Both the position numbers and the translations under genes were made by a program. Shown piece by piece: positions 1 to 64,000 of a DNA stretch of 64,000 bases. The DNA comes from Plantactinospora mayteni (GTDB lineage: Bacteria; Actinomycetota; Actinomycetes; Mycobacteriales; Micromonosporaceae): contig NZ_BONX01000038.1 of assembly GCF_016862935.1 (NCBI RefSeq), positions 62,001 to 126,000 on the forward strand. Direction: 5' to 3'. Within the stretch, counting starts at the first letter, position 1; each line of letters starts with the position of its first letter. A model generated the notes under the pieces. That model was not told where the DNA came from. It saw only the letters and a program-made list of their open reading frames with translations, and did not search any database.

Positions 1-1753
1 CACCGGATCGGGGGTGGCTGGCCGTGTACCGTTCCCTGGTCCCGCCCTGGTCCCGCACCCGCTGGGTCCGGGACCGGTCCCGCTCGGTCGGGTCGGTGAG
101 CGCCCGGAACTGGACCTCCCAGCCGTCCCCGGCGCACGCGACGTACTCGCTGACGGTTCCGCCGTAGGTGCGGGGCTCGCGCTGTTCGCAGCCGCTCACG
201 TCGTTCAGCCACGGACGGGCGAACTCGCGTAGCGGCGCAGACTTGATCACCCGCTCGTTGGCCTGTCCGGTCGGGCTGAGGCCGGAGTCTCGACCGGTCG
301 CCCAGATCGTGACCAGCACGGCGACGACCAGCACCAGCGCTGCGGCGCCGGCACCGATCCAGACACTCCGGCGGCGACGCCGGTCGGGGGTCGGCCCCGC
401 CGGGGAGATCGACTTCGGCACCTCGCCTGACCGGCCCGGCCCGGCCCCGGTCGGCGTCGGTAGGTGACCCGGCAGCGACGCGCCACCGTTCGCCGAACCG
501 GCCACCCCGCCGCCCGTCGGCATGCCGGACTCGGCGGTCGGCAGATCGGGGTCGCCGGTGGGCAGGTCGGAGTAGGCCGTGGACATGCGGGGGTCGGCCG
601 GCAGAATGTCGCGCGGAGCGCCGACCGTCGGCGTGCCACCCGGGGCACCGGTCAGGGCCGTGCGGGGCGGGGTGCCGACCTCGGCGGTGAGCAGCGCGCC
701 CTGGGCGACGACCAGCTCGGGCTGCTCGATGACGGTGGGCACGATGCCGAGCCGTCGGTGCAGGAGGGTGGCCACCAGTGGGATTCGGCTCGCACCCCCG
801 ACCAGGAACAGCCCGGCGAGGCGCCCGGCACCTGCCCCGCTGCTGGAGACAGTCGCCGCCGTCAGCGCCACGCTTCCCTCGATCGGCGCGGCCGCCGCGG
901 CCTCGAACTCCTCCCGGGTGACGTGCACGTCCCGCTCGAAGATCGGCACGCGCAGTCCGGCCGTGCTGCGTCGGGACAGCTCCTCCTTGGCCGCCCGGGC
1001 CTCTTCCCACAGTGACCGGCGGTGCCGCAGGTCTGCCTCGGCTCCCGGCTGGCTCAGCCGGCGCCACCGGACGTCGTCCGGCCCTTCGGGTACGACGGCG
1101 GCGCGGACCCGCTCGACGACGATGTCGTCCAGGTCGAGGCCGCCGAGGTCGGGGAGGCCCTGGCTGGCGGCGACGTCCCAGCCGTCGGACCGGCGCCGGA
1201 GCACCGCCACGTCGAAGGTGCCGGCACCGAAGTCGTAGACCACGACGGCGTCACCGGTCCGCACCGGCCGGGCGAGGACCGTGGTGAAGTGCGTGGCGGC
1301 TGCGGTGGGCTCGGCGACCAGGGCGGGTGGGGGCAGCCCGGCCCGGGCGGCGGCGTCGACCAGGATCTGCCGACGCCGGGGACCCCAGGCCGCCGGGTGG
1401 GTGAGGACGAGTTCGCCGACCGGGCGGCCGACCACCCGTACCGCCTCGTCGGCGCAGCGCCGCAGCACGGCCGCGATCACGTCGACAACGGCCACCTCCG
1501 CCCGGCCGAGCAGGACGACGCCATCGTCGATCCGCCGTTTCGGGTGCGGCTCCAGGCTGCCAGGCGCCGTACGCCCGGCCCGCAGCGCGTCCCGGCCGAC
1601 CAGCAGCCGACCGTCGGAGTCGACGAACACCGCCGACGGGAGCAGAGGCGAGGCGTCGAAGAGGAGCGGCCGTCCCTCGCCCGCGTGCCACTGGCACACC
1701 GCGACCGTGTGGGACGTACCGAAGTCGATCGCGAGCCGGGGGACGCTGACCAC
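1..1753 (-). CDS. Membrane-anchored Hsp70-like protein (partial, 3' end outside window)
   Basis: The GTG start at 1753 opens with an actin-fold ATPase phosphate-1 motif, AIDFGTSHTVAVCQ. The second phosphate loop, VYDFGAGTFDVAVL, and the adenosine motif VGGASRIPLV follow, as in DnaK/HSPA12-type proteins. After roughly 340 residues of ATPase domain the protein does not continue into a normal substrate-binding domain. It has a Pro/Gly/Thr-rich low-complexity stretch (repeated PTG/LPTGD-like units), a basic stop-transfer (PDRRRRR), one transmembrane segment at about residues 461-483, and an outside domain with at least two Cys that runs past position 1. The layout suggests a cytoplasmic actin-like ATPase tethered to the membrane, perhaps sensing or organising the envelope. 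It is not a general chaperone. The client and partner are unknown. 584 codons are visible. Confidence 0.85.
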   Translation of the reverse strand, partial: MVSVPRLAIDFGTSHTVAVCQWHAGEGRPLLFDASPLLPSAVFVDSDGRLLVGRDALRAGRTAPGSLEPHPKRRIDDGVVLLGRAEVAVVDVIAAVLRRCADEAVRVVGRPVGELVLTHPAAWGPRRRQILVDAAARAGLPPPALVAEPTAAATHFTTVLARPVRTGDAVVVYDFGAGTFDVAVLRRRSDGWDVAASQGLPDLGGLDLDDIVVERVRAAVVPEGPDDVRWRRLSQPGAEADLRHRRSLWEEARAAKEELSRRSTAGLRVPIFERDVHVTREEFEAAAAAPIEGSVALTAATVSSSGAGAGRLAGLFLVGGASRIPLVATLLHRRLGIVPTVIEQPELVVAQGALLTAEVGTPPRTALTGAPGGTPTVGAPRDILPADPRMSTAYSDLPTGDPDLPTAESGMPTGGGVAGSANGGASLPGHLPTPTGAGPGRSGEVPKSISPAGPTPDRRRRRSVWIGAGAAALVLVVAVLVTIWATGRDSGLSPTGQANERVIKSAPLREFARPWLNDVSGCEQREPRTYGGTVSEYVACAGDGWEVQFRALTDPTERDRSRTQRVRDQGGTRERYTASHPRSG

Positions 1754-1944
1754 GGGTCACGACGATAGCGAACCGATGCCCACGCCGCCGGCAGCCGCCC
1801 GTCCCGGCAACCACCCGCCCGACCCCGCTCCGAACAACGCCCCGCAGCCCGACCACTCTGGCCGGGGGCACCGCTTGCCCTCCTCCCGCACCCACCCCCG
1901 ACCAGCGTGCCCCCCACCGCTCCCCGCTCTCGTCTGTCCGGCCG

Positions 1945-1994
1945 AGATCATGACGAGTTGTCGTCGCGGGCACGACAACAACTCGTCATGATCT
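1945..1994. repeat. Long inverted repeat (hairpin, possible terminator)
   Basis: The left arm at 1945-1964 (AGATCATGACGAGTTGTCGT) pairs with the right arm at 1972-1994. There are 17 perfectly complementary base pairs at the base, then a 3-base bulge (extra TGT-type triplet) near the loop. The loop is about 7 bases. On the minus strand it lies directly after the stop of the tiny ORF at 2002-2091, where a factor-independent terminator would sit, but no U-tract follows. It could equally be a dispersed palindromic repeat. Confidence 0.75.
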
Positions 1995-2001
1995 GCGACA
2001 G

Positions 2002-2091
2002 TCAGTCGGACGAGTCGGCGGAGTCGACTCCGGCGAGCAACCCGGCCAGCGCCCCCAGCCCGACACCGGTGGCGACCTTCTGCGCGCTCAC
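2002..2091 (-). CDS. Possible 29-residue hydrophobic small protein
   Basis: The GTG start at 2091 is preceded 7 bases upstream by GGAG. It encodes a short peptide with a Gly/Ala/Leu-rich hydrophobic core (GVGLGALAGLLAGV) and an acidic Ser-rich tail. The stop at 2002-2004 is followed 7 bases later by the strong inverted repeat at 1945-1994, which could end its transcript. No homologue is recognised. The case rests only on ribosome site, hydrophobic pattern and terminator placement, so it may be chance. Confidence 0.3.
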   Translation of the reverse strand: MSAQKVATGVGLGALAGLLAGVDSADSSD

Positions 2092-2112
2092 GCCGGTACT
2101 CCGCTTCGCTAT

Positions 2113-2156
2113 TTGACGGACCGCCTGGCTGGCGTTGACGGACCGCCTGGCCGGCG
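2113..2156. repeat. 22-bp tandem duplication
   Basis: Two adjacent 22-base copies, 2113-2134 and 2135-2156, beginning TTGACGGACCGCCTGG and differing at one base. The function is unknown. It is one of several short tandem duplications near gene ends in this window. Confidence 0.85.
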
Positions 2157-2388
2157 ACGGCGTGCTGATCCGGCACGCAGCCGATGCAACCGGATATCCG
2201 CCTCACCCGCTGTCCGGTCGCTGACCCGCGCTGCGGCCGGCGACCCGGCGCCCCGACCGCCCCGACCGCTTCGCCGTGCACCACTCGGACCGCCGCTGAC
2301 CTGCCGCACAGTGTCCCCGACCGCGCCGGTCGGATGGTCTGCGGTGCCGGGGCTCTCCGCTGTTGCGTCCATCAGTAGCATCGAGGCC

Positions 2389-3468
2389 ATGCCACACCAA
2401 CCCCAACTCGCGGAGTCCGACTCCACCGAGGTCATCGCGGTGGCTCCCGACGGGACGCCCACCGAAGCACCGGCTCCCAAGCGACGACGGCGCACCAGGC
2501 GGATAGTCCTCATCACGCTGCTGGTGTTGGCATTGGTCGGCGGCGGGGGAGCGGTCGCGGCCGGCATCTACGTCCATTCGCTCGAGTCGGGCATCGAGCG
2601 GGTGGAAGCGTTCGACGAGGTGCCCGAGGAGTCCCGCCCGGTCAAGGTGGCAACGGACGCCAAGAACATCCTGATCCTGGGCAGCGACACCCGCGACCCG
2701 TCCAGCACCGGCGGATCGCGCAGCGACACCATCATCGTCGCCCACCTGCCGGCGGACCGGTCGAGCGCCCAACTCGTCTCGATCCCCCGGGACACCTGGG
2801 TCAACGTGCCCAAGTCCAAGGACGGCAAGCACGGCGGCCGGGATGCCAAAATCAACGCGGCCTACGCCTGGGGCGGCATCCCGCTGATGGTGCAGACGGT
2901 CGAGAAGTTCACCGGAGTCCGCATCGACAACGTGGCGATCGTCGACTTCGCCGGCTTCAAGGAAATCGTGGACGCGCTGGGCGGGGTGCAGATCAACGTC
3001 GAGGAGAGCTTCACGTCGACGCACTCGCTGCTGCCGAGCGGGCGCCGCGAGTTCCAGCAGGGCCCGCAGGTCATGGACGGCGCGCAGGCGCTGGACTACG
3101 CCCGCGAGCGCTACGCGTTCAAGGACGGGGACTTCGCCCGGATCCGGCATCAGCAGCAGGTCATCCGGGCCATCCTGGACAAGGCCGCCTCCGGCGGTAC
3201 CCTGGCCAACCCGGCCAAGCTGAACTCCTTCATCCGGGCCTCCGCCGACTCGGTCTCGGTCGACAAGACCCTCTCGATGCTCGACATGGGCATGGAGCTG
3301 CGGCATCTGCGCAGTGGCAACCTGACCTTCGTCACCAGTCCGACCCAGGGCACCGGCCGGGTCGGCAGCGAGAGTGTCGTCTTCGCCGACAAGGAGAAGG
3401 CCAAGAAGTTCTACGAAGCGGTCCGCCAGGACGCGGTACCGGAGATCCTGAGCAACGCCAAGAAGTAG
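2389..3468 (+). CDS. LytR-CpsA-Psr (LCP) family cell-wall glycopolymer transferase
   Basis: A 359-residue protein. It has a short basic cytoplasmic N-terminus (KRRRRTRR), one transmembrane helix at about residues 39-62, then an extracellular LCP domain. Family motifs are visible: ILGSDTR near residue 100, GGSRSDTIIVAHL, the conserved SIPRDTWV strand, and the later DYARERYAFKDGDFARI block with the Arg residues that bind pyrophosphate. LCP enzymes move lipid-linked polymers such as teichoic-acid-like or arabinogalactan-type glycans onto peptidoglycan at the outer membrane face. The ATG at 2389 was chosen because everything upstream in frame is low-complexity and precedes the basic/TM start. The priming sugar transferase follows 250 bases downstream on the same strand, which fits a shared role in surface polymer assembly. 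Confidence 0.93.
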   Translation: MPHQPQLAESDSTEVIAVAPDGTPTEAPAPKRRRRTRRIVLITLLVLALVGGGGAVAAGIYVHSLESGIERVEAFDEVPEESRPVKVATDAKNILILGSDTRDPSSTGGSRSDTIIVAHLPADRSSAQLVSIPRDTWVNVPKSKDGKHGGRDAKINAAYAWGGIPLMVQTVEKFTGVRIDNVAIVDFAGFKEIVDALGGVQINVEESFTSTHSLLPSGRREFQQGPQVMDGAQALDYARERYAFKDGDFARIRHQQQVIRAILDKAASGGTLANPAKLNSFIRASADSVSVDKTLSMLDMGMELRHLRSGNLTFVTSPTQGTGRVGSESVVFADKEKAKKFYEAVRQDAVPEILSNAKK

Positions 3469-3716
3469 CCGTACGCCAGCCGCCATGTCCAGACATCCAC
3501 TGTGGACAGGCGAGCGGGAGCCAGCCTCGACCACCACCGTCCGTCGACGCTCCAGTGGGCACGACGACCTCGTCGGCGCGCTGCGGTGTGTCGCCACGAG
3601 CCGAGCCGCGCCGGAGTGTGCACGGGCGGCCCATGGAAACCCGGGCGGTCGGGCCGTATCCTGCTGGCGACTTCGCACGGCCTCGGCTTGCCGCGACCGT
3701 GCTCCGGGGGGAGGTC

Positions 3717-5279
3717 ATGGAGATGACGAGCTGGCCGGTGGTGCAGCCCGGCGCGGCGATGGAACCGGCGCGCGGGCACGACGCCGGTCGGTTGGCGCCG
3801 CCGACCGTGGAGCAGTCCCGGCCGGTCGACGAGAGTGACCAGCGGGGACTTCCACGTCCTCGGGCGACGGACGAGCCCGTGGTGGAGCGGCCCCGGCCCG
3901 GGCTCGACACCACCGCCGTACTTCCCTATGCCGGCTCCGCCACCTCGAAACGGACCCGCAGCCTGCGTGCCTGGATGATGACGGCTCCGGTCGACCTCGT
4001 CGCCCTGCTGACCCCGCTGTTGCTGACCGACCGCTACTGGCGGGGGACGCTGTTCACGGCCGGTCTCACGGTGACCATCTTCGCGGCCGGCGGGCTCTAT
4101 CGCGGTCGTCGGCACGTGAGCATCCTCGACGAGTTGCCCACCCTCTGCGGCCGGCTGCTCGCCTCGGCCGGCACCGTGGCGATCATCGCGGCCATGCGGC
4201 ACGGCTCGGTGGAGTACGTCGCCGGCTTCATGCGGGTCGTCGCCCTCTCCGCCGGACTGGTCATCGTCGGGCGCACGATCACCCGGCGCGCGGTCGTACT
4301 GGCTCGGCGGCAGCGCTGGGTGGAGCACAACGCCATCATCATCGGCAGCGGCCCCATCTCCCTGGAACTGGCCCGCCTGCTCCGGCGCAACCCCCGGTAC
4401 GGCCTCCGGTTCGCCGGATGCGTCGACTCGACCCACCGCCACCTCCCGGGCTCGGCACCGCTGATCGGCACCCTCGAGGACCTCGAGGAGCGGATCGCGA
4501 TGACGGAGTCCGACGTCCTGATCATCGCCGACCCGGAGTGCCACGAGCCCGCGCTGATGGAGTTGCTGAGCCGTCCGGCGAGCGCCCGCTGTGACCTCTG
4601 GGCGGTGCAGCGGCTCTGGGGCTCTCGTTCACCCGGCGGGATGCCCGACCACATCGGAGCGATCCCGGTCGTGCAGATCCGGCACACCACGCTCTCCGGG
4701 CCGCGCTGGGTGGTCAAGCGGGCCTCCGACCTCGTACTGGCCTCCGTGGCGATCGTCCTGCTCAGCCCGGTCATCCTGCTCTGCGCGATGCTGACATTCA
4801 TCGAGGGTGGAAGGGGCATCTTCTTCCGGCAGGTGCGGATCGGGCAGTACGGCAAACCGTTCAAGGTCATCAAGTTCCGCACGATGCGCCCCCGCGACGA
4901 GCACGAGTCACAGACGAACTGGTCCATCGCGGACGACCGCCGGGTCGGTCCGATCGGCCGGTTCATGCGCCGTACGTCCCTCGACGAGCTACCACAGCTC
5001 TGGAACATCCTGCGCGGCGACATGACCGTCGTCGGGCCCCGCCCGGAGCGCCCGTACTTCGTGGAGAAGTTCTCCGCCGAACATCCCGACTACGCGATGC
5101 GGCACCGGGTACCGGTCGGGCTGACCGGCCTCGCCCAGGTCAGCGGCCTGCGCGGCGACACCCCGATCTCCGACCGGGCCCGGTTCGACAACTACTACAT
5201 CGAGAACTGGTCACTCTGGTTGGACACCAAGGTGCTGGTGCGGACGATCGCGGAGGTGTTCCGCGGCGGTGGTCGGTGA
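3717..5279 (+). CDS. Polyprenyl-phosphate sugar-1-phosphate transferase (exopolysaccharide priming enzyme)
   Basis: 520 residues. The start is the ATG at 3717, behind a strong GGGGGGAGG ribosome site. A Pro-rich cytoplasmic leader of about 85 residues is followed by several membrane helices, a CoA/NAD-binding-like middle (AIIIGSGPISLELARLL), and a C-terminal bacterial sugar transferase domain. That domain carries VKRASDLVLAS, FKVIKFRTMR, SLDELPQLWNILRGDM, VGPRPERP and the GLTGLAQVSGLRG block. The family transfers a sugar-1-phosphate from a nucleotide sugar to undecaprenyl phosphate, the first membrane step of repeat-unit assembly. The flippase-like, polymerase-like and glycosyltransferase genes between 7.8 and 13.1 kb probably complete the pathway. 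The donor sugar cannot be told from sequence. Confidence 0.93.
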   Translation: MEMTSWPVVQPGAAMEPARGHDAGRLAPPTVEQSRPVDESDQRGLPRPRATDEPVVERPRPGLDTTAVLPYAGSATSKRTRSLRAWMMTAPVDLVALLTPLLLTDRYWRGTLFTAGLTVTIFAAGGLYRGRRHVSILDELPTLCGRLLASAGTVAIIAAMRHGSVEYVAGFMRVVALSAGLVIVGRTITRRAVVLARRQRWVEHNAIIIGSGPISLELARLLRRNPRYGLRFAGCVDSTHRHLPGSAPLIGTLEDLEERIAMTESDVLIIADPECHEPALMELLSRPASARCDLWAVQRLWGSRSPGGMPDHIGAIPVVQIRHTTLSGPRWVVKRASDLVLASVAIVLLSPVILLCAMLTFIEGGRGIFFRQVRIGQYGKPFKVIKFRTMRPRDEHESQTNWSIADDRRVGPIGRFMRRTSLDELPQLWNILRGDMTVVGPRPERPYFVEKFSAEHPDYAMRHRVPVGLTGLAQVSGLRGDTPISDRARFDNYYIENWSLWLDTKVLVRTIAEVFRGGGR

Positions 5280-5298
5280 TCCGCCACCACCGGGCAGG

Positions 5299-6546
5299 TC
5301 ATTCGGCGCGCAGCAGCGGCAGCCACTTGCCCTGGAATCCGTCGAGATAGCGCTCCGGGTCGGCGTCCAGCACCGAGTCGAGCAGGGTGCCGACCACCGT
5401 GCGCAGGTCCAGGCCCGCCTTCAGGTCCCCGTCGTCCAGGTCGGTCAGGCTCGGCTGCTCGCCGTGGAATCCGCCGGCCACCCGGGGACCGAGCACGAAC
5501 ACCGGGCCGGCGGTGCCGTGGTCGGTGCCGTCCGAGGCGTTCGCCCGGACCCGGCGGCCGAACTCGCTGTAGACCACCACCGTCACCTGCCGACCGGCTT
5601 CGGTCCGCGACATCCGGGCGACGAAGCCCGACAACGCGTCGTCGAGCCGGGTCAGCAGGCTCTCGTGGGCGCCGATCTCGTCGGCGTGGGTGTCGAAGCC
5701 GTCCAGGCTCACCGAGTACACCCGGGTTGGCACGCCGGCCTCGACGCAGCGCGCGACCAGTGCGAGCTGGGTACCGAGGGAACTCGTCCGGCCGGTGCCG
5801 GTGGTGAGGAGTTCGAGTTCCTGGCCGGCCGGATCCTTCGGCGCCTGCTCCGCCTCCCGGATCAGGTGCTCCACGTGCAGCAGGTCCGCGTAGGCGGAGG
5901 CGGCCCGGGCGCGCAGCGCCGGCTCGGCCGGCTCGGAGCGGCCCAGCGCCCCGACCATTTCCGGGGTTATCCCGTTCGGCAGTTTGAGGCCGGCCGGACT
6001 GACGCAGGCACCGGCCCGGCTCTCCCCGGCGAGCAGCGGCGGCAGCACGGGTTCGAAACTCACCGCCGTCTCGGGTGAAGCGGAGGTGCCGTCCAGCCAC
6101 CGTCCCACCCAGCCGCTCGGCACCGCGTCGACCGGTGAGGCGGTCTGCCAGATGTCCATCGACCGGAAGTGACTGCGGTCCGGCCGGGGATATCCGACGC
6201 CGAGGACGATGCCGAGCTGCTTGGCGTCCCAGAGCTTCTTCAGCCCCTGCATCTTCGGATTGAGCCCCAACCGGTCGTCGAGGTGCAGCACCTCCGCCGG
6301 GTCGTACGCCAGCTCCGGCCGCGCCGAGTGGTAGGCGGAATCCGCGTACGGCACGACCGTGTTGAGACCGTCGTTGCCACCGTACAGGGTGACCACCACG
6401 AGCTTGCCCTCGGTGGCGGCACGGGCGCCATCCGCGGTGCGGAGCAGCTCGACCAGCCCCAACGTGCCGGCGCCGGCAGCCAGCGCACCGGCACCGACCA
6501 CTCCCGAGGTGAGGAGGAACCGGCGTCGCGTCTGAAGGTCCATCAT
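5299..6546 (-). CDS. DUF1501 family protein, Tat-exported
   Basis: 415 residues. The N-terminus carries a twin-arginine signal (TRRRFLLTSG) followed by a hydrophobic Ala/Gly segment. The mature part has DUF1501 hallmarks: LVVVTLYGGNDGLNTVVPY, RSHFRSMDIWQTA, and near the C-terminus YSEFGRRVRANASDGTDHG with its metal-site-like Asp/His. The family is related to alkaline-phosphatase/sulfatase folds but has no established reaction. The ATG is one base downstream of the stop of the DUF1800 gene, so the two are almost certainly co-transcribed; DUF1800/DUF1501 pairs are a known genomic association. It converges on the sugar transferase gene with 19 bases between the stops. Confidence 0.9.
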   Translation of the reverse strand: MMDLQTRRRFLLTSGVVGAGALAAGAGTLGLVELLRTADGARAATEGKLVVVTLYGGNDGLNTVVPYADSAYHSARPELAYDPAEVLHLDDRLGLNPKMQGLKKLWDAKQLGIVLGVGYPRPDRSHFRSMDIWQTASPVDAVPSGWVGRWLDGTSASPETAVSFEPVLPPLLAGESRAGACVSPAGLKLPNGITPEMVGALGRSEPAEPALRARAASAYADLLHVEHLIREAEQAPKDPAGQELELLTTGTGRTSSLGTQLALVARCVEAGVPTRVYSVSLDGFDTHADEIGAHESLLTRLDDALSGFVARMSRTEAGRQVTVVVYSEFGRRVRANASDGTDHGTAGPVFVLGPRVAGGFHGEQPSLTDLDDGDLKAGLDLRTVVGTLLDSVLDADPERYLDGFQGKWLPLLRAE

Positions 6547-6547
6547 C

Positions 6548-7819
6548 TCAGGCCACCAGGTATTCCGGGCTCACGAGTCCGAGGGTCAGCAGCCGGCGGG
6601 GATCGCTGGCCGCGTCGCGCAGCACCGCGTAGGTCCGGTTGGACCAGGCGTCGACGCAGAGCAGGTAGGCGAGACTCTCCGGGGTCAGTTGGTCGACCGC
6701 GGCCCGTTCGGCGATCTTGCCGGCGAGACGTAGCCGGACCTGGGCGGCGGCGGAGGTCAGCCAGGCCCCGCCGGCCCGCCAGCCGCCGACGTTGGGCGGC
6801 GCGAACGGAAGCTGGCCGAGGTCTTCCAGGATCTTGAGCAGCTCGTCGTGGGTCTCCGTCGGCAGCGCCGCCGGCCGCAGCCCGAGCTGGCGCAGCGCGC
6901 CGATGAACCACTCGATCGGCTGCTTCACCATCTCGCCGTTGGTCGCGTGGAACGCGTCGTCGGAGAACATCACCTTGAGCATCGCCATCGGGATCGGGAA
7001 CGCGGCGACCATCTTGTCCCGCAGCGCGTCCGGCAGCGGTCGGGTCGACGATCCGTAGCGGAACCAGAGCCGGGACGCGATGAACCGTGGGCAGGACTCC
7101 TGGGCCAGCAACAGGTCGATCAGGGTGGCCGCGCTGAAGTCCAGGGTCGAGCCGAGGATCGTCTTGCTGCCCGGGTCGTGTTCCACCGGGTTGAAGATGG
7201 AGCGTTCCTGGGCGAGGCTGTAGCGCCAGCCGGTCAGGGCCCGGCCCGCCTCCTTGACGTCCTTCTCGGTGTATTGGCCGATCCCGAGCATGAACAGCTC
7301 GAACAGCTCACGGGCGAGGTTTTCGTTCGGCGCCCGGCGGGTGTTGCGGTTGCCGTCCAGATAGAGCGAGAGCGCCGCGTCGACCACCATCTGCCGGGCC
7401 ATGGTCACGAAGTCCGTGGACTGCCGGAAGGTGCGGTGCTGCACCATCATCAGCTGCGGGCTGCGGACCTTCTTGATCGAGGTGGCCCAGTGACCGTGCC
7501 AGAAGAAGATCAGCTTCTCCACCGCCTGGTGGCTGGCGACCGTCATCCGATCCACCCACCACCGGGTGATCTGTTCGGTCTCGATATCCCGGCGACGCTC
7601 GAAGCTGACCTTCTGCTCAGGAGTGGGATCGCGCTGCCCCGCGTACGGGTCCCGGGCCAGTACGGGCATGGGGGCGCTGGTCGCGCCGACGTCCGGGCCG
7701 GCGGGCGAGAGCACGGCGGACAACGTCGCCGGGTAGCCGGCCTGCTTCGCCGCCGACAACTCGATGGCGGTGGGACCGAACCCGGCCCGACGCAGCAGGA
7801 GCGCGACGACGTCGGTCAT
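6548..7819 (-). CDS. DUF1800 family protein
   Basis: 423 residues. It begins MTDVVALLLRRAGFGPTAIE, the family-typical first helix. It contains the diagnostic FFWHGHWATSIKKV and NENLARELFELFMLG blocks, the GRALTGW segment and, late, PPNVGGWRAGGAW. DUF1800 proteins are mostly alpha-helical and of unknown biochemistry, and are usually partnered with an exported DUF1501 protein as here (one-base gap to the downstream partner). No clear signal peptide is visible, so the protein may stay cytoplasmic or travel with its Tat-exported partner; that is inference. The location amid surface-polysaccharide genes hints at an envelope role. Confidence 0.9.
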   Translation of the reverse strand: MTDVVALLLRRAGFGPTAIELSAAKQAGYPATLSAVLSPAGPDVGATSAPMPVLARDPYAGQRDPTPEQKVSFERRRDIETEQITRWWVDRMTVASHQAVEKLIFFWHGHWATSIKKVRSPQLMMVQHRTFRQSTDFVTMARQMVVDAALSLYLDGNRNTRRAPNENLARELFELFMLGIGQYTEKDVKEAGRALTGWRYSLAQERSIFNPVEHDPGSKTILGSTLDFSAATLIDLLLAQESCPRFIASRLWFRYGSSTRPLPDALRDKMVAAFPIPMAMLKVMFSDDAFHATNGEMVKQPIEWFIGALRQLGLRPAALPTETHDELLKILEDLGQLPFAPPNVGGWRAGGAWLTSAAAQVRLRLAGKIAERAAVDQLTPESLAYLLCVDAWSNRTYAVLRDAASDPRRLLTLGLVSPEYLVA

Positions 7820-7847
7820 ACACCAAACATACGGGACCGAACTCCGG

Positions 7848-9116
7848 TCAGGACAACCCGGGCCGTGGCCCGGTCGGGACGGCTCGCCGACCGCCCGGCA
7901 GGCCGAGCACCGCCAGCGAGTAGCCGACCATGCCGATCGACGACCCGACGAGATAGCCGGTCGCGCCCCACCGGATGGTCATCAACGGCGCCGCGAGCAC
8001 GGTGAGGCCGAGCATGACGTACCGGGCGCGCAGCAGGACGTCGAACTCACCCCGGACGAACCTGCTCAACGAGCAGCCGTAGGAGAAGCCGAGCGCCGCC
8101 TTCTCCGCACCTGCGGCGACCAGCGCGGCACCGACCGGGATGAAGGCCAGCGCGGGTACGAGCCGGCTGCCCAGGACCACCGCCAGACCGAGCAGCACCG
8201 CACCGGCGGCCATCAGGCCCAGCGACAGCAACCCGTCGCGCAGATCCTGCCAGACCGTACTGGTGCCGTCGTTACGCCGCCGGTAGATCAGCACCCGCCG
8301 GAAGGTTATCGAGACGAACGCCAGCGGGGCGAGCACCTGTTGCAGTACCCGGATGACCCCGAGCGTGGCGGCGGTGCTGACGAACGCGGTGACCTGCATG
8401 GCGAGTACGGGTGTCACGCCGACGACGAAGGCGTCCAGCGAAGCGGCTCCCATGCTCGCCCGGCGGGACCGGAGCCACCGGAGCAGGCCGCGCAGGGCCG
8501 GGCGGCGATCGGGTCGAGCGGCGGCGACGAGGAAGAAGACGGCGTTCACCGCCGCCCAGGAGAGGCAGATGCCGAGCGGCGAGCCCAGTGCCGCGAAGCA
8601 CAGCATCGACGCCGTCTGGACGACCAGCCAGAGTGCCGACTCCAGGAACGCCGACCGGGCCGTGCCGGCGGCCACCGCCGCGGACCGGCCGATGTCGAGC
8701 GCGATCACGAACGGGATCCCGGCCGCGTAGCCGAGGGCCAACTCGATCGGTGCGTCGGGCACGGCGAGGCTGGACAGCAGGGCGACGACGGCGCCGAGCA
8801 GGCCGCCGCCCAGCGCGGCGGCCACCGACCACCGGCAGGTCGCCCGATCGGCCGGCCGGCCCTCGTGGGCGGTGGCCAGCAGCGTCGCTTCGGCGAGGGT
8901 ACGTTGCAGGACGCCGCAGGTGAGCTGGAAGACCAGCATCGCCGGTGCGACGGCGCCGACCGCGGCCAGTCCGCCCGCGTACCCGAGGGAGAGGCTGAAG
9001 ACCAGGCTGGTGGCCATCAGCGCGAGCTGGCCCAGGGTCAGGGCAAGCGTCGACCAGGATCGCCCGCCGGACCGCGCGGCTTCGCCGGTCGTCGTCGACG
9101 TCTCCGTCTCCGTCAC
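7848..9116 (-). CDS. Polytopic membrane protein, polysaccharide flippase-like
   Basis: 422 residues, almost wholly hydrophobic, with about 10-12 predicted membrane helices and no large loops. The pattern of paired Gly/Ala/Leu-rich helices split by short basic loops resembles Wzx/MATE-type (MOP superfamily) exporters, but no signature motif makes this certain. The GTG start overlaps the stop of the preceding glycosyltransferase gene by 4 bases (GTGA). That implies translational coupling and a role in the same glycan pathway, probably moving the lipid-linked unit across the membrane. Confidence 0.75.
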   Translation of the reverse strand: MTETETSTTTGEAARSGGRSWSTLALTLGQLALMATSLVFSLSLGYAGGLAAVGAVAPAMLVFQLTCGVLQRTLAEATLLATAHEGRPADRATCRWSVAAALGGGLLGAVVALLSSLAVPDAPIELALGYAAGIPFVIALDIGRSAAVAAGTARSAFLESALWLVVQTASMLCFAALGSPLGICLSWAAVNAVFFLVAAARPDRRPALRGLLRWLRSRRASMGAASLDAFVVGVTPVLAMQVTAFVSTAATLGVIRVLQQVLAPLAFVSITFRRVLIYRRRNDGTSTVWQDLRDGLLSLGLMAAGAVLLGLAVVLGSRLVPALAFIPVGAALVAAGAEKAALGFSYGCSLSRFVRGEFDVLLRARYVMLGLTVLAAPLMTIRWGATGYLVGSSIGMVGYSLAVLGLPGGRRAVPTGPRPGLS

Positions 9117-10372
9117 GCCGGTTGCTCCTCCCGGTTGCCGGGCCAGCCCTCCAGCGCCCGCGCGACGGCGGTCAGCACTCCCTGCTCCAGGGGCATCGCC
9201 GCACCCGGGGCCGGTGCGGTGGTGGCGTCAGTCCGGCCGTCGAGGAGTTCGCCGAGGGCACGGGCGGCGGCCTCCGGGTCCGCGAAGTCGGTGAAGGCGA
9301 ACCGTCCACCCGAGACGGCGGCGGCCTCGGGCAGGCCACCCACCCGCGACACGAGCATGGGCCGGCCCCGGCTGCCCACCTCCACCGCCACCCGGCCGAA
9401 GGGTTCCATCCAGGTCGACGGGATCAGCGCCGCGTCGATCCGGGCACAGAACGCCTCGACGTCCAGTTGCCCCGCGAAGTCCACGTCGACCTGCTGCGCG
9501 GCGGCGAGGGCTGCCAGCTCCCGCAGGTAGTCCGGCTGGCCATCGCCCGCGACCAGCAGGGTGACCGCCGCACCCGTGTTCCGCCGGTACGCGGCGGCGG
9601 TGCGGATCGCCGCCTCGACGCCCTTCACCGGGGCGACCCGGCCCAGATAGCCGAGGACCAGGCGCATCGGATCGGGGCGGTACGTAGCCGACGCGCCCCC
9701 CGGCGCGCCGACCAGCGGATAGGCCACCAGACTGGTCTCCCGGCTGGTCAGTCCGGCCCGCTCCAACTCGTCCCGGACGAAACCGGAGACGCAGACCGCG
9801 ACCGCCGTGGGTGGCGTCGCCCGGCGCATGACCCCGGTCTTGACCCGACAGCCGGCGCAGATCTCGGCGCAGTTCTCGGTACCCCGACGGCGGGACCGCC
9901 GCCAGCAGGTGTCGCTCAGGTCGTGGTACGACCGCACCAGCCGGACGCCGCTCGCCCGAGCCCAGCGCAGCAGCCACGGGCCGGTACGGGAGACGTTGGT
10001 CGCCACGACCACGTCGGGCCGGTACGCCCGCAGCGCGCGGATCTGCCGGGACGCGACCGCCGGCAGCAGCCACGCGGTCAGCAGCTCCAGTCCACGTCGG
10101 AGCGCCGAGTCGGCGTGCACCCGCCGGGCGTACGGCCGGCGCACGGCGTGCACGGTGAGCGGCCCGTCGGAGTACACCTCGTCTGCCGGCGCCGGTACGA
10201 AGACCGCGACCTCGGCGGTTCGGGCGAGTTCGAGCGCAGCGGACCGGGCCGACCGCTCCGCCCCGCCCACCAGGTTCGGCCACCACCAGTCGGCGAGCAC
10301 GGCGATCCTGGGGCGGTTCAGCTCGGCACCTGTCATCCCGATCCCGGCGCCTGTCGTCCCGGCGCCTGTCAT
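9113..10372 (-). CDS. Glycosyltransferase, GT4 family
   Basis: 419 residues with the GT-B layout. The N-terminal domain starts RIAVLADWWWPNLVGGAERS, and the acceptor side carries a Cys cluster (CAEICAGCRVKTG) often seen in this subgroup. The C-terminal nucleotide-sugar domain begins LVLGYLGRVAPVKGVE, with the donor-site motif PFGRVAVEVGSRGRPMLVSRVGGLPE. The ATG at 10372 was chosen because it forms an ATGA overlap with the upstream polymerase-like gene; a second in-frame ATG lies at 10336. The segment between them is a short duplicated Gly/Thr-rich sequence. It likely adds a hexose to the lipid-linked repeat unit; acceptor and donor are unknown. Confidence 0.9.
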   Translation of the reverse strand: MTGAGTTGAGIGMTGAELNRPRIAVLADWWWPNLVGGAERSARSAALELARTAEVAVFVPAPADEVYSDGPLTVHAVRRPYARRVHADSALRRGLELLTAWLLPAVASRQIRALRAYRPDVVVATNVSRTGPWLLRWARASGVRLVRSYHDLSDTCWRRSRRRGTENCAEICAGCRVKTGVMRRATPPTAVAVCVSGFVRDELERAGLTSRETSLVAYPLVGAPGGASATYRPDPMRLVLGYLGRVAPVKGVEAAIRTAAAYRRNTGAAVTLLVAGDGQPDYLRELAALAAAQQVDVDFAGQLDVEAFCARIDAALIPSTWMEPFGRVAVEVGSRGRPMLVSRVGGLPEAAAVSGGRFAFTDFADPEAAARALGELLDGRTDATTAPAPGAAMPLEQGVLTAVARALEGWPGNREEQPA

Positions 10373-11883
10373 CTCGGCACCTGGACCGGATCGCTCGACT
10401 CCCGATCGCTCGACTCCGTATCGCTCGACTCCGTCGCCGCCGGGCCGACCTCCTCCGGCCGGGTTAGACCCCAGACCCGACCGCGCCAGCCGAAGACCCC
10501 GACCAGCAGCACCACGAACGCGGCGCCGACGAACGGGATCTGGGCGCCGAGCGGCCCCCGCAACAGCCCGATCTGGCAGGCGGCGAAGATGACGGCCAGC
10601 GCGACCGGCAGGTTCGCCGGCGAGGTGTTCAGCGCCCGGTCGAGTCGCCGGGCCAGTTTGCCGTAGCAGAAGAACAGCACCACCACGCCGACGAAACTGA
10701 ACTCGACGAAGACCTCGGCCCAGAACGGCAGGGCCAGGTTCTGGAACTCGTAACCCCGGCTGTCCGCGACGACGTTTCCGGCCGGGATCGCCTTGCCCTC
10801 CCACAGCGACCTCGGTACCCAGAAGAAGAGCGCCGAGATCAGGTGGTGCCCCCAGGTGTGGCCCTGGCTGTCGACGTAGAAGGCGGCGTTGACGGTCTGC
10901 TGGAACCCGTCGAAGTCCCAGGTGTAGTAGGCGTCCAGGCCCAGCCGCAGGTTTCCGCGCGATCGGTCGTTGCGGAACAGGTTGGCCAGCGGATAGAGCA
11001 CCGCGAGCCCGAGCAGCATCCCGACCGAGAAGAGGGTACGCCAGCGTTGCCGCCGGAGCCTGACCAGCGCCAGTCCGGCGGCCAGCATCACGCTGAACGA
11101 CGAGAACCGGTTCGCGGTCAGCGGATTGTTGTAGACGAGGTTCAGGGCCACCGCGACGGCCGTGGCGGCGGCCAGGACCAGCCGTGCTCCCGCGTCGGCA
11201 TAGGCGCGGTTGCGCCAGCAGAGCAGGCAGAGGATCAACGCGACCACGCTGATCGCGGCCGGCAGCGTGCTGAGCAGCCCGAGGAGCGCGAGATCCTGGC
11301 CGCCCCGCAGACCGGCCTGCTCGATGGCGCGTTGCAGCTCGTCGCGGCTGGTGAACCGGACCGCCAGCCCACCGGTGCGGGGCAGGCAGACCACCGCCAT
11401 CACCAGGGCCAGCCCGGTCAGCACGATCGCCTTCTCCACGGTGACCTGGAGCCGGCCGGACGACAGTTTCCGGGGCGCGGGCAGCCGGCGGGCGTAGCCG
11501 GCCCAGTATGCGGTGACGGCCAGGATGAGGATCACCTGGGCGGTCACGTAGTGCTGGTAGAGCGGCAGGTCGGGCCAGGGGAGACGGCGGTCCCGGATCT
11601 GTAGCAGCGGCGCGAAGCCGACCCACACCCCGACGAACGCCCAGAACGTCACCGCGACGGGTGCGAACGACTCGGCGACGGTGGCGTGGTAGAGCGCGGC
11701 CAGGCAGATCGCCACCACGACCAGTCCGAGAACCCCGGCCACGGTGGGTCGGGGGAGCACGGTGGTGACCCCGAGGACTACGACGAGTATGGTGCCGACC
11801 GCCGACGCGACGACCGGGCCGGTACGCCAGCGGGTGACGATCGCGGCCATTCCGGAACCGGTGCCCCGGTCAGTGCGCCGCAT
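10369..11883 (-). CDS. Membrane protein, oligosaccharide repeat-unit polymerase-like
   Basis: 504 residues from the ATG at 11883; an in-frame ATG at 11850 would give 493. About 10-12 transmembrane helices are visible. A long central loop with conserved-looking charged and aromatic residues (TSRDELQRAIEQAGLRGGQD and LGLDAYYTWDFDGFQQ) is what Wzy/O-antigen-polymerase-type enzymes show. The C-terminal tail is Ser/Glu/Asp-rich and repetitive (TESSDTESSDRESSD), encoded by a 12-bp repeat. Coupled by overlaps to glycosyltransferase genes on both sides. The role, polymerising lipid-linked repeat units outside the membrane, is inferred from topology and context. Confidence 0.78.
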   Translation of the reverse strand: MRRTDRGTGSGMAAIVTRWRTGPVVASAVGTILVVVLGVTTVLPRPTVAGVLGLVVVAICLAALYHATVAESFAPVAVTFWAFVGVWVGFAPLLQIRDRRLPWPDLPLYQHYVTAQVILILAVTAYWAGYARRLPAPRKLSSGRLQVTVEKAIVLTGLALVMAVVCLPRTGGLAVRFTSRDELQRAIEQAGLRGGQDLALLGLLSTLPAAISVVALILCLLCWRNRAYADAGARLVLAAATAVAVALNLVYNNPLTANRFSSFSVMLAAGLALVRLRRQRWRTLFSVGMLLGLAVLYPLANLFRNDRSRGNLRLGLDAYYTWDFDGFQQTVNAAFYVDSQGHTWGHHLISALFFWVPRSLWEGKAIPAGNVVADSRGYEFQNLALPFWAEVFVEFSFVGVVVLFFCYGKLARRLDRALNTSPANLPVALAVIFAACQIGLLRGPLGAQIPFVGAAFVVLLVGVFGWRGRVWGLTRPEEVGPAATESSDTESSDRESSDPVQVPR

Positions 11884-13144
11884 CGGTGACCCACGACGTG
11901 ACGTTGGCCGCGAACACGTCCGCCGAGAAGGCGGCGGCGCGGGCGGTGATCCGGGACGGGTCCAGTTCGTCGAGGCGGTGCAGCGCGTCGGCGTACCGGC
12001 GCGGGTCCGGCGAGTCGAGCAGGAAGCCGGTCTCCCCGTCGACCACGGTCTCCAGCAGGCCGCCGCGTCGGGCGCCGATGACCGGTGTGCCACAGGCCAT
12101 CGCCTCGACCGGGATGATGCCGAAGTCCTCGTGTACGGGGAAGAGCAGCGCCTTCGCGCCCCAGTACAGTTCGCGGAGCCGTTCCTGGGACGGGCGGTGC
12201 TCGAAGCTGACCGGCACCCGTACCCTGGCGGCGGCCCGCCGCAGCGACTCCTCCGCCGGCCCGGAGCCGGCGACGACCAGCGGCAGGCCGGCGGCGTCGG
12301 CAATCTCGATCATGAGATCGAAGTTCTTGTACGGGATCCAGCGCCCCACCCCGAGCAGGTAGTCGCGGTTCTGTCGGCGCTGCGGCGCGGGTGCGTCCAG
12401 GTAGTAGTCGACGTCGACCGGCGGATTGATCACCCGGGCGTCCCGGCGCCAGAACCGCTGGATACGCGACCGCACCTCGACCGAGTTCGCGGCGTAACTG
12501 TGCACGTGCCGACTGAGCCGCAGGTCGGTACGGCGCAACGCGGACCGGGGCAGCGCGAGGAGCCCGCCGGAACCGCGCCCGTCGAAGTCCGGACTCCACA
12601 GGTAGCGGGCCGGCGAGTGCACGTAGCTCAGGTAGCGGGTGTCCCGGTCCTGCCGGAGCTTGACGGTGTGTGCGAACGCGTGGCTCGACGAGATGACCAC
12701 GTCGAACCGTTCGCGGGTCAGGGTACGCCAGGTGACCGGCATGACCGGCAGGGCCAGTGCCTTGGCCCGGCGCAGTGGCGTACGGGCGAGCCAGGACTCC
12801 CGGAACTCCAGCCCACGCCGGGCGTCCCGGTCCCGCCAGAGGACGAACCCGGTGGCGTGCGGGAGTATGCCGTGTAGCGAGAGGAACACGTTCTCCGAGC
12901 CCCCCGTCGCGCCGAACCACTCGTGTACGAGTGCGACGGAGCGTCCTGCCAACGGTGTGGTCCGGGCCCCGGATGCCTCCGCAGATGACGCCGCGATCTC
13001 CGTTCCTCCCCTCGTGCCCCGGCACGGCCGCACAGCCGTCGGCCGGCCGCCCGGGTTGTCACCAGTGCCAGTCGCACCGGCGCCGGACCGTGCGGCGAGC
13101 CGCGCCAGATAGTAGTACAGGCATTCACTCCGGCACCGGTTCAC
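11870..13144 (-). CDS. Glycosyltransferase, GT4 family
   Basis: A GT-B enzyme. The catalytic sequence begins only around residue 68 (RSVALVHEWFGATGGSENVF). Further motifs are FDVVISSSHAFAHTVK, YVHSPARYLW, and in the donor domain LLGVGRWIPYKNFDLMIEIA and FPVHEDFGIIPVEAMACGTP with the usual Glu pair. It resembles mannosyl/rhamnosyl transferases of capsule and O-antigen clusters. The GTG at 13144 gives 424 residues, but the first 65 are low-complexity and unlike the family, so the true start may be an internal GTG/TTG nearer the domain. It is first in the four-gene leftward set ending at 7848, all joined by overlaps. Confidence 0.88.
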   Translation of the reverse strand: MNRCRSECLYYYLARLAARSGAGATGTGDNPGGRPTAVRPCRGTRGGTEIAASSAEASGARTTPLAGRSVALVHEWFGATGGSENVFLSLHGILPHATGFVLWRDRDARRGLEFRESWLARTPLRRAKALALPVMPVTWRTLTRERFDVVISSSHAFAHTVKLRQDRDTRYLSYVHSPARYLWSPDFDGRGSGGLLALPRSALRRTDLRLSRHVHSYAANSVEVRSRIQRFWRRDARVINPPVDVDYYLDAPAPQRRQNRDYLLGVGRWIPYKNFDLMIEIADAAGLPLVVAGSGPAEESLRRAAARVRVPVSFEHRPSQERLRELYWGAKALLFPVHEDFGIIPVEAMACGTPVIGARRGGLLETVVDGETGFLLDSPDPRRYADALHRLDELDPSRITARAAAFSADVFAANVTSWVTDAAH

Positions 13145-13192
13145 CGGCCCCGGTCCGGTTCGACTCCGTCGGTGCTCGCGAGCGTCGCGGTG

Positions 13193-14596
13193 CTACCCCG
13201 GCGTCACGACGGTGGCGGTCGTCGACGGGCCGGAACCCGACGGCCCGGAAGTCGACGCTTCCGCGTCCGGTGGTTCCGGCCCCGGCCCGGCATCCTCCGC
13301 CGGTCTGAATCGGACGGTCGGGAACCTGGACCGGACGAACCGCCGGACGCGGCCGGCGGCGACGACGAGCAGGACTCCCACGGCCGCCGAGAGCAGATAG
13401 CGAAGCCACTCCGCCGAGTTCTCGACCGCGTCCCCGTCGACCGCGAGCCGGTGCTGCGCCCGTTCCCGGTACGTCTGGGCGGAGCTGTGCGAGGGCGCCA
13501 GCCGGAGGAGGTCGTCGAATCGGCGGATGGCCGTGGAGAACTGTCCCGCGAAGTAGGCCCGGAGCCCGTCCCGGTAGGCCCGGTCGACCTCGCTCAACCG
13601 GTTGGCGACGCCGGCCTCGGCGAGCAGTTCGGCGACATCCGTGGCGGGGACGAGTTGCCGGCTGCGTCCGTCGACGGCCGACGGGTCGCTGTCCAGGATC
13701 GCGCGGAGCCGCCCGTCGGCGTCCAGCACCGGGCTGCCCTGGAAACTGGGCCCGAGGCCGTCGCCGGCCAGCCGCTCCGGCCCGCTCCGGTCGCCGACCT
13801 CGACCGGCCGGGCCCGCTGCCGGTATTCGCCGGCTCCGGTGTCGGGCTCGTCGGGGCCGTAGCCCAGGACCAGCACGTCGCTGCCCGGCGCTGGGCCGTC
13901 ACCGGCGCCGACCTCGATCGCAGACAGATCCGACCGGGACAGCTTGACCAGGGCCAGGTCGCCCTGCACCGCACCCGGATCCGGCCCCGCCACAGTGGCC
14001 TGGACCGCAGGCGTGGCGGTGACTCCCGGCTGGGCGACACCGAGTTGCCCCCAGAGCGCCGACGAGGGTTTCGTGCCGGGGCGGGGACCGGAGAAGGTGG
14101 CCGTACCGGCGATGCTCCGGACGAATCCGTCGAGCCCGTCGGCGGGCAGGCGTTCCGCCTCGGCCAGGGCCTGCGCCAGCGCGTACCCGGCGTCGGTCAG
14201 CAGTTCCCGCTCGTCGGGGCGTACGCAGCCGCTGGCGGTGACGGCGTGCCCGTCCGGGTTGACGATCACGCCACTGCACCGCCGGTGTACGGTCACCGGC
14301 TCCCGCCGGCTCTTGCCGCCCGGTTCGGTGTACCGGAGGTAGCCGGTGAACGTCGCCTCGAGATAGAACGTGCTCCGACCGGCCACCGCGGTCGCCGGCT
14401 CGTTCGGGGCGAGCCCCGGCGCCGCGGTCGCGGGCGGGCCGGCCAGGTTGACCGCAACACCCGCGAGTGCCGCCGCGAACAGTGCCGGGCCGGAGGTCCG
14501 GAGGATCCGCCGTGGGCTCGGCCAGGCATGCCGGCCGGCATCGGTGTCCCGGTGAGGCGAGGTCTTCTCTGCGCCGCGATGGACGTCTCTGCTCAC
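13193..14596 (-). CDS. Membrane-anchored trypsin-fold protein, catalytic His absent
   Basis: 467 residues. An N-terminal signal segment (about residues 32-58) is followed by a chymotrypsin-like domain. The block that normally reads VTAAHCV reads AVTASGCVRPDE, so the catalytic His is replaced by Gly. The Asp strand is kept (GDLALVKLSRSDL) and the Ser region is FQGSPVLDADG. After it come a TPR-like hairpin (GLRAYFAGQFSTAIRRFDDLL), a C-terminal membrane helix (WLRYLLSAAVGVLLVVAAGR), and a basic, then acidic Ser/Pro-rich cytoplasmic tail. It is probably a surface binding or scaffold protein, not an active protease. The sequence is consistent with outside-domain, inside-tail topology. A leftward neighbour of similar architecture lies 64 bases upstream. 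Confidence 0.8.
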   Translation of the reverse strand: MSRDVHRGAEKTSPHRDTDAGRHAWPSPRRILRTSGPALFAAALAGVAVNLAGPPATAAPGLAPNEPATAVAGRSTFYLEATFTGYLRYTEPGGKSRREPVTVHRRCSGVIVNPDGHAVTASGCVRPDERELLTDAGYALAQALAEAERLPADGLDGFVRSIAGTATFSGPRPGTKPSSALWGQLGVAQPGVTATPAVQATVAGPDPGAVQGDLALVKLSRSDLSAIEVGAGDGPAPGSDVLVLGYGPDEPDTGAGEYRQRARPVEVGDRSGPERLAGDGLGPSFQGSPVLDADGRLRAILDSDPSAVDGRSRQLVPATDVAELLAEAGVANRLSEVDRAYRDGLRAYFAGQFSTAIRRFDDLLRLAPSHSSAQTYRERAQHRLAVDGDAVENSAEWLRYLLSAAVGVLLVVAAGRVRRFVRSRFPTVRFRPAEDAGPGPEPPDAEASTSGPSGSGPSTTATVVTPG

Positions 14597-14659
14597 TGAC
14601 GACCCGGATCCGTTCTCGGCTTCGCAGGGGTGGCGATCTGGAGATCGTTGATTTTCAAG

Positions 14660-16147
14660 TCAGAAGATCAACGTGTCACGGAGGTAGTTCGCGACCCGGC
14701 GGATCTGGCCGGCGCCGTCCACCGGCGAGGTCATCCGGAGCACGACCTGCCGGTCGATGCTGGTGCCGGTGCGATAGTAGCCGATCAGGACCAGACCGTA
14801 GCGGCGGTCGGGATTGCCCTCGAGCTGGAACGACTCCGCGTAGAGGGCCGCCCCTCCGGCCCGGTTCCACTGCAGCCCCCAGGCTTCCTCGGCCCGGCGC
14901 ATTCTGAACCGCGTGTCCCCGTCGCACGGCGTGCAGGACCGGACGACCAACTCGCCGCCGATCTCGGGTCCCGAGCCCGGGGGTACGCCGCAGTTGTATT
15001 TCGCGTACCCCTCGGCCTGCCCGGCCGGGGTGCACTGCCAGGCCTGCGGAGCCTTGAGCGGGAAGTCGAGACCTTCGAGTTCGACGGTGTGGAAGGGGAA
15101 AGTCGGATCGAACTTCGGCCAGTCCGCCGGCCACCGTACTTCCTTTGGCGGCTCCTTGCCGGGTGCGACCGGCGGTGCGGTCGGGATCGCCACGGCCGAC
15201 GGGGTGGGACTGACCGATTGCGGGGCCGCGGTGGGCGGCGCGGCCGGGTCGTCGCCGCTGACCGCCAGGGCGATGATCGTCCCACCGCCGACCAAGACCA
15301 GCACGACCAGTGCCGCGATGCCGATCCAGAGCCGGTTGCGGCGTGGCTTCGGCTCGGAGGGCACGATGTGCCGCACCGGCGAGTAGAGCGGGTCGTATCC
15401 GGACGCGTTCGCCGACGGATCGCTCGGGTAGGGCTGCGCGGCCTGCGGCATCTCGGGCAGCGGCTGCGGCGGCCCGGAGATCGAGTCCGGCGGTACCGAG
15501 ATCTGGTACGGCGGCGCGGAGTTCTGGTAGGGCGGCGCGGAACTCTGGAACGGCGGCGCCGAGCTCTGGTCCGGTGGCGCGGAGGTCTGGTGTGGGGGCG
15601 CGGAACTCTGGAACGGCGGCGCCGAACTCTGGTGCGGCGGCGCGGAGGTCGGGGTCGCGTTCACCGGCGTCGGCTGTGGTGGCCCGGCCTGCCACGGGTT
15701 GGGCGGCGGCACGCCCGGGGCCAGTCGGGTCGTGGGGCTGGCCAGCTCGTCGTCGTCGGGCGCGGGAGAGCCGTTCGTCGTCGCGCCGGTCGCGGTCTTC
15801 ATGGTCGGCGACTCGCCGTCCCCGAGCCCCTCCTGGGCGGGCCGGCACTCCATGCCCAACGCCGCGAAGAGCCGTTCGCCGCCGCCGGCCTCGCTGGCGG
15901 CGTAGGCCACCCAGGGCGCGGCGGCGGCGAATTCCGCGTGTACGTAACGAGGGCCGCCCGAGCCGGGCTGCGCCAGCGCCTGCGCGGTGCCGACGAAGGC
16001 GTCCCGCCAGCGTTGGTCACCCGCGACGGCGGCGTCCAGCACGGCCACCGTGTACGAGTTGCCCTGCCCGTCGATGGCGGACCAGACGCTGCCGACCTGG
16101 CACAGGCTGACCGCCTCGATGAACTGGTACGGACCCACTGGCTGCAT
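14660..16147 (-). CDS. Membrane-anchored protein with degenerate kinase-like N-terminus and SAPP repeats
   Basis: 495 residues. The first 60 residues (VGPYQFIEAVSLCQVGSVWS, then a VAVLD strand) echo the N-lobe of a Ser/Thr kinase, but lack the Gly-rich loop pattern, the catalytic Lys in context and any C-lobe. That makes this an observation, not an assignment. Residues 168-223 are eight tandem 7-residue units of the type SAPPxQS. A basic stretch (KPRRNR), a membrane helix (about 273-296) and an outside domain with four Cys (CTPAGQ, YNCG, RSCTPCDGD) follow. Inside-repeat, single-span, outside-domain topology resembles the Hsp70-like protein at the left edge. No function is known. Confidence 0.75.
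   Translation of the reverse strand: MQPVGPYQFIEAVSLCQVGSVWSAIDGQGNSYTVAVLDAAVAGDQRWRDAFVGTAQALAQPGSGGPRYVHAEFAAAAPWVAYAASEAGGGERLFAALGMECRPAQEGLGDGESPTMKTATGATTNGSPAPDDDELASPTTRLAPGVPPPNPWQAGPPQPTPVNATPTSAPPHQSSAPPFQSSAPPHQTSAPPDQSSAPPFQSSAPPYQNSAPPYQISVPPDSISGPPQPLPEMPQAAQPYPSDPSANASGYDPLYSPVRHIVPSEPKPRRNRLWIGIAALVVLVLVGGGTIIALAVSGDDPAAPPTAAPQSVSPTPSAVAIPTAPPVAPGKEPPKEVRWPADWPKFDPTFPFHTVELEGLDFPLKAPQAWQCTPAGQAEGYAKYNCGVPPGSGPEIGGELVVRSCTPCDGDTRFRMRRAEEAWGLQWNRAGGAALYAESFQLEGNPDRRYGLVLIGYYRTGTSIDRQVVLRMTSPVDGAGQIRRVANYLRDTLIF
15479..15646. repeat. 21-bp minisatellite, about 8 copies, in coding sequence
   Basis: Eight tandem 21-base units encode the SAPPHQS/SAPPFQS/SAPPDQS/SAPPYQN series of the 495-residue membrane protein. 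Unit length is a multiple of three, so copy-number change would keep the frame and change the length of the Pro-rich linker before the membrane helix. Confidence 0.9.
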
Positions 16148-16336
16148 CCCAACCCACTTCCGCTTCGCTCTGTGCGGATCCTAGCGAGGCGAGACCAGCG
16201 CACCCGAGGCCCCTCCGGAGGCCCGGTGGCCGGGTAGTGCCCCCCGCAGTCGTCCGGTGATAGTACATGAGTACTGACTCAGGGTGTCCGGCGCGACAAG
16301 GGGCGAAGTGGACGGTGCCAGAGAAGGGTGGGCTGC

Positions 16337-16888
16337 TCAGTCCGGTTGCCGGTGGAGCCTGGCGAGCAGCAGCTCACCGGCTGGCCAGGGGCCGTACCCG
16401 CTCGCGGTCTCGACGTGCCCGGCGTCACCCGCGTCGAACAACTCCGCCCCCCAGTCCTCGGCGTACTGCCGGAACTGTGCGAACGTCGTGTACGGGTCGG
16501 TACGGCTGGCCACCAGGATCGACCGGAACGGCAGCCGGGCACGCGGCACCGGGCCGTAGACGCTGTCGTCCGGTGGACGGTTCGGGTCGGGTTCCCAGGT
16601 CGGGTCGAGGTAGGGCGGGGTGACGAGCAGGGCCGCCCGGACCGGTCCGGTGTGCCGGGCGGCCCAGGCCGCGACGGTGAGGCAGCCGGCGCTGTGTGCC
16701 ACCAGCACCGCCGGGTCCGGCGCGTCGCCGACCGCCTCGTGCAGTGCGGCGACGCGCTCCGCCAGGGTGAACGGCGGACCGGGTGGGTAGGGCGCCCACC
16801 GGTAGTCGGGATGTGCGTCGGCCCAGCGTCGCAACCAGTGCTCCGGCTTGGGGCGACCACGTCCGGGCACGAGCAGGATCCGAGTCAC
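16337..16888 (-). CDS. RBBP9/YdeN-type serine hydrolase
   Basis: 183 residues from a GTG at 16888. A small alpha/beta hydrolase of the RBBP9/YdeN family. It starts RILLVPGRGRPKPEHW, with the nucleophile elbow AHSAGCLTVA (Ser), the acid in VASRTDPYTTF (Asp) and the His in DAGHVETASGYGPWP. All three catalytic residues are therefore present, at positions normal for the family (usual length about 180-190). Substrate unknown. Leftward, standing alone, with 189 bases to the next gene on the same strand. Confidence 0.9.
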   Translation of the reverse strand: MTRILLVPGRGRPKPEHWLRRWADAHPDYRWAPYPPGPPFTLAERVAALHEAVGDAPDPAVLVAHSAGCLTVAAWAARHTGPVRAALLVTPPYLDPTWEPDPNRPPDDSVYGPVPRARLPFRSILVASRTDPYTTFAQFRQYAEDWGAELFDAGDAGHVETASGYGPWPAGELLLARLHRQPD

Positions 16889-17026
16889 CGGCCCAGGTTA
16901 GTCGCGGGCCCGCTGGTCCGTGGCACACCCCGAGGCGCGACGGCCCGCGCACGTCGGTCCGTCGCGTTCGCCCGGACGATCCGGCGGTGGCGTCGTCGAC
17001 CCCGGCCACCACCAGCCCGTAGGGCG

Positions 17027-17437
17027 TCAGCGGGCCATTGCCGCCGACAGTTCCCGGGAGGCCCGTTCGGCGACCCGGCAGGCCTCGGCGCAGATCCGGC
17101 AGTGCTCGTGCATCTTGGCGTGCCGCTCGCACTCGTCGGCACAGGACCGGCAGGCGGTCGCGCACGCCTCCAACAGGCTGCGGCTGAGGTTCGCGTCGTA
17201 GCCGGTGTGCCGGGACAGCACCCGCGCCGTGCTGGCGCAGACGTCGGCGCAGTCCAGGTCGGTCCGGATGCACTTGACGAGTTGGGCGACGTCGTCCTCG
17301 CTCAGGCAGGCGTCCGCGCACGAGGTGCAGGCCTGGGCGCAGGCGAGCAGCGCGTCGATCGACCTGGCCAGCAGATCTCGGTCCAGGTTGATCTCTCCGG
17401 GGTACGTGGCCAGCATGGGCCGGGTGGCGGCGGTCAT
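17027..17437 (-). CDS. Cys-rich four-helix-bundle copper-binding protein (DUF326/Csp-like)
   Basis: 136 residues with 14 Cys, arranged as repeated CxxxC motifs on successive amphipathic helices (ACAQACTSCADAC, CIRTDLDCADVC, ACATACRSCADEC, HEHCRICAEAC). This is the pattern of the DUF326 ferredoxin-like and copper-storage (Csp) four-helix bundles, in which thiols lining the core bind Cu(I). No signal peptide is seen, so a cytosolic Csp3-like store is the best guess. The ATG at 17437 has AGGAG 7 bases upstream and was preferred over an upstream in-frame ATG. Confidence 0.88.
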   Translation of the reverse strand: MTAATRPMLATYPGEINLDRDLLARSIDALLACAQACTSCADACLSEDDVAQLVKCIRTDLDCADVCASTARVLSRHTGYDANLSRSLLEACATACRSCADECERHAKMHEHCRICAEACRVAERASRELSAAMAR

Positions 17438-17778
17438 CTGCGCGTCTCCTCGCGTCGGCGGTCGGCTCCGCGTCGGTTGGTCGTCCATCTGCCGATACCC
17501 GGTGCCGCCGAGGTTCATTCGGGCTCCGGTCGCCCGGGCGGCGATTCCGCAGGCCGGGGCTCGTCGACCGGATCGCGCATCTCTGTCGACACCTGGCCGG
17601 AAGGTGCCGAACCCCACTCCGCCCTCCAGCGTCCCGTCGACGTCACTCGGTACCGGGTCGGCTCGGTCGCGTGGTTCGATCCCGGCTGGGCGCCCTGCGA
17701 CGGGTGGCCGGGCGCCTAGACTCGTGACCGGATCGCGATGTCCGTGCCGATGTGTCGGCGAACCGCGGAGGACCGGAT
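17438..17778. other. Intergenic region between divergent Csp-like and DUF523 genes
   Basis: About 340 bases with no convincing ORF by start site or codon use. The divergent promoters must lie here. A 13-base direct repeat, GACCGGATCGCGC/A, occurs near 17567 and 17726. I see nothing else definite. Confidence 0.4.
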
Positions 17779-18330
17779 ATGGACGCCGCAACGGGTGGTA
17801 CCGACGACACCGTGACCCCGCCCGACCCGGAGGGTACGGCGCTGTTCCTGATGAGCGCCTGCCTGGCCGGCACCCGTTGCGCGTACGACGGCGGTGCCGC
17901 GAAGGAGGAGGTGGCACCCGCCGCCGACGCCCGGGTCCGGCTGGTCTGTCCGGAGGTGATGGGCGGACTGCCGACCCCGCGCGACCGTGCGGAGATCGTC
18001 GGCGGGGACGGCTTCGACGTCCTGGACGGCCGGGCCCGGGTGCTGACCCACCGGGGCGAGGACGTGACCGAGGCGTACCTGAGGGGTGCCCGGCGGACCC
18101 TGCGGATCGCCCAGGTCACCGGGGCGGTCGGGGCGGTACTCCAGGACTACAGCCCGTCCTGCGGCTGCCGGCAGGTCAGTGACGGGACGTTCCGGCGGAA
18201 CCGGGTCGCCGGCCAGGGCGTCACGGCCGCCCTGCTGCTCCGCAACGGGTTCCAAGTCGTGGCACACCACGAGTACGACCCCTCGGCGCCGTCGCCGTTC
18301 CCGTCCGCTCCGGCGGCGCCCCCGGACTGA
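17779..18330 (+). CDS. DUF523 family protein
   Basis: 183 residues. Both DUF523 signatures are present: the N-terminal SACLAGTRCAYDGG with two Cys, and the YSPSCGCRQVSDGTF block with two more. Between them is the RLVCPEVMGGLPTPR segment. The family is of unknown function; the conserved Cys set suggests metal or thiol chemistry. The ATG at 17779 was chosen over a GTG at 17752 because GGAGG lies 8 bases before it. The tail after about residue 165 is Pro/Ala-rich and probably disordered. Confidence 0.88.
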   Translation: MDAATGGTDDTVTPPDPEGTALFLMSACLAGTRCAYDGGAAKEEVAPAADARVRLVCPEVMGGLPTPRDRAEIVGGDGFDVLDGRARVLTHRGEDVTEAYLRGARRTLRIAQVTGAVGAVLQDYSPSCGCRQVSDGTFRRNRVAGQGVTAALLLRNGFQVVAHHEYDPSAPSPFPSAPAAPPD

Positions 18331-18470
18331 GCGCCCACGGCCCGCGCCGGCTCGGCTGCTGGCCGTGCCCCTCCGGTTCGGATCAGCGTGCAGTGGGAAT
18401 GCCGACCAACGTCGCTGCGACGCGGGCAACCCCGCCAACGGCAGCGGCCAGTGCTGGCGAACTGGCGTGG

Positions 18471-18516
18471 ACGAGCAGGCGTCGAACGAGCAGGCGTCGA
18501 ACGGAGCTTGCGTCGA
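18471..18516. repeat. 15-bp tandem repeat upstream of hydrolase
   Basis: Two perfect copies of ACGAGCAGGCGTCGA (18471-18485, 18486-18500) and a diverged third copy, ending about 20 bases before the start of the hydrolase gene, just upstream of its ribosome site. Confidence 0.85.
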
Positions 18517-18537
18517 CGGTTCGGTGGAGGTGGTGGC

Positions 18538-19413
18538 GTGTTCGAGGGGTTCGAGGAGTTCGACGTCCCGACGTCCGGTACCCGGATTCACGGGCGCCGG
18601 GGCGGCAGCGGCCCTCCCGTCCTGCTCCTGCACGGCATCCCGGAAACGCACCTGATGTGGCACCGGGTGGCGCCGGTACTCGCCGAGCACTACACCGTGG
18701 TCGCCACCGACCTGCGCGGGTACGGCGACAGCGGCAAGCCGCCCAGCACGCCGGACCACGAGCCGTACAGCATGCGGGCCACCGCGCGGGACCAGGTCGA
18801 GGTCATGCGGAGCCTCGGGTACGACCGGTTCCGGCTGGTCGGACACGACCGGGGCGCGCGGTGTGCGTACCGGTTGGCGTTGGACGCGCCCGACGCTGTC
18901 GGCCGGCTCGCGGTGCTGGACGTCGTCCCGACCGGGGACGCGTACCGCCTGGCGGAGATGAGGTTCAGCCTCGGGTACTGGGTCTGGTCCTTCCTGGCCG
19001 CCCCGGAACCGGTGCCGGAGCGGTTCATCGGCGCGGCGCCGGAGGTCCTGGTCGACTTCATGCTCGACACCTGGCCGGAGGTGAAGGACGCCTTCCCGGC
19101 GGAGGTACGCGCGGAGTACGTCCGGAAGTTCGCCGATCCCGAGACGGCGCACGCGATCTGCGAGGAGTACCGGGCGGCGGCGACGCTGGACTTCCAGCGG
19201 GACGAGGCGGACCGGGGCAACCGGAAGATCGACTGTCCGGTCCTGTTCCTCTGGAGCCAGCGCGGATCGGTCGGCGTGCTCTACGACGACCCGCTCGCGA
19301 TCTGGCGGGAATGGTCCGACGACGTCCGGGGCGGTCCGGTGCCGGTGGGACACTTCATCCCGGAGGAGGCTCCGGAGGAGACCACCCGGCAACTGCTGGA
19401 CTTCCTGCGATAG
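18538..19413 (+). CDS. Alpha/beta hydrolase, haloacetate dehalogenase/epoxide hydrolase-like
   Basis: 291 residues from a GTG with GGAGG 7 bases upstream. It has the oxyanion strand LLLHGIPETHLMWH, a YGDSGKP loop and a nucleophile elbow VGHDRGARCAYRLAL, where Asp stands in the serine position. This is the hallmark of haloalkane/haloacetate dehalogenases and epoxide hydrolases. The catalytic His is in VPVGHFIPEEAPEE. The Trp-rich cap (LGYWVWSFL) and WSQRGSVGVLYDDP match fluoroacetate-dehalogenase-like members. The substrate cannot be assigned; many such proteins act on other esters or epoxides. Confidence 0.88.
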   Translation: MFEGFEEFDVPTSGTRIHGRRGGSGPPVLLLHGIPETHLMWHRVAPVLAEHYTVVATDLRGYGDSGKPPSTPDHEPYSMRATARDQVEVMRSLGYDRFRLVGHDRGARCAYRLALDAPDAVGRLAVLDVVPTGDAYRLAEMRFSLGYWVWSFLAAPEPVPERFIGAAPEVLVDFMLDTWPEVKDAFPAEVRAEYVRKFADPETAHAICEEYRAAATLDFQRDEADRGNRKIDCPVLFLWSQRGSVGVLYDDPLAIWREWSDDVRGGPVPVGHFIPEEAPEETTRQLLDFLR

Positions 19414-19449
19414 TCGTACCGGAAGGACCGATAGCCGTACCGGAAGGGC
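19408..19449. repeat. 21-bp tandem duplication of a gene 3' end
   Basis: The 21 bases holding the last codon and TAG stop of the hydrolase gene (19408-19428) are followed by a near-identical copy (19429-19449) with two differences. The stop codon is thus duplicated downstream. Confidence 0.85.
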
Positions 19450-19773
19450 CTGGTCGGGCGGTCGGCGGCCCGACCCGGGCCACGGCGCCGGGGTAGCGCG
19501 ACGGTGCACACAAAGGGACCTCACCCGGGCCAGCGGGTCCGGTCGGTGTCCTGAGTGCGGCGGCACGGCCCCGGGGCACCGACCGTTCGACGTCCCGGAC
19601 CGACCGCTCGACGCCTCGGCATGGCACCCGCGGATCTCCACTCTCCCGTTACTGAAGCGTTACGGTGTACGGTTTGACTGCTCCAATGTTAGCGGTAACA
19701 CTCGGCTCGCGAGGTGATCGCGACCAGACCGTCGGGGCAGGCTGGTGCCATGCCCCAATTAGGAGAGGTGGAC
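19414..19773. other. Intergenic region upstream of araA
   Basis: 360 bases. It holds the 21-bp duplication at its left end, a GC-rich middle with no gene I can support, and from about 19650 an AT-richer promoter-like stretch. That stretch has the direct element GTTACTGAAGCGTTAC (19649-19664) and the LacI-type operator at 19687-19700. Confidence 0.55.
19687..19700. promoter_or_regulatory. LacI-family operator upstream of araA
   Basis: TGTTAGCGGTAACA is a 14-base palindrome, perfect in the outer TGTTA/TAACA halves and with one mismatched pair near the centre. It matches the usual actinobacterial LacI/GalR operator type. It sits 74 bases before the araA start, where a repressor would block transcription of araA and the sugar ABC genes. 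No LacI regulator gene is in the window. Confidence 0.7.
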
Positions 19774-21291
19774 ATGCCGCCGGCCACGCATCCGCAGATC
19801 TGGTTCCTCACCGGCAGCCAGCACCTCTACGGTCCGGAAACTCTCGACCAGGTCGCGTCCCAGTCGCAGCAGATCCTGCGTACGCTCACCGGCTCCGGCC
19901 AGATCGTCGCGGAGATCGTCTGGAAGCCCGTCCTCACCGAGGCGTCGGCGATCCGCACCGTACTGCTGGAGGCCAACGCCGACCCCGGCTGCCTCGGCGT
20001 GATCGCCTGGATGCACACCTTCTCGCCGGCCAAGATGTGGATCACCGGCCTGGACGCGTTGCGCAAGCCCCTGCTGCACCTGCACACCCAGCTCAACGAG
20101 GCGCTGCCCTGGGAGTCCATCGACATGGACTTCATGAACCTCAACCAGGCCGCGCACGGCGACCGGGAGTTCGGCTTCATCCAGACCCGGCTCGGGCTGG
20201 CCCGCAAGACGGTCGCCGGGCACGCCTCCGACCCGAGCGTGCTGGCCCGGATCGACGAGTGGGCCCGCGCCGCGCTCGGCTTCGCGCACCTGCGCAACCT
20301 CCGGCTGGCCCGGTTCGGCGACAACATGCGCGACGTCGCCGTCACCGAGGGCGACAAGGTGGAGGCGGAGCTGCGGTTCGGCGTCTCGGTCAACACCTAC
20401 GGGGTCAACGACCTGGTCGAGGTGGTGGACCGGGTCGCCGACCAGGAGATCGAGCGCCTGGTCGGCGAGTACGCCGACACCTACCGGCTCGCCCCCGAGC
20501 TGGCCAAGGACGGCGACCGGCACGAGTCTCTGCGGTACGCGGCCCGGATCGAGGCCGGCCTGCGGGAGTTCCTCACCGCAGGTGGGTTCGGGGCGTTCAC
20601 CACCAACTTCCAGGACCTCGGCGGGCTGCGCCAACTTCCCGGGCTGGCCGTGCAGCGGTTGATGGCCGACGGCTACGGCTTCGGCGGCGAGGGTGACTGG
20701 AAGACCTCGACGCTGCTCGCCGCGGTCAAGGCGATGGGCGCCGGATCGCACCGGGGCACCTCCTTCATGGAGGACTACACCTACCACTTCGGACCGGGCG
20801 AGCCGAAGATCCTCGGCGCGCATATGCTGGAGGTCTGCCCCAGCATCGCGAGTGGACGCCCGTCCTGCGAGGTCCACCCGCTCGGCATCGGCGACCGGGA
20901 GGATCCGGTCCGGCTCGTCTTCGACGCCACACCCGGCCCCGGAGTGGTGATCGGGATGGCCGACCTCGGCGAGCGGTTCCGCCTGGTCGCCAACGAGATC
21001 GAGGTGGTGCCGCCGGACGAGCCGATGCCCCGACTCCCGGTCGCCCGCGCGGTGTGGAAGCCGGCACCGTCACTGAGCACCTCGGCCGAGTCGTGGCTCA
21101 CCGCCGGGGGACCGCACCACACCGTGCTCACCCAGGCGGTCGGGACGGCGACCCTGCGCGACTTCGCCGACATGCTGCACACCGAGCTGGTGCTGATCGA
21201 CGGGCGGACCACGACCGCGGACTTCCAGGACCGGCTGCGCTGGAACCAGGCATACCACCGACTCGCCCAGGGTCTGCCCGGCCGGGGCTGA
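19774..21291 (+). CDS. araA: L-arabinose isomerase
   Basis: 505 residues, full length for AraA (about 500). It converts L-arabinose to L-ribulose, the first cytosolic step of arabinose use, with Mn2+ or similar metal. Visible are the N-terminal [15 protein letters not shown], the [13 protein letters not shown] block, and the metal/catalytic region [12 protein letters not shown] and [11 protein letters not shown] (Glu and His). The [18 protein letters not shown] strand and the late GGPHHTV His are also present. The ATG at 19774 follows AGGAGAGG and was preferred to ATG/GTG codons upstream. The sugar ABC transporter genes follow on the same strand. A LacI-type operator precedes it, so induction by arabinose is likely. 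Confidence 0.97.
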
Positions 21292-21303
21292 CCCTGAGCC
21301 GTG

Positions 21304-21339
21304 GGGCCCGGGCCGGGGGCACGTCGCCCGGGCGGGCCC
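21304..21339 (+). terminator. Hairpin between araA and the sugar-binding protein gene
   Basis: GGGCCCG at 21304-21310 pairs with CGGGCCC at 21333-21339, and the inner GC-rich sequence can extend the stem. No T-tract. Probably a partial terminator or mRNA stabiliser within the arabinose operon. Confidence 0.5.
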
Positions 21340-21433
21340 GACACCGGCACCTCACCGGTCCGCCGACCGTCCCGTGACCCGGGCCGGCGGCGGACCGGGG
21401 ACCCGCAGGCCGTACCAGGAGATGGAGGACCAG

Positions 21434-22561
21434 ATGAAATTCGTCCGGCTCGCGGCGGTGGCCAGCGCCGCCACGCTCGCCGTCGCGCTCAGCGCGTGCG
21501 GATCGAGTACCAAGACCGTGGACCAGGAGGCCGGCTCCGGCGACAACGCCGGGGCGCTCGTCGGGGTCACCATGCCGACGAAGTCCTCCGAGCGGTGGAT
21601 CCACGATGGTGACAACGTCAAGGCGGGCCTGGAGAAGCTCGGCTACACCGTCGACCTCCAGTACGCCGAGAACGACATCCCGGCCCAGGTGAACCAGATC
21701 GAGAACCAGATCACCAAGGGCGCCAAGGTGCTGATCATCGCCTCGATCGACGGCACCGCCATCACCACCCAGTTGCAGAACGCGGCGGACAACAAGATCC
21801 CGGTCATCGCGTACGACCGGTTGATCCGGAACAGCCCGAACGTCGACTACTACGCCACCTTCGACAACTTCAAGGTCGGGGTGCAGCAGGCGACCTCGCT
21901 GCTGGTCGGGCTGAAGCTGAAGAACGAGGACGGCAGCGACGGCACCGCCAAGGGACCATTCAACGTCGAGCTGTTCGCCGGCTCGCCGGACGACAACAAC
22001 GCCACCTTCTTCTTCAACGGCGCGATGTCGGTGCTCCAGCCGTACATCGACAAGGGCACCCTGGTGGTCAAGAGCGGGCAGACGGACTTCAAGACCGTCG
22101 CGATCCTGCGCTGGGATCCCGGTACGGCACAGCGCCGGATGGAGGACCTGCTGACCAAGACGTACGGCAGCGGCACGAAGGTGAACGGCGTGCTCTCGCC
22201 GTACGACGGGCTGTCGATCGGCATCCTGTCGGCACTGAAGAGCAACGGCTACGGTGCGGCCGGACAGCCGTACCCGATCGTGACCGGGCAGGACGCCGAG
22301 GTGGCCTCGGTGAAGTCCATCATCGCCGGTGAGCAGTACTCGACCATCTACAAGGACACCCGGCAGCTCGCCGAGGTGGCGGTCAAGATGGCCGACGCGG
22401 TACTCAAGGGGAGCAAGCCCGAGGTCAACAACGAGAAGGACTATGAGAACGGCAACAAGGTCGTGCCGTCCTTCCTGCTCGATCCGGTGATCGTCAACAA
22501 GGCCAACTACAAGGCGACGCTGATCGACACCGGGTACTACAAGCCGGAGCAGATCCAGTAG
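21434..22561 (+). CDS. chvE: Multiple-sugar ABC transporter, substrate-binding lipoprotein (ChvE-type)
   Basis: 375 residues. A lipoprotein signal ends at LSAC (lipid-modified Cys near residue 23), followed by a disordered linker and a periplasmic-binding-protein type 1 fold. Motifs include [32 protein letters not shown]-like strands, [10 protein letters not shown], and [20 protein letters not shown] near the hinge. This matches ChvE/XylF-like binding proteins for arabinose, xylose, galactose or glucose. It delivers sugar to MmsA/MmsB encoded downstream; linkage to araA makes L-arabinose the likely ligand. The ATG at 21434 has GGAGG 5 bases upstream. Confidence 0.95.
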
Positions 22562-22568
22562 TACGGTC

Positions 22569-22608
22569 GCGGCGGTCGCCCGGGGTGATCCCCCGGTGCG
22601 GCCGCCGC
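22569..22608 (+). terminator. Strong hairpin between chvE and mmsA
   Basis: Outer arms GCGGCGG (22569-22575) and CCGCCGC (22602-22608) enclose an inner CCCGGGG-TGAT-CCCCCGG stem-loop. Such hairpins after binding-protein genes often protect the upstream mRNA and reduce expression of the membrane components. It starts 8 bases after the chvE stop. Confidence 0.65.
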
Positions 22609-22657
22609 GCCCGTGGCAGTAACACATGCACACCCACCGACCCCTGGAGTCGACGCC

Positions 22658-22735
22658 ATGTCGGAAACCAACGCCACGCCTGACCGCCCACTCCTCCCCA
22701 TGGCCGAAGCCAGGGGTTTCCCGGGCGGCTCTTGA
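22658..22735 (+). CDS. Possible 25-residue leader peptide upstream of mmsA
   Basis: An ATG at 22658 with GGAG 8 bases upstream opens a 25-codon frame that ends in TGA at 22733-22735. The A of the stop is the A of the mmsA start codon (TGATG). The mmsA start itself has no good ribosome site, so ribosomes finishing this ORF could re-initiate there. The peptide has no recognised homologue. Confidence 0.4.
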
Positions 22736-24351
22736 TGACCGACGACATTCTGCGGATGCGGGACATCACCAAGACCTTTCCCGGGGTACGCGCGCTCCAG
22801 GAGGTCAGCCTCTCGGTGCGGCAGGGTGAGATCCACGGGATCTGCGGCGAGAACGGCGCCGGCAAGTCCACCCTGATGAAGGTGCTCTCCGGGGTCTACC
22901 CGCACGGCTCGTACTCCGGGGAGATCTCCTTCGACGGCGAGCCCTGCGAGTTCTCCGACATCCGGGACAGCGAGCGGCGTGGGATCGTCATCATCCACCA
23001 GGAGTTGGCGCTCTGCCCGCAGCTCTCGATCGCCGAGAACATCTTCCTCGGCAACGAGCGGGCCAGCCGTGGCCTGATCGACTGGAACCGGACCAATCAC
23101 GAGGCCGGTGAGCTGCTCGCCCGGGTCGGGCTGCACGAGAACCCGGTGACCCAGGTCAGCGACATCGGGGTCGGCAAGCAGCAACTCGTCGAGATCGCCA
23201 AGGCGCTCTCCAAGCGGGTCCGGCTGCTCATCCTCGACGAGCCCACCGCGGCGCTCAACGACCGGGACTCGGCGCACCTGCTCGACCTGCTGCGCGGCCT
23301 GCGCGACCAGGGCATCACCTGCGTGATCATCTCGCACAAGCTGAACGAGATCGCCGCGATCGCCGACCGGATCACCATCCTGCGGGACGGCCGGACGATC
23401 GAGACCCTGGACCCTACCTCCGACGAGGTGACCGAGGACCGGATCATCTCCGGGATGGTCGGCCGGGACCTCGACCACCGGTTCCCGCCGCGCGAGCCGC
23501 GAATCGGCAGCGAGGTGCTGCGGATCGAGGACTGGACGGTGCACAGCCCCAGCCAGCACGGTCGGGTGGTGGTGTCGAAGGCCAACCTCACGCTGCGGCG
23601 CGGCGAGATCGTCGGGCTGGCCGGGCTGATGGGCGCCGGCCGTACCGAGCTGGCGATGAGCGTCTTCGGGCGCTCGTACGGGACGAACATCTCCGGCCGG
23701 CTGGTCAAGGACGGGCGGGAGATCAGCGTACGGTCGGTGCGGGACGCGATCCGGCACGGCATCGCGTACGCGACCGAGGACCGCAAGCGGTACGGCCTCA
23801 ACCTGATCGAGGACATCAAGCGGAACATCTCGGCCGCCGGCCTGACCCGGCTGGCCCGGCGCGGCTGGGTCGACGACCACCGGGAATACCAGGTCGCCGA
23901 CGAATACCGGGCCAGCATGAACATCAAGGCGCCGAGCGTGTTGAGCGTGACCGGCAAGCTCAGCGGCGGCAACCAGCAGAAGGTCGTACTGTCAAAGTGG
24001 ATCTTCACCAACCCGGACGTGCTGATCCTCGACGAGCCGACCCGGGGCATCGACGTCGGCGCCAAGTACGAGATCTACTCGATCGTCAACCGGCTCGCCG
24101 ACGAGGGTAAGGCCATCCTGGTCATCTCGTCGGAGCTGCCCGAACTGCTCGGCCTCTGCGACCGCATCTACACCCTCTCCGCCGGTCGGGTCACCGCCGA
24201 GGTGCCGCGCGCGGAGGCGACCCAGGAACACCTGATGCGGTACATGACCAATGGCCAGGCCGATCACGGCGACGCCCGCACCACCTCGGACGACCCCGGC
24301 CCGGCGGACGGCTCCGGCCGGCCGAGCGACCCGACGAACGGACAGGAGTAG
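22735..24351 (+). CDS. mmsA: Multiple-sugar ABC transporter, tandem ATPase
   Basis: 538 residues with two ABC domains in one chain, as in MmsA/XylG/AraG. Domain 1 has Walker [14 protein letters not shown]-loop [10 protein letters not shown], signature [13 protein letters not shown] and Walker [12 protein letters not shown]. Domain 2 has a degenerate Walker A ([12 protein letters not shown]), signature [14 protein letters not shown] and Walker [13 protein letters not shown]. The degenerate second P-loop is normal for the family. It powers sugar import through MmsB. A disordered Asp/Gly-rich tail of about 35 residues follows residue 500. The start overlaps the stop of a short leader ORF. Confidence 0.95.
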
Positions 24352-24357
24352 ACCTCG

Positions 24358-25620
24358 ATGAGCGCCACCGCACCCACCAACGCCGACGTCGCGGTGAGCG
24401 GGCCCGGTCCCGGTGAACCCTCCGCCCCGGCCGGCGGGTCCGGCCGCCGCCTCTCGATCAACCTGCGGCAGAGCGGCATCTACGTCGCCTTCGCGCTGAT
24501 CGTGCTGCTCTTCTCGGTACTGACCGACGGGGCACTGCTCCAGCCGCAGAACATCTCCAACATCGTGGTGCAGAACTCGTACGTGCTGATCCTGGCGATC
24601 GGCATGATCCTGATCATCATCGCCGGGCACATCGACCTCTCCGCCGGCTCGGTGGTGGCGGTCACCGGGGCCATCGCGGCGGTACTGATGGTCGAACAGG
24701 ACGTACCGTGGCCGCTGGCCCTGCTGATCACCCTCGTCGTCGGCGGGCTGATCGGTGCCTGGCAGGGATTCTGGATCGCCTACTTCGGCATCCCCGCGTT
24801 CATCGTGACCCTGGCCGGCATGCTGCTGTTCCGGGCGCTCACCCTGACCGTCCTCGGCAACCAGGGCATCGGCCCGTTCCCGGACCCGGTGCGTACCCTC
24901 GCCAACGGCTTCACCGAGGGTTACCTGGGCAACGTCGGGCTCGGTCCGCTGGGCGGGGCCGACCTGTTCAGCCTGCTGGTCGGGATCGCCGCGATGGCCG
25001 GCATCGTGGTGGTGCAGTGGCGTAGCCGGGTGGCCCGGCTCGGCTACCAGCAGAGCGTCGAGCCGCTGCCGCTGTTCGTCCTGAAGCTCGCCCTGGCCGG
25101 CGTGGTGGTGATGACGGTGGTCGTGCAGTTGGCCCGGTTCAAGAACCTGCCCTGGGTGCTGATCCTGCTCGCGGGGCTGATCCTGGCGTACTCGCTGCTG
25201 ACCAACCGGGCCGTCTTCGGCCGGCAGATCTACGCCGTCGGCGGCAACCTCCAGGCCGCGACCCTGAGCGGCGTCAAGGTCAAGTCGGTGATCTTCTGGA
25301 TCTTCGTCAACATGGGCGTACTGGCCGCGCTCGCCGGGATCATCTTCGCCGGCCGGCTCAACCAGGCCGGGCCGACCGCCGGAAACGCGTTCGAACTCGA
25401 CGCCATCGCGGCGGCGTTCATCGGCGGTGCGGCGGTGCAGGGCGGCGTCGGCAAGGTGGTCGGGGCGATCACCGGCGGCCTGATCATGGGCGTCATCAAC
25501 AACGGCATGTCGCTGATGGGTGCGCCGAGCGAACGGGTGATGCTGGTCAAGGGCGCGGTACTGCTCGCGGCGGTGGCCTTCGACGTCTGGACCAAGCGGC
25601 GCGCCGGAGCGTCCCGGTAG
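24358..25620 (+). CDS. mmsB: Multiple-sugar ABC transporter, permease
   Basis: 420 residues, with about 10 membrane helices and the BPD_transp_2 family pattern. Motifs include LILAIGMILIIIAGHIDLSA with the adjacent GSVVAV, GIPAFIVTLAGM, and the C-terminal YAVGGNLQAATLSGVK and AIAAAFIGGAAVQGGVGKVVG blocks. It forms the channel with MmsA. The ATG lies 6 bases after the mmsA stop with AGGAG just before. A basic C-terminus (KRRAGASR) ends the protein. Last gene of the arabinose operon; a strong hairpin follows 20 bases downstream. Confidence 0.95.
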   Translation: MSATAPTNADVAVSGPGPGEPSAPAGGSGRRLSINLRQSGIYVAFALIVLLFSVLTDGALLQPQNISNIVVQNSYVLILAIGMILIIIAGHIDLSAGSVVAVTGAIAAVLMVEQDVPWPLALLITLVVGGLIGAWQGFWIAYFGIPAFIVTLAGMLLFRALTLTVLGNQGIGPFPDPVRTLANGFTEGYLGNVGLGPLGGADLFSLLVGIAAMAGIVVVQWRSRVARLGYQQSVEPLPLFVLKLALAGVVVMTVVVQLARFKNLPWVLILLAGLILAYSLLTNRAVFGRQIYAVGGNLQAATLSGVKVKSVIFWIFVNMGVLAALAGIIFAGRLNQAGPTAGNAFELDAIAAAFIGGAAVQGGVGKVVGAITGGLIMGVINNGMSLMGAPSERVMLVKGAVLLAAVAFDVWTKRRAGASR

Positions 25621-25639
25621 TGGTCGTCCGGTAGTGGTA

Positions 25640-25678
25640 CCGGCCGGTCGCCCCGCTGACGGTGGGCCGACCGGCCGG
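25640..25678 (+). terminator. Terminator hairpin after the arabinose operon
   Basis: Perfect 11-base arms CCGGCCGGTCG (25640-25650) and CGACCGGCCGG (25668-25678) with a 17-base loop, 20 bases after the mmsB stop. No T-tract, as is usual in high-GC actinobacteria. Confidence 0.75.
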
Positions 25679-25905
25679 ACTTTCCCGACGGCGCCCTCGG
25701 CGGGCGCGATCCACGTCGGCGAGCCGCACGGCATCCGACGGCTGGGGCGCCTACGGTGGAAATCAGGACGAACCATCAGGATCGCGGTCAGGTCGGAGCC
25801 GGGCCGGCCCGACGCCGCGATCCACTCGGAGGTCGGGAGGCGGTCCGGTGGCCGATCCGGGACGTGCCCGGGGGAGCGGGCCCACGCCGGGACGCCCCGG
25901 CTGAG

Positions 25906-26382
25906 ATGGACTGGGCGGGATGGGCACTGTTCGGGGTGGTCGCCACCGCCGCGCTCACCGCGGCGATGATCACGGCGCAGCTCGCCGGGCTCACCCGGGT
26001 CGACCTGCCGCTGATCCTCGGCACCCTGGTCACCGAGGACCCGGACCGGGCCCGGATCGCCGGCTTCCTCATCCACCTGCTGGCCGGCCAGGGATTCGCG
26101 CTCGGCTACGCCGCGACGTTCGCCCTGCTGGGCCGGGCCACCTGGTGGCTCGGCGCGTTGCTCGGCGTACTGCACGTCGGCATCTCGCTGACGGTGCTGC
26201 TGCCGCTGCTGCCGGGCGTACACCCCCGGATGGCGTCGGCCCGGGCCGGCCCGGCCAGTACGGCGGTGCTGGAGCCGCCGGGCCTGCTGGCGCTCAACTA
26301 CGGCGTGCAGACTCCGCTGGTCACCGTGGCCGTGCACATCCTCTACGGGACGGTCCTCGGACTACTCCTACAGGCCCGCTGA
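25906..26382 (+). CDS. Small polytopic membrane protein, function unknown
   Basis: 158 residues. Four hydrophobic segments (WALFGVVATAALTAAMITAQ, IHLLAGQGFALGYAATFALL, LLGVLHVGISLTVLLPLLP, and a C-terminal LVTVAVHILYGTVLGLLL) suggest a four-span membrane protein. A loop with HPRMASARAGP lies between spans 3 and 4. I recognise no family with confidence. The ATG at 25906 was chosen as the first start just before the first helix. It stands alone, with 285 bases of non-coding sequence, including the arabinose terminator, upstream. Confidence 0.7.
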   Translation: MDWAGWALFGVVATAALTAAMITAQLAGLTRVDLPLILGTLVTEDPDRARIAGFLIHLLAGQGFALGYAATFALLGRATWWLGALLGVLHVGISLTVLLPLLPGVHPRMASARAGPASTAVLEPPGLLALNYGVQTPLVTVAVHILYGTVLGLLLQAR

Positions 26383-26408
26383 GCCGGGACGCCGCCGACA
26401 GGGCGGCA

Positions 26409-26556
26409 CACCCCGTCAGCGCGTCGTCGCACCGGGCGGCACTCAGCGTCGGCGTAGCGGCGCACCGGGCCGACCGGGCACCACTCCGCGTCGGCGCAGC
26501 GTCGCACCGGGCAGCACTCCGCGTCGGTGTAGCGGCGTGCTGGGCCGACGGGTCCC
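26409..26556. repeat. Imperfect tandem repeats between membrane-protein and GH15 genes
   Basis: Three to four diverged copies (about 33-42 bases) of a unit like CACTCCGCGTCGGCGTAGCG followed by GCACCGGGC. They end about 25 bases before the GH15 start and fill most of the 200-base gap. No role is evident. Confidence 0.7.
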
Positions 26557-26581
26557 GGGTGGGGCGCCGGAGGAGGTCGCG

Positions 26582-28417
26582 GTGACCCGCGAGCCGCCCT
26601 CCGCGGCGGAGGACCGATCGCCGGCCGTCGGCCCGGTACTGCCGCCGATCGCGGACTACGGGCTGCTCGGGGACACCCGCACGGCCGCCCTGGTCTCCAG
26701 CGCCGGTGCGATCGACTGGATGTGCGTACCCCGCTTCGACGGCGCGTCCCTGTTCGGCCGGCTCGTCGGCGGCCCGGGAGCGGGCACGTACCGGATCGGC
26801 CCGGCCCGGCCGGCCGAGGTGGTCGAGCGGCGGTACCGGCGGCACACGGCGACCCTGCGGACGACCTGGGCGGTCGGCGACCGGCGCCTCACCCTCACCG
26901 AGGGGATGGTCGCCGAGATCACCGGCCGGCTGCTGCCGGCGACCCTGCTGGTCCGACGCCTGCGCGCCGACGGAGGTCCGGTCGAGGCCGTGGTCGAGTT
27001 CGACCCCCGGCTCGGGACCGGGTACCGGCCGCCCCGGGTCCGCCGCCGACGGCCGCCGCTCGTCTGCGAATGGGGCTCGCTCGCGGTGTCGCTGACCTGC
27101 ACTCCCGGGGTGGCCGTCGAACCCGGCCGACCCGCCCCGATGACCGTCCACCCGGGCCGGCCGGTCACCTTCGTGCTGGCCATGGCCCACCGCGAACCAC
27201 TGCTGTACGTCGATCCGGACGCGGCCTGGGAACTCCTGCGCGCCGACGAGGCGCACTGGCGGACCTGGATCGCCGAGGTCGACCCCGAACTGCCGTTCCG
27301 GGACGAGGTGGCGCGCAGCCTGCTCACGTTGCGGCTGTTGACGTACTCGCCGTCGCAGGCTCCGGTCGCCGCGCCGACCACCTCGCTGCCGGAGCAGCCG
27401 GGCGGCGTACGGAACTGGGACTACCGCTACGTCTGGCCCCGCGACGCCAGCATCGGTGTCGCCGCCTTCCTCGGTGTCGGCAAGCCCGACCAGGCCCGTG
27501 GCTTCCTCGCCTGGCTGTTGCGGGCCAGCCGGTTACAGCGCCCTCGGCTACCGGCACTGTTCACCCTGGACGGTCTGCGGGTACCGGCGGAGCGGCGGGT
27601 CGACAGCTGGCCCGGCTACGCCGGCAGCACCCCGGTACGCCTCGGCAACGGCGCCGCCGAGCAGCACCAGCTCGACGGCTATGGCTGGGTCGTCGACGCC
27701 GTCTGGGTGTACGCGAGTGCCGGACACCGCCTCGACACGGAGACCTGGCGGACCGTACGCGGCTTCGCCGACGTGGTCGCCCGGCGATGGCGGGAACCCG
27801 ACGCCGGCATCTGGGAGCTGCGCCACGCCACCCACCAGGTGCACTCCAAGCTGATGGGCTGGCTCGCCCTGGACCGGGCGCTGCGGATAGCCCAGACCCA
27901 TCCGCTTCCGGACCGGCAGCGGCAGCGCTGGCGGGACGCCCGTCAGGCGATCGCCGACGACGTACGGGTGCACGGGGTCGACCCGGAGCGGTCGACCTAC
28001 GTCCGCGGCTACGGCTCCCGGGAAGTCGACGCGGCGCTGCTGGTACTGCCGCTGCTCGGCATTGAGGACGCCGACTCGCCCCGGGTCGGGGGCACCATCG
28101 AGGCCATCCGGAGCGACCTGGGCGCGGGCGGCCCGCTGCTCTACCGCTACCCGCCCGGCCGCGACGGCCTACCCGGCTCCGAAGCGGCCTTCCTGCCCTG
28201 CTCGTTCTGGCTGACCCAGGCCCTGGCCGCCACCGGACGGCGGGCCGAGGCGGTCGAGTTGTTCCAGGCACTCCTCGACCTGGCGAGTCCGGTGGGCCTC
28301 TACGCGGAGGAGATGGACCCGGCCACCGGTGCCCACCTCGGCAACTATCCGCAGACCCTGACCCACGCCGCGCTCGTCCAGGCCGCACTCGCGCTCAGGT
28401 CGGCACCCGCCGGGTAG
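26582..28417 (+). CDS. Glycoside hydrolase family 15 (glucoamylase/trehalase type)
   Basis: 611 residues, with GTG behind AGGAGG. An N-terminal beta-rich trehalase-like domain (starting IADYGLLGDTRTAALVSSAG, IDWMCVPRFDG) precedes the alpha/alpha-barrel. The barrel contains RNWDYRYVWPRDAS, the WPGYAGSTPVRLGNGAAEQH block, IWELRHATHQVHSKLMGW with the likely general acid Glu, and YAEEMDPATGAHLGNYPQT with the likely base Glu. No signal peptide, so it acts in the cytosol on trehalose, maltodextrin or a similar alpha-glucan. The exact substrate cannot be read. Motifs and length agree with intact GH15 enzymes. Confidence 0.93.
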   Translation: MTREPPSAAEDRSPAVGPVLPPIADYGLLGDTRTAALVSSAGAIDWMCVPRFDGASLFGRLVGGPGAGTYRIGPARPAEVVERRYRRHTATLRTTWAVGDRRLTLTEGMVAEITGRLLPATLLVRRLRADGGPVEAVVEFDPRLGTGYRPPRVRRRRPPLVCEWGSLAVSLTCTPGVAVEPGRPAPMTVHPGRPVTFVLAMAHREPLLYVDPDAAWELLRADEAHWRTWIAEVDPELPFRDEVARSLLTLRLLTYSPSQAPVAAPTTSLPEQPGGVRNWDYRYVWPRDASIGVAAFLGVGKPDQARGFLAWLLRASRLQRPRLPALFTLDGLRVPAERRVDSWPGYAGSTPVRLGNGAAEQHQLDGYGWVVDAVWVYASAGHRLDTETWRTVRGFADVVARRWREPDAGIWELRHATHQVHSKLMGWLALDRALRIAQTHPLPDRQRQRWRDARQAIADDVRVHGVDPERSTYVRGYGSREVDAALLVLPLLGIEDADSPRVGGTIEAIRSDLGAGGPLLYRYPPGRDGLPGSEAAFLPCSFWLTQALAATGRRAEAVELFQALLDLASPVGLYAEEMDPATGAHLGNYPQTLTHAALVQAALALRSAPAG

Positions 28418-28621
28418 CCCCGCATCGCTCGCCGGTCCGGCCCGGTCCGCGCCGACCCAAGCCGGGCTCCGCTCGCCGGCCCGGTCTGTGCCGTCCGGGT
28501 GGCCGGCACCGCTTGCCTCCCCGGTCGGTGCGGTCCGGGTGCCGGGCACCGCTGGCAGGTCCGGTCGGCGTTGGTCGGTGGGGGTGCCGCCCGGCGGGCA
28601 TCTCGGCGGGCGGGGCAGAGG
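28418..28621. other. Convergent intergenic spacer with imperfect GC repeats
   Basis: 204 bases between convergent genes. Diverged copies of GTCCGGGTGCCGGGCACCGCT-type sequence recur near 28493 and 28534, some able to form hairpins. No ORF is supported. Confidence 0.5.
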
Positions 28622-29422
28622 CTAACCGCCGTGTCGACTACCTGCGGTCGCGGCGGGGCGGTGCTGGCCGAGCCGGTCGAGGACGAAGGTGAGAAAGGCG
28701 TGCACCTCGGCATCGTCCACGGTGTCGCCGGCCGCCCGGCCCTGGGCGTAGCCGCGCAGTGCCGCGTGGATCAGCGGACCGAACTCCGGCGCGGCCCGGG
28801 TCGCCCACTCCGCCGCCGGCCGCTTCGGGTACCACCGGCGTTGGGCGGCGTACCGCAGCGAGCGGCAGCCGTTGAGCACCGCGTTGTCGCCGAGGTCGAG
28901 ATCGGCGTGCAGGCGTGCCTCGACCGACTCGACCACCACCGGCAGCAGCGTGGCGAAGGGTACCGGCGCCAGCAACGTCGCGGGTGGCGGGCCGAGCAGC
29001 GCGACGCCCTGCTGACTGCTGATCGACCGGTCGATCGGGTACCAGAACACCGCCTCGTCCGGGCTTGCTCCGAAGCCGACCTTCGGCGGCAACGCCCGTC
29101 CGGTGTTGAGGTTGAGGGCGAAGCCGGCTCCGGTGCCGGCGTCGGCCACCACCGACCGCTCGTACAGCACGAACTCCAGGCCGGTGGCGGGGCAGCGCAG
29201 CGCGTCGTGGGACAGCTCGGCGGCGAGCGCCTGCAATACCGCCGGACCGGCGCGCTCGACCACGGCGATCAGGTCGATGTCGCTGCGCCCCGGCGAATAG
29301 CCGTCGAGCGCCAGGGATCCGGTCGGATAGACGCCGAGGAGCGCGTCCCCGAGAATGGCGCGCAGCCGGTCCAGTACCCCGGCCAGATATCCGCGCTCGT
29401 CGGGCGGAAGGGTCGATGTCAC
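28622..29422 (-). CDS. Aminoglycoside adenylyltransferase-like nucleotidyltransferase
   Basis: 266 residues from a GTG at 29422. The nucleotidyltransferase signature is clear: GSLALDGYSPGRSDIDLIAV (GS, then SDID with two metal-binding Asp). A C-terminal helical domain (DUF4111-like) follows, with NLNTGRALP, VLNGCRSLRYA and the PKRPAAEWA segment as in ANT(3'')/ANT(9)-type enzymes. These transfer AMP to spectinomycin, streptomycin or related alcohols. Here the chromosomal setting gives no resistance context, so the substrate may be endogenous. Leftward, and divergent from the small membrane protein gene that starts at 29612. Confidence 0.85.
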   Translation of the reverse strand: MTSTLPPDERGYLAGVLDRLRAILGDALLGVYPTGSLALDGYSPGRSDIDLIAVVERAGPAVLQALAAELSHDALRCPATGLEFVLYERSVVADAGTGAGFALNLNTGRALPPKVGFGASPDEAVFWYPIDRSISSQQGVALLGPPPATLLAPVPFATLLPVVVESVEARLHADLDLGDNAVLNGCRSLRYAAQRRWYPKRPAAEWATRAAPEFGPLIHAALRGYAQGRAAGDTVDDAEVHAFLTFVLDRLGQHRPAATAGSRHGG

Positions 29423-29611
29423 CGCGACACCTTGCCATGCCGGCGAAGGCACCCCGCCCGCGCCCCGCCGCCCGAACCGACCCACCTCACCCGCACGGGC
29501 GTCGACCTCGGCCTCCGGCGGTACGACCCGACCGGGACCTCCGCGAGTGCACGACCTGCATACGATTCCTGGCGTCCGACGACCGTTCGTTCCCAGACCA
29601 GAAGGAAGACC

Positions 29612-30091
29612 GTGGACTCGTCCCTCGCGATCCTCATCGGCGGCACGGCCGTCTGCGCCGGCGCCGTCGCCTACCTGGTGCTTCTCCGCGATCTCGGTCC
29701 GCGTCGCGCCGTCGGGGCCGCCGTCGGCGTGACGATCGGTATCACCGCGAGCTTCCTGCTGATGCTCTACCTCGCCACGCTCGCTCTCCCGGCCGTGGTG
29801 GGTTTCGTCGCGGTCTTCGCCGCCGGTGTCGCCTATCCGGTCTTCCTGCGCGACCTCGGCCCACGTCGGGCCGGGGTCGCCGCCGCCGGCGCGGCTGCCG
29901 TGGTCACCGCGAGTTTCCTGCTCGTCGTCTACCTCGCCGTGATCGCCTTCATCGCCGCCGTCGGCGTGTACCTGCTGCTGCGGGTCCGGATCCGGATCGC
30001 CCCGGCGCTGGTACTCATGGCGACCACCCTCGGCGGGCTGCTCGCCGCCTCCGCACTCGTCTTCTGGATCAGCCTCACGTACGTCATGTGA
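29612..30091 (+). CDS. Small membrane protein with internal duplication
   Basis: 159 residues from a GTG preceded by AAGGAAG. The first two thirds contain two similar halves: VAYLVLLRDLGPRRAVGAAV with a following TASFLLMLYLA, and VAYPVFLRDLGPRRAGVAAA with a following TASFLLVVYLA. Each is a helix, a short cytoplasm-type RDLGPRR loop and another helix. A last pair of helices follows (AALVFW region). About five or six spans in all. The family is unknown to me. The duplicated loop may be a ligand or interaction site. Confidence 0.7.
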   Translation: MDSSLAILIGGTAVCAGAVAYLVLLRDLGPRRAVGAAVGVTIGITASFLLMLYLATLALPAVVGFVAVFAAGVAYPVFLRDLGPRRAGVAAAGAAAVVTASFLLVVYLAVIAFIAAVGVYLLLRVRIRIAPALVLMATTLGGLLAASALVFWISLTYVM

Positions 30092-30106
30092 CGCGGGCGC
30101 GCCGGA

Positions 30107-30976
30107 TCACCTCGTCCCGCTGCCGTCCCGTACGGCCGCGACCAGGGCGGGGAGCACCTGAGCCGCGGTTCCACGCAGGTTGATCGCGCAGACCCGGTCG
30201 AGCGGTGTCGGTTCCGGGTTGACCTGGATCACGGTGGCACCGGAGCGGGCCGCGATCCGGGGGATCTCGGCGGCGGGATAGACGACCCCGGAGGTGCCGA
30301 CCGTCAGCAGTACGTCGCAGCCGGCAGCGGCTTCGACCGCCGTGGTCAACGCCGCCTCGGGCAGTGCCTCGCCGAACCACACGACGCCGGGTCGGACGAG
30401 TGCTCCGCAGCGCGTGCACCGAGGCGGTGGCACCCGGCCGCCCTCGCCAGGATCGGCGGTCTCGCCGTCCACCGTCTCCGGCAGCGCAGCCGGGTGGTCG
30501 GCACTGGCGATCGTCACAGGCAGCGTAGCCGGGCGGGCGGGCTTGGCGACCGTCTCCGGCAGGGGTGCCGGGTGGGCGGCCTCGGCGACGCAGCGGGGAG
30601 CGAAGAGGCTGCCGTGCAGGTGGACGGGGGATCGGGAGCCGGCCCGCTCGTGCAGGTCGTCGACGTTCTGGGTGATGACCACGGTGCCTGGGAGCAGGGC
30701 CTCGATGGCGGCCGTGGCGAGGTGTCCGGGATTGGGCTCGGCCCGGCGTACCCGGGCGCGCCGCCACTCGTACCAGCCCCAGACCAGGTCAGGGTCGGCG
30801 TGGAACGCCTCCGGGGTGGCGAGTTGCAGCGCGTCGAAGCGGGCCCACAGCCCGGTGAGATCGTCCCGGAAGGTCGGCACGCCGCTTTCGGCCGAGATCC
30901 CGGCACCGGTGAAGACGACGACCCGACGAGCCTGGCCGAGTACTGCGGCGGCATCGGGCGGCAGAACCTGCTCCAT
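30107..30976 (-). CDS. cobB: Sir2-family NAD-dependent deacylase with repeat insertion in zinc domain
   Basis: 289 residues from the ATG at 30976. Sirtuin motifs are intact: VVFTGAGISAESGVPTFRDD (NAD site), TQNVDDLHERAGS, and the catalytic His in VHLHGSLFAP. GVVWFGEALPE, LLTVGTSGVVYPAAE and VNPEPTPLD follow. The zinc-binding region is abnormal. The first CxxC pair has only one Cys (RCVAE), and about 45 residues, including three tandem 13-residue repeats, separate it from the second pair (RCTRCG). It is longer than the usual 230-250 residues. Activity should depend on whether zinc is still bound. It converges on the membrane protein gene with 15 bases between stops. Confidence 0.88.
   Translation of the reverse strand: MEQVLPPDAAAVLGQARRVVVFTGAGISAESGVPTFRDDLTGLWARFDALQLATPEAFHADPDLVWGWYEWRRARVRRAEPNPGHLATAAIEALLPGTVVITQNVDDLHERAGSRSPVHLHGSLFAPRCVAEAAHPAPLPETVAKPARPATLPVTIASADHPAALPETVDGETADPGEGGRVPPPRCTRCGALVRPGVVWFGEALPEAALTTAVEAAAGCDVLLTVGTSGVVYPAAEIPRIAARSGATVIQVNPEPTPLDRVCAINLRGTAAQVLPALVAAVRDGSGTR
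30470..30586. repeat. 39-bp minisatellite, 3 copies, inside sirtuin gene
   Basis: Three tandem 39-base units (30470-30508, 30509-30547, 30548-30586) with roughly 70-80% agreement. They encode 13-residue repeats of the form AxxxHPAxLPETV. The unit keeps the reading frame. Confidence 0.88.
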
Positions 30977-31123
30977 CCGGGAGATCCTGCCACCATCGCG
31001 TTCCGGCCGGCGAGGCCGCCGACGTCCCGGTGCCGGGCCACACCACGTACCGGAGATGTCGCCGCCACCACCAGCCAAACCGGATCGCGACCCGTCAGCG
31101 TCAACCCGGCACGCCCTTGCCGA

Positions 31124-32299
31124 CTAACTCCGCCGCCGCCGTGCCCGGTCCTGTACCGCCTCCCGGTATAGCTCGACCAGTGCCCGGCCGTGCGCCCCCC
31201 ACGGGCGCGGAGTGACACCCGCCGCCGCCGGAGGTGGCCCGGCGGCAACCGATTCGTCGATCGCTCGGGCGGTAGCGTCCAAGTCGTCCGGGTCGACCAA
31301 CCGCGCCGCGGCGCCGAGCAGCTCGCGGTAGGTGGGGATGTCGGCGGCGACCACGGGCGCCCCGGCGGCCAGCGCCTCCAACGGCGGAAACCCGAAGCCC
31401 TCGCTCGCCGAGAGACTGACCACGGCGCCGGCCCGCAGGTACAGCGCCTGCAACATACTGTCGTCGACCGCGCCGAGCAGGACCGCGTCCGCGGCCACCG
31501 GGTGGTCGGCGACCAGCGCGGTGCCGGGACCGCCGGGCGCGAAGTCGCCGCCGACCAGCACCAGTCGGACTCCGCGACGCCGGCTGGCCGTCCGCGCGTA
31601 CGCGTCCAGCACGGCGCCGATCCGCTTGTGTGCCCTGGCCAGCCCGACATAGAGGACGAACTCGTGCGGCGGGGGTGCCGCCCCGTCAGGTGGTACCGGC
31701 GCGGCGAGCAGATGGTCGCTGCCCCACGAGCTGACCCGCAGCGGCGCGTCCGCCCGGACGGCGGTGCGGAACTGCCCGGCGACCGTCTCCGTCGGTACGA
31801 CGATCCGGGACGCGGTCGCCGCGAGGTGCGCCATCATCCGCCCGTAGTACTCCTCGTGCACGGAGGCGGGGTGTGCACGGGCGGCCGACGCCGGCGGGGT
31901 CAGTACGCGCAGCTCCGCCACCGCCCGGCGCATCGCCGCCAGGTCGGCGGCACCGAACCGCGCGGCGAACGCGGCGTCCGAATAGCAGAGGCCGGGATCG
32001 AGCAGCCGGACGACGTCGTGCACGGTCACCACCAGCGGGATGCCGGGGTCGGGCCACGGAATCCGGTAGTCGAACAGGTGGACCACGTCGGCACCGACCC
32101 GGCGGGCGGCGTCGAGCAGCTCGTCCGCCTCGGCCGCGCCGTACCGTGGCGTCCCGGTCGGCGTCAGGACGTCGAGCCTGATCCCACCCGCGGAGCGCAC
32201 CGCCGCGACGGTGCAGCGGGTGTAGCGCCCGATGCCGTCGGGAGCGTCGATCCGTCCGTCCACCAGCACCCGGATCACCGCTGCCACCTCACTGGACAT
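31124..32299 (-). CDS. Glycosyltransferase, GT4 family
   Basis: 391 residues from the ATG at 32299; a GTG at 32278, behind GAGGTGG, is an alternative start. It opens with the GT-B strand VIRVLVDGRIDAPDGIGRYT, has VVTVHDVV and RIVVPTETVAGQF, and in the donor domain FVLYVGLARAHKRIGAVLDA and SLSASEGFGFPPLEALAAGAP. The N-terminal pattern VLVDxR...GIxRYT is shared with the frameshifted GT4 gene at 37181, so the two look like paralogues serving one cluster. Leftward and divergent from the epimerase gene. Sugar and acceptor unknown. Confidence 0.9.
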   Translation of the reverse strand: MSSEVAAVIRVLVDGRIDAPDGIGRYTRCTVAAVRSAGGIRLDVLTPTGTPRYGAAEADELLDAARRVGADVVHLFDYRIPWPDPGIPLVVTVHDVVRLLDPGLCYSDAAFAARFGAADLAAMRRAVAELRVLTPPASAARAHPASVHEEYYGRMMAHLAATASRIVVPTETVAGQFRTAVRADAPLRVSSWGSDHLLAAPVPPDGAAPPPHEFVLYVGLARAHKRIGAVLDAYARTASRRRGVRLVLVGGDFAPGGPGTALVADHPVAADAVLLGAVDDSMLQALYLRAGAVVSLSASEGFGFPPLEALAAGAPVVAADIPTYRELLGAAARLVDPDDLDATARAIDESVAAGPPPAAAGVTPRPWGAHGRALVELYREAVQDRARRRRS

Positions 32300-32336
32300 G
32301 GTGCGGACAATGCATCGCCACCTATCCTTCCATGGC

Positions 32337-33587
32337 ATGAAGCCCGGCCGCGCCACCACACCCCGCGCGGTGCCCGCCACCGGCCCACCAGCGTCCGCCA
32401 CCGGCCCATCGGCTACGGGAGGTCAAGGAACTCGTCGGCCGGCCGGCTCACCAGCACCCGCCACCGGCTCACCAGCGCCCGCGATCGACTCACCAGCGCC
32501 CGCGACCGGCTCGCCAGCACTCGCCACCGACTCACCAGTGCTCGTCACCGGCGGAGCGGGGTTTCTGGGCATTGCCGTGGTCCGGCGGCTGCGCGCCGCC
32601 GGCCAGTCGGTGGCCGTCCTCGACGACGGCAGCGCCGGTACGCTGCGTCGGCTGCACGCGTTCGCCGACGACGCCGGGGTGGTCCACCACCTGACCAGCG
32701 TCTGCGACGCCGACGCGGTGGCCGAGCTGCACCGCGCCGTGCGGCCGTGGGCCGTGGTCCACCTCGCGGCCCGGCACTTCATACCGGAGTGTGAGCGCGA
32801 TCCGCAGGAGACCGCCCGGGTGAACGTCGCCGGCACGGCCAGCCTGCTCGCCGCCTGGCGGGCCCACCGCCCGCAGCGGTTCGTGTTCGCGTCCTCGGCG
32901 GCCGTCTACGCCGATTCCACCGGCCCGCTCTCCGAACGGTCCCGGTGCGCCCCGCGCACCGTCTACGGCCACACCAAGCTGGAGGGGGAGCGGATGGTGC
33001 ACCGGCAGGCCGCCCGTCGCGGCGTGGCCGCGCTGTCGGTGCGGCTGTTCAACCTCTACGGACCCGGCCCGACCGCCGACCATCTGGTCCCGACCGCGCT
33101 CGCCCAGGCCCGGGCCGGCGGCGCGCTGCACCTCGGCGACCTGCGGACCATCCGTGACTACGTGTACGTCGAGGACGCCGCCGACGCGGTCGTGGCGCTG
33201 CTCGCCCGGGACGTCACCGGCCGGGTGAACATCGGCACCGGCCGGGGCACCGCCGGCCAGGAGGTGGTGGCGTCCATCCTGGAGATTCTCGGTGTGACCG
33301 GCACGGTCGCGCGGGATCCGGCCCGTACCCGGGCGCGGGACAGCCTGGCAGTGGTCGCCGACGTCCGCCGGCTCCGCGCGATACTGCCGGCGTGGCGGCC
33401 GGTTCCGCTCCGCGAGGGACTGCTGCGTACGGCGCGGACGGCGGCGGTCGAGCCTCGGCATCCGATCGTCAGCCGTGGGTACCGGGCGGCGTCGGGTCCG
33501 GCGGCGGCAGCCAGCTCAGCAGCTCCGGCCGGCGGGCCCGCAGTTGTCTCGCCAGCCGTTCCGCAGCCGTCGACCGGCGCTGATTGA
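32337..33587 (+). CDS. NAD-dependent nucleotide-sugar epimerase/dehydratase with repeat N-terminus
   Basis: 416 residues from the ATG at 32337 (start uncertain). The extended SDR core begins near residue 70 with VLVTGGAGFLGIAVVRRL. It continues with VVHLAARHF, FVFASSAAVYAD (Ser), the catalytic pair YGHTK (Tyr/Lys), RLFNLYGPG and RDYVYVEDAADAV, all typical of UDP-glucose 4-epimerase-like enzymes. Everything before the core is Pro/Ala/Thr/Ser repeats from a 21-bp minisatellite, which runs straight into the first beta strand. The tail after about residue 375 is low-complexity, and its last 119 bases overlap the convergent phosphotransferase gene. It probably makes the sugar donor for the neighbouring GT4 enzymes. 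Confidence 0.88.
   Translation: MKPGRATTPRAVPATGPPASATGPSATGGQGTRRPAGSPAPATGSPAPAIDSPAPATGSPALATDSPVLVTGGAGFLGIAVVRRLRAAGQSVAVLDDGSAGTLRRLHAFADDAGVVHHLTSVCDADAVAELHRAVRPWAVVHLAARHFIPECERDPQETARVNVAGTASLLAAWRAHRPQRFVFASSAAVYADSTGPLSERSRCAPRTVYGHTKLEGERMVHRQAARRGVAALSVRLFNLYGPGPTADHLVPTALAQARAGGALHLGDLRTIRDYVYVEDAADAVVALLARDVTGRVNIGTGRGTAGQEVVASILEILGVTGTVARDPARTRARDSLAVVADVRRLRAILPAWRPVPLREGLLRTARTAAVEPRHPIVSRGYRAASGPAAAASSAAPAGGPAVVSPAVPQPSTGAD
32445..32549. repeat. 21-bp minisatellite, 5 copies, at 5' end of epimerase gene
   Basis: Five tandem 21-base units encode SPAPATG, SPAPAID, SPAPATG, SPALATD and SPVLVTG in sequence. The last unit is also the first beta strand of the Rossmann fold. 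More diverged copies are visible just upstream (about 32376-32420). Confidence 0.9.
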
Positions 33588-34452
33588 GCAGGTCGAACCG
33601 GCGCCGGGCGAGCATCAACGGCAGCAGTCGGTCGAGTTGATCGTGGTCCACCCCGCCGCCGTAACCGGCGACCGCCGACTCGACGGTACCGCCGAGGCCG
33701 AGGTCGACCGCGATGCACCAGGCCAGGTCGAGCATTGGCGGCCCGACCTGGATGGCGCCCGGGTCGAGTACGGCCCGCAGCCGGGTACCGGTGAACAGCA
33801 CGTTGTGCCCGACCGCCATGTCGCCGTGGATCGCGGTCATCGGCGCACCGTGACACGCCTGGTCGAGTGCTGCCGCCAGGCGCAGCGCGCAGGCCGGATC
33901 GCGCAGCCGGATCTCGCCGAAGAACATCGCGGCGGTGCCCGGGGCGTCCAGCCGGCGGCCGAATGCCGGCGCGTGGTCGTGCCAGCGGCGCATCGCCGCG
34001 CAGACCGCGTGCTGTCGTCGGGGCAGCAGCGGACCGGCGGCACCGTGTGATCCGGGCACCCGCTCCAGCACGGTCCACCACCGGCGCTCGCCACCGGCCA
34101 GGATCTCACCGTGGTCGAGCAGTGCGGGTGCCGGGATGCCGGCGGCGACGCGTACCCGCTCGTAGCCGAGGCAGACCGCCAGCATCTCGTGCCGGCGGTG
34201 CTGCACCTTGATCAGGGTACGGGCGCCCGGTACGACCGCCCCGCCGGTACCGTCCGGCGCCGGACCGTCGTAGGCGGGGCTCCGCGCCGCCGCCCGGACC
34301 AGCGCGTCGACGACCTCGCCCGGCAGCTCGCCGGCGGACGGTGTCGCGGCGTCGCTCAGGTCGAGCGGCCCGCAGGGCGGCACGCTCGCGCTCCGCTCAC
34401 CCGCCTGCCGCTCACCCACCTGCCGTTCACCCACCCGGTTCGGTCGATCCAC
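33469..34452 (-). CDS. APH-fold phosphotransferase
   Basis: 327 residues from a GTG at 34452. The catalytic loop is intact: AIHGDMAVGHNVLF (His, Asp, Asn), followed by LRAVLDPGAIQVG, where DPG replaces the usual DFG. The nucleotide-binding N-lobe has RTLIKVQHRR (likely Lys) and the hinge LERVPGSHG. Family members phosphorylate small alcohols (aminoglycosides, choline, homoserine, sugars). The first 25 residues are three 5-residue VGERQ-type repeats, and an internal GTG near 34384 could be the real start. Its 5' end overlaps the STAND gene by 26 bases; its 3' end overlaps the convergent epimerase gene by 119 bases. Confidence 0.82.
   Translation of the reverse strand: MDRPNRVGERQVGERQAGERSASVPPCGPLDLSDAATPSAGELPGEVVDALVRAAARSPAYDGPAPDGTGGAVVPGARTLIKVQHRRHEMLAVCLGYERVRVAAGIPAPALLDHGEILAGGERRWWTVLERVPGSHGAAGPLLPRRQHAVCAAMRRWHDHAPAFGRRLDAPGTAAMFFGEIRLRDPACALRLAAALDQACHGAPMTAIHGDMAVGHNVLFTGTRLRAVLDPGAIQVGPPMLDLAWCIAVDLGLGGTVESAVAGYGGGVDHDQLDRLLPLMLARRRFDLLNQRRSTAAERLARQLRARRPELLSWLPPPDPTPPGTHG
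34394..34438. repeat. 15-bp tandem repeat spanning a gene junction
   Basis: Three units of CGCTCACCCACCTGC type (34394-34408, 34409-34423, 34424-34438). They encode VGERQ-like repeats at the N-terminus of the phosphotransferase, and the third copy contains the stop codon of the STAND ATPase gene. Confidence 0.85.
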
Positions 34453-37087
34453 GTGCGGCCCGAAGCATGTGCAGCGGTCGCAGCCAGCGATCCCGTGCCA
34501 GCTCGGCCGAGTCGTACCAGCCGACCGCCGCGAAGTCGTGCAGCCCGTCGTCCCCGAGCCAGAGGCCCGCGACCGCCGCCCACACCGGTGGGGCCAACTG
34601 GTCGGTCCGGGCGTCGGCGGCGAGCGCGGCGGCGGCCGTACGGGCCAGCTCGGGCCGGTCGGTGGCCAGCGCCGCGAGTACCGTGATCGCGTCGACCGGC
34701 AGCAGTTGGCCGACCACGCCGGACTCCTCGGTCAACTGGTGGGCCCGGGCGAGCAGGTCGTCTACCTCCTCGCAGTCGCCCCGGGCGGCTGCCGCGATCG
34801 CCGCCGCGAGGTCGCACTGGGCGAGGCCGATCAGGTCACCCAGCGACTGGTTGAGTTCGCGGGCCTCCGGCAGCATCGACACCGCGAGTTCCGGGTCGGT
34901 CCACATGGTGGCCAGCGCCAGATGCCGGGCGGCCCGCGCGCCCCACAGCGGCGCACCGGTGGCCCGCGCCTGGTCGAGGGCCTGCCGGAAGAAGCCGGCC
35001 GACCGGGCGAAGTCGCCACCGTGCTGGTAGACGTGGCCGAGCAGGTCCCACGTCCGGGCGTCCTCCAGCGGCTGGCCGGCCGAGGGCGGTGCGTACCCGA
35101 GCACCTCGGCCAGCCGGCTGCGCCGCAGTGCCACCCCGGCGCGACCCCACGCACCGGCGCTGCGCAGCAGCGGCCCGGCCTGCTCCAGGGAGGCGAAGAA
35201 CCCGTCGCCCTCCGCGTGGTGACCCGTCGACTGGGTAAGCGAGCCGAGCTCGTAGGCGACGTACGCGTCGTAGGGGTGCTGCCACGGCGCCTGTGCCAGC
35301 GTCTTGAGCCGCTGGTACCGGGGGCGGGCGTCGACCTCCGCGGTGGACGCCAGCCGGGCCGCCTCGACCAGCCGCCGTAGCGCCGGCGCGGCGTCGTCGG
35401 CGGGCGGCAGCGCGGCCAGCACCTGCCAGTGGCCGAGCTGGCTGAGCGTGTAGGTCAGGTCCCCCAGCCGGTCGGGCAGCAGCCCGTGCTCGACCGCCGC
35501 CTGTAGGACCAGCAGCATCGCCGCCACCGCGCACTGGCTGCGCTGCGCGGACACCACGGTGTCGCCGTCGTCCGGTCGCCAGACCTCCAGGCCGACCTCG
35601 GTCACCCGGGCCGTCGCCCGGGCGGCCCGCTCGACGCGCTCGGCACCGACCCAGCCGTCGTCGGTGTACTCGTCGCAGGCGTTGATGCTCTGCCGGAGGG
35701 TCTGGTGGATCCGGTACTCCGGCCAGGTGCCCGCCGCGTGCCGGACGAAGCTGTTGGTGAGGAACCGGTGGATCGTCGCCGTCGCCACGTCCGGCAGTAC
35801 CGCGCGGAGGATGTCGGCGTCGAACGCGGCCAGCAGTGCCGAGGCGCGCAGCAGGTTGCGTTCGGCGGGGGAGAGGTCGCGCATGATCCGCAGCACCAGT
35901 TCGGGCAGCGGGCCGCCGAACTGGGCCGGGTCCGGCCGTTCCGCGCGCAGCGCCGCGTTGCGGTACTGGCTGACCGACAGTTCGAGGTAGAGCGGGGAGC
36001 CCGCCGAGGCGTCGACGATCCGTCGGCGTACCGCCTCGTCGATCGCCGGTGTCCCGTCGGCCACCGTCAGCCGCTCGCGCAGGAAGGTGTCGGCGTAGTC
36101 GGGGGTGAGCCCGGCGAGGGTGTGCTGGTCGCCGCGCCCGTCCGCGCTGGCGAGGTGTGGCCAGCGCTGACCGCCGCCGTAGGTCAGGGTGACCGCGCGG
36201 ACCGGGTCGTGCCAGCGCAGCGGGCGCCGGCTGGTCACCACGAACAGCACGTTGGGCATCAGGTAGACCATCCGGGCGAGCAGGTCCTCCAGCAGCCCCT
36301 TCTCCCGGGGCAGCCCCTGGACGGCCTCGAAGGTGTCCAGGTGGCAGACTGCCAGCGCCGGCCGTTTGGCCCGGATCCGCTCGATGTCCCAGGCGAGCAG
36401 GATGGGCAGGTAGCCGAGCATCCGGTCCGGGTCGTTCTCCCTGAGGATGAGGCCGAAGGGCGGGAACTCGCGCTGGAGGTGGCGTACCTCCGCGGCCTCC
36501 CGCAGCCGGCGTACCAGCCCGGTGGCCATTCGGTAGCCGACCTCCACCACGGCCACCGAGCCGAGCAGCTCGTCGACGACCCCGGCGATCTGCTGCGCGG
36601 TCTGCTCCCGGTCCTCCTGGCCGAGGAAGCCGCTGCGTTCGACGAAGTCGGTCAGGCTGACGCCCGGGTGCTTGAGTTCCCAATAGACCGACAGGCCGGT
36701 GTCGAAGGCGGTGAAGGGGCGGCCGAGGCTGCCCAGCGCCGCGCGGACCCGCAGGACGACGGTCTCGAAGCCGAGGTTGCTGCCGTCGGCGAAGTCGAAA
36801 CTGGCCACCACCCGGCGCTTCGGCAGAGCGGGCGAGGACGACCCGATCAGCTCCGCGCAGAACTGGTTGACCAGTGTGGTCTTGCCGATGCCGCCCTGAC
36901 CGTGCAGCACGACCACGTTTCGCGCGGGGCGGCTGAAGTCGAGCAGATCCGCTGTGGAGAGCGGGTCGGCCGCCATGCCGTGGGCCCGGTCCGACAGGAG
37001 CCGGATGTAGTCCTCCCGGTCGGTGAACACCTCGTTGCGGCGGTACGGGCCGGCGGCGCCGAAAACGAAGTAGTCGTCGAGGTCCAC
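34427..37087 (-). CDS. STAND-type ATPase with helical-repeat C-terminus
   Basis: 886 residues from a GTG at 37087. After a 50-residue leader (YFVFGAAGPYRRNEVFTDRE) comes a P-loop at 63-70 (GQGGIGKT), a Walker-B-like strand at about 244-253 (LAVCHLDTFE), and a sensor-type NVLFVVTSRRPLRWHD. A winged-helix-like arm is suggested by LVLRIMRDLSPAERNLLRAS. From about residue 480 to the end the sequence is all helical, with TPR-like units such as RTWDLLGHVYQHGGDFARSA and GDLIGLAQCDLAAAIAAA. This is the NB-ARC/STAND switch layout found in regulators and conflict-system sensors. No enzymatic effector domain is visible at the N-terminus, so any effector may be a neighbouring protein. It overlaps the phosphotransferase gene and is divergent from the GT4 gene. 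Confidence 0.85.
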   Translation of the reverse strand: MDLDDYFVFGAAGPYRRNEVFTDREDYIRLLSDRAHGMAADPLSTADLLDFSRPARNVVVLHGQGGIGKTTLVNQFCAELIGSSSPALPKRRVVASFDFADGSNLGFETVVLRVRAALGSLGRPFTAFDTGLSVYWELKHPGVSLTDFVERSGFLGQEDREQTAQQIAGVVDELLGSVAVVEVGYRMATGLVRRLREAAEVRHLQREFPPFGLILRENDPDRMLGYLPILLAWDIERIRAKRPALAVCHLDTFEAVQGLPREKGLLEDLLARMVYLMPNVLFVVTSRRPLRWHDPVRAVTLTYGGGQRWPHLASADGRGDQHTLAGLTPDYADTFLRERLTVADGTPAIDEAVRRRIVDASAGSPLYLELSVSQYRNAALRAERPDPAQFGGPLPELVLRIMRDLSPAERNLLRASALLAAFDADILRAVLPDVATATIHRFLTNSFVRHAAGTWPEYRIHQTLRQSINACDEYTDDGWVGAERVERAARATARVTEVGLEVWRPDDGDTVVSAQRSQCAVAAMLLVLQAAVEHGLLPDRLGDLTYTLSQLGHWQVLAALPPADDAAPALRRLVEAARLASTAEVDARPRYQRLKTLAQAPWQHPYDAYVAYELGSLTQSTGHHAEGDGFFASLEQAGPLLRSAGAWGRAGVALRRSRLAEVLGYAPPSAGQPLEDARTWDLLGHVYQHGGDFARSAGFFRQALDQARATGAPLWGARAARHLALATMWTDPELAVSMLPEARELNQSLGDLIGLAQCDLAAAIAAAARGDCEEVDDLLARAHQLTEESGVVGQLLPVDAITVLAALATDRPELARTAAAALAADARTDQLAPPVWAAVAGLWLGDDGLHDFAAVGWYDSAELARDRWLRPLHMLRAARGSTEPGG

Positions 37088-37180
37088 TTCGTCATGTAAT
37101 CATCTGGCTACATCATCTGTCGACATCGACCGATCCGGTGCGGACGTGGGGGCGGGGGAGGCCATGGAAGGTAGGGCGGC

Positions 37181-38433
37181 ATGACGCGAGTGCTTGTCGA
37201 CATTCGCGCCAACCAGCAGACCGGCATCGCCCGCTACGGCACCAACCTGCTGCGCGAGTTGGCCGTCCTGGCGAGCACCGGCGGACGCCCCGGCTGACCG
37301 CGTTCGTCGACCCCGTGCAGGTCACGGCGGCGCGGGAGGCGATCGGGGCGGCGCCGGTACGGCTGCTCGTGGCCGACGAGCCGGACGGCTTCGTACGCCG
37401 CAGCACCGAACTGCGCGCACTGCTGGCGACCGGCACGTTCGACCTCTACCACACCACCCACTACACGGTGGACCGCAACTGTCCGATTCCGTACAGCTAT
37501 ACCGTGCACGACCTGACCCGGCTGCGCTACCCGGAGCACGACTACGGCCAGGAACAGTTCGTCCGGCACTTCGGCGCGGCGCAGTGGGCCGCGGTGTGCG
37601 CGGAACTCGCCGCGCTGGCCGACTGGGACGACGGGCGAGGGGGCCCGTTCCAGCGCTACTTCCGGGCGCTGAACCGGGCACTCGTGGCGGGCGCCACCCG
37701 GATCGTGGCGGTGTCCCGGGCGACCGGCCACGATCTGGGGAAGCTGCTCGGCGTACCGGCCGGCGGCATCGACCTGGTGCCGTGCGCGGTGCGTACCGAG
37801 ACGTTCCACCGGCGTACCGCCGCCGAGGTCTCCGCCGCGCGCGCCGGGTACGCGCTGTCCGGCCCGTACTGCCTCTACGTCGGGCTCGCCGGGCCGATCA
37901 AACGGTTCGACTGGCTGCTCGCCCGGTGGCTGGACGCCGCGCACCGGTTCCCGGCCGACGCCCGGCTCGTCGTGGTCGGCGGCTACGCCGAGGCCCGTAC
38001 GGAGGTCGCCGCGCTGCTGCGCGACTCGCCGGCGGCGGGCTCGGTGGTGTTCACCGGCAGGGTCGACGACGACACGCTGGCCGCGCTCTATTCCGGCGCC
38101 GCCGCCCTGCTGGTCGCCTCCCGTAACGAGGGCAACCACCTCGGCCCCCTGGAGGCGCTGGCCTGCGGTTGCGAGGTGATCTGCACCGACATCGCGCCGC
38201 TGCGCGAGACGGTCGACGGGCACGCGCACTTCTACCCGTTGACCGATGCCGGCGCGCTGACCGAACTGGTCGCCGCCGCGCTGCGCGGTACGCTGCCGCC
38301 GGCCGGCGCGGGCTTCGCGGTGCCCCGCTGGCCCGACTCCGGCCGGGCGCTGGTCGACTCGATGCGCCGATCGCTGGACAGCCCTGGTGGCAACTCGCCC
38401 GCCGTCACCGGACTCCGGCACGGCGACTCATGA
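37181..38433 (+). pseudogene. GT4 glycosyltransferase, frameshifted near its 5' end
   Basis: The ATG at 37181, behind GGTAGGGCGG, starts MTRVLVDIRANQQTGIARYG, an authentic GT4 N-terminus. That frame stops at TGA 37295-37297. The rest of the enzyme continues in another frame from about 37290 (RLTAFVDPVQ onward), with VDRNCPIPYSYTVHDLTRLR, IVAVSRATGHDLGKLLG, the donor domain YCLYVGLAGPIKRFDWLL and SRNEGNHLGPLEALACGC. Adding one C to the CCCC run at 37288-37291 would restore a single frame of about 418 residues. It could be a real inactivating deletion, a sequencing error in a C-run, or slippage. It is a paralogue of the GT4 gene at 31124. Divergent from the STAND gene with a 93-base gap. Confidence 0.8.
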
Positions 38434-38475
38434 CCACCCAGGTGCGCCATTCGCGACAGCGGGACGCTTCCGCCC

Positions 38476-38747
38476 GTGCGGCGCTACCGGCCTACCCCAG
38501 GGGTGGCGCGCGCCGACGATCAGGCGGTCGTGCCGGTGCCGCCCGGGACACCGGTGTGGAAGGCGAGGGGGTCGTACGCCAGCGACGCCTTGACGTGGCC
38601 GCTCCAGTCGTCGGCCGACGCAGCTCCGAACTCGTCACGGCCAGCGACCGGGTCGACGCGGTCATCTCGTTCCGTGCGGGCCCGGCCAGCGGCTGCACCC
38701 GGGTCGACCTCCCGTCGGCCTTACCGGAATCGGTTGCATGCGCCTGA
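38476..38747 (+). pseudogene. Short unknown gene, apparently frameshifted
   Basis: Codon bias suggests coding, but in two frames. From a GTG at 38476, one frame (VVPVPPGTPVWKARGSYASD, then ALTWPLQSSAD) has strongly G/C-rich third positions until about 38620. After that the bias switches to the frame reading ELVTASDRVDAVISFRAGPA and ending at 38747. A one-base loss near 38622 would join them into a protein of about 90 residues. The end overlaps the ATG of the histidine phosphatase gene by 10 bases, as in a coupled operon. No family is recognised. Low confidence; a chance bias is possible. Confidence 0.35.
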
Positions 38748-39457
38748 GTAGCGGCCTCGACCTGACGGTGGTGCGGCACGGCCAGAGCACCGCGAACGTG
38801 GCGTTTGCGGCGGCCGAGGCGGCCAATCGGCCCGGTACGGGTCTGGTGGGCCGGGACCGGGACATCCCGCTCTCCCCGTTGGGCGAGACGCAGGCCGGCG
38901 CGGTCGGACGGCGGCTGGCAGGGCTGCCGGCGCGGCGGCGGCCGGAGGTGGTGATCTGCTCGCCATACCGGCGGGCGCGCCAGACCTGGCGGTTCGCGGC
39001 GGCGGCGGCCGACGCCGCCGGTGTCCGGCTGCCGCCGCCACTCGTCGACGACCGGCTGCGGGATCGTGGAATGGGCGAGCTGGAACTGCTGACGAGGACC
39101 GCGATCGAGGTACGGTTCCCGGCCGAGGCCGCCCGGTGGCGGGAGACGGACGAACTCCGGTACCGGCCACCCGGCGGCGAATCGCTGCTCGACGTCGGTG
39201 TCCGGCTCGCGCCGCTGCTCGCCGAGCTGCGTACCTCGCACGCCGGCCGGCGACTGCTGCTGGTCGCCCATGACGCCGTGGTGATCATGCTGCGTCATCT
39301 GATCGAGCGGCTGTCGCTGGACGAACTGCGCGCCGTGGTCGCCGCCGGCCCGGTCGCGAACGCGTCGTTCACCTCGTGGACCACTGTGGACGGGGACGAC
39401 ATCCCGGTCCTGGTGGAGTACGACGTGGTCGATCACCTGCGCGCCGACCCCTTGTGA
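38738..39457 (+). CDS. Histidine phosphatase (phosphoglycerate-mutase-like)
   Basis: 239 residues. The branch-1 signature LTVVRHGQSTANVA carries the phospho-accepting His. ICSPYRRARQTW supplies the Arg, a Glu lies in RGMGELELL, and the second His is in LLLVAHDAVVIM. All catalytic elements are present. Such enzymes remove phosphate from sugar phosphates, nucleotides or proteins. It is last of the rightward genes following the frameshifted GT4, and its start is inside the preceding short gene. A role in dephosphorylating a sugar or nucleotide intermediate of the cluster is possible, and could oppose the APH-fold kinase. This is inference. Confidence 0.9.
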   Translation: MRLSSGLDLTVVRHGQSTANVAFAAAEAANRPGTGLVGRDRDIPLSPLGETQAGAVGRRLAGLPARRRPEVVICSPYRRARQTWRFAAAAADAAGVRLPPPLVDDRLRDRGMGELELLTRTAIEVRFPAEAARWRETDELRYRPPGGESLLDVGVRLAPLLAELRTSHAGRRLLLVAHDAVVIMLRHLIERLSLDELRAVVAAGPVANASFTSWTTVDGDDIPVLVEYDVVDHLRADPL

Positions 39458-39517
39458 CGGCTCCGGTGACCCCGGTCGCGGGCGGAGGCGTCGGATCCGG
39501 CTGTTACGGTCTGCGCC

Positions 39518-40192
39518 ATGGTGGCGGTGTGGCGGATCGTGCATTACCACCGAGCCGAGGCGCCGGTGACCGGGCCGGTCACCAAGTTCGGCGGCCAGCC
39601 CGGTTGGCTCGGGCAGCCGCAGTGGCCGCTCAGCGCGGCCTGGGGTACGCCGATGCGTTTCCTGGGCCAGATCGCGCTGGAACCCGAACTGGTTGGCGAC
39701 GGCCCGGGACGGGTCGCCTATCTCTTCGTCACCCACGGCGACCATGGGCGCGACGTCGAGGAGTTCGACCCCGACGTCGTCCTACCCGACGGCGGCGAGA
39801 ATGCCGTGGTCGTCCAGCCCGGTACCTTCGCCGGGCCGACCACCCCGCTGGCCAGCGGCCCGACGCTCTACCACAAGGACGGGTCGGCTGCGGAATACAC
39901 CGTCGAGCTGCTCCGTGGCGAGGATCCCGGGCCACTGTCGCCGGACGCGTACCTGGCACTGCCGTCCGAACAACAGGACCGCTACTTCCGGGCGATCGAC
40001 CACGACAAGATCGGCGGGACGGCCCTGCCGCTCGACCCGCCCGACCGGCCGGGGGGCGGGCCCTGGCGACCCCTGCTGCGCCTGGCGACCAACTGGACGC
40101 CCTTCTACCTCAATCTCGGCGCCGCGCCCGTGCTGTCGGCCTTCCTCTCCGCCGACTCCGGCACGGGCTGTCTGCTCGTCCAGGACTCCTGA
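39518..40192 (+). CDS. DUF1963 (YwqG-like) family protein
   Basis: 224 residues. The N-terminal KFGGQPGWLGQPQWPLSAAW and MRFLGQIALEPEL blocks are those of DUF1963/YwqG proteins (G-G-x-P, then Q-W-P, then F-L-x-Q). The family has a known fold but no established function. It often occurs near toxin/immunity or housekeeping genes without a clear pattern. The last 88 bases overlap the convergent RpiB-like gene. It follows the histidine phosphatase by 60 bases but need not belong to that cluster. Confidence 0.8.
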   Translation: MVAVWRIVHYHRAEAPVTGPVTKFGGQPGWLGQPQWPLSAAWGTPMRFLGQIALEPELVGDGPGRVAYLFVTHGDHGRDVEEFDPDVVLPDGGENAVVVQPGTFAGPTTPLASGPTLYHKDGSAAEYTVELLRGEDPGPLSPDAYLALPSEQQDRYFRAIDHDKIGGTALPLDPPDRPGGGPWRPLLRLATNWTPFYLNLGAAPVLSAFLSADSGTGCLLVQDS

Positions 40193-40617
40193 GCGCCGAG
40201 CGGCTCCAGCTCCGAGATCCGGGCGATGTTCTCCGCCTCGTCCGGATCGGGCTGGGGCGTCTCGAAGAACGCCCGGGCGACCTCGACGGCGACGTCCGGG
40301 GCAAGCCGCTTCAGGCTCAGCGCGAGCACGTTCGCGTCGTTCCAGAGCCGCGCGCCGGTCGCGATCCAGGGCTCCCAGGCGAGGGCCGCCCGTACCCCCG
40401 GGATCTTGTTCGCCGCGATCGCGGTGCCGGTACCCGTCCAGCACATCACGACGCCGAAGTCCGCGCCTCCTCCGGCCACCGCCTGGCCGACCTCGGCGCC
40501 GATCCTCGGCCACTGTTCGTCGCCCGCCACCCGCACCACCTCGCCGAGGCCGGACAGGTATTCGAGTACCGCTCTGGTCGCCTCGTTCTCGTCGTCGGCG
40601 CCGAACGCGATTCGCAT
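40105..40617 (-). CDS. RpiB/LacA/LacB-family sugar-phosphate isomerase
   Basis: 170 residues. It begins MRIAFGADDENEATRAVLEY, has the active-site Cys loop VVMCWTGTGTAIAANK (normally CGTGIG), then GVRAALAWEPWIATGARLWNDANVLALS as in RpiB relatives. The unusual Trp after the catalytic Cys and the shortened first loop mark a divergent subgroup, so the substrate may not be ribose 5-phosphate. The last 30 residues read as low-complexity sequence overlapping the end of the convergent DUF1963 gene. The family core ends near ENIARISELE, so the extra tail is probably a readthrough extension. Confidence 0.85.
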   Translation of the reverse strand: MRIAFGADDENEATRAVLEYLSGLGEVVRVAGDEQWPRIGAEVGQAVAGGGADFGVVMCWTGTGTAIAANKIPGVRAALAWEPWIATGARLWNDANVLALSLKRLAPDVAVEVARAFFETPQPDPDEAENIARISELEPLGAQESWTSRQPVPESAERKADSTGAAPRLR

Positions 40618-40628
40618 TCGGTGAGCAT

Positions 40629-40657
40629 ACGGACCGGCCCGCGCCGGGCCCGTCCGT
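40629..40657 (-). terminator. Hairpin between the alpha/beta hydrolase and RpiB-like genes
   Basis: 13-base arms 40629-40641 (ACGGACCGGCCCG) and 40645-40657 with a single mismatched pair and a CGC loop. It lies 17 bases past the hydrolase stop on the minus strand, so it may separate its transcript from the isomerase gene. Confidence 0.65.
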
Positions 40658-40673
40658 CAGGCCGACCCGTCCG

Positions 40674-41438
40674 TCAGGCCGGCCAGGTCTCGGCGAGGAA
40701 GTCGAGGATCAGCGCGGTCGTCTCGGCGGGGCGTTCCAGGCTGGGCAGGTGGCCGGCCCAGGGCAGTTCGAGGTGCCGGGCGTCGGGCAGCAGCGTGGGC
40801 AGCCGGGCGGCGATCTGCCGGAAGTCCGCCAGGTCGTACCGGCCGGAGATGGCGAGGCAGGGCGCGGTGATCTTCCCGAGGTCGGGCTCGCCGAGATCGA
40901 GGCCCGGAACGTCCTCGGTGGCGGCGAGTTGGACGTCGAAGGCGTGCCGCTGCATCTCGCGTACCCGATTCCGGGTCGCGTCGTCGGCCTCGGGCCCCAG
41001 CCAGGTCCGCAGGTTGAGTTCGACGGCGCCCTCGACGTCGCCGGCCTCGAGCAGTTCGTCCTCGGCTCCGCCGAAGGCCCGCAGGTCCGGGCCGGGCAGG
41101 TGGCCCGGCATGCCGGCGCAGAGCAGCGCCAGCGTGCCCACCCGGTCCGGCCACCGGGCGGCCACCTCCAGCCCCACCTGACCGCCGAACGAGGCGCCGA
41201 CCAGTGCCACCCGGTCGATCTGGAGCGCGTCCAACAGGTCGCGCACGTCCTGCGCCTCGGAGTAGGGGCGGTCCGGCACCGGGGTCTCGCCGAAGCCCCG
41301 GAAGTCACAGCGGATCACCTGGTAGCCGGCGTCGAGCAGGGCGGGCCACTGCGGGTCCCACATCCGCCGGTCGCAGACGGTGGAGTGCAGCAGCAGGACG
41401 GCGGGGCCGTTTCCGGCGACATCGTGGGTAAGCATCAT
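40674..41438 (-). CDS. Alpha/beta hydrolase
   Basis: 254 residues. It has the oxyanion strand VLLLHSTVCDRRMWDPQW, nucleophile elbow VGASFGGQVGLEVA (Ser), acid ISGRYDLADF (Asp) and His in LPWAGHLPSLERP. It resembles 3-oxoadipate enol-lactonase and related esterases, but without specific context. Two adjacent ATG codons lie at 41438 and 41435. A run of 8-base tandem repeats sits about 50 bases upstream of the start, in its likely promoter. Confidence 0.88.
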   Translation of the reverse strand: MMLTHDVAGNGPAVLLLHSTVCDRRMWDPQWPALLDAGYQVIRCDFRGFGETPVPDRPYSEAQDVRDLLDALQIDRVALVGASFGGQVGLEVAARWPDRVGTLALLCAGMPGHLPGPDLRAFGGAEDELLEAGDVEGAVELNLRTWLGPEADDATRNRVREMQRHAFDVQLAATEDVPGLDLGEPDLGKITAPCLAISGRYDLADFRQIAARLPTLLPDARHLELPWAGHLPSLERPAETTALILDFLAETWPA

Positions 41439-41854
41439 CGTGGCCCACCCTAGGCCGGCCACACCGGGCCCACCATCGAATATCGGCGACTGCGCGACTG
41501 CGCGACTGCGCGACTGCGCGACTGCGCGACTGCGCGATTGCGCGAGTGGAGGACCGGACGGCCGGGCGAAGGGGCGACTGGGTTGCCGGGCGACAGCGCG
41601 GCTCGCGGCTGGCTGCGGGCGGGCGAATATCGCCATCCAGCGGTGTGGCGCGGAGCGACTCGATAGGCTGACCGAGGCCGGCAAATTCGACAATTAGCGC
41701 AATTATCGTCTAGGCGTCGCGTCGGGTCGATGCGGTCGCGTCTGCCGAGGCGTGGCGTCTCGCCGCAGCGCGGCACCGGGCCGCCGCGAGCGCGCTGCCG
41801 GCCGCCGCGACCGCCGTGCCCGGCGGGCGAACCACGGGGGAAGGGGAGAGTCGG
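41439..41854. other. Divergent intergenic region with 8-bp repeat tract
   Basis: 416 bases between two divergent alpha/beta hydrolase genes. The 8-bp tract occupies 41486-41541. From 41660 to 41715 there is an unusually AT-rich patch (AAATTCGACAATTAGCGCAATTATCG) that may hold a promoter or operator for the rightward gene; it contains CAATTAGCGCAATTA-like repeated halves. No gene is supported. Confidence 0.5.
41486..41541. repeat. 8-bp simple tandem repeat, 7 copies
   Basis: Six perfect units of GCGACTGC followed by one with a single change (GCGATTGC). Such short-unit tracts are slippage-prone. It lies 48-103 bases upstream of the leftward hydrolase start. Confidence 0.95.
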
Positions 41855-42706
41855 GTGCCCTATCTGACTGTCGGCGTGGAGAACTCCGCGCCCATCGATC
41901 TGCACTACGAGGATCATGGCGCCGGGCAGCCGGTGGTGCTCATCCACGGCTTCCCGCTCAGCGGTGCGGCCTGGGAGAAGCAGATCAACCCGCTGCTCAA
42001 CGCCGGCTATCGGACCATCACCTACGACCGGCGGGGGTACGGCACGTCGAGCCAGCCGGCCGTGGGCTACGACTACGACACCTTCGCCGCCGACCTCAGC
42101 ATCCTGATGAACGAGCTGGACCTCACCGACGCGATCCTGGTCGGCCACTCGATGGGTACCGGCGAGGTGGCGCGCTACATCTCCAACTACGGCTCGGCCC
42201 GGGTGAACCGGGCCGTCTTCATCTCGCCGATCCCGCCGTTCCTGCTCAAGACGGAGGACAACCCCGAAGGCGTCGACCAGAGCCTCTTCGACGGCTTCAT
42301 GCAGAGTGTCATCGCCGATCGGGCCAGCTACCAGACGTCATTCCTGCACGACTTCTACAACCTTGACGAGAACCTCGGCAAGCGGGTCAGTGACGAGGTG
42401 GTCCGGATGAACTGGGAGGTGGCGGTGAGCGCCTCGCCGATCGGTACGCTGGCCTCCATCCCCGCCTGGCTCACCGACTTCCGCCAGGACCTGCCCCGGA
42501 TCGACGTACCGACGCTGATCATCCAGGGCGACGCGGACCGGGTACTGCCATATCCGGTGACCGGGCAGCGGATGCACGCGGCGATGCCGAACAGTCAGCT
42601 GGTCACCCTGAAGGGCGCACCGCACGGCATCCCGTGGACCCATGCAGACGAGATCAACCAGGCGCTGCTCGACTTCGTCAGGACCCCGGTCGACGCGCTC
42701 CTCTGA
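41855..42706 (+). CDS. Alpha/beta hydrolase, non-heme chloroperoxidase-like
   Basis: 283 residues from a GTG behind GGGGAGAG. The sequence is typical of the cofactor-free chloroperoxidase/arylesterase group: VVLIHGFPLSGAAWEKQ, YDRRGYGTSSQP, nucleophile elbow VGHSMGTGEVARYI (Ser), LIIQGDADRVLPYP (Asp) and KGAPHGIPWTHADEIN (His). It is probably an esterase with promiscuous perhydrolase activity. A strong bidirectional hairpin follows 70 bases downstream. Confidence 0.9.
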   Translation: MPYLTVGVENSAPIDLHYEDHGAGQPVVLIHGFPLSGAAWEKQINPLLNAGYRTITYDRRGYGTSSQPAVGYDYDTFAADLSILMNELDLTDAILVGHSMGTGEVARYISNYGSARVNRAVFISPIPPFLLKTEDNPEGVDQSLFDGFMQSVIADRASYQTSFLHDFYNLDENLGKRVSDEVVRMNWEVAVSASPIGTLASIPAWLTDFRQDLPRIDVPTLIIQGDADRVLPYPVTGQRMHAAMPNSQLVTLKGAPHGIPWTHADEINQALLDFVRTPVDALL

Positions 42707-42775
42707 CCAGGCCCGTCCTGGCCGAGGCAGGTCCGTTCCGGCCGAGGCAGACCTGTCCCGGCCGAGGCAGACCCC

Positions 42776-42810
42776 GACCGTCCGGCGCCGCAGTGTGGCG
42801 CCGGACGGTC
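42776..42810. terminator. Bidirectional terminator hairpin
   Basis: Perfect 14-base arms GACCGTCCGGCGCC (42776-42789) and GGCGCCGGACGGTC (42797-42810) around a 7-base loop. It lies between the rightward hydrolase gene and the leftward ferredoxin gene, and can serve both. Confidence 0.85.
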
Positions 42811-42896
42811 CCTGTCACGACTCGGGGCCGGTCCCTGTCACGACTCGGCTGTTCCCCGTCACGACTCGGAGGCGACGAGGACCTGTCACGACTCGG
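42811..42896. repeat. 15-bp interspersed direct repeat, 4 copies, at ferredoxin 3' end
   Basis: CCTGTCACGACTCGG occurs at 42811-42825, 42834-42848, 42855-42869 (one change) and 42882-42896. The last copy contains the stop codon of the ferredoxin gene. Each copy would supply a TGA in the same local context on the minus strand. Confidence 0.9.
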
Positions 42897-43113
42897 GTGC
42901 GATGAGCCGCTGGTCGGCCGCGTCGCGCACCAGGATCGCCTCGACCGGGCAGGACTCGGCCGCGTCGACCACCGGGTCGGCCGGGTCGACGGTCTCGGCC
43001 GGCGGGGTGGAGAGCCCGTCGACGAGCCGGAAGTGCCCGGGTGCGATGCCGGCGCAGATCCCCGAGCCGATACAGCGGTGCGGGTCGACGCTGACCCGCC
43101 AGGCGGTGCTCAC
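42886..43113 (-). CDS. 3Fe-4S ferredoxin
   Basis: 75 residues from a GTG at 43113. It starts VSTAWRVSVDPHRCIGSGIC, with the cluster Cys pattern CX5C plus a distal CP in ESCPVEAILV. That is three ligands, as in the single-cluster ferredoxins that feed electrons to actinobacterial P450s. The GTG overlaps the stop of the P450 gene by 4 bases (GTGA), so the two are co-translated and it is very likely the P450's redox partner. No ferredoxin reductase lies nearby. Confidence 0.93.
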   Translation of the reverse strand: MSTAWRVSVDPHRCIGSGICAGIAPGHFRLVDGLSTPPAETVDPADPVVDAAESCPVEAILVRDAADQRLIAPES

Positions 43114-44315
43114 CAGGCCACCGGCAGTGCGAGTGGTCCGCGTACGAGCAGGCCGCTCTTCCACGGCACCTCCGGTTCCGGCACCGCGAGCCGCAGTCCG
43201 GGCAGCCGACCGACCAGGGTACCGATCGCCACCTGCAACTCCATCCGGGCGAGTTGCGCGCCGAGGCAGTGGTGCACACCGTGGCCGAAGCCGACGTGCG
43301 GGTTGGTCTCCCGCCCAAGGTCGAGCCGGTCCGGGTCGGTGAAGACCGTGGCGTCCCGGTTGGCCGAGCCGACCGCCGGCAGTACCGGCTCACCGGCCCG
43401 GACGAGGACGCCGCCGAGCTCGATGTCCTCCGTCGCGTACCGGGGGAAGGCCGAGGCCGCCCCGAGGGGTACGTAGCGCATCAGCTCCTCGACGGCGCTC
43501 GGGATGAGTGCGGGATCGGAGCGCAGTCGGGCCAGCTCGGACGGGTTCTCCAGCAGTACGTAGACGAAGTTCGGGATCTGGGTCACCGTCGTCTCGTGCC
43601 CGGCCGCGAGCAGGCCGGCGGCGAGCTGCACCAACTCCTGCTCGGTGAGCCGGTCCTCGTTCTCGTCCCGGGCCCGGACCATCGCGCCGAGCAGGTCGTC
43701 GATCGGCTCGCGGCGACGGATCGCGACCAGCTCCCCGATGTAGCCCCAGAGGCTCTCCAGGTATTCCTGGACCTGCTGCGGGCTCAGCGAGGTGGTCGAG
43801 ACGATCGCCTCCGACCATCTGTGGAAGCTGTCCCGGTCGGCGAACGGCACGCCGAGCAGCTCGCAGATGACCTGGATCGGCAGCGGGGTGGCGAACCGCT
43901 CGACCAGGTCGGCCGGGGGACCGGCCTCGACCATCTCGTCGACCAGCCCGTCGGCGATCTCCTGCGCGCGGGTCCGGAGCAGTTCGACCCGGCGGGCGGT
44001 GAACGCCTTCGCGACCAGCCGGCGCAGCCGCGTGTGGTCCGGCGGGTCCATTCCGAGCATGCCCAGATCCGGCTGCCGGGGCATCGTCCGGGGCTGGTCG
44101 CGCCCGACCCCGGCGGCTCGGCTGAACCGGGCGTCGCCGAGTACGACCCGGACGTCCTCGTAGCGGGTGGCGAGCCAGGCCTCCTCGCCGAACGGCAGTT
44201 GTACCCGGATCAGTGGCTCGTCGCGGCGAAGTCGGGCGTAGTGCGGGTCGAGGTTGAGCCGGTCGGGGGCGGCGAACGGGTACGGGCGAGCGGTCACCTG
44301 CTGGCTGTCCGTCAT
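43110..44315 (-). CDS. Cytochrome P450
   Basis: 401 residues, normal for a soluble class I bacterial P450. It has the I-helix oxygen-activation motif LLAAGHETTVTQ, the K-helix EELMRYVP with E-x-x-R, and the heme-binding loop GFGHGVHHCLGAQLAR with the Cys thiolate. The ATG at 44315 follows GAGGA. It is a CYP105/107-like monooxygenase by general pattern. The substrate is unknown and no biosynthetic cluster surrounds it. Coupled to the 3Fe-4S ferredoxin gene by a 4-base overlap. Confidence 0.95.
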   Translation of the reverse strand: MTDSQQVTARPYPFAAPDRLNLDPHYARLRRDEPLIRVQLPFGEEAWLATRYEDVRVVLGDARFSRAAGVGRDQPRTMPRQPDLGMLGMDPPDHTRLRRLVAKAFTARRVELLRTRAQEIADGLVDEMVEAGPPADLVERFATPLPIQVICELLGVPFADRDSFHRWSEAIVSTTSLSPQQVQEYLESLWGYIGELVAIRRREPIDDLLGAMVRARDENEDRLTEQELVQLAAGLLAAGHETTVTQIPNFVYVLLENPSELARLRSDPALIPSAVEELMRYVPLGAASAFPRYATEDIELGGVLVRAGEPVLPAVGSANRDATVFTDPDRLDLGRETNPHVGFGHGVHHCLGAQLARMELQVAIGTLVGRLPGLRLAVPEPEVPWKSGLLVRGPLALPVAW

Positions 44316-44491
44316 CTCGGATTCCTCCGTCGAGCGGGCGCGGTCGGCGCGACGGTCGGTGACGATCGGCTTGACCCGTGGTGATCAGTGCGATCGGACC
44401 ATCGGCACCGGGTAAGGCACTGATGGCGGATAGTAGCGAACTATACTGATCAATTCCATGGTGCACATTGGATGATCGCCGGCCCGCGAGT

Positions 44492-44579
44492 GAACCTTTC
44501 AACCTCCCCTTGCGGTTCGTCGGACCGCAAGGTCGGACGCGGCGTGTGAGCGCCGCGCGGTTCAGGTTGAAAAAGGTTC
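44492..44579. repeat. 88-bp palindromic element, copy A
   Basis: The outer arms GAACCTTTCAACCT and AGGTTGAAAAAGGTTC are near-complementary. An inner perfect hairpin, CTTGCGGT (44509-44516) with ACCGCAAG (44524-44531), is present. Read on the minus strand it aligns along its whole length with copy B at 46694-46783. It lies just past the stop of the response regulator gene, 9 bases from it, and upstream of the P450 promoter region. It may act as terminator, mobile palindrome or regulator site. Confidence 0.8.
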
Positions 44580-44588
44580 AGTGACCCG

Positions 44589-45233
44589 TCAGGCGTTCAG
44601 GTAGGTCAGCACGGCGAGTACCCGCCGGTTGTCGTCCTCCGACGGCGGCATGCCCAGCTTGCTGAAGATGCTGTTGATGTGCTTGCTGACCGCCTTCTCG
44701 GTGACGAAGAGCCGACCCGCGATCGCCGCGTTGGACCGGCCCTCCGCCATCAGGCCGAGCACCTCCCGCTCCCGGCTGGTGAGCGCGTGCAGCGGCTCGG
44801 CGGCGGAGCGGTTGGCCAGCAGTTCGCCGATCACCTCCGGGTCCATCACCGTGCCGCCGGCCGCCACCCGCCGCACCGCGTCGACGAACTGGCCGACGTT
44901 GGAGACCCGGTCCTTGAGCAGGTAGCCGATGGCACCGGTGCGGTCGGCCAGGAGTTCCCGGGCGTAGAGCTGCTCGACGTGCTGGGACAGGACCAGGACC
45001 GGCAGGCGGGGGATCCGGGTACGGGCCTCGATCGCCGCCTGGAGCCCCTCGTCGGTGAAGGTCGGCGGCAGCCGTACGTCGACCACGGCCACGTCGGGAC
45101 GGTGCTCGATCAGCGCCGGCAGCAGCGCCGGCCCGTTGTCGACGGCCGCGACGACCTCGAAGTCGAACGCCTGGAGTAGCCGGGTCAGTCCGTCCCTGAG
45201 GAGGGCGAGGTCTTCGGCGATGACAACTCGCAA
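44589..45233 (-). CDS. NarL/LuxR-family response regulator
   Basis: 214 residues. The receiver domain starts MRVVIAEDLALLRDGLTRLL, with the phosphoacceptor Asp in VAVVDVRLPP and the Lys in GYLLKDRVSNVG. The C-terminal HTH is LTSREREVLGLMAEGRSNAA with VSKHINSIFSKLG. It is phosphorylated by the histidine kinase encoded just upstream, whose 3' end it overlaps by 49 bases, so the two form one system. Likely targets are its own operon and the divergent MMPL transporter gene. Confidence 0.95.
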   Translation of the reverse strand: MRVVIAEDLALLRDGLTRLLQAFDFEVVAAVDNGPALLPALIEHRPDVAVVDVRLPPTFTDEGLQAAIEARTRIPRLPVLVLSQHVEQLYARELLADRTGAIGYLLKDRVSNVGQFVDAVRRVAAGGTVMDPEVIGELLANRSAAEPLHALTSREREVLGLMAEGRSNAAIAGRLFVTEKAVSKHINSIFSKLGMPPSEDDNRRVLAVLTYLNA

Positions 45234-46486
45234 GGCAGCTCCATGGTCACGGTCGTGGGCCCGCCGGGCGGGCTGGCCACGAACATCGTGCCATCAAAGG
45301 CGGCGAGCCGTCGTTCGATCCCCCGCAGACCGGTCCCGCCGGCCGGGTCGGCTCCACCGACGCCGTCGTCGCCGACCACCATGACCAGCCGACCGTCGCC
45401 GTGCCGCAGCCGTATCCAGGCGTTGCGCGCGGCGCTGTGCTTGGCGACGTTGGCCAGCAGTTCGGCCGCGGTGAAGTAGACCGCCGACTCGACCGGGGCC
45501 AGCGGCCGGCCGGGCAGCTCGACGTCGACCTCGACCGGCAGTGGCAGCTTCAGCGCGAGTGCCTGGAGCGCACCGGCCAGCCCACGTTCGGCGAGTACCG
45601 GTGGATGGATGCCCCGGACCAGGTCCCGCAGCTCGCCGAGGGCCTGCCCGCTGGCCTCCCGGGCCTCGGCCATCAGCCGCTGGGCCGCCTCCGGGTCCCG
45701 GCGCATCAGCTCCTCGGCGAGCCCGATGTTCATGCTCAGCGCCACCAGCCGGGCCTGGGCACCGTCGTGCAGGTCGCGCTCGATCCGGCGCAGCTCGGCG
45801 GCCTGCGCGTCGACGGTCTGCGACCGGGTCTCGGTGAGCTGCTGGACCCGCTGGTGCAGCGCCGCCGTCGGGGTCGGCGCCAGCAGCGCCCGGATGAAGC
45901 CGGCGTGCATCCGGTGGATCAGCTCGCCGGTGTAGGCGCCGAAGATCAGGATCAGGGCACCCTGCGGCGGCCCCAGCAGCGCCTTGACCGCGTTGTCGAT
46001 CGGCCAGAACACTCCGTAGCCGTACCAGACGTCGAGCGTCCAGAGCAGCACCGGTACCCCGATCAGCCCCTCCAGGCCGTAGACCACCAGGCAGACCGGC
46101 AGCAGCCCGAGTACCAGCCCGACCGGTATCGACGTCAGCAGCCAGAGCAGGTCGCGCCAGGTGGCCGGGTCGGTCACCACCCACCGGTACCGGCCCCAGA
46201 CGGTCATCCGCTCCGGCGCCGGCCGGTACGGGCTCGGCACCTCCCGTTCGGTCCACCACCCCGCGAACCGGCGGTTGAGGTCGGCGAGTTCGCGTACCGC
46301 GGCGGTCACCGCCGGAAAGGCGAACAGCCCCGCGCCCAGCACGGTGAAGACGAGGGAGAGCACCGAGAGCACCAGCAGGACGATGTTGGCGCTCACCGAG
46401 AGTACGGCCAGCAGCAGCGCCTGGCCGCCCTGGGCGAGCCGGCGCCGCAGCCACGGTGGGAGCCGGTTGGTGGTCGGGTGGTCCAT
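45185..46486 (-). CDS. Sensor histidine kinase (NarL-system type)
   Basis: 433 residues. The N-terminal half has about four to six membrane helices in pairs (VLSVSANIVLLVLSVLSLVF, then LLWLLTSIPVGLVLGLLPVC) and short loops, with no large outside domain, so it probably senses the membrane itself. A linker coiled coil precedes the HisKA_3 motif ERDLHDGAQARLVALS (phospho-His). The HATPase_c domain follows, with AVYFTAAELLANVAKHSA, VVGDDGVGGAD and TGLRGIERRL. The ATG at 46486 is 190 bases from the divergent MMPL start. Paired with the overlapping response regulator. Confidence 0.93.
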   Translation of the reverse strand: MDHPTTNRLPPWLRRRLAQGGQALLLAVLSVSANIVLLVLSVLSLVFTVLGAGLFAFPAVTAAVRELADLNRRFAGWWTEREVPSPYRPAPERMTVWGRYRWVVTDPATWRDLLWLLTSIPVGLVLGLLPVCLVVYGLEGLIGVPVLLWTLDVWYGYGVFWPIDNAVKALLGPPQGALILIFGAYTGELIHRMHAGFIRALLAPTPTAALHQRVQQLTETRSQTVDAQAAELRRIERDLHDGAQARLVALSMNIGLAEELMRRDPEAAQRLMAEAREASGQALGELRDLVRGIHPPVLAERGLAGALQALALKLPLPVEVDVELPGRPLAPVESAVYFTAAELLANVAKHSAARNAWIRLRHGDGRLVMVVGDDGVGGADPAGGTGLRGIERRLAAFDGTMFVASPPGGPTTVTMELPCELSSPKTSPSSGTD

Positions 46487-46676
46487 GCACCCATTCTGGT
46501 CGACCCGCCCGGCGTCGATCTGTGGTGCTACGACCACCGTCGTTCGGGACGTGCCACCCCTGCCGGTGGCCCCGCCAGCCCGTTGGATCGATGGCATGAC
46601 CGATCCGGGCCGGATGCCCGCAGCGACGCCTGCCGGTCGAACCGACAGCCCTACCAGGTTCCGGGAGGAACACGTC

Positions 46677-48905
46677 ATGTCCAGGCATCGATCGAACCTT
46701 TTTCCACCTGAACCGCCCGGCGCTCGCGCCCCGCGTTCGACCTCCCCGACCACCGGACCGCAACGGGAGGTGGAAAAGGGTTCGTTGGCCGGCGTCGTCG
46801 CCGGCCGGCGCGCCAAGTTCGCGATGCTGGCCCTCTGGGTGGTCGTCGCCGCGGTGGTCGGCCCGCTCGCGCTCAAGCTGACCGAGGTACAGCAGAACGA
46901 CAATCTCGGCGCCCTGCCCGGCGGCGCCGAGGCGAGCCGGGCGGCCGTCCGGGCCGAGGCCGCGTTTCCCGAGCCGGACGCGCTGGTCGCGGTCACCGTG
47001 TACGCCCGGGACGCCGGCCTGACCGACGCCGACCGGGCCAGGGTCGCCGCCGACCGGGCGGCGTTCGCCAGGTACGCGGTCGACGGGGTCGTCCCGCCGG
47101 AGCTGCCCAGCGACGACGGCCGGGCTCTGCTGCTCTCCTTCCCGCTCGCCGGCACCGACGAGGCGCAGTCGGCGGCGGTCGGCGAGATCCGGGACCGGCT
47201 GGCCGACGGACTGCCGGACGGGCTGCGTACCGCGCTGACCGGGTCGGCGGGGGCCGAGGAGGACCTCTTCGACGCGTTCGGCGGGATGGACCACATGCTG
47301 CTGTTCGCCACGATCGGCGCGGTGGCCCTGCTGTTGCTGGTCACCTACCGCAGCCCGGTGCTCTGGTTGATCCCGCTGATCACCGCCGGGGTGGCGAGTC
47401 AGGTGGCCAGCGCGGTCGTCTACCTGCTCGCCGAGTACGCCGGGCTCACCGTCGACTTCCAGAGCCAGAACATCCTGACCGTACTGGTCCTCGGCGTCGG
47501 GGTGGACTACGCGCTGCTGATCGTCGCCCGCTACCGGGAGGAGCTGCGGCGGCACCAGGACCGGCACGAGGCGATGGCGCTGGCCCTGCGCCGCTCCTTC
47601 CCGGCGATGTGCGCCTCGGCCGCCACGGTCGCCGCCGGGCTGCTCTGCCTGCTCGCCGCCGACCTGCCGTCGACCCGGGGTCTCGGCCCGGTCGGCGCGG
47701 TCGGGATCGCCGCCACCCTGGTCGCGATGGCCACCCTGTTGCCGGCGGTACTGGTGCTCTTCGGCCGCTGGGTGTTCTGGCCGTTCGTGCCGCGTTACAC
47801 CCCCGGCCTGGCCGGGCACGACGTCGCCGAGGACCACCGTGGCTGGGCCCGGGTGGCCCGGTTCGTCGACCGGCGGCACAGGACCACCTGGATCGGCAGC
47901 ATTCTGGCGCTCGGGGTGCTCATGCTCGGGATCGGCAACCTCAGCATCGGCCTGCCCGGCGACGAGTTCTTCACGAAGGAGGTCGGCTCGGTCACCGGTC
48001 AGCGGATGGTCGAGGCGCACTGGCCGGCCGGCACGCTGGCACCGGCGGAGATCGTGGCCGGCGCGGGCAGTGCCGACCAGGTGGTCCAGGCGGCCCGGGG
48101 CGTCGACGGGATCGCCGAGGTCGGCCCGGCGGAGCGCTCCGCCGACGGCCGCTGGGTACGGATCCCGGCGATACTCGCCGACGACCCGGGTACCGAGGCG
48201 GCGAAGGAGAGCGTCGACCGGCTGCGTACGGCGCTGCGGGCGGTGCCCGGGGCCGACGCGCTGGTCGGCGGCGAGACGGCGTACCAGTTGGACACCGATC
48301 GGGTCACCAGCCGGGACGACCGGGTGGTGATGCCGCTGATCCTGCTCGTCGTCTTCCTCGTGCTGGTGGTGCTGCTCCGGGCCCTGGTCGCGCCGCTGCT
48401 GCTGATGGCCAGCGTGGTGCTGTCGTACCTCGCCGCGCTGGGTGCGGCCGGGCTGATCCTCGACGCGCTGGGCCACCCGAGGCTCTGGGTGGCGCTGCCG
48501 TTGCAGACGTTCCTGTTCCTGGTCGCGCTGGGCGTGGACTACACCATCTTCCTGATGACCCGGGCCCGGGAGGAGGTCGCCGTGCTCGGGCACCGGCGGG
48601 GCGTACTGCACGCGCTCACGGTCACCGGGGGAGTGATCACCAGCGCCGGGGTGGTGCTGGCGACCACGTTCGCCGCGTTGAGCGTGATGCCGCTGGTGCC
48701 CTCGGTGCAGACCGGGGTGATCGTGGCGGTCGGCGTACTCATCGACACGTTCCTGGTGCGTAGCCTGCTGGTCCCGGCGCTGGCGCTCTCGGTCGGACCC
48801 GCCACCTGGTGGCCGGGCCGGCTCTCCCGGCGCCCGGCCGCGCCGCCCGCGCCGGGCACGCCGGCACCGGTCGGTCCCGCCCCGGCGGCCGTGGCGTCGC
48901 GCTGA
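46677..48905 (+). CDS. MMPL/RND-family transporter
   Basis: 742 residues from an ATG behind GGGAGGAA. There are two homologous halves, each with one helix, a large outside loop, and five further helices. Family motifs are visible: NILTVLVLGVGVDYALLIVA in the first half and LFLVALGVDYTIFLMTRARE in the second, each with the conserved GVDY proton-relay Asp-Tyr. MmpL proteins export lipids, glycolipids or drugs by proton motive force. The first 35 residues (SNLFPPEPPGARAPRSTSP onward) are encoded by palindromic element copy B and are unlike the family. Its control by the divergent two-component system is likely. Confidence 0.93.
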   Translation: MSRHRSNLFPPEPPGARAPRSTSPTTGPQREVEKGSLAGVVAGRRAKFAMLALWVVVAAVVGPLALKLTEVQQNDNLGALPGGAEASRAAVRAEAAFPEPDALVAVTVYARDAGLTDADRARVAADRAAFARYAVDGVVPPELPSDDGRALLLSFPLAGTDEAQSAAVGEIRDRLADGLPDGLRTALTGSAGAEEDLFDAFGGMDHMLLFATIGAVALLLLVTYRSPVLWLIPLITAGVASQVASAVVYLLAEYAGLTVDFQSQNILTVLVLGVGVDYALLIVARYREELRRHQDRHEAMALALRRSFPAMCASAATVAAGLLCLLAADLPSTRGLGPVGAVGIAATLVAMATLLPAVLVLFGRWVFWPFVPRYTPGLAGHDVAEDHRGWARVARFVDRRHRTTWIGSILALGVLMLGIGNLSIGLPGDEFFTKEVGSVTGQRMVEAHWPAGTLAPAEIVAGAGSADQVVQAARGVDGIAEVGPAERSADGRWVRIPAILADDPGTEAAKESVDRLRTALRAVPGADALVGGETAYQLDTDRVTSRDDRVVMPLILLVVFLVLVVLLRALVAPLLLMASVVLSYLAALGAAGLILDALGHPRLWVALPLQTFLFLVALGVDYTIFLMTRAREEVAVLGHRRGVLHALTVTGGVITSAGVVLATTFAALSVMPLVPSVQTGVIVAVGVLIDTFLVRSLLVPALALSVGPATWWPGRLSRRPAAPPAPGTPAPVGPAPAAVASR
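46694..46783. repeat. 90-bp palindromic element, copy B, within MMPL coding sequence
   Basis: Arms GAACCTTTTTCCACCT and AGGTGGAAAAGGGTTC are complementary except for one pair. The interior matches the minus strand of copy A, sharing TGAACCGC, CGGCGCTC, CCGCGT-CGACC and GCAA-G-GGAGGT blocks. It starts 17 bases after the MMPL start codon, so it could form a hairpin early in the mRNA. Confidence 0.8.
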
Positions 48906-48941
48906 CCGGCGCTGCCCGACGGCTGCCGGCGTCGCCCGGCC

Positions 48942-48970
48942 GACCCCCTCCGCACGGGGGGAGGGAGGTC
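48942..48970. terminator. Probable hairpin between convergent MMPL and RNA methyltransferase genes
   Basis: GACCCCCTCC (48942-48951) pairs with GGAGGG-A-GGTC (48960-48970), with one bulged base. It overlaps the stop codon of the leftward methyltransferase gene. Confidence 0.45.
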
Positions 48971-49967
48971 AACCGGGCGGCGCCGGTCGGGCGCGTCGCT
49001 GCCGGGCCGCCTCGTAGAGGGCCACGGTGCCGGCGGTCGCCGCGTTGAGCGAACTCGCCGAGCCGGCGATCGGGATCCGGAGCATCCGGTCGCAGGACTG
49101 CCGCCAGGCGGCGCTGAGCCCGGCGGTCTCGTTGCCGACCAGCAGCACGGTCGGGCCGGTGAGGTCGTGCTCGGCGATCTCCACCTCGCCGTCCTCGTCG
49201 GTGCCGAGGACCTGCACCGGCAGCCCACGCCCGCGCAGCCCCGTCACCCAGTCGAGGACGTCGCGGTGCGACCCGGTACGCACCACCGGGATCGCGAAGA
49301 GGGAACCGGTGCTGGCCCGGACGGCCCTCGGGTCGTACGGGTCGGCGGCGTGCCCGACCACCACCAGCCCGGCGGCGCCGAACGCGTCGGCGGAGCGGAC
49401 CAGCGTGCCGATGTTGCCCGGTGTGGTCGGCCGGTCGAAGACCACCACCAGCGCGTCCGGGCCGACCGGGATCCGGTCCAGCCGGTCCGCCGGCAGCCCC
49501 AGCACGGCGACCAGTTCGGGCTGGTCCTCGTTCTTGCCACCGAGTTCCCGCAGCAGGTCGGGGGCGACCGCGACGCGGCTGCCGGTGGTCTGGTCGAGCA
49601 GGTCCCGGGCCCACCGGGACAGCGGCACGCCGTCCGGATGCAGCAGTGCGTGCACCGGCCAGCCGCGCTGCACCGCCACGCTGATCGGCCGGACGCCCTG
49701 CACCAGGAACTCGCCGGCCCGCTGCCGCTTCGTCCGGTTGGTCAGCAGGGCCGACCACTGTTGGAAGCTGGCGTTGCGGGTGGTGACCCGCAGCGTCCTC
49801 GCCGCCCGCGCCGAGCCGGCCCGATCGCTGGAGCCGGCCCGGTCCCCGGATCCGGCCCGATCGCTGGGGCCGGTGCGGTCCGGGGAACTGGTCCGGTCGG
49901 GGGAGTTGGTTCGCGCGGAGGTCCGGGGCCGGCCGGCCGGGCTCCGGCCGACGCCGTCTGCACGCAC
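48969..49967 (-). CDS. SpoU/TrmH-family RNA 2'-O-methyltransferase
   Basis: 332 residues from a GTG at 49967. Residues from about 60 on form the SPOUT enzyme: an N-terminal RNA-binding substrate domain (TKRQRAGEFLVQGVRPISVA), motif 1 PTTPGNIGTLVRSADAFG, motif 2 PTVLLVGNETAGLSAAW and motif 3 IPIAGSASSLNAATAGTVAL. All three are intact and form the knotted SAM site. It methylates a ribose in rRNA or tRNA. The first 55 residues are disordered 5-residue repeats (DRTSS/DRTGP/DRAGS) made by a 15-bp tandem repeat, unlike the family, so the biological start may be downstream. Confidence 0.92.
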   Translation of the reverse strand: MRADGVGRSPAGRPRTSARTNSPDRTSSPDRTGPSDRAGSGDRAGSSDRAGSARAARTLRVTTRNASFQQWSALLTNRTKRQRAGEFLVQGVRPISVAVQRGWPVHALLHPDGVPLSRWARDLLDQTTGSRVAVAPDLLRELGGKNEDQPELVAVLGLPADRLDRIPVGPDALVVVFDRPTTPGNIGTLVRSADAFGAAGLVVVGHAADPYDPRAVRASTGSLFAIPVVRTGSHRDVLDWVTGLRGRGLPVQVLGTDEDGEVEIAEHDLTGPTVLLVGNETAGLSAAWRQSCDRMLRIPIAGSASSLNAATAGTVALYEAARQRRARPAPPG

Positions 49968-50084
49968 CGGACGACGATACCGCCGACCGCTGACGGGCCT
50001 ACCGGCGCGGCACCGCGACCAGCGTGTCGTCGACCGTCGCCACCTCGGGGCGCTCCGGCCGCACCAGCCTCAGGTCGAAGGGGT

Positions 50085-50984
50085 TCACTTGGTCGCGCCG
50101 CTGGTGAACCCGTTGTAGATGAAGCGCTGGAGCAGCAGGAAGACGATCAGCGTCGGGACGATGACCAGGATGACCCCGGCCGAGATGACCTCCCACTGCG
50201 CCCCGAACGGTCCCTTGAACCGGAACAGCGAGGTGGAGATGACCCCGAGGTCCCGGTCCGGCATGTAGAGGAACGGGATGTAGAACTCGTTGTAGATGGT
50301 GATCCCCTTGATGATCACGACGGTGGCTATCGCCGGCTTCAACAGGGGAAGGATGATCCGGAAATAGATCGTGAGGTGGTTGGCGCCCTCGAGGGCGGCG
50401 GACTCGTCCAGCTCCCTCGGGATGCTCCGGAGGAACTGCTGGAAGATGTAGATCGAGATGATGTCGGTGCCGAGGAAGAGCGCGATCGCCGACCATCTGG
50501 TGTTGAACAGCCCGAGGGTGTTCACCACCTGGAAGGTCGCCACCTGGGTGGTCACCCCGGGCACCAGGGCGGCCAGCAGGAACAGCATGACGATGGTCCT
50601 GCGGAACCGGAACTCGAACCGGTCCAGGGCGTACGCGGCCATCGAGCCGATCAGCACCGTACCGGCCAGCGACACGGCCAGGATGATCGACGTGTTGACG
50701 AAGGCCCGCAGCATGCCGCCCTGGGTGAACGCCGTGACGTAGTTGTCGAGGTTGAACCAGTTCCCCGGCGGGTCGAACGGCGCCCCGTTGACGAACTCGT
50801 CGTTGGTCTTCAACGACGCCATCAGCAGCACCAGCAGCGGCGCCAGCACCACCAGGGCGGCGACGACCAGCGAGGCGTACTTGAGGGTCAGCGCGATCCG
50901 GGCGCCGAGCGTACCGAGTCCGGTGGCGGTGCGGGCCCGGCGCCGGGGTGCGGTGTCGGGGGAGCGGAGGGCGGTCAGGCTCAC
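50085..50984 (-). CDS. Carbohydrate ABC transporter permease (MalG-type)
   Basis: 299 residues. The GTG at 50984 overlaps the stop of the preceding permease gene by 4 bases. Six helices are visible, with the EAA loop RSIPRELDESAALEGANHLT and the following IILPLLKPAIATV. The N-terminal SLKTNDEFVNGAPFDPPGNW and the C-terminal IYNGFTSGATK are typical CUT1 MalG/MsmG. With the MalF-type partner it forms the channel. The ATPase is not in the cluster; a shared MsiK-type ATPase elsewhere is the norm in actinobacteria. Confidence 0.95.
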   Translation of the reverse strand: MSLTALRSPDTAPRRRARTATGLGTLGARIALTLKYASLVVAALVVLAPLLVLLMASLKTNDEFVNGAPFDPPGNWFNLDNYVTAFTQGGMLRAFVNTSIILAVSLAGTVLIGSMAAYALDRFEFRFRRTIVMLFLLAALVPGVTTQVATFQVVNTLGLFNTRWSAIALFLGTDIISIYIFQQFLRSIPRELDESAALEGANHLTIYFRIILPLLKPAIATVVIIKGITIYNEFYIPFLYMPDRDLGVISTSLFRFKGPFGAQWEVISAGVILVIVPTLIVFLLLQRFIYNGFTSGATK

Positions 50985-51946
50985 GACAGGTTCACCTTCT
51001 CGTCGGGTACGACCCGGCGCTGGATCCAGGTAAGCAGCAGGATGATCAGGAGCAGTACGACGGCCATCGCCGAGGCCAGCCCGACCTTGTAGTACTTGAA
51101 CGCCATGTCGACGGTCTGGATCACGAACGTCTCGCTGCCGTTCGCGCCGCCGGTCATGATGTACGGGATCTCGAAGACCGAGAGCGACCCGGAGATCGCC
51201 AGGATGAACGACAGCCCGACGATCGGCCGGATGCCGGGCAGGATCAGGTGGCGGAACTGGTGCCACCGGTTCGCCCCGTCGATCTCGGCCGCCTCGTAGA
51301 GCTGGGCCGGGATCGACTGGATCGCGCCGAGGAAGAGTACGAAGTTCAGGCCCAGGTAGCGCCAGATCGACGTACCGGCGAGCGAGTAGTTGATCACGTC
51401 AGGGTCGCCGAGCCACTGCTGGGACAGGTCGCCTAGCCCGAAGGCCCGCAGGGCGGAGTCGAGGGTGCCGCCGGGCTGGAAGAAGTAGAGGAAGACCATC
51501 GCGATGGCGACGCCGTTGATCAGGTACGGGAAGAAGATGATGCCCTTGAAGAGGTTGCGGAACCGGACGTTGAAGCTGAGTACGGTGGCGAAGTAGAGCG
51601 CCAGCGCGATCTGGAGCACCGACGCGCCGACGTAGTAGAGGCTGACCCGGAGCACCTCGAAGAGTTCGGGGCGGGTCGCGATCTCGACGTAGTTGTCGAC
51701 GCCCACGAACTCCTTGCTCGGACTCAGGCCGTTCCACGAGGTGACGCTGTAGCCGAACATGTTCAGCACCGGGACGTAGGTGAAGACCGCGAGCAGCGCC
51801 ACCGGCACGAGCAGGAAGAGATACGGGGTGAGGGTGGTCCGCCGGCGCGGCACCGGCCGGCGCGGGCCGGTGGGCCCGAGCCGCCGCCGCAGCGGTGTGC
51901 CGGCCGACCCGGAGAACCGACTCGCGGTGTTCGTCGGAGTTGCCAT
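50981..51946 (-). CDS. Carbohydrate ABC transporter permease (MalF-type)
   Basis: 321 residues. The first helix, TPYLFLLVPVALLAVFTYVP, and the SWNGLSPSKEFVGVDNYVEI loop are classic CUT1. The EAA motif is IPAQLYEAAEIDGANRWHQF, followed by RHLILPGIRPIVGLSF. The ATG at 51946 was chosen; a GTG at 51955 is possible. Coupled to the MalG-type gene (GTGA overlap) and 13 bases from the binding-protein stop. Confidence 0.95.
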   Translation of the reverse strand: MATPTNTASRFSGSAGTPLRRRLGPTGPRRPVPRRRTTLTPYLFLLVPVALLAVFTYVPVLNMFGYSVTSWNGLSPSKEFVGVDNYVEIATRPELFEVLRVSLYYVGASVLQIALALYFATVLSFNVRFRNLFKGIIFFPYLINGVAIAMVFLYFFQPGGTLDSALRAFGLGDLSQQWLGDPDVINYSLAGTSIWRYLGLNFVLFLGAIQSIPAQLYEAAEIDGANRWHQFRHLILPGIRPIVGLSFILAISGSLSVFEIPYIMTGGANGSETFVIQTVDMAFKYYKVGLASAMAVVLLLIILLLTWIQRRVVPDEKVNLS

Positions 51947-51959
51947 CGGGAGCACCGAC

Positions 51960-53249
51960 CTACTGGACCTTCGACCTCGTCTCCGCCCACTTCTTGTTCA
52001 GCTCGGCGAAGATCTGCTCCTTGGTCTCGTTCTTCGCCCCTCGGGCCGCGTCCACGATCCGCTGCCGGTACGTGCCGTCGTAGAGCGCGATCTCGGCCGC
52101 GTTGCCGATCTTCTCGGCCAGCCCCTCCTCGCCCTTCGGTGCCGGGTTCAACTCGATGAACTCGGTACCGGCGGCGGTCAGGTCGGCCAGGGTGCTCGGC
52201 ATCGCCTGGCTGGTCACCGGTGAGACCCCGCCCTGGTCGACGGCGTAGTTCGACTCGTCGGCGAACCAGTCGACCCAGGCCCGGGCGGTCGCCTTGTTCT
52301 TCGAGTTGACGTTGATCCCGTTCTTGTAGTCGCCGGCGATGACACTGTGGAACGTGCCGTCGACCTGGGTCGGGAACGGCAGGTAGCCGATGTCCGCCTT
52401 GTCGCTGGCGGCGTCCTGCATCTGCACGATGGACCAGGAGCCCAGCATCATCGTGGCGACCTTGCCGGTGCCGAGCATTCCCTTGGACTGCTCCCAGTTG
52501 GTGGTCGTCGGGTCCGGCTCGGTCAACCCCCGCTGTACGGCGTCGAAGAGCAGCGAGTCCATGACGTGGTGTTCCTTGCCGGGTGCCCAGGGGGTGTCGT
52601 CCTTGGCCAGCGTGATCGCCGCGTCCGGGTCGCCGCTGATCCCGCCCCGGTTGCCCTCCCACTGGCCCAGCGGCCACTTGTCCTTGTAGTTGGTGTAGAG
52701 CGGGATCGCGTCGGTCTTCTCCTTGATCGCGGCCAGTGCGCCGAGGAACTCCTCCGGCGTCTTCGGCGGCGTGGTGACGCCGGCCTGCTGCCAGACCTTC
52801 TTGTTGTAGACGAAGCCCTGCGCGTTGCCGGTGATGGCCAGACCGTAGACCTTGTCCTCGAAGCGCTGCTCGGTACGGACGAAGCGGTATTTCTGCTCCA
52901 GTTCGGAGACCGAGCCGAGCGGCTCGAAGAAGCTCGGCAGCAGGTCGGCGGTGACCGAGTTGGGGATCGGGAGCACGTCGCCGTACTCCTTGGTGTTCAT
53001 CCGGATCCGGACCTCGCCCTCGTAGTCCGTGATCGCCTCGAACGTGACCGTGGTGCCCGGATATTTCGCCTCGAACGTCTTCTTGTAGTCCTGGAAGACG
53101 GTGTCGACGATGTCGGTGCGCTGGGTCAGCACCGTGATCTCGCCGGTGACGGCGCCGTCGGTGCCGCTCCCGTCGTCGCCTCCGCCGCAGCCCGTCGTCG
53201 CGGCCAGCACGAGCGCGAGGGCGGCACCGGCGATTCCGTACTTTCTCAT
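51960..53249 (-). CDS. Carbohydrate ABC transporter substrate-binding lipoprotein
   Basis: 429 residues. Lipoprotein signal with lipobox LAATTGC (modified Cys near residue 21), then a Gly/Asp/Ser linker and a family 1 extracellular solute-binding fold. Motifs include GEITVLTQRTDIVDTVFQDY, YPGTTVTFEAITDYE, KVYGLAITGNAQGFVYNKKV and MMLGSWSIVQMQDAASDKAD. The preferred sugar cannot be stated; related proteins bind oligosaccharides. First gene of a three-gene leftward operon. Two mirrored operator-like sites lie 160-270 bases upstream. Confidence 0.93.
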   Translation of the reverse strand: MRKYGIAGAALALVLAATTGCGGGDDGSGTDGAVTGEITVLTQRTDIVDTVFQDYKKTFEAKYPGTTVTFEAITDYEGEVRIRMNTKEYGDVLPIPNSVTADLLPSFFEPLGSVSELEQKYRFVRTEQRFEDKVYGLAITGNAQGFVYNKKVWQQAGVTTPPKTPEEFLGALAAIKEKTDAIPLYTNYKDKWPLGQWEGNRGGISGDPDAAITLAKDDTPWAPGKEHHVMDSLLFDAVQRGLTEPDPTTTNWEQSKGMLGTGKVATMMLGSWSIVQMQDAASDKADIGYLPFPTQVDGTFHSVIAGDYKNGINVNSKNKATARAWVDWFADESNYAVDQGGVSPVTSQAMPSTLADLTAAGTEFIELNPAPKGEEGLAEKIGNAAEIALYDGTYRQRIVDAARGAKNETKEQIFAELNKKWAETRSKVQ

Positions 53250-53411
53250 ATGCGCGTCCCACCTTTCGGTGTCCACATTGGAACTGCACCATGCGTAGTG
53301 GCGCGCCTCGGGGAGGTGGATAGGCGTCGCGACTTGCAGGGAACGTACACGCGGGTTACACCCGTGTCAACGACGTGACAACGCCTTACCGGAACTGAAC
53401 TGTTAAGTGGA

Positions 53412-53423
53412 TAAACCGGTTCA
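53412..53423. promoter_or_regulatory. LacI-type operator-like site 1 (CUT1 operon)
   Basis: TAAACCGGTTCA, centred on the palindrome AACCGGTT, is a common operator core for LacI-family sugar regulators. It has a perfect inverted partner at 53505-53516. Confidence 0.6.
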
Positions 53424-53504
53424 GGCAGAAGCTCCGCTGTGGACCCCGTGGCCAGCGACACCGAGCCGGAAACCCTGCTCCACCCAGCACCGAGGTGCCC
53501 GCCA

Positions 53505-53516
53505 TGAACCGGTTTA
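53505..53516. promoter_or_regulatory. LacI-type operator-like site 2 (CUT1 operon)
   Basis: TGAACCGGTTTA is the exact reverse complement of site 1, 81 bases away. Two spaced operators would allow a repressor tetramer to loop the DNA upstream of the sugar transporter operon. The regulator gene is not in the window. Confidence 0.6.
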
Positions 53517-53840
53517 GGGCTTGGCCGGTGGGCGCCCAGTCCGGCATTCCGGAGAGCACACGTGCGGACACCCGCACTCAGCGACGGCCGACGCTATGTC
53601 TTTGGCTGCCCGCTGACGTCGACAAAGGCGACCCACGGATGGCTATTGCGGCGCCCCGCCGGGCTGCGGATATGTCCGGGAACCAATTCCAGGCCGGCGC
53701 CCCGGCACACCCCGTTGCTGTGGCCGGGCTCAGCAACGTGGTCGATGCGGCACCGCCCGTGTCATGCTGCACCCACCCGGGGCGGAGACCTCGTCGGCGT
53801 ACCCGGGGGACCAGCCGACCGAGCTGAGGAGTTCCCCGCT

Positions 53841-55028
53841 GTGTCAGCCAGCGAAGCGGCACCCGCGGTACCGGTCGCACCCGCCCGGCGGTTGCTGCGA
53901 CCACTGCTGTTCGGCCTGACCCTGACCACCGTCCTGGCGCTGCTGTTCGGCGTGCCCTGGTGGACGCTGGTCGCGGCCGGCGCGCACTGGCCCACCCCGG
54001 TCTTCGCCGCCGGCACGGGTCTCTTCGCGGTGGCCCTCGCCGGGTTCCCGGTGCTGATGTATCTGGGGCACGGTCGGGGGCGGGACTGGGCGGCCCGGAC
54101 CGGCGACACCCTGCTCGGCGTGGTCTGGGTGCTCTTCGTCTGGGCGGCGCTCGGCAACCTGCTGCGGGCCGGGCTGGCGGTCGGCGGCGTGGCCGACCCG
54201 ACCCGGTCCCGGATCACCGCCGCCGCGGTCGCGGTCGTCGCGGTGCTGCTGCTGGCCTGGGGGTACGTCGAGGCCATGCGGTTGCCCCGGGTGCGTCGCG
54301 TCGACGTGCCGATCGGTCGACTCGGCCCCGGGCTGGACGGTCTGCGGATCGTCCTGCTGACCGACACCCACTACGGGCCGATCGACCGGGCCGGCTGGTC
54401 GGCGCGGGTGGTGGCGGCCGTCAACGAACTCGACGCCGACATCGTCTGCCACACCGGTGACATCGCCGACGGTACCGTGGCGCAACGCCGTACCCAGGCC
54501 GCGCCGCTCGGTGAGGTGCGCGCCCGGCTGGCCCGGACGTACGTGACCGGCAACCACGAGTACTTCGGCGAGGCGCAGGGCTGGCTCGACCACATGCGGG
54601 ACCTCGGGTGGGAGCCGCTGCACAACCGGCACCTCGTGGTCGAGCGGAACGGCTCCCGGCTGGTGGTGGCCGGGGTCGACGACGCCACCGCCGGATCGTC
54701 CGGGCGCCCCGGACACCGCCCCGACCATGCCGCCGCGCTGGCCGGCACCGACCCGGACCTGCCGGTGGTGCTCCTCGCCCACCAGCCGAAGCAGATCGGT
54801 GCGGCGGTCGCGCACGGCGTCGACCTGCAACTGTCCGGGCACACCCACGGCGGGCAGATCTGGCCGTTCAGCCTCCTGGTCCGGCTGGACCAGCCGACCG
54901 TGCAGGGCCTGACCCGGCACGGCGAGCGGACCCGGCTCTACACCAGTCGTGGTACCGGGTTCTGGGGGCCGCCGCTGCGGATCTTCGCACCGAGCGAGAT
55001 CACCCTGCTCACGCTGCGCCGCCCGTGA
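53841..55028 (+). CDS. Membrane-anchored metallophosphoesterase
   Basis: 395 residues from a GTG with GAGGAG about 10 bases upstream. Four membrane helices occupy the first 150 residues (LLFGLTLTTVLALLFGVPWW and so on). A calcineurin-type phosphoesterase domain follows: LLTDTHYGPIDR, IVCHTGDIADG, YVTGNHEYFGE, LLAHQPKQIG and LSGHTHGGQIWPF. All dinuclear-metal ligands (D, H, D, N, H, H, H) are present. The group resembles YkuE-like UDP-diacylglucosamine pyrophosphatase relatives and acts at the membrane, possibly on lipid-linked substrates. The substrate is not fixed by sequence. Confidence 0.92.
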   Translation: MSASEAAPAVPVAPARRLLRPLLFGLTLTTVLALLFGVPWWTLVAAGAHWPTPVFAAGTGLFAVALAGFPVLMYLGHGRGRDWAARTGDTLLGVVWVLFVWAALGNLLRAGLAVGGVADPTRSRITAAAVAVVAVLLLAWGYVEAMRLPRVRRVDVPIGRLGPGLDGLRIVLLTDTHYGPIDRAGWSARVVAAVNELDADIVCHTGDIADGTVAQRRTQAAPLGEVRARLARTYVTGNHEYFGEAQGWLDHMRDLGWEPLHNRHLVVERNGSRLVVAGVDDATAGSSGRPGHRPDHAAALAGTDPDLPVVLLAHQPKQIGAAVAHGVDLQLSGHTHGGQIWPFSLLVRLDQPTVQGLTRHGERTRLYTSRGTGFWGPPLRIFAPSEITLLTLRRP

Positions 55029-55114
55029 GCCGCCCGGGCACCGGACATTGATGCTGGTATATTCCGCGTGCGGGATCCGACCGGATTTGGGCGGACCCGG
55101 CGGAGGGAGCACGC

Positions 55115-56386
55115 ATGTCCGTATTCGGCACGTCCACCCTACGGCGGGGCCTTTCCGTGTTCGCGCTGTCGGCGATCTGTGCCTGGAGCCTCGCGCCGTA
55201 CCAGCCGGTCTCCGCCGCCGACCCGTCGTCGCCGGCCGGCCCGGCACACCCCGCCGCTTCCGGAACGGCACCGCACGGCTCGACCCGTGACCTCGGCGCA
55301 CTTCGGCAGAGCTCCGGGGTCGGCTGGTCGGCCGGCGACACCCGGTCCGCCCCCACCCCCGGCCTGTACGCGGGCGGCACCTTCAGCCAGGCCGGTGGCG
55401 CTGCCGTCGACCACCTCGCCACCTGGAACGGCTCTGCCTGGTCGAGCCTCGGTGGCGCGTCGGGCGCCGGACCGGACGGCTCGGTAACCGCACTGGTCGG
55501 GTACGACGGTGACCTGATCGCCGGCGGCAACTTCCGTACCGCCGGCGGGGTAGAGGTGAACGGCATCGCCCGGTGGGACGGCACCCGCTGGTCGCCGTTG
55601 ACCGGCTCGTCCGGCACCGGAGTGATGACCACCTCGCTCGACTTCGTCGACGCGCTGACGGTCTTCGACGGGGACCTGATCGTCGGTGGGCAGTTCCTCC
55701 AGGCCGGCGGGGTCACCGTCAACCACATCGCCCGGTGGGACGGTGCCGAGTGGTGGCCACTGACCGGGCCGGGCGGCACCGGAGTGGACGTACCCTCGGT
55801 CTGGGACCTGGCCGTGCACGACGGCGCGCTGATCGTCGGCGGCGGGTTCAGCCAGGCCGGCGGCACGGTGGCCAACCGGATCGCCCGGTGGACCGGCAGC
55901 GCGTGGTCGACGCTCGGCACCGGCTTCAACGGCGACGTGCTGGCCCTGGCCGTCTTCGACGGCGCGTTGCTGGCCACGGGTGGGTTCACCCAGGCTGGCG
56001 GCACCGCCGCCGGCTATCTGGCCGAGTGGACCGGCGACGGGTGGGCCGCGCTCGGCGCCGGCCTCAACGCCGAAGGGCGGGCCCTCACGGTCTTCGGCGC
56101 GGCGCTGGTCGTCGGTGGGACGTTCACCGAGGCGGGCGGGGCGGTGGCGAACTACGTCGCCCGGTGGGACGGGTCCGGGTGGTCCGCGCTGGGCGGTGGC
56201 ACCGAGGACATCGTGCTGAGCCTGGCCGTGCGGAGTGGTCGACTGATCGCCGGGGGTTTCTTCACCCGGGCCGGTGGGGTGGCGGTGAACCACGTCGCCG
56301 GCTGGAACGGCACCGCCTGGTCAGCGCTGGGCGGCCCGGCCGGAGTCGGCACCGACGCCGGGGTCTACGCGCTGCACACCGTCTGA
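55115..56386 (+). CDS. Secreted repeat protein, probable beta-propeller
   Basis: 423 residues. An N-terminal signal peptide (GLSVFALSAICAWSLAPY) is followed by a short linker and seven to eight repeats of about 45 residues. Each follows the plan L-x-V-F-D-G-x-L-I-x-G-G-x-F-x-Q-A-G-G, then V-N-x-I-A-R-W-D-G-x-x-W, then L-G. Examples are DLIVGGQFLQAGGVTVNHIA and ALIVGGGFSQAGGTVANRIA. This looks like the delta-60/Rax2-like kelch-type propellers found on secreted proteins. No catalytic residues are evident, so a carbohydrate or protein binding role is most likely. GGAGGGA precedes the ATG. A TATATT-containing stretch near 55060 may be part of its promoter. Confidence 0.8.
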   Translation: MSVFGTSTLRRGLSVFALSAICAWSLAPYQPVSAADPSSPAGPAHPAASGTAPHGSTRDLGALRQSSGVGWSAGDTRSAPTPGLYAGGTFSQAGGAAVDHLATWNGSAWSSLGGASGAGPDGSVTALVGYDGDLIAGGNFRTAGGVEVNGIARWDGTRWSPLTGSSGTGVMTTSLDFVDALTVFDGDLIVGGQFLQAGGVTVNHIARWDGAEWWPLTGPGGTGVDVPSVWDLAVHDGALIVGGGFSQAGGTVANRIARWTGSAWSTLGTGFNGDVLALAVFDGALLATGGFTQAGGTAAGYLAEWTGDGWAALGAGLNAEGRALTVFGAALVVGGTFTEAGGAVANYVARWDGSGWSALGGGTEDIVLSLAVRSGRLIAGGFFTRAGGVAVNHVAGWNGTAWSALGGPAGVGTDAGVYALHTV

Positions 56387-56428
56387 CCGCCCTCCCCGGT
56401 CACCACACCAGGGGCGACGGCCCGCCAG

Positions 56429-56554
56429 CCCGTCACCGGCGTGCGGCCACGCTCCCCGGCACCCCGCCGGCCCGTCACCGGCGTGCGGCCACGCTCTCCG
56501 GCACCCCGTCGGCCCGTCACCGGCGTGCGGCCACGCTCTCCGGCACCCCGTCGG
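56429..56554. repeat. 42-bp tandem repeat, 3 copies, at GntR gene 3' end
   Basis: Period 42 exactly: CGTCACCGGCGTGCGGCCAC recurs at 56431, 56473 and 56515. The third copy (56513-56554) holds the last codons and stop of the GntR gene. The other two lie downstream of the stop, so the gene end has been copied twice. Confidence 0.93.
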
Positions 56555-57242
56555 CGTACGCGTCGACGAGTTGCCGCTCGGCGGTCCGCAGGTAGTCGTC
56601 GAGTACCGTGTGCGCGCGTTCCACCTCGCCGCCGCGGATCAGCTCCAGCAGCTCCCGGTGCCGCTCCAGATAGGGCTGATGGAAGGTCTGCGGCGCGGCC
56701 ATCACGTGGAACGCCAGCCGGATCTCGGCCAGCGCCTGTCGCATGATCTCCTCGATCCGAGGGCTGCCGGCCAGCCCGGCGATGGCCTGGTGGAACTGCA
56801 TGTTGGCGGTGCCGACGTCGAACCACCGCTGCTCCGCCGCCGCCTGCTCGCCCTCGACCAGCGCGGCCTCGAGCGCGTCCATCGCCTCGGCGGAGCTGGT
56901 GCGGGCGTTGCCGACGGCCGCGCACTCCAGCACCCGGCGGACCCGGTAGATGTCGACCACGTCCTGCACGTCGAGCACCCGGACGAAGACGCCCCGGTTG
57001 AGTTCGTGCACGACGAGCCGCTCGTGCATCAGCAGCCGGAACGACTCCCGCAGGGTGTTGCGGGAGACCCCGAGCGCCGCTCCGATCATCTCCTCGGAGA
57101 GCCGGGTGCCCGGCAGCAGGGCCCCTTCGGTGATCCGCGCCCGCAGTATCTCCGCCACCCGCTGCGCGGTGCTCGCCCGGGTGATCAACGAGCGGTCGTC
57201 CTGTAGCTTCGCCAGCCACGTCACGGGGTCATTGTCCTTCAT
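56517..57242 (-). CDS. GntR-family regulator (FCD/FadR type)
   Basis: 241 residues from the ATG at 57242. The winged helix is RVAEILRARITEGALLPGTR, then SEEMIGAALGVSRNTLRESF. The all-helical FCD ligand domain follows, with VVDIYRVRRVLECAA, FHQAIAGLAGSPRIEEI and ERHRELLELIRGGEVERAHT, where Asp/His residues typically hold a metal and a carboxylate ligand. It is divergent from the pxpA gene with 130 bases between starts, so it is the natural candidate repressor of the pyroglutamate module. The ligand might be 5-oxoproline (inference). Confidence 0.92.
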   Translation of the reverse strand: MKDNDPVTWLAKLQDDRSLITRASTAQRVAEILRARITEGALLPGTRLSEEMIGAALGVSRNTLRESFRLLMHERLVVHELNRGVFVRVLDVQDVVDIYRVRRVLECAAVGNARTSSAEAMDALEAALVEGEQAAAEQRWFDVGTANMQFHQAIAGLAGSPRIEEIMRQALAEIRLAFHVMAAPQTFHQPYLERHRELLELIRGGEVERAHTVLDDYLRTAERQLVDAYADGVPESVAARR

Positions 57243-57314
57243 GCCGTCGGGCCCACAATCGAGAGGAGGTCCATGATACGACGAGGTTACAAGTCAACAT
57301 GACCATTGACGGAT

Positions 57315-57323
57315 TGTTCAACA
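57315..57323. promoter_or_regulatory. Candidate GntR operator upstream of pxpA
   Basis: TGTTCAACA is a perfect 9-base palindrome about a central C, in the divergent promoter region between the GntR gene and pxpA. The surrounding sequence is the most AT-rich nearby. FCD-type GntR sites are usually short TGT/ACA palindromes, so this is the best candidate operator. Confidence 0.45.
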
Positions 57324-57371
57324 GTCTGCCAACCTGAATCGACGGCGTTCACCGCAGTCCCGGGAGGCGAG

Positions 57372-58133
57372 ATGTCGGTCATCCTCGATCTGAACAGTGA
57401 TCTCGGTGAGGGCTTCGGGGTCTGGCAACTGGGCGACGACATGGCCCTGCTCTCCATCGTGACCAGTGCCAACGTCGCCTGCGGGTTCCACGGTGGCGAT
57501 CCGACGATCATGCGCCGGGTCTGCGCCGAGGCGATCAGCCGGGACGTCTCGATCGGCGCCCACGTCGGCTACCGGGACCTGGCCGGCTTCGGTCGCCGGG
57601 CCATCGACATCGAGCCCGACCGGCTCTCCGACGACGTGCTCTACCAGCTCGCCGCGCTGGACGGGATCGCCCGCAGCGAGGGCGGCCGGGTCCGGTACGT
57701 CAAGCCGCACGGCGCGCTCTACAACCGCACCGTGACCGACCAGGCGCAGGCCGCCGCCGTGGTCACCGCGGTCTCCGCGTACGACCCGAGTCTGCCGATC
57801 CTCGGGCTGCCCGGCTCGCAACTGTTGCGCCAGGCTGCCGAGGTGGGGCTGAAGACAGTCCGGGAGGCGTTCGCCGACCGTGGTTACCAGGCCGACGGCA
57901 GCCTGGCGAAACGCGGCAGTCCCGGAGCGCTGGTCACCGATCCGGACGCGGTCGCCCGGCGCTGCGTCAAGATGGCCACCACCGGGCAGGTGACCACCGT
58001 CGACGGCGCCCCGGTGTCGGTACGCGCCCGGTCGATCTGCGTACACGGCGACACCCCGGGCGCGGTCGACCTGGCCCGCCAGGTGCGTACGGCGTTGCAG
58101 GAGGCGGGCGTCAGCCTCGCCTCGTTCGTCTGA
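57372..58133 (+). CDS. pxpA: 5-oxoprolinase subunit A (LamB/YcsF family)
   Basis: 253 residues from an ATG behind GGGAGGCGAG. Diagnostic LamB/YcsF blocks are LDLNSDLGEGFGVW, SIVTSANVACGFHGGDPTIM, SIGAHVGYRDLAGFGRR, VKPHGALYNR and SICVHGDTPGAV. With PxpB and PxpC it forms the ATP-dependent enzyme that opens 5-oxoproline (pyroglutamate) to glutamate. PxpB/PxpC are not in this window, so they may lie beyond the right edge or elsewhere. The next gene encodes a pyroglutamyl-peptidase-like protein, which fits the substrate. Confidence 0.95.
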   Translation: MSVILDLNSDLGEGFGVWQLGDDMALLSIVTSANVACGFHGGDPTIMRRVCAEAISRDVSIGAHVGYRDLAGFGRRAIDIEPDRLSDDVLYQLAALDGIARSEGGRVRYVKPHGALYNRTVTDQAQAAAVVTAVSAYDPSLPILGLPGSQLLRQAAEVGLKTVREAFADRGYQADGSLAKRGSPGALVTDPDAVARRCVKMATTGQVTTVDGAPVSVRARSICVHGDTPGAVDLARQVRTALQEAGVSLASFV

Positions 58134-58362
58134 GCTTCCGGAACCACCAGCTTTTCCGGGCACCACCAGCACGACCGCTGGATCGGTGACCGTCGGCCCG
58201 GCTGCCACCCGGCCGACGGTCACCGGCTCCCGCACCTCAACGGCTGCCGCCCGATGCCGCGGGCGGCCCGCCGCAAACCCCAGTGAAGCGCCGGCTCCGT
58301 TCCCCGGTTGGGCCTGGAAACGCGGAACCGGCGCGGCTATCGAGGAAAGGTCGAAGATCACC

Positions 58363-59709
58363 TTGGACGTGCAGAAGTTGACCGAGAGTGTACGTGGCCG
58401 CCTGAAGCTGATCACCGCCACCGGCATCGGTGCGACCCTGCTGCTGATACCGGGCACCGCCGGAGCACAGCCGGCCGGGCACGCCGGCCCGGCGGGGGAG
58501 TGCTACGACCGCACCCGCCCGACCACCTACGAGGAGACCCGGATCGACACCCCTGCCCAGCCGGGCGGGGTGCAGGTGCCGAGCACGCTGATCGAGGTCG
58601 GCGGCTTCACCCCGTTCGTCACCCGGCTCACCGCCGAGCTGTGCGGGGTGCGGTCGGTCAGGGAGGCCGACAAGCTGCTCCAGTCCCGTGGTGCCGAGCT
58701 GTGGCAGACCGCCGTCGAACGGGCCCAGGGCAAGCGCTGGATGGGCAGCATCGAGCGGTACGACGACCGCCCGCTCTACTGGTCGCGGCTGACCGCCACC
58801 CGTGACCTGCGACAGTGGACGCCCCGGTTCCAGCTCACCGACAGCGCCCGGGCGGCCCTGCTGAAGACCTACGAGTACGCCTCCCGGGGCATCTCCTCCA
58901 CCGACTTCTCGACCAGCCGCTCGGTGACCCGGGTGCTGGTCAGCGGCTTCGACCCGTACCAGCTCAACGGGGAGATCCGCCGGTCCAACCCGTCCGGCGC
59001 CTCGGCGCTGCAACTGGACGGCCAGGAATACCGGGTCGGCGACCGGCTGGTGCAGATCCAGGCGGTCTCGCTGCCGGTGACCTGGAGCGGCTTCGACCTC
59101 GGTTACGTCGAGGACGCCTTCGGGCCGCACCTGACCCGGAACAGCCGGGAACGCGCCGACCTGATCATGACGATCAGCCAGGGCGGCCGGGCCCGGATGG
59201 CCATCGAGCAGTGGGCCGGCGCCTGGCGCGGCGGCAGCCCGGACAACAACAACGAGGGCACCGCCGAACTCGTCCCGCAGGTGACCAACTGGCCGCAGCC
59301 GGCCGGCAATCCCGAGTTCATCGAGACGACCCTGCCGTACCAGCGGATGATCGACGCCGGGACGACGCCCTGGCCGACCGCGCTCAACCCGCGGATCTGC
59401 GAGTGGACCGGCAACACCCGGCCGGACCCGACGAAGGTTTCCTGCCACGACAACGGCCCGTCCCCGGACGCGCAGGCCCAGGCCGGCGGCGGCGGAAACT
59501 ACCTCTCCAACGAGAGCATGTACCGGTCGAACCGGCTCCGGCTCGCCCTCGGCGCCACCGACGTCCCCGGCGGGCACCTGCACATCTCCTCGCTCGTCTA
59601 CCCACAGAACCCGCTGGACGTCATCGACCCGCCGTTCGCCTCCGACCGCGCGCAGACCATCGAGCAGACCGTCGCCCTGGTGAAGGCCGCCGGCGCGGCC
59701 GTCTCCTGA
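58363..59709 (+). CDS. Secreted pyroglutamyl-peptidase-like protein, catalytic Cys replaced by Ser
   Basis: About 448 residues. Starts considered are TTG at 58363 (behind GAGGAAAGG) or GTG at 58369. A signal peptide (LITATGIGATLLLIPGTAGA) is followed by about 150 residues of unassigned helical sequence. A domain of the peptidase C15 type comes next: VTRVLVSGFDPYQLNG, RRSNPSGASALQLDG, ISQGGRARMAIEQWA (catalytic Glu region), NESMYRSNRLRLAL and GGHLHISSLVYP (His). In known C15 enzymes the Cys sits in a YVCN motif; here it is YRSN, a Ser. It may be an inactive binder or a Ser-based enzyme. Position after pxpA supports a pyroglutamate link. Confidence 0.8.
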   Translation: MDVQKLTESVRGRLKLITATGIGATLLLIPGTAGAQPAGHAGPAGECYDRTRPTTYEETRIDTPAQPGGVQVPSTLIEVGGFTPFVTRLTAELCGVRSVREADKLLQSRGAELWQTAVERAQGKRWMGSIERYDDRPLYWSRLTATRDLRQWTPRFQLTDSARAALLKTYEYASRGISSTDFSTSRSVTRVLVSGFDPYQLNGEIRRSNPSGASALQLDGQEYRVGDRLVQIQAVSLPVTWSGFDLGYVEDAFGPHLTRNSRERADLIMTISQGGRARMAIEQWAGAWRGGSPDNNNEGTAELVPQVTNWPQPAGNPEFIETTLPYQRMIDAGTTPWPTALNPRICEWTGNTRPDPTKVSCHDNGPSPDAQAQAGGGGNYLSNESMYRSNRLRLALGATDVPGGHLHISSLVYPQNPLDVIDPPFASDRAQTIEQTVALVKAAGAAVS

Positions 59710-59842
59710 ACCGTCGGCCGGGCCCGGGGTACCGGCAAGCCCCGGACCCGGCCGGCACATCCCCATCCCGAAGAGCCCGTTCCGCAGCCGAAAACCACGG
59801 CGCCGGGCCTTCGCCATCGTCTTCGCGTAGAAAGGGCTGACC

Positions 59843-61108
59843 ATGCGCAAGATCACGAGCATCACGGCCGTTCTCGTCCTCGCCGCCGCGCTCGCCGGCT
59901 GCGGCGGATCCGACGGTGCCGGTGCCACCGACGAGGTCAAGCTCGCCGGACTCTGGCCACTCAGCGGCCCCAACGCCACCCAGGGCACCGACGTGCTGCA
60001 CGGCGCCGAACTGGCCGTGGAGATCGTCAACAACGACCATCCCGGGCTGGACCTGCCGCTCGGGCCCGGCAAGGGGCTGCCCGGGCTGGGCGGCGCACCG
60101 GTGAAGCTGATCACCGGCGACACCCAGGGCAAGCCCGAGGTCGGCGCCGGCGAGGTCGACCGGCTGGTCACCGGCGAGAAGGTCGCCGCGGTGATCGGCT
60201 CGTACCAGTCCGGGGTGACGCTGACCGCCAGCCAGCGCGCCGAGCGGCTCGGCGTACCGTTCGTCAACGAGGCATCCTCGTCGGTGGCGCTCACCGAGCG
60301 GGGCCTGAAGTGGTTCTTCCGGACCGGGCCGACCGACGAGACGTTCGCCCGGTCGATGTTCGACTATCTCAAGGCCCGGCAGGCGGCCGGCGACCAGATC
60401 CGCTCGGTCGGCGTCTTCCACAGCAACGACCAGTTCGGCAACGACGGTGCCGGGGTGACCGAGAAGGTCGCCGCCGAGGCCGGCCTGCCGGTCAGCGTCA
60501 ACGTCGGATTCGACCCGACCGCGGCCGACCTGGGCTCGCAGGTGGCGCAGGTGCGCAGCAAGAGCCCGGACGTGCTCTTCGTGCTCGCCTACACCGACGC
60601 GGCGATCAAGCTGATGAAGACGCTGGACCAGTTGGACTACTACCCGCCGGCGCTGCTCGCCTACGGCACCGGGTTCGCCGACCCGGCGTTCGCCACCGGG
60701 CTCGGTGCGCTGGCCGACGGGGCCTCCACCCGGGCAGCCTGGTCCGGCGAGATCGCCGAGAAGCGGCCGGCGGCCAAGACCGTGGCGGAGCTGTTCCAGC
60801 AGCGGTACGGCGCCCCGATGACCGAGAACTCGGCGCGGGCCTTCACCGCCGTACTGGCGCTGGCGCAGGCGATCGACACCGCCAAGTCGGTCGAGCCGGC
60901 GAAGATCCGGGACGCGCTGCGCGGGCTGGACATCCCCGGCGACAAGACGATCATGCCCTGGACCGGGATCAGGTTCGACGACAAGGGCCAGAACACCGGT
61001 GCCGCCGGGGTGGTCGAGCAGATGATCGAGGGGAAGTACCGGGTGGTCTTCCCGGCCGAACTCTCCTCCGTGCAGCCGATCTGGCCGATGAACAAGGCGC
61101 AGCAGTGA
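59843..61108 (+). CDS. livK: Branched-chain/amino-acid ABC transporter substrate-binding lipoprotein
   Basis: 421 residues. Lipobox LAGC at about residue 17. A type 1 periplasmic-binding fold of the Leu/Ile/Val class: KLAGLWPLSGPNATQGTDVL, VAAVIGSYQSGVTLTASQRA, VPFVNEASSSVALTERG and FVLAYTDAAIKLMKT. It captures its ligand outside and hands it to the LivHM channel. The family binds diverse amino acids and small amides; context here suggests pyroglutamate or pyroglutamyl-derived ligands (inference). 133 bases after the peptidase-like gene. Confidence 0.93.
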   Translation: MRKITSITAVLVLAAALAGCGGSDGAGATDEVKLAGLWPLSGPNATQGTDVLHGAELAVEIVNNDHPGLDLPLGPGKGLPGLGGAPVKLITGDTQGKPEVGAGEVDRLVTGEKVAAVIGSYQSGVTLTASQRAERLGVPFVNEASSSVALTERGLKWFFRTGPTDETFARSMFDYLKARQAAGDQIRSVGVFHSNDQFGNDGAGVTEKVAAEAGLPVSVNVGFDPTAADLGSQVAQVRSKSPDVLFVLAYTDAAIKLMKTLDQLDYYPPALLAYGTGFADPAFATGLGALADGASTRAAWSGEIAEKRPAAKTVAELFQQRYGAPMTENSARAFTAVLALAQAIDTAKSVEPAKIRDALRGLDIPGDKTIMPWTGIRFDDKGQNTGAAGVVEQMIEGKYRVVFPAELSSVQPIWPMNKAQQ

Positions 61109-61136
61109 GCCGGGGGAGCGGCGGGGGGTCGGCGCC

Positions 61137-61997
61137 ATGACCGACCTGCTCCAGTCGGTGGTCAACGGGCTGCTGATCGGCGCCGTCTTCGCGCTGGTCG
61201 CGGTCGGCCTGACCCTCATCTACGGCGTGATGGACGTGATCAACTTCGCGCACGGCGAGATGGTCATGCTCGGCATGTACACCTCGTTCTTCGCCTGGTC
61301 GCTGCTCGGCCTCGATCCGCTGCTCTCCATCCCGCTCGCCGGGGTGTCGATCGCGCTCACCGGCGCGCTGATGTATTTCGGCGCGGTCGGCCGGGTGCTC
61401 GGCAGGTCACCGCTGGCCCAGGTGATCGTCACCTTCGGGTTGCAGGTGTTCCTGCGCGGGTTGGCCCAGTTCCTCTGGACCCCGAACACCCGGACGGTGC
61501 CCCGGCCCTGGGCCGCCGGGCTGCGCTGGGAGATCGGCCCGGTGGTGATCGGCGGGCCGCAGGTCATCATGGCCGTCGGCGCGCTGCTCGCCACCGGGGC
61601 GGTCGCGTACTTCATGAACCGGACCCGGCTCGGCGGTGCCGTACGGGCCGCCGGGGAGGACCCGGCGGCGGCGTCGCTGATGGGCATCGACCCCCGCAAG
61701 ATGTACGCGCTCTGCTGGGTGATCGCCGGCCTCGCCACCGGCGTCGCCGGAGCGCTGCTGATGAACTCCTACTCCGCCTCGCCGACCGCCGGGGTGAGTT
61801 TCGTGCTGATGGCCTTCGTGGTGGTCGCGTTCGGCGGCTTCGGCAGCATCACCGGGGCGGCCCTGGCCGGGCTGCTGGTCGGCGTCGCCCAGGGCGTCGT
61901 CGGGCTGTACGCCCCGAGCTACACCCTCGCCGCCGCCCTCGCCCTCTATCTGGTGGTCGTACTGGTACGACCGCAGGGACTCCTGGGGACCAGATGA
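61137..61997 (+). CDS. livH: Branched-chain amino-acid ABC transporter permease
   Basis: 286 residues, about eight helices. LivH signatures are LIYGVMDVINFAHGEMVMLG, the DPAAASLMGIDPRKMYALCW block, and FVVVAFGGFGSITGAALAGL. It begins 28 bases after livK. With LivM it forms the translocation pore. Confidence 0.95.
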   Translation: MTDLLQSVVNGLLIGAVFALVAVGLTLIYGVMDVINFAHGEMVMLGMYTSFFAWSLLGLDPLLSIPLAGVSIALTGALMYFGAVGRVLGRSPLAQVIVTFGLQVFLRGLAQFLWTPNTRTVPRPWAAGLRWEIGPVVIGGPQVIMAVGALLATGAVAYFMNRTRLGGAVRAAGEDPAAASLMGIDPRKMYALCWVIAGLATGVAGALLMNSYSASPTAGVSFVLMAFVVVAFGGFGSITGAALAGLLVGVAQGVVGLYAPSYTLAAALALYLVVVLVRPQGLLGTR

Positions 61998-62019
61998 CCA
62001 ATCCGATCGAGGGGGGACG

Positions 62020-63105
62020 ATGAGTACCCCGACCGTACTGGACCGGCCGTCACCGGCCCGGCTGCCCGTCGCGGCGGCGCGGCGGCTGCCGTCCTGGAGT
62101 ACCGCGGTGGTGATCCTGGCGGCGCTGGCCGCGTACCCGCTGGTCTTCGCGGACTCGGCGGCGCACAACATCGGCATCCTGGCGCTGACCTTCGGGATCG
62201 CGGCGACCGGCTGGAACCTGCTCGGCGGCTACGCCGGACAGGTCTCCTTCGGGCACGCGCTCTATTTCGGCACCGGTGCCTACACCACCGCGCTGCTGGT
62301 CCGGCAGGGCTGGTCGCCGTGGCTGGCGATCGCGCTGTCCCTGCCGCTGGCCGCGCTGCTCGCCGCCGCCGTCGGCTGGCCCTGTTTCCGGCTGCGGCAC
62401 CACTACTACTCCATCGCGACCATCGCGGTCGCCGAGATCGTCTTCATCCTGGTCACCAACCTGCCCGGGCTCGGCCAGGCGAACGGCTGGGAGTTGCCGG
62501 TCGTCGAGCAGTCGCTGGCCAACCTCCAGTTCTCGCTGCTGGACAAGCGGCCGTACTACTACGTGGCGCTCGGCTTCTTCTGCCTCGCCGCGCTGGCGGT
62601 CTGGCTCTTCCTGCGCGGCCGGGCCGGCAACTACGTACGGGCCATCCGGGACGACCAGGAGGCCGCGGCGGCGGTCGGGATCGACGTACACCGCTACAAG
62701 CTGGCCGCCGCGGCGCTCTCCGGCGCGGTCACCGCGCTGGCCGGCGGCTACTACGTGATGTACGTGCTCTTCGTCGACCCGCCCTCCGGGCTCGGGCTGG
62801 ACCTGTCGGTGTCGTTCACCCTGATGGCGGTGCTCGGCGGGGTCGGCCGGTTCTGGGGGCCGCTGCTCGGCGCCTGGGTGCTGGTCTTCGTCCAGGACGT
62901 CACCCGGCAGGAGTTCTCCGGCAGCGGCCGCTCGATCGACCTGCTGCTCTACGGCGCGCTGATCGTGCTCGTCTCGATCACCGAGCCGGGCGGCCTGCTC
63001 GCCATCGGGCAGCGGCTCTGGGCGCCGGTCGCCCGCCGGCTGGGCCGTGGACGCAACCCGGAAACCGACCCGGAGCCGGCCGGATCTGCTGAGGTGAAGC
63101 CATGA
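62020..63105 (+). CDS. livM: Branched-chain amino-acid ABC transporter permease
   Basis: 361 residues, about nine to ten helices. LivM motifs are GWNLLGGYAGQVSFGHALYF, the DDQEAAAAVGIDVHRYKLAA coupling loop, and MAVLGGVGRFWGPLLGAWVL. The ATG follows GAGGGGGGACG. The C-terminal tail (NPETDPEPAGSAEVKP) is polar and not part of the pore. Its stop overlaps a 20-codon ORF leading into livG. Confidence 0.95.
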   Translation: MSTPTVLDRPSPARLPVAAARRLPSWSTAVVILAALAAYPLVFADSAAHNIGILALTFGIAATGWNLLGGYAGQVSFGHALYFGTGAYTTALLVRQGWSPWLAIALSLPLAALLAAAVGWPCFRLRHHYYSIATIAVAEIVFILVTNLPGLGQANGWELPVVEQSLANLQFSLLDKRPYYYVALGFFCLAALAVWLFLRGRAGNYVRAIRDDQEAAAAVGIDVHRYKLAAAALSGAVTALAGGYYVMYVLFVDPPSGLGLDLSVSFTLMAVLGGVGRFWGPLLGAWVLVFVQDVTRQEFSGSGRSIDLLLYGALIVLVSITEPGGLLAIGQRLWAPVARRLGRGRNPETDPEPAGSAEVKP

Positions 63106-63164
63106 CGTCGTCGAGGCGCTGCCGGAGGGGCTGGACGACCGCGTGCGGCGAGGAGACGCCATGA
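63102..63164 (+). CDS. Possible 20-residue bridging ORF between livM and livG
   Basis: The ATG at 63102 overlaps the livM stop as ATGA. The TGA at 63162-63164 overlaps the livG start as ATGA. The encoded peptide is Arg/Cys/Thr-rich (MTSSRRCRRGWTTACGEETP). It may exist only to carry ribosomes from livM to livG by re-initiation. livG also has its own GAGGAG site, so this could be chance. Confidence 0.3.
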   Translation: MTSSRRCRRGWTTACGEETP

Positions 63165-63901
63165 CCGGGACGCTGTCGAAGACCGGGACGCTGTTGAAGA
63201 TCGACAACCTCTCCTGCCGGTTCGGCGGTCTCTGGGCCAACCGGGACGTCAGCTTCGAGGTGGAACCGGGGGCGATCGTCGGGCTGATCGGGCCCAACGG
63301 CGCAGGCAAGAGCACGCTCTTCTCCATGGTGGCCGGCGCCCAGCGGCCCACCTCCGGCCGGTTGGAGTTCGACGGCCGGGACGTCACCGGCTGGGCGCCG
63401 CACCGCGCGGCCCGGGCCGGCGTGGGGCGTACCTTCCAGCTGATGCGGGTGTTCGGCTCGATGAGCGTGCTGGACAACCTCAGCACGGCGGCGTTCGCCC
63501 GGCATCCCCGGCTGCGGGACGCCCGGCGCCGGGCCGGCGAGGTCGCCGAGTTGACCGGGCTCGGTCCGGTGCTCGACTCACCGGCCGCGTCGCTCACCGC
63601 CGCCTGGAAGAAGCGTCTGGAGATGGGGCGGGCGCTGGCCACCGAGCCGAAGCTGCTGCTCCTGGACGAGGTGCTCTCCGGGCTGACCCCGACCGAGGCG
63701 CGGGAGGCGGTCGAGATTGTCCGCACCATCAACCGGGGCGGCGTCACCATCCTGATGGTGGAACACGTAATGGAGGTCATCATGCCGCTCTGCCACCGGG
63801 TGGTGGTGCTGCACTACGGGCAGAAGATCAGCGAGGGTACGCCGGAGCAGGTCGCGCACGACCCGACCGTGGTCGAGGCGTACCTGGGGAAGGCGCTGTA
63901 G
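63161..63901 (+). CDS. livG: Branched-chain amino-acid ABC transporter ATPase
   Basis: 246 residues from an ATG with GAGGAG 6 bases upstream. Walker [20 protein letters not shown], LivG-specific ARAGVGRTFQLMRVF (Q-loop), and Walker B KLLLLDEVLSGLTPTEA, where VLSGL replaces the commoner PxxGL. The H-loop is MVEHVMEV. The signature motif, usually LSxGxQ, reads LTAAWKKRLEMGRAL, a notable departure: the Ser-Gly-Gly core is missing. It pairs with LivF; one asymmetric ATPase site is plausible. Confidence 0.92.
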   Translation: MTGTLSKTGTLLKIDNLSCRFGGLWANRDVSFEVEPGAIVGLIGPNGAGKSTLFSMVAGAQRPTSGRLEFDGRDVTGWAPHRAARAGVGRTFQLMRVFGSMSVLDNLSTAAFARHPRLRDARRRAGEVAELTGLGPVLDSPAASLTAAWKKRLEMGRALATEPKLLLLDEVLSGLTPTEAREAVEIVRTINRGGVTILMVEHVMEVIMPLCHRVVVLHYGQKISEGTPEQVAHDPTVVEAYLGKAL

Positions 63902-64000
63902 ATGCTGACCGTGCGGGATCTCCACGTGGACTACGCCGGAGTCGTGGCGCTGCGCGGCGTCGACCTGCGGGTCGGGGCCGGTGAACTGGTGGCGCTGGTC
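63902..64000 (+). CDS. livF: Branched-chain amino-acid ABC transporter ATPase (partial, runs off right edge)
   Basis: The first 33 codons: MLTVRDLHVDYAGVVALRGV and VRVG-type continuation, ending just before the expected Walker A. This is the normal start of LivF, the second ATPase. The ATG overlaps the livG stop region (TAGATG). Confidence 0.85.
   Translation, partial: MLTVRDLHVDYAGVVALRGVDLRVGAGELVALV

Follow-up and report, generated by a model that had tools for sequence, protein, structure and literature searches.

Palindromic elements beside a two-component system and within an MMPL gene of Plantactinospora are copies of a dispersed MITE family whose insertion outcome probably depends on codon phase

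Introduction

Several families of short palindromic repeats in bacteria provide a basis for comparison. Rickettsia palindromic elements (RPE) are short palindromes that, in the parts of the two accounts available, are found in frame within unrelated protein genes (PMC10969869, PMC2229807). The RUP element is 107 bp long and was found 108 times, and a table in the available part of the same review gives TA at the termini of RUP, Correia/NEMIS, and ERIC-type elements (PMC2229807). In another study, MITEAba12, a MITE of 111 to 114 bp, was tied to an IS via its terminal repeats and target duplications, as the accessible text describes it (PMC6382973).

We analyzed a stretch of 64,000 nucleotides of a Plantactinospora genome (the window), in which a preliminary description had pointed out two related imperfect palindromes around a two-component system. 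It offered three explanations: a dispersed non-autonomous mobile palindrome, RNA hairpins that regulate both transcripts, and binding sites for the response regulator.

Results

Both palindromes were borne out by the sequence. Copy A occupies positions 44492..44579 and copy B positions 46694..46783. They are members of one family, with one and the same strand, here called S, lying on minus in A and on plus in B; as previously proposed, S runs with transcription at both places. Copy B is 90 bp long, while copy A is 88 bp long, with two T absent from one arm. Copy A starts 9 bp past the stop (at 44589) of a LuxR-type response regulator (44589..45233, minus strand; PF00072 and PF00196), whose partner, a sensor histidine kinase (45185..46486, minus strand; PF13796, PF07730, and PF02518), also lies between A and B. 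Copy B starts 17 bp past the A of the ATG of an MMPL transporter gene (46677..48905, plus strand; PF03176, 386.2 bits in a profile search without the start codon) and is in frame with it. The triplet AGT can be read directly on both sides of A (44489..44491 and 44580..44582). The triplets beside B now read ATC (46691..46693) and GTT (46784..46786), and both were probably ATT, judging from empty sites in relatives. At a tolerance of three mismatches, the pattern of the arms, GAACCTTTTTCNACCT, occurs three times in the window, always within A or B, compared to a mean of 0.09 in shuffled windows, and none of 100 shuffles reached three.

These elements belong to a large family. Copy A is 86 to 98% identical over most of its length to at least 39 other places in the genome (40 of 173 candidates were scored), and the closest copies of B are 91% and 89% identical to it. 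With up to one mismatch, GAACCTTTTTCNACCT was found 90 + 90 times genome-wide, and one asymmetric family end gave 112 matches; neither reversed control gave any. The end search listed 100 of these 112 matches, and the remainder were included only where another search listed them. Removal of three weak or fragmentary matches from the 112 unique ones left 109 copies for analysis, a set to which the copy in an ftsR-like gene of this genome (L274) does not belong. Exactly 90 bp was the length of 74 of the 109, and the terminal repeats are 16 bp long.

The flanks of the copies carry a target duplication of constant length. An exact 3-bp repeat is present at 63 of the 109 copies (16.7 expected), and the middle base is equal at 99 (29.2 expected), while positions 1 and 3 match no more than composition predicts (88 versus 86.3 and 80 versus 79.1). 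Duplications of other lengths were found at 0 or 1 of the 109 copies. The target is C-ANT-G, of which the triplet ANT is duplicated, and beyond it there is no clear base preference except a mild one for T before C.

Comparison with relatives revealed precise empty sites. Close orthologues of the MMPL protein, 68 to 85% identical, are present in four of six other genomes of the genus (G001, G002, G003, and G005); G004 and G006 were left out because their best matches are only 44% and 43% identical. All four orthologues have an exact empty site at the position of B, which in G001 and G002 reads CGATTGGCC, and their proteins start with MSRHR or MSRHG followed immediately by LAGV or MVGI. Copy B is thus a 93-bp in-frame insertion (90 bp plus the 3-bp duplication) that adds 31 residues after MSRHR. 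The preliminary description was right that the MMPL N-terminus has extra residues untypical of the family, and its count of about 30 becomes 31. The predicted MMPL product contains the stretch NLFPPEPPGARAP. Copy A is missing at the same place in the same four genomes, where sequence divergence at the locus prevents the junction from being placed exactly. When approximately 0.72 Mb of G002 was tiled, clear orthologous sites were few: those of A, B, L024 (where the copy is shared), and L011 (where a rearrangement breakpoint lies).

An element absent elsewhere in the genome and an MMPL N-terminus conserved among relatives would have spoken against a mobile origin; the whole-genome searches found about 100 copies, and the N-terminus with the insert is not conserved. 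The family is short, multi-copy, and bounded by terminal inverted repeats, lacks a transposase gene, and shows 3-bp duplications of constant length and precise empty sites in relatives. Collectively, these results strongly support the first of the earlier explanations, that A and B are copies of a dispersed non-autonomous MITE family.

Similar empty sites were found for other copies. A copy in a zinc alcohol dehydrogenase gene (L036) is absent from four of four orthologues, and one at a kinase-regulator pair (L092) is absent from six of six relatives. The copy in the ftsR-like gene is present in three of seven genomes and its site is empty in the other four; this fusion, like that of L036, is in frame, and it is common to three species. 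Of the 78 copies whose length is a multiple of three, 76 have an S strand that is open in the NTG phase. A few copies, including B, appear to have lengthened proteins by about 31 residues, as far as predicted products can tell.

The gene context was then defined for 107 copies, two of the 109 being dropped for short flanks. Genes were called with a home-made codon-usage finder trained on nine genes of the window, and 343 other CANTG sites (seven of them repeats from overlapping loci), taken in both orientations, provided 686 controls. Start and stop classes were scored on reconstructed empty sites, and present-day codons were read separately. Only 17 of the 107 copies lie within a called gene, compared to 68.2% of the control CANTG sites, and 42 fall in no boundary or gene class. 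At 17 of the 107, the T of the duplication and the terminal GA of the element form the stop of the neighboring gene (0.15% per end in the null); 13 of these stops are at the S 5' end and four at the other end (1/686 controls each). On the S 3' side, the target holds a start codon in 12 of the 107 copies (9/686 controls), and on the S 5' side in one. Thus, the copies are enriched at gene boundaries.

All 17 boundary stops read TGA today, and the reconstructed empty sites have 15 TGA and two TAG. Starts heal imperfectly after insertion: ten of the 12 remain ATG, GTG, or TTG, one is now CTG (L092), and one is CCG (L141). The L092 copy splits the overlap of its kinase and regulator genes, and it is the one locus at which the rebuilt stop was compared with relatives. 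For the stop-start site of L022, no orthologous junction was found in any genome of the genus.

The ends of the MITE resemble those of IS5-type (PF13359) elements. ANT target duplications are typical of the ISL2-like group of the IS5 family, to which the PF13359/PF13613 elements compared here presumably belong. Elements with PF13359, ANT duplications, and GAGCC-TTTTC-type ends were found in relatives and on one Streptomyces plasmid: L192, L195, and L198 of genome G113 and L289 of pSALBX2 have ANT duplications, while the ANT flanks of the related copies L201, L202, and L287 are unequal. The left end of L193 of P. endophytica is also similar to that of the MITE. The IS ends compared differ from the MITE ends by two to six of 16 bases. 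The L192 transposase passes PF13359 and PF13613 and scores 122.3 bits on NCBIfam NF033581, which is under the cut-off of 140. In the draft genome itself, no autonomous partner with such ends came to light: the retrieved flanks of its five PF13359 matches showed no end pair of this type. The exact terminal-repeat pair is present in three of 250 genomes of the family, and a scan of the genome contig collection returned four stretches, all of P. endophytica; the MITE consensus had no match in plasmid and phage collections at E 1e-5. Since its 90 bp hold no gene, and thus no IS5-type transposase of its own, we file the MITE as IS5-related and not as an IS. The resemblance suggests that it was mobilized by an IS5-type (PF13359) transposase.

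Discussion

We consider it very probable that A and B represent a non-autonomous MITE whose insertion outcome depends on codon phase, with boundary and in-frame copies surviving. The outcomes can be read from the consensus S strand. First, when a codon begins with the T of ANT, this T and the terminal GA of the element would form an immediate TGA, so that a gene ending in ...ANTGA would keep its stop. Second, a start codon within ANTG would be kept by the second copy of the triplet. Third, when NTG is a codon, the S strand would be open throughout and the 93 bp would add 31 residues, as in B. In the remaining phase, translation would stop after five element codons. Given these outcomes, insertions at gene junctions and in frame would tend to survive while gene-breaking ones are lost, and selection may thus have left the present distribution.

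It is tentatively conceivable, though we would not yet call it probable, that the family acts as a phase-sensing gene-boundary cassette. Through the termini and the ANT duplication, an NTGA stop-start overlap would become two separate genes with a 93-bp spacer and their translational coupling cut, an NTG codon would receive a 31-residue linker, and some copies would have been domesticated. As examples, the kinase and regulator of L092 may have been uncoupled and the ftsR-like fusion in three species may have been domesticated.

A rather doubtful but still serious alternative is a preference of the transposase for the 3' ends of genes or for regions of termination, in which case the boundary enrichment would owe little to selection. 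The enrichment near gene 3' ends indeed exceeds that predicted by the avoidance of coding sequence (28 upstream and 14 downstream among 107 copies, compared to 6/686 each in the null). However, the in-frame survivors within genes (B, L036, and the ftsR-like copy) and the lack of a clear preference around C-ANT-G argue against it.

It is unlikely that B leaves the protein at its old length by providing a new start, TTG after GGGAGGTGGAAAAGGGTTCG, with the insert as a 5' leader. At its S 3' end, the element does carry a purine run of the GGGGAGG type, and this is the end at which the target start codon lies in 12 of the 13 copies that have one. But the four relatives retain the original MMPL ATG and the GGAGG upstream of it, the frame is open across the whole insert, about 14 bases, a long spacing, separate GGGAGG from TTG, and the frame of the ftsR-like fusion is kept in three species despite a 21-bp deletion in one. 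The purine run is perhaps a reason for the orientation bias, and hardly more, as its spacing for ribosome binding is poor.

Transcribed hairpins (attenuators, terminators, or stability elements) kept in both transcripts for regulation are considerably less probable. Folding of A, B, and two subfamily consensuses predicted very stable structures on both strands (-41.4 to -59.6 kcal/mol), and S is mostly co-oriented with neighbors within about 30 bp, with 28 gene ends upstream and 15 starts downstream compared to 14 gene ends downstream and five gene starts upstream in the opposite arrangement. Yet pairing over 48 subfamily-I copies barely exceeds that of shuffled columns (841 of 960 cells versus a mean of 836.8; 42 of 500 shuffles reach 841), with two-sided changes in eight of the 960 cells. 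Compensatory changes above chance, the mark of a conserved regulatory RNA, were thus not found in subfamily I, and A and B are independent insertions, both absent from four relatives. Of the hairpin proposal in the preliminary description, the strong predicted fold stands, while selection on the structure is not evident; because the fold is strong, regulation is a possible side effect of insertion. Finally, position alone speaks for A and B as sites bound by the response regulator whose gene lies between them, and this earlier suggestion is highly improbable, as the 109 analyzed copies lie at many unrelated places in the genome next to many unrelated genes, and in four relatives the orthologous systems include the regulator and lack the element.

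The phase-dependent MITE suggests a route by which an element may multiply to about a hundred copies while doing little damage to a gene-dense genome. With its two terminal bases and the 3-bp duplication, it could restore stops and, in many cases, starts, and its open frame would serve as a protein linker. The L092 copy, with the two genes separated in one species and their overlap intact in six relatives, provides a natural experiment on translational coupling, and the in-frame fusions provide natural tests of how proteins tolerate and retain random inserts.

Among the literature matches listed, there is no account of this MITE family or of any MITE with the ability to restore stop and start codons. 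Compared to the ISL2-like elements of the IS5 type, the MITE shares the ANT duplications and the GAGCC-TTTTC-type ends seen in pSALBX2 (L289) and G113 (L192, L195, and L198) but has no gene, and none of the elements found has exactly its ends. Compared to RUP, Correia/NEMIS, and ERIC-type elements, which are also palindromic repeats and, in the available part of the review, about 100 to 200 bp long, it differs in targeting ANT at C-ANT-G and in rebuilding TGA and NTG. MITEAba12, as described in the accessible text, has 9-bp duplications and stops in six frames, whereas in the present MITE the duplications are of 3 bp and each strand has one open frame. Compared by description only, the MITE is like RPE in its in-frame insertion into the MMPL, zinc alcohol dehydrogenase, and ftsR-like genes (predicted products), but it differs from RPE in that no more than 17 of 107 copies are inside called genes and in its clear 3-bp ANT duplications.

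Copy Number and Anatomy of the Element

The preliminary description had reported two palindromes, copy A (44492–44579, minus strand), lying 3′ of a response-regulator gene, and copy B (46694–46783, plus strand), within the MMPL transporter gene, and the window sequence and a pattern scan confirmed both in these places. One of its three suggestions, that they could represent a dispersed, non-autonomous mobile palindrome, here a miniature element (MITE), was borne out by genome-wide copies, terminal repeats, target-site duplications (TSDs), and empty sites. In the P. mayteni genome (G000; 9.84 Mb in 123 contigs), copy A had at least 43 matches (best 40 of 173 candidates scored) and copy B at least 41 (best 40 of 180). 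A pattern of one asymmetric end with up to three mismatches matched 112 times (54 + 58), and an arm pattern with up to one mismatch 90 + 90 times; the reversed controls gave 0. Retrieved flanks were used to delimit 112 unique hits, of which 109 were retained.

On the S strand (minus of A, plus of B), the element reads GAACCTTTTTCNACCTGAACCGCGCGGCGC...CCGCAAGGGGAGGTTGAAAAAGGTTC, with terminal repeats of 16 bp that enclose two hairpins. Its length is exactly 90 bp in 74 of 109 copies, and the 72 distinct 90-bp sequences split 48/24 by the nearer of two subfamily references that we picked ourselves. The target flanks of the 109 copies follow C-ANT-G: position 1 is A in 94 (left) and 99 (right), position 3 is T in 95 and 88, C precedes the duplication in 81, and G follows it in 71. 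The middle base is the same on both sides in 99 copies, compared to 29.2 expected from random pairing, while positions 1 (88) and 3 (80) agree no more often than their composition would give (86.3 and 79.1). Exact 3-bp duplications flank 63 of 109 copies against 16.7 expected.

Relatives of the Element and Candidate Movers

A consensus BLAST search of eight genomes found matches in six: at least 52 in G000 (best 40 of 199 candidates scored), 19, 10, 6, and 4 in the congeneric genomes G002, G004, G005, and G006, and 3 in G113, from another genus of the family; the congeners G001 and G003 gave no match. The exact terminal-repeat pair was found in 3 of 250 family genomes (40 in G000, 4 in G002, 1 in G113); all matches bearing a species name, four in number, lie in P. 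endophytica NBRC 110450 and are apparently those of G002. A 90-bp element in G113 (L180, C1:4397131–4397220) has the same ends, a diverged interior, and 79% identity to the consensus.

PF13359 transposase matches numbered 5 in G000, 6 in G002, and 9 in G113. Three of the G113 loci (L192, L195, L198; 923–925 bp) carry GAGCCATTTTCATCG-type ends with ACT, ATT, and AGT duplications, and L201 has similar ends with unequal flanks. In G002, the left end of L193 differs from the MITE end at 3 positions; L202 differs at 3 and 4 positions at its two ends and is unequally flanked. On a Streptomyces plasmid, an insertion sequence annotated "IS5 family transposase" (L289) starts with GAGCCCTTTCCAACCT (3 mismatches), ends 6 mismatches from the MITE, and has ACT on both sides; L287, annotated "IS5/IS1182 family transposase", has ends 4 and 2 mismatches from those of the MITE, and its flanks are unequal. 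Such ends were not seen at plasmid matches L288, L290, and L291. No pair of such ends surrounds the five G000 matches in the retrieved flanks, so the mover is missing, has been lost, or is concealed where contigs end. That the copies form a new MITE family, with kinship to IS5-type elements, is well supported.

Empty and Occupied Sites

When the MMPL N-termini were compared, the 93 bp added by copy B at the MMPL start were missing from G001, G002, G003, and G005, with flanking codons intact; no close MMPL orthologue was found in G004 and G006. The empty site in G001 and G002, CGATTGGCC, indicates an original ATT target, a single change from either present-day side. Copy A is missing from the same four genomes, in intergenic DNA too diverged for an exact junction.

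Locus L092 (copy at 1435–1524) was aligned end to end across its 440-base empty junction in all six relatives (85–93% identity), each of which has the kinase stop overlapping an NTG at the expected regulator start as NTGA. The G000 copy was inserted exactly at this overlap, parting the two genes; its downstream triplet is now ACT, giving CTG, which appears to be the present regulator start.

At L024 (1504–1593) and G002:C15:9886–9975, one copy occupies the same place in both species, with an identical 3-bp duplication; over 400 bases, its flanks show 92% and 95% identity. At L011 (1504–1696), two copies are adjacent, and their outer flanks map to sites separated by ~142 kb within a single G002 contig (L221, L228), suggesting rearrangement at the repeats.

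Gene Boundaries and Codon Phase

Gene context was scored on the reconstructed empty sites of 107 copies, using codon usage trained on nine window genes (3317 codons), against 343 further CANTG sites from this DNA, taken in both orientations (686); the gene finder is simple, the contrasts being large and individual calls uncertain. Only 17 copies (15.9%, including B and L036) lie within a called gene, compared to 68.2% of the null, and 42 fall in no context class, compared to 24.8%. A cruder scan of 150-bp flanks placed 2 of 109 inside genes. Called stops coincide with the target at the S 5′ end in 13 copies and at the other end in 4 (null 1/686 each), and start codons at the S 3′ end in 12 and the 5′ end in 1 (null 9/686 each). 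Within ~30 bp, gene 3′ ends lie upstream of 28 copies and downstream of 14 (null 6/686 each), and gene 5′ ends downstream of 15 and upstream of 5 (null 20/686 each), an asymmetry with Fisher p 0.0028. Four copies (L022, L092, L018, L105) combine a stop at one end with a start at the opposite end.

All 17 present-day stops at the target are TGA, composed of the TSD T and the element's GA; on the reconstructed empty sites, 15 of them read TGA and 2 TAG. With S along transcription, phase T-GA stops at once, ANT-GAA encodes EPFST and then a stop (consensus), and NTG-AAC-CTT stays open across the whole element in 76 of the 78 copies whose length is divisible by three. The three fusions, in B, L036, and an ftsR-like gene, are all in the open NTG phase. 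The L036 copy (1511–1600) lies in the gene of a zinc alcohol dehydrogenase with ADH_N and ADH_zinc_N domains, where it adds an in-frame 31-residue insert inside ADH_zinc_N. This insert is missing from G004, G003, and G001 (440-base alignments, end to end) and also from G002, where an unrelated difference of 18 bases lies close by. The third is a MerR gene (MerR_1), which we take to be ftsR-like, with an in-frame copy between leader and MSIGEV in G000 (L274), G002 (L273), and G004 (L276), near position 1498 on the reverse strand, and missing from G001, G003, G005, and G006. This copy is old; G000 shows a deletion of 21 bp there, which leaves the reading frame intact. Its pS/pN values (0.275/0.119, 0.268/0.056, 0.375/0.094) come from three non-independent pairs with small counts, on which the changes seem to lean toward synonymous.

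RNA Structure

The suggestion that the palindromes act as RNA hairpins fits the strong folds predicted on both strands, but covariation was weak: inner pairs matched in 841 of 960 cells, a total that 42 of 500 shuffles also reached (shuffle mean 836.8), and outer pairs in 726 of 768, likewise reached by 58 of 500 (mean 723.0). Judged from the aligned copies, this probably reflects decay after insertion rather than maintained RNA. Local expression effects through spacing, coupling, or hairpins are plausible.

Comparison with Other Bacterial MITEs

A MITE whose codon phase decides how gene ends are healed is very probably the best explanation, with confidence slightly reduced because 2 of the 12 starts at the target are no longer ATG, GTG, or TTG (10 are, with 1 CTG and 1 CCG). 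In the portions available of the reports cited here, in-frame fusion is already known for other bacterial MITEs (PMC2229807, PMC10969869), and the literature matches listed, as far as their text was available, held no precedent for phase-dependent stop/start healing or one-sided start placement. Compared to other bacterial MITEs, this family is distinguished by these two features.
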